In this document: piece after piece, positions 1 through 7,750 of the stretch
How the letters are laid out: each line of letters starts with the position of its first letter
Numbering within the stretch: the stretch's first letter is position 1
The notes under the pieces: model-generated
What the model was told of the DNA's origin: nothing
What the model saw: only the letters and a program-made list of their open reading frames with translations
Databases searched by the model: none
Position numbers and translations under genes: made by a program
NCBI GenBank assembly: GCA_031266495.1
Contig: JAISAX010000053.1
Location: forward strand, 1 to 7,750
Source: Opitutaceae bacterium
GTDB taxonomy: Bacteria > Verrucomicrobiota > Verrucomicrobiae > Opitutales > Opitutaceae
Length of the DNA stretch: 7,750 bases
Direction: 5' to 3'

Positions 1-132
1 CTCCGCATCGCCCCCTCCCTCTCCGACTTCCTCTCTCTCGGCCCTTCCATCCGCTCCCGCCTCTCCCTCTCCCGCCTCCGCAATAAAAAACGCCTCCCGC
101 CTCGCTCTTCATGGCCCTCCATCATACCTTAG
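1..132 (+). CDS. Possible C-terminal end of an unidentified gene
   Basis: Reading frame 1 is open from the window edge to a TAG at 130-132, giving about 43 residues rich in Leu, Ser and Arg. The main support is codon use: nearly all of the first 27 codons end in C, as expected for a real frame in a high-GC genome, while the other two frames have mixed third positions. The bias fades over the last 15 or so codons. I recognise no family. The stretch is strongly pyrimidine-rich, so the third-position bias could come from a CT-rich non-coding tract. Low confidence. Confidence 0.35.
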   Translation, partial: LRIAPSLSDFLSLGPSIRSRLSLSRLRNKKRLPPRSSWPSIIP

Positions 133-140
133 CGCTTATA

Positions 141-179
141 GGCTGGATGCCCGTGCCACGTCGTTCCGCGTAACTTCAG
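141..179. repeat. Remnant of an intergenic hairpin-type repeat
   Basis: Two short blocks match the repeats at 7133-7450. Positions 145-163 (ggatgcccgtgccacgtcg) match 7416-7434 at 17 of 19 bases. Positions 166-179 (ccgcgtaacttcag) match 7258-7271 at 13 of 14 bases and, inverted, 7288-7301 at 13 of 14. Both blocks sit at or near the ends of the elements at the far end of the window, so this looks like the right end of another, mostly lost, copy. No coding function is apparent. Confidence 0.6.
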
Positions 180-180
180 T

Positions 181-215
181 TAATATGTAATATGTAATAT
201 TTAATATTTAACGTT
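181..215. repeat. AT-rich tandem heptamer repeat, five units
   Basis: Five consecutive 7-base units read taatatg, taatatg, taatatt, taatatt and taacgtt. The tract is strikingly AT-rich in an otherwise GC-rich region and directly abuts the repeat remnant at 141-179. It could be a replication-slippage repeat, a DNA-bending site or a relic of an insertion. I see no gene it obviously serves, since the nearest convincing gene converges on this region and ends at 417. Confidence 0.6.
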
Positions 216-351
216 GAGTGTTCTTCCTCCATCCCTTCCGGGCGAGGGGGGGCGGACCGGATGGGAATGCTCTCCCCCCCCCCTCCGTCCGGTGCCCGGG
301 CTTTTATACTCACTGGCAGATGCAGCAGGATAAGCGGGGGAGCACAGGGGC

Positions 352-384
352 GGCGGTCTGCGATGTACAGACAGCCGCCTTTTT
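352..384 (+). terminator. Possible intrinsic terminator
   Basis: GGCGG (352-356) pairs with CCGCC (375-379), and the adjacent TCTG (357-360) pairs with CAGA (368-371), leaving a three-base bulge and a seven-base loop. Five T follow directly at 380-384. The orientation suits a transcript on the + strand coming from the possible gene at 1-132, though the distance is long. On the - strand the hairpin has no following U-tract, so it is a poor terminator for the gene ending at 417. Confidence 0.4.
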
Positions 385-416
385 CGCATTTCGGGGGGGG
401 GGGGATTTTCAGTCGC

Positions 417-2288
417 TCACTTTTCGGCAGTGACGAGGGCAGGGCGCTCGATCACGAAACGGAATCCGATGTGGCGGGCCCGGTCGTTGCGCGACTGTTT
501 GACGATGGTCAGCTCGGTCAGCCGGTCGGCCTGGTCGAGGTAGCTGCCGCCTGTGACCCGGGTGTCGCGGGTGTCGTCCACGTCCTGGAGCCACTCGGCG
601 ACGTTGCCGAGGAGATCATGGATGCCGAATTGGTTGGGCGCGAGCGCACCGGCTTCGCGGGTCTGCGCGGCTCCGTTGTCCGCCGACTGGACGCCGCCGG
701 CGCCGCCCTTGATGGCCGCGCGGTACTCGGCCTCGGTGGGCAGGCGGACGGGGGCGCCGAGCAGCCAGCCGAGACGGTTGCAGAATTCGCCGGCCTCGTT
801 CCAGGTCACGGACTCGACGGGGTGCGCGTCTCCGGGATTGCGGCTGGGGTTGGTGTTCATGATGCGCTTGTAAAGGGACTGCGTGACTTCAATGGCGCTT
901 GTCTGGATTTCGGGGAGATCGGGGATGAGGGCGATGTGGGCATAGATATCGTCCTGCAGAGGGCCGATGTCGGTCTTCTTGAGGTTGAGCCAGGAGAGGC
1001 GGATCTTGCGGATGCCGCTGTTGAGCCGGCTGCGGGGGAAGTCGGTCTCGATTTTCTCGAGCAGGGCGACGGCGGCGGGGATGTCGAGCTCGGCGGCCAC
1101 GACATGGCGGCGGGAGAGGGCGAGGCCGATCTGCTTGTCCAGGGCTTCGAGCTTGTGCCCGAGCATGCGGGAGTGGGTGGTCTGGCTCCGGATTTCGAGT
1201 TCGTCCACCCGGGCGGAGGAGACGAAGCGGCTGCGGGGGAAGGTGGTGTTGATCTCGCGCTGGATGGCGGCGGCCCGGGTGTAGAGGCGGGCGGCTTCGT
1301 CGTAATCGGCGATGAGGTCGGCGTGTTCGGCGGCGGTAATGTGTTTTTCGATTTCGTCGGCGGCGTCGGCGGCGTTGAGGGTCTCGATTTCGGCGTCGAT
1401 CTTGTCCACGCCCTGCACGTCAACGAAGCGGGTGCGGGGGTATTCGCCGTTGATCCTGACCTGGAGGTCGCGGGCGGTGGTGAAGGCGGCAATGGCGTCG
1501 CGCCAGCGTTTTTCGGCGAGGGCGTTGCGGGCGGCGGTGAGGGCGGCTTCTTTCTGGTGGTTGAGCGGGGCGGCATCGACCGAGGAGAGGGACTGCGAGA
1601 GGGTCGCTTCGCGCATGTAGTTCTTGTATTCGGTGCTGGCGCTGGTGACGTTGATCTCGCGCTGGAGGCGGAGGGCTTCTTCGTAGTCGGCCTTGGCCCG
1701 GGCAATGTCGCCGCGGGCGGCGGCGGTATCGCCTTCTTTTTCGAGCTGGCCGATGCGGCCGACGATGTCGCGGGCGCGGGCCGAATCGAACCGGCTTTCG
1801 AGGTCGCGCAGGCGGTTGGCCTGTTCGTAGCTGGAGAGGGGGAGGCGGCGGACGATGTCGCGCTGGATGGCGACGGCCTTTTCCAGGGCCTGGAGGGCTT
1901 CGGGGGTGAATACGCCGGCGTCGGCCACTTGCCGGTACTGCTTTTCGAGGTCGTCCACCTGCCTGATCAGGGCGATCACGGCGGGGTCGTCGATCAGTTG
2001 CGAGGTGGCGGGATCGTCGAGCTTGCCGGGGCCGAGGTTGGCGAGCACGTAATAGAGAGTGCCCAGCATGGCGAGGCCCAAGGCAGCGAGAAGCACCTTG
2101 TACAGTTTTTGCCAGATGGTGGCGAGGCGGCGGCGGAAACGGAACCTTGGCATAGAGGGGAGAGGTTTGTCAGCCAAGGGGAAGTCGCGGCCAAATGCAA
2201 CGGATTCTCTCGCGGGTTTTTTTTCAGTGCGGGCGGGGGGAGGGGGGCGGCGGATTTTGCGCGGAACGGGCGGTTGTGGTCTCGACAT
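417..2288 (-). CDS. Membrane-anchored helical-repeat protein with SUMF1/FGE-like domain lacking catalytic cysteines
   Basis: The 623-residue reading has a Pro/Arg-rich start, one hydrophobic segment (about 63-84) and a long helical region (about 95-440). That region repeats a pattern of an Ala-rich helix, then LQREIN or a variant, then PRSRFV or a variant (around 206-213, 275-288, 342-356, 411-421), resembling TPR-like repeats. The C-terminal part (about 465-613) matches the formylglycine-generating enzyme/SUMF1 fold: EVTQSLY, NPS, PVESVTW, EFC, RLPTEAEY, NQFGIHDLLGNVAEW, GGSY, IGFRFV. The domain is short, and the only cysteine is C503 in the EFC motif, so the cysteines that do FGE chemistry between GGSY and GFR are missing. 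A structural or ligand-binding role is more likely than sulfatase activation. Met46 (codon at 2151-2153) is an attractive alternative start: it puts a basic stretch directly before the membrane helix and removes the low-complexity leader. Neither start has a clear ribosome binding site. The gene diverges from tyrA. Confidence 0.85.
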   Translation of the reverse strand: MSRPQPPVPRKIRRPPPPARTEKKPARESVAFGRDFPLADKPLPSMPRFRFRRRLATIWQKLYKVLLAALGLAMLGTLYYVLANLGPGKLDDPATSQLIDDPAVIALIRQVDDLEKQYRQVADAGVFTPEALQALEKAVAIQRDIVRRLPLSSYEQANRLRDLESRFDSARARDIVGRIGQLEKEGDTAAARGDIARAKADYEEALRLQREINVTSASTEYKNYMREATLSQSLSSVDAAPLNHQKEAALTAARNALAEKRWRDAIAAFTTARDLQVRINGEYPRTRFVDVQGVDKIDAEIETLNAADAADEIEKHITAAEHADLIADYDEAARLYTRAAAIQREINTTFPRSRFVSSARVDELEIRSQTTHSRMLGHKLEALDKQIGLALSRRHVVAAELDIPAAVALLEKIETDFPRSRLNSGIRKIRLSWLNLKKTDIGPLQDDIYAHIALIPDLPEIQTSAIEVTQSLYKRIMNTNPSRNPGDAHPVESVTWNEAGEFCNRLGWLLGAPVRLPTEAEYRAAIKGGAGGVQSADNGAAQTREAGALAPNQFGIHDLLGNVAEWLQDVDDTRDTRVTGGSYLDQADRLTELTIVKQSRNDRARHIGFRFVIERPALVTAEK

Positions 2289-2317
2289 CGGGGGCGGGTT
2301 GGTCGTTTCTCGGCGGG

Positions 2318-3171
2318 GTGAGTATCGAACACCTCGTTATCCTTGCCCCCGGGTTGCTGGGGGGGTCCGTGGCCAGGGCGGCGCGCGCCCGCGGGCTGGC
2401 GGGGCGCATCACGATCTGGGCGCGGCGGGCGGAGACGCGGGCGGCGCTGCGCGGGCAGCCGTGGTGCGACGCGGTGGCGGAGTCGCCGGAGGCCGCGGTG
2501 CGCGAGGCGTCGCTGGTGGTGCTGGCGGCGCCGGTGGCGTCGATCATCGAACTGGCGCGGCAGGTCGGCCCGCAGGTGGCGGCGGGCGCGGTGGTGACGG
2601 ATGTGGGCAGCGTGAAGGCGCGGTTGTGCCACGAGGCGCGCACGGCGATGCGACCGGGGGTGGTGTTTGTCGGCTCGCACCCGATGGCGGGGAGCGAGAA
2701 GACGGGCTGGGTAAATGGTTCGGAGGCGCTTTTCGAGAAGCGCACGTGTTTCGTGACGCCGTATCCGGGCTCGCCCGAGGCGGCGGTGCGCAGGGTGACG
2801 GATTTCTGGCGGGATCTCGGCTCGATGGTGGTCTCGCTCACGCCGGAACTGCACGACGAGGTGGTGGCGCATATCAGCCACCTGCCGCAGGCGGTGGCCA
2901 CGGTGCTGGCGGATACGCTGGCGGGGCGGCCGGGCGAGTGGCGACACCTGGGGGGGGGGGGCTGCGCGATTCCACGCGGATCGCCGCGAGTGACGCCACG
3001 ATGTGGGTGGAGATTTTCCAGCAAAACCGCGACCACGTGCTGCGCGCGCTGGAGCGGTTTTCGGGGCAGTTGCAGGATTTCCAGGCGGCGCTGGCAAACC
3101 ACGACTGGCCGGCGCTCCGGCGGCAGCTCGAACTGGGCAAGGCCTGGCGCGACGGGTTCCGGCCGCAATAG
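2318..3171 (+). CDS. tyrA: Prephenate dehydrogenase TyrA, split by a frameshift at a G12 tract
   Basis: This enzyme converts prephenate to 4-hydroxyphenylpyruvate with NAD+, in tyrosine synthesis in the cytoplasm. From a GTG at 2318 the frame shows the dinucleotide-binding start (VILAPGLLGGS, residues 7-17), TDVGSVK (94-100), SHPMAGSEKTG with the family's conserved His at 121, and HDEVVAHISHLPQA (179-192). The family's following segment (GGG-LRDSTRIA, then a helical tail ending GFRPQ) continues only in another frame, from 2962 to the TAG at 3169-3171. The break lies in twelve G at 2950-2961; one more G or two fewer would restore about 284 residues, normal for a TyrA without AroQ or ACT domains. 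As given, the upstream frame has no stop until 4630 and would run into the acyltransferase. This may be a sequencing error, a true mutation or a slippage site. The start follows a G-rich stretch. Confidence 0.88.
2950..2961 (+). repeat. Run of twelve G inside tyrA
   Basis: Twelve consecutive G encode the glycine stretch that precedes the conserved LRDSTRIA segment of TyrA. The two halves of the protein are in different frames on either side, so the tract length as given is off by +1 or -2 from a working gene. Tracts like this are prone to slippage in replication and to length errors in sequencing. Confidence 0.9.
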
Positions 3172-3283
3172 AGTCCGTTTTGTACGGTTCCTACGGTTGC
3201 GGCTTCGCCGTTCCGTGAACCTCCTTGCGGGAAGAAACTTCGCTTGCGGGGCGGGTGACGGTTTCCAGCATGATCCGTTTTCC

Positions 3284-4630
3284 ATGTCAGAGACCACCCA
3301 ACCCGACCTCGACGGAGCACCGGCCACTGTCGGGCGCACCCGGCGCCGTTCCCTGCGCCGGACCGCCGGCTTCCTGAAGCGTCTTCGCTGGTGGCTGGAG
3401 GCGGTCGGATACGAACTCTGCGAGAGCACGCTGGCCCTGCTGCCGGCGGCGACCGTGGCGCACTGGGGCGAGATGATCGGCGAAACATGCTGGCGGCTGC
3501 TCGGCAGCCGGCGGCGGACGGTGCGGCGCAATCTCCGCATCGCTTTTGCCGGCGAAAAAACCCTCGCCGAAATCGATGTGATGACGCGCGAGGTTTTCCG
3601 GCGCAGCGGCGCCAATCTGCTTTCGGCCCTGCGTTGCGTAAAAATCCGGCAAGACGAATTGCGCCGGCTGGTGACCGTGGCGAACCCCGGGCTGATCGCG
3701 GAAATTCTGGCCGCAGACACCGGCGGCGTGGTCGGCATCCTGCCGCACATGGGCAACTGGGAAGCGCTGTCGCAGATGTTTCCGTTGCTGGTGCCTGACC
3801 GGCCGACCGGGACGATCTACCGTTTCATCAAAAACCCGATGCTCGACCGGCGGATCAAGGAGGCCCGCCAGCGCATGGGCATGGTGCTGTTCGAAAAACA
3901 TTCGGGTCCACTGGAAATGGCGGCGTTTCTGCGCCGGCGAGGCTGGCTCGGCGTGCTCGCGGACCAGAGGGTGGAGCGGGTGGGCGAAATCGTTCCCTAC
4001 TTCGGGCGCCTCACGAGTTGCACGCCGTTGCCGGCTCTGATGGCGCGACGCACGGGCGCGACCATCTTCGGCATCTCCATGCGCACGACATCGCCGGGCC
4101 ATTGGCGTCTGAAATTTCACCGGCTGGCCGACAGCACCTCCTCGACGACGGCATGCATGCGCCTGCTGGAGGAAGCGATCCGGGAGAGCCCGGAAGATGT
4201 TTTCTGGTTGCAGGACCGCTGGCGGGTGCGGCGGGACAACCCCGCCTCGCTCAGCGGCCGGCCGCCCCGCGACGCGGCCGCATCGGCCTGGAGCAAACCG
4301 CGCCGCGCGCTCGTCTGGGTTGGCGACCCGGCCCGGGCCCCGCAACTGCCAAAAGCCGCGGTCGGGGATCTGTTGTGGGAATATGTGCTGCCGGCGGGAA
4401 ACCCCACGCCGGCATGGCTGCCGGACGGGGCTCGCATCCATATACTGAATACGGCCTGCGCGGACATCCCGACCCTGGCGGGAGGGTTGCGGGGGATTGA
4501 CGAGGCGGCGGATTTGCCTCTGGAGTTCGTGCGGGTGGACAAGGAGAATCGGGCCGTGCAAAAAGCCTGCCTGAAGCTGGCTCTGCCCGTGCTCGCGCCA
4601 TTGCCGGGAAAGGAGACCGTGAATCCGTGA
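3284..4630 (+). CDS. Lipid A biosynthesis acyltransferase-like protein (LpxL/HtrB family) with C-terminal extension
   Basis: Family members move an acyl chain onto the lipid A precursor at the inner face of the cytoplasmic membrane. The 448-residue product has a basic N-terminus, the RRRTVRRNLRIAF block (76-88), the catalytic HX4E motif in PHMGNWE (H155, E160), LADQRVERVGEIVPYFGR (225-242) and FWLQDRWR (307-314), all in family order. The usual protein is about 300 residues. Here roughly 115 extra residues (about 335-448) follow, with a hydrophobic strand-like RALVWVG and alternating strand/helix character; I do not recognise this part. I chose the ATG at 3284 because upstream in-frame sequence is the out-of-frame shadow of tyrA. 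The 112-base gap after tyrA shows no clear promoter. The stop overlaps the next gene's start by four bases, indicating co-translation. Its exact acyl substrate cannot be read from the sequence. Confidence 0.87.
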   Translation: MSETTQPDLDGAPATVGRTRRRSLRRTAGFLKRLRWWLEAVGYELCESTLALLPAATVAHWGEMIGETCWRLLGSRRRTVRRNLRIAFAGEKTLAEIDVMTREVFRRSGANLLSALRCVKIRQDELRRLVTVANPGLIAEILAADTGGVVGILPHMGNWEALSQMFPLLVPDRPTGTIYRFIKNPMLDRRIKEARQRMGMVLFEKHSGPLEMAAFLRRRGWLGVLADQRVERVGEIVPYFGRLTSCTPLPALMARRTGATIFGISMRTTSPGHWRLKFHRLADSTSSTTACMRLLEEAIRESPEDVFWLQDRWRVRRDNPASLSGRPPRDAAASAWSKPRRALVWVGDPARAPQLPKAAVGDLLWEYVLPAGNPTPAWLPDGARIHILNTACADIPTLAGGLRGIDEAADLPLEFVRVDKENRAVQKACLKLALPVLAPLPGKETVNP

Positions 4631-5598
4631 GCGCGGCAACCAGCGGGAACAGACCCAGCCGCATCCGGGTACTTTCCGATGGCCGGCCGGGTCACGAAAA
4701 CCAGAGCATCGGCCTGGCGCAGGCCGTGCAGCGGCGACTCGGCGGCGCGACAGCGGTGGCGATCGACCTGGTGCGATTTGCCGCTGGCTCCGGTCCCGGC
4801 GAACGCATCCGGGCTGCGCGGGCGGAGGGGGAAGGCGCGCCGCGGGTTGTCATCGCGGCGGGGCATTCCACGCACCTCCCGCTGTGGCTGGCGGCGAGAC
4901 GCTTCGGGGCGCCATCGGTGGTCATCATGAAACCGTCGTTGCCTTCATGGCTGTTTGACCTGTGCCTGGCGCCGCGGCACGACTTGCGTGGCGTCGTTGC
5001 CGGCGGGGCGGATGAAGGGAGCGGGCGAATCGTGCCGACTTTTGGCGCGCTCAACCGCCTGCCGGAAAGGACGGCAGCGGAGATGGCGGCGGCGAAGGAG
5101 CCGCGAGGGCTTCTTTTGCTGGGAGGCCCTTCGAAACATCACGGTTGGGCTACGGCGGCGCTCGTGCCGGCGGTGGTCGCGGTGCTGGCGGCCCGTCCGG
5201 ATCTGTCATGGACGATCGGAGACTCGCGTCGTACACCGGCGGATACGCTGGAACGGCTGCGGGCCGCGGGCGCGCCGGCGCAGTTCGCGCCGCACGGACA
5301 AACGGAGCCCGGCTGGCTGCCGGAGCAACTGGCGAGAGCAAGCGAGGCATGGGTGACGGAGGACAGCGTTTCGATGGTCCACGAGGCGGTGACGGCCGGA
5401 GCCCGGACGGGCGTGCTGCCGGTGCCGCGCCTGCGGGCGAACGATCGGGTGGCTCGGGCCGTGGACGAACTCGTGGCGGCGGGGTATGCCACGCGGTTCG
5501 CAGACTGGCAGGCAGGCGGACGAGGACTGCCGGAGCCGCCGGGCCTGCTTCACGAGACCGGACGATGCGCGGGGATTGTTGTGAAACGGATTTTTTAG
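4627..5598 (+). CDS. ELM1/GtrOC1-family putative glycosyltransferase
   Basis: The 323-residue product matches the family named after plant mitochondrial fission protein ELM1 (formerly DUF1022), whose bacterial members are treated as putative GT-B-like glycosyltransferases. Visible signatures are VLSDGRPGHENQSIGL (15-30), AGHSTHLPLWLAARRFG (78-94), VVIMKPSLP (98-106), LAPRHD (114-119), LLLLGGPSKHHGW (162-174) and the C-terminal VTEDSVSMVHEA (243-254). Length is normal and no frame break is seen. It starts at a GTG whose GTGA overlaps the acyltransferase stop, so the two are almost certainly one operon, supporting a role in lipid A core or another surface glycolipid. The fission name should not be taken as a function in bacteria. 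Its TAG stop shares its last base with the inverted repeat of the following cassette. Confidence 0.88.
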   Translation: MSAATSGNRPSRIRVLSDGRPGHENQSIGLAQAVQRRLGGATAVAIDLVRFAAGSGPGERIRAARAEGEGAPRVVIAAGHSTHLPLWLAARRFGAPSVVIMKPSLPSWLFDLCLAPRHDLRGVVAGGADEGSGRIVPTFGALNRLPERTAAEMAAAKEPRGLLLLGGPSKHHGWATAALVPAVVAVLAARPDLSWTIGDSRRTPADTLERLRAAGAPAQFAPHGQTEPGWLPEQLARASEAWVTEDSVSMVHEAVTAGARTGVLPVPRLRANDRVARAVDELVAAGYATRFADWQAGGRGLPEPPGLLHETGRCAGIVVKRIF

Positions 5599-5625
5599 CC
5601 CACGGAACACACGGAATACACGGAA
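5598..5625 (+). repeat. Left inverted repeat of the cassette
   Basis: This arm contains cacggaaca, cacggaata and cacggaaga in tandem (5601-5627) and is identical over 28 bases to the reverse complement of 6012-6039. Its first base is the last base of the upstream TAG stop. Its inner end also supplies GGAAG (5622-5626), eight bases before the ATG of the enclosed gene, so the repeat appears to provide the ribosome binding site. Confidence 0.9.
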
Positions 5626-5634
5626 GAAAAATAC

Positions 5635-6009
5635 ATGGAATTGATATTTAAAGACGAAACGTATCGCATCCTCGGTGCCTGCTTTGAGGTCTATAAGGAG
5701 AAGGGATGTGGATTTCTTGAAGCGGTTTTCCAGGAATGCCTGGAGATGGAGCTTGAGTCGCAGGGGATTCCCTTCGAAACCCAAAAAATGCTCCCCCTGA
5801 CTTACAAGGGCAGGCCGTTGAAACAGACATACAAAGCCGATCTCATCTGTTTTGGAAAAGTGTTGGTCGAGCTCAAGGCAGTCTCGAAACTGGCGAACGA
5901 ACATCGGGCGCAGATTCAGAACTACCTGCATGCAACTGGCCTGAAGGTGGGTCTTCTGGTCAATTTCGGACACTTCCCGAAAGTGGAACACGAGCGATTC
6001 GTTATCTGA
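5635..6009 (+). CDS. GxxExxY family protein (PD-(D/E)XK nuclease-like)
   Basis: The 124-residue product has the family signature GFLEAVFQE (26-34, with Phe where Tyr is usual), YKGRPLKQTYKADLI (57-71), the nuclease-type D69...E79-x-K81 arrangement in ADLI...VELKA, then QIQNYLHATG (93-102) and GLLVNFG (106-112). This order and length are those of complete GxxExxY proteins, which carry a PD-(D/E)XK-like core; their biological role is not established as far as I know. The putative acidic and lysine residues are intact, so it may be active. GGAAG sits eight bases before the ATG, inside the left repeat. Base composition is low for the window: I counted 43% and 50% GC over 5641-5700 and 5701-5760, against 78% over 5221-5280 in the preceding gene. 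The stop lies two bases before the right repeat. It is probably a selfish or accessory gene rather than part of the surface-glycan pathway. Confidence 0.88.
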   Translation: MELIFKDETYRILGACFEVYKEKGCGFLEAVFQECLEMELESQGIPFETQKMLPLTYKGRPLKQTYKADLICFGKVLVELKAVSKLANEHRAQIQNYLHATGLKVGLLVNFGHFPKVEHERFVI

Positions 6010-6011
6010 TT

Positions 6012-6039
6012 TTCCGTGTATTCCGTGTGTTCCGTGGGC
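6012..6039 (-). repeat. Right inverted repeat of the cassette
   Basis: These 28 bases are the exact reverse complement of 5598-5625. The arm starts two bases after the enclosed gene's TGA and is followed by a 73-base spacer (6040-6112) to the next gene. In an RNA crossing the whole cassette the two arms could pair and bring the gene into a large loop. Confidence 0.9.
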
Positions 6040-6112
6040 AATCCTTCCGGGATTCAGCCGGACCGCGGGAAAGGGGGCTTGCCAAGCGTAACGGCCGGAC
6101 TCCCATGGAAAC

Positions 6113-7132
6113 ATGCGAATTTTACAGGTCGGCTATGCACAAACACGCCGTTGGGGCAAGGCGCGGGTCAGCACGGAACACAAGCTGTACAACGGTCTGG
6201 TCCGCAATTTTCATAACGTGCTTCATTTCAGCGACCGGGATATCGCCGCTTTTCTCGCTCCGTTTGGCTGGCGCGATTTGGGGCGCGGGGCGGCCAACCG
6301 GAAGTTGATCGAGGTGGCTGACAATTTTCGGCCAGACATGATCTTGCTCGGCCATTGCGATATTATCACGAACGCCACACTCGCGGAAATCCGGCGAAGA
6401 TTGCCGGAGGTCCGCATTGCATTCAGGAACCTGGATCCGCTGTTTGTCCCCCACAACGTCGAGGCCATCCATGACCGTACTACCGTGGTGGATACCATTT
6501 TTATCTCCACCGCGGGGCCGGGGCTGGATCAATTCAGGGGAAAGCGGGCCACTATCCATTACATCCCCAACCCGGTCGATGCAGCGGTGGAGTGTTTCAA
6601 CAATGCGGAGAAGGAGCACTTGCCCTGCGATCTGTTTTTTTGCGGCAACAGCAACGAGCACACCCGGCGCAAAGACATGGTGGTGGCTCTGAAAAAGGTC
6701 TTCGAAGGCAGCGATATTGTTTTCAAGGCATTCGGTTACCTCGGCGAACCGCCCGTATGGGGGCGCGATTACGATGCGGTGCTTGCCCGGGGACGGATGG
6801 GACTGAATCTGAACCGGCAGGAGGGTGATTATCTTTATTCTTCGGATCGCCTGGCCCAGTTGATGGGCAACGGGATTGTTCCGTTCATCCACAATGCCTG
6901 CCGGATGCAGGATCTGATCGGGCCGGACCGGGCGGTTTTTTTCGAAAAACAGGAGGAACTCGTTGAAAAAATCCGCCAACTGAAAGCGGACGATGCGCTG
7001 CGCCGCCGGATCGCGGCGGAAGGCCGGCGCTTTTACCGGGAGCATTTTTCCAGCGAACGCGTTGCCCAATACATCGTCGAGCGGACTACGGGGCAGCCCT
7101 TCAGCCACGACTACATCTGGGCCGGTTACTGA
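6113..7132 (+). CDS. CgeB-like glycosyltransferase (GT-B type)
   Basis: The 339-residue product looks like a GT-B glycosyltransferase. The N-terminal half begins MRILQVGYAQ and contains PDMILLGHCD (74-83) and FRNLDPLFVPHN (104-115). A linker with YIPNPVD (150-156) leads to a C-terminal nucleotide-sugar-binding half with DLFFCGN (173-179), FKAFGYLG (204-211), MGLNLNR (229-235) and YSSDRLAQLMGNGIVPFI (242-259), as in the group-1-like/CgeB domain, then a closing helix around RFYREHFSSERVAQYI. No signal peptide is seen, so it probably acts at the cytoplasmic face. The donor and acceptor are unknown. GC is lower than in the upstream genes (52% over 6301-6360), which may indicate separate acquisition. 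Weak ribosome-binding GGAA lies just before the ATG at 6113. It may have been in the same operon as the ELM1-family gene before the cassette arrived. Confidence 0.8.
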   Translation: MRILQVGYAQTRRWGKARVSTEHKLYNGLVRNFHNVLHFSDRDIAAFLAPFGWRDLGRGAANRKLIEVADNFRPDMILLGHCDIITNATLAEIRRRLPEVRIAFRNLDPLFVPHNVEAIHDRTTVVDTIFISTAGPGLDQFRGKRATIHYIPNPVDAAVECFNNAEKEHLPCDLFFCGNSNEHTRRKDMVVALKKVFEGSDIVFKAFGYLGEPPVWGRDYDAVLARGRMGLNLNRQEGDYLYSSDRLAQLMGNGIVPFIHNACRMQDLIGPDRAVFFEKQEELVEKIRQLKADDALRRRIAAEGRRFYREHFSSERVAQYIVERTTGQPFSHDYIWAGY

Positions 7133-7271
7133 CTGACGTTACGCGGTTCGACTGTAGGGGCTTCGCTTGCGAAGCCCTCAAGGGCCTGACACAAGTGGAA
7201 ATACGTCAATTCGTTTGCCTGGCACGGGCTTCGCAAGCGAAGCCCCTACGAGAGGTACCGCGTAACATCAG
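7133..7271. repeat. Hairpin-rich inverted-repeat element (MITE- or REP-like)
   Basis: Ends ctgacgttacgcggt (7133-7147) and accgcgtaacatcag (7257-7271) are inverted copies with one mismatch. Inside them, 7154-7177 and 7226-7249 are perfect 24-base inverted copies of each other. Each inner arm is also a hairpin by itself: gggcttcgc/gcgaagccc with a TT loop (7158-7177) or an AA loop (7226-7245). The whole could fold as a large cruciform or as two small hairpins. It begins on the base after the glycosyltransferase stop codon and carries no gene. The structure is seen directly; mobility is inferred. Confidence 0.8.
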
Positions 7272-7287
7272 TTACTGACTGGAGTCG

Positions 7288-7450
7288 CTGAAGTTGCGCG
7301 GCTCGCCCGCAGGGGGTTTGTTGGTCCGGGGAGCGCACGCGTCTCGCGTGCCGGCCTGGGCGTCTCGCCCAGGCCTTTTCTGTCCCGGTCCGGCGGCTTC
7401 GCCGTCCACGGGCAGGGATGCCCGCGCCACATCGGGATACACAACTTCCG
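7288..7450. repeat. Second intergenic element: array of four hairpins
   Basis: It begins with ctgaagttgcgcgg (7288-7301), an inverted copy of the end motif of the previous element, and appears to end near tacacaacttccg (7438-7450), a weak inverted match. Between are four hairpins in a row: 7335-7351 (7-bp stem, TCT loop), 7353-7375 (10-bp stem, TCT loop), 7391-7404 (5-bp stem, GCTT loop) and 7409-7424 (6-bp stem). The right part (7416-7434) matches 145-163 at the other end of the window. No credible gene lies inside. The exact right boundary is uncertain. Confidence 0.6.
7353..7379 (+). terminator. Strong hairpin followed by TTTT, possible terminator
   Basis: A perfect 10-bp GC-rich stem (ggcctgggcg / cgcccaggcc) with a TCT loop occupies 7353-7375, and TTTT follows at 7376-7379. 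It stands 220 bases after the glycosyltransferase stop and before the next gene, so it could end + strand transcripts. It is also one unit of the hairpin array, so terminator activity may be incidental. Confidence 0.5.
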
Positions 7451-7517
7451 TGGCATCAGCCAAAAATGGATTTTTCAAATCTCCTGATAAAAATTTTTGG
7501 AAAATACGATTGCTTTC

Positions 7518-7750
7518 ATGCGATCCTCCGCCAAGTTCGCCGCTTTTTCAGTAATCATCCTGTCGATACCAACCGCTTCCTTCAACAAGACGACCGACCA
7601 CCGCGCCATGCGCCACACGCACTCCATGACGACAACAGGCATCGCCGCCGCAGCTTCCGGCAACGCTGCATTCGCGGCGACATCCGCAACGGAGGATGCG
7701 TCGGTTATACATGCGGGCGGAGCGTTTATATATAGCGGACAGAAGAAAAA
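7518..7750 (+). CDS. N-terminal part of a probable exported protein
   Basis: From the ATG at 7518 a frame stays open to the window edge, giving 77 complete codons. The start looks like a signal peptide: RSSAK, then a hydrophobic FAAFSVIILSIPTA, then a polar stretch. The sequence that follows is rich in Ala, Thr and Ser and ends ASVIHAGGAFIYSGQKK, which would suit the start of a surface or autotransporter-type protein, but I recognise no domain. An internal Met (MTTTGIAAAASG) precedes a second Ala-rich segment and is an alternative start. The stretch just before it (7461-7517) is AT-rich and could hold the promoter, but I cannot assign -35/-10 boxes with confidence. No clear ribosome binding site is visible. 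Confidence 0.5.
   Translation, partial: MRSSAKFAAFSVIILSIPTASFNKTTDHRAMRHTHSMTTTGIAAAASGNAAFAATSATEDASVIHAGGAFIYSGQKK

Follow-up and report, generated by a model that had tools for sequence, protein, structure and literature searches.

Organization of the locus

The window, that is the whole stretch of DNA analysed (7,750 nt of contig JAISAX010000053.1 from an Opitutaceae bacterium, assembly GCA_031266495.1), carries a unit of 442 bp (arm, gene and arm) between an ELM1-like gene and a glycosyltransferase gene. The features of this region are the following.

4627-5598, + strand: upstream neighbour, ELM1-like gene (PF06258), co-directional
5598-5625, + strand: left inverted arm, GCC followed by the tandem units CACGGAACA, CACGGAATA and CACGGAA
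5601-5609, 5610-5618 and 5619-5625, + strand: the left-arm units CACGGAACA, CACGGAATA and CACGGAA, respectively
5626-5634: spacer of 9 nt between left arm and start codon
5635-6009, + strand: GxxExxY gene, ATG start, intact ORF of 124 aa
6010-6011: spacer of 2 nt between stop codon and right arm
6012-6039, - strand: right inverted arm, perfect reverse complement of the left arm
6113-7132, + strand: downstream neighbour, glycosyltransferase gene (PF13524), co-directional

Each of the two arms, at 5598-5625 and 6012-6039, measures 28 nt; they are 100% complementary and separated by 386 nt, and they form the longest perfect inverted repeat among those listed for the window. The first base of the left arm is also the final base of the TAG stop codon of the ELM1-like gene, a 1-base overlap. 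The arm words (CACGGAANA) recur with a period of 9: shifted by 9, the arm matches itself at 16 of 19 positions, and the other shifts from 5 to 12 give no more than 8 matches. A sequence-only reading made earlier had described a low-GC GxxExxY gene packed with almost no spare DNA between perfect 28-bp inverted arms and lacking a transposase, all of which was borne out by the coordinates above and by the profile matches and GC values given below. The same reading counted three 9-base units per arm, which is right as to the period, but the third unit, CACGGAA, is incomplete with 7 of 9 bases.

No transposase gene was found among the ORFs and profile matches of the 442-bp unit, and no sigma-70-like promoter at 5400-6200. 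The window contains no Rfam family at gathering score, rRNA included, and a known RNA family was rejected as a candidate on this score. An antisense ORF (5206-6114) overlaps the unit and is an example of a repeat feeding a spurious ORF. In four distant relatives, whose ELM1 is 42-50% identical, another gene directly follows ELM1 and no cassette is seen by eye.

The GxxExxY protein

The product of ORF 5635-6009 is a full-length member of the GxxExxY family, matching PF13366 (E 4.5e-42, 143.6 bits for a cut-off of 22) and TIGR04256 (E 2.6e-42, 143.9 bits for a cut-off of 35), both over their full length. Residues E29, D69, E79 and K81 are invariant across an alignment of 30 close homologues, and the core fold of the protein contains the catalytic D ... 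ExK residues that define the PD-(D/E)XK superfamily. The GC content of the gene is 0.49 vs 0.64 for the window. Relatives of the protein are at most 81% identical among the matches listed, the best named one among them being from Opitutaceae bacterium TAV1 (79% identical), and the family counts at least 7037 proteins at E 0.001 or better.

Only PF13366 and TIGR04256 were matched by the product, the RAYT domain (HUH/Y1 tyrosine transposase) being absent, and a sequence search of solved structures gave no match at E up to 1. A defence gene was rejected, with no PADLOC match at E 0.001, as was phage cargo, with no match in the phage collection and no PHROG match. A narrow search of viral contigs with two peptide patterns from close homologues returned no match; an algal virus genome is described in one section of PMC12085832 as listing a GxxExxY protein. 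No plasmid DNA relative of the cassette was found, the distant protein matches on plasmids numbering eight. In the open-access literature searched, no functional study came up under GxxExxY, PDDEXK_3, PF13366 or TIGR04256 and no link of these names to repeats, nor any description of arms around GxxExxY genes or occurrence of the arm string cacggaacacacgg.

Inverted arms around other GxxExxY genes

Each gene was scored by the best inverted repeat that its two flanks form with each other, with a threshold of 13. The set comprised 107 genes, made up of the window gene and 70 (L040-L109), 26 (L110-L135) and 10 (L146-L155) others. Inverted arms at threshold were found for 82 of the 107, as compared with 0/275 unrelated control ORFs of the same loci and 13/535 mismatched flank pairs (left of one gene with right of another). 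Since no control ORF reaches 13 and the window arm pair scores 28, a chance origin of the arms is excluded. By source, the 82 comprise the window gene; 55 of the 70 genes from L040-L109, which come from 20 of 22 Verrucomicrobiae genomes preselected by an exact CACGGAA triple and cover 74 of 77 GxxExxY matches with one gene scored per locus; 19 of the 26 from L110-L135, the best-scoring matches of the class, chosen without regard to arms; and 7 of the 10 from L146-L155, single-gene genomes with arm-pattern matches. No GxxExxY match was found in the other two genomes with the exact triple, G240 and G264. When a narrower stretch of flank was scored, arms at threshold were found for 54/71 genes and for 21/36 in a further set. 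Many of the 25 genes below threshold have one or two arms by eye; in L148, L154 and L155, which come from genomes with hairpins and a single GxxExxY gene, no arm pair of the gene reaches the threshold.

In a second phylum, entered via a Nitrospirae record, the GxxExxY gene was found in 42 of 295 genomes, and with no preselection for arms (29 of the 30 best-scoring loci were scored) arms reached the threshold at 20/29 loci and stayed below it at 9/29, for 21/232 mismatched pairs and 1/65 control ORFs. Inverted arms around GxxExxY genes are therefore general and extend beyond the locus studied here. The expectation that most copies would share the same arms holds for the presence of arms, but each gene has an arm sequence of its own and what is common is a grammar. 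Of eight copies on plasmids of other phyla, two have clear arms (Bacteroides, score 21; Bernardetia, 16) and six fall short of the threshold (Treponema and Sphingomonas with 11, four others with 10 or less). By eye, the flanking repeats of a Fusobacteria plasmid copy (L324) and a Prevotella plasmid copy (L327) seem direct, not inverted, and in Sphingomonas parapaucimobilis (L322) the gene lies between fabD and fabG of the fatty-acid operon.

Both neighbours are co-directional at 90 of 104 GxxExxY loci, a count which is restricted to these loci and rests on an ORF choice based on GC3. This choice replaced that of the longest ORF (49/104 co-directional), which had been misled by antisense ORFs in GC-rich DNA.

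Arm grammar and relation to the protein

Arm sequence varies from gene to gene, even within one genome, and a mobile cassette with one fixed arm sequence was rejected on the ground that arms differ between genes. The common grammar is a CAC-xxA-like word (for example CACGGAA, CACGAAA, CACGAAT, CACAGAT or CGCAAAG) in two to three tandem copies spaced by 8-10 bp. The best period of 81 GxxExxY elements is 9 in 34, 10 in 23, 8 in 16, 11 in 4 and 12 in 4, and thus lies between 8 and 10 in 73 of them. None of 164 arms has an internal stem scoring at least 6, and GTAG or CTAC stands near the arm end in 2/164.

Within one element, left and right arms have a mean similarity of 0.89. Across genomes, arm similarity is 0.51 at a protein identity below 35% and 0.80 at 65-75%, and it correlates with protein identity (Mantel r 0.303, 0/1000 permutations); this correlation is not proof of recognition because co-inheritance would give the same. 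By comparison of the elements, the arms of one element are thus alike, and they differ between elements and between orthologous sites. Mismatches between the arms of the 82 elements comprise 36 that are G-U compatible, 66 of the A-C type on the sense strand and 96 transversions. The asymmetry of A-C over G-U has a p value of 0.004. A sense-RNA stem as the selected feature finds no support in these counts.

Gene-less hairpins

Of the 286 genomes of the class, 22 contain the exact CACGGAA triple. Several of these have it in inverted pairs whose members lie tens of bases from each other, too close to hold a gene. A looser pattern of three CACNRA words was found in 180 of the 286 genomes, with 4799 matches vs 60 for the reversed control and up to 269 matches per genome; in G213 and G236 the matches listed are plain tandem repeats. 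The pattern is present in 156/178 genomes with a GxxExxY gene vs 24/108 without a detected gene (Fisher p 1.6e-29, genomes being counted as independent and relatedness ignored). Two genomes have many arm-pattern matches and no detected GxxExxY gene (G045 with 44, G081 with 23); S23 matches are present in G045 and absent from G081.

One genome with a single GxxExxY gene (G210) carries a hairpin of about 199 bp and 29 further copies of it (at least 160 aligned bases) that are 82-96% identical, with arms of the type found around the GxxExxY gene. In two relatives of this genome (G185 and G084) there is no hairpin before the aligned downstream gene, upstream synteny being lost. When gene arms were compared with part lists of hairpins (G008 23/24, G179 10/16, G039 15/34, G018 7/9, G088 10/15, G120 13/22, and G210 10/30 listed, with 146 counted), the best match of the gene arm was a hairpin of its own genome in 4 of 5 genomes and the highest mean similarity was to its own genome in 3 of 5. 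G179 and G088 were left out as queries, their gene arm pair being unreadable, and in G008 the gene arm is not closest to the hairpins of its own genome. The hairpins are dispersed inverted doublets able to form hairpins, as REPINs are, and are extragenic at the sites read. Within genomes, it is the gene-less inverted pair that multiplies.

Empty, hairpin and cassette states of conserved gaps

For three GxxExxY sites of one genome (G230), the flanks were joined and looked for in 120 genomes of the same family. For the gap between two aldehyde dehydrogenase genes (ALDH gap), 52 of 61 loci were resolved in 51 genomes among the matches listed, the gap strings starting at the stop codon and the left flank serving as a position marker only. 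Among these matches the gap is empty (11-25 bp) in 13/51 genomes, measures 42 bp with no hairpin above shuffles in 2/51, measures 75-265 bp without a gene in 13/51, holds the cassette alone in 6/51 and holds longer inserts in 17/51, including five with a gene and one with a remnant. The inverted-repeat score is weak for such short gaps, only 3 of the 13 gaps of 75-265 bp reaching 13, and shuffles were hence added; on this basis 11 of the 13 contain a hairpin that no more than 3 of 200 shuffles equalled, and the other two contain none. ALDH-gap hairpins are of several word types. At one locus (L289), three hairpins of different word type are seen by eye nested in one gap.

For the gap between an ABC ATPase and a permease gene (ABC gap), 20 of 21 loci were resolved in 17 genomes, of which nine are empty, one has a hairpin (L310, by eye) and seven have cassettes; three further ABC-gap cassettes were recognised by flank similarity. 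Empty and filled versions were thus both found at the ALDH and ABC gaps, and the prediction of empty sites therefore holds at these two related sites. Flanks of the compared empty and filled sites are too diverged and therefore show no readable target-site duplication.

Inheritance and movement of the gene

ALDH-site proteins cluster on the tree (98/95 support, 0/500 shuffles as clustered), in a group that also takes in six genes from other places. The nine ABC-site proteins share a supported 17-row clade with the window protein and seven proteins from other places; one row (ABC_L307) is a mistranslated artefact and was disregarded, and the assignment of L152 to the ALDH site was made by eye. 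The 16 loci of this clade, placed by their flanks, are distributed as nine at the ABC site and seven, the window included, at six other places. Because clades are linked to sites and the clade of the window protein occurs at seven places, the cassette with its gene mostly remains at one site over long times and is relocated now and then. The proposal that the cassette inserts between genes agrees with the empty and filled states described above, but needs amending in that the gene mostly stays and the gene-less pairs multiply; taken as a whole, the interpretation given in the sequence-only reading is partly supported.

S23 genes and known repeat systems

In the same genomes, S23-type four-helix-bundle genes (TIGR02436, L220-L249) also have inverted arms of tandem words, at 19 of 28 loci (30 loci were scored, 19 being at threshold, and two short loci were dropped) as compared with 4/224 mismatched flank pairs, and the best period is 7 in 16 of these 19 elements. 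The intervening sequence of Coxiella 23S rRNA, which carries an S23 ORF, is described in PMC4990558 as having a 28-bp terminal stem with tandem GACAGAT heptamers and as being excised by RNase III, and is there called a selfish element. Given this stem and these heptamers, the described selfish element has the same build and the same word length as the S23 elements found here. The unit of the window resembles the intervening sequence in having a small ORF between long inverted arms that hold tandem short units, and differs from it in that the GxxExxY ORF encodes an unrelated nuclease, the repeated unit is 9 bp instead of 7 and the whole lies between protein genes and not in rRNA.

REPINs and RAYT genes, as outlined in PMC3116915, are likewise dispersed intergenic inverted doublets capable of forming hairpins, with a gene beside the same repeat type and several types per genome; the RAYT phylogeny is there reported as largely congruent with that of the species, and mobilisation in trans is proposed. 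Several differences separate the two systems. RAYT is a Y1 tyrosine transposase, whereas GxxExxY is a PD-(D/E)XK nuclease; REP forms an imperfect palindrome that typically ends in GTAG, whereas GxxExxY arms end with GTAG or CTAC in 2/164 cases and are runs of direct 8-10-bp units that are not themselves palindromic (0/164); and the GxxExxY gene lies exactly inside one inverted pair. MITEs are similar in being short, non-autonomous inverted-repeat copies dispersed between genes, but the enzyme looked for with the GxxExxY hairpins was GxxExxY itself, no other matching transposase having come up, and no target-site duplication is readable in their too diverged flanks.

Proposed origin of the unit and alternative explanations

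The explanation that is somewhat favoured by these comparisons is that the 442-bp unit belongs, as the member that carries the gene, to a selfish, REPIN/RAYT-like family of inverted repeats whose nuclease would move hairpins in trans. Short selfish inverted-repeat elements would settle between co-directional genes, and GxxExxY, as a minimal PD-(D/E)XK nuclease with intact catalytic residues, would recognise the units repeated in tandem in its own arms. It would probably do so as a multimer, each protomer being assigned to one unit about a turn in length. The nuclease would then cut or nick at the arms, and the hairpins, rarely the gene cassette, would be copied in trans to new intergenic sites, as has been proposed for RAYT and REPINs. 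Recognition of both arms, or gene conversion between them, might keep the two arms alike. That the nuclease would read its own words and move hairpins in trans is suggested by the likeness to RAYT/REPIN, which lies in a conserved gene within arms, gene-less pairs that multiply, the occurrence of several types in one genome and the fact that the gene for the most part remains in place.

An explanation at the RNA level, in which the arms pair in the operon transcript as in an intervening sequence, RNase III removes the insert, other machinery spreads it and the protein is accessory, is considered unlikely. It would agree with the insertion between co-directional genes, with the S23 genes, which are the ORF of the 23S intervening sequence and, in these same genomes, are built alike but from 7-bp units, and with the stem, tandem heptamers and RNase III excision reported for Coxiella in PMC4990558. 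It leaves the conserved nuclease residues unexplained, and the mismatches between arms (36 G-U vs 66 A-C) are the opposite of what selection on a sense-RNA stem would leave.

It is rather improbable that a RAYT or other transposase moves the hairpins and that GxxExxY is a passenger caught between two of them, although GTAG-type REP repeats are stated in PMC3733652 to be abundant in Opitutus terrae, and 24/108 genomes that lack a detected GxxExxY gene have arm matches. One would not expect a passenger to be boxed at the majority of loci in two phyla, the same arm type stands on both sides of each gene, the unit period is tied to the protein family, and a terminal GTAG or CTAC was seen in only 2/164 arms.

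That the arms are operator sites by which the gene controls its own operon, with the gene-less pairs as a regulon, would suit arms that hug the gene and a nuclease fold that could bind DNA. This is very doubtful in view of the lack of a promoter-like site at 5400-6200, the multiplication of hairpins as near-identical copies within one genome, and hairpin types that differ between orthologous sites, many relatives having no hairpins. Least probable of all, and scarcely credible, is that template switching in replication generates the palindromes on the spot without any mobile system, for while arms matched to each other yet differing between orthologous sites would be expected from it, the near-identical, dispersed copies of about 199 bp in G210 and the link with the presence of the GxxExxY gene stand against it.

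Returning to the trans-mobilisation of hairpins by the nuclease, a wider and distinctly tentative proposal is that GxxExxY and S23 proteins might be the enzymes of two sister kinds of miniature inverted-repeat elements, reading 8-10-base and 7-base words respectively and moving their arms in trans into operon gaps, of which the rRNA intervening sequence would be a special case. The S23 parallel could in this way help to explain the origin of rRNA intervening sequences. If true, the trans-mobilisation reading would define, in bacteria, a system of miniature elements that is based on a PD-(D/E)XK nuclease, would provide a testable role for the large GxxExxY family (at least 7037 proteins) and would explain short intergenic repeats that number in the thousands (4799 matches to the pattern across the 286 genomes), repeats which can feed spurious ORFs. 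The word-like arms should then reveal a recognition code when proteins are compared with their arms.

Other features of the window

A second perfect inverted repeat of 24 nt (GTAGGGGCTTCGCTTGCGAAGCCC) lies past the glycosyltransferase gene at 7154-7249, and is enclosed by an imperfect pair (7122-7147 and 7257-7282) that resembles the sequence at 160-185. A run of 12 G at 2950-2961, where the prephenate dehydrogenase frame breaks, is either a sequencing error or the mark of a pseudogene; ORF 2195-4630 continues from prephenate dehydrogenase into an acyltransferase. Further homopolymer runs are found at 274-283 (10 C) and 393-404 (12 G). The sulfatase-modifying-factor-like gene at 417-2288 (- strand) contains internal coding repeats at 839-1867, four of which are spaced by 201 bp.
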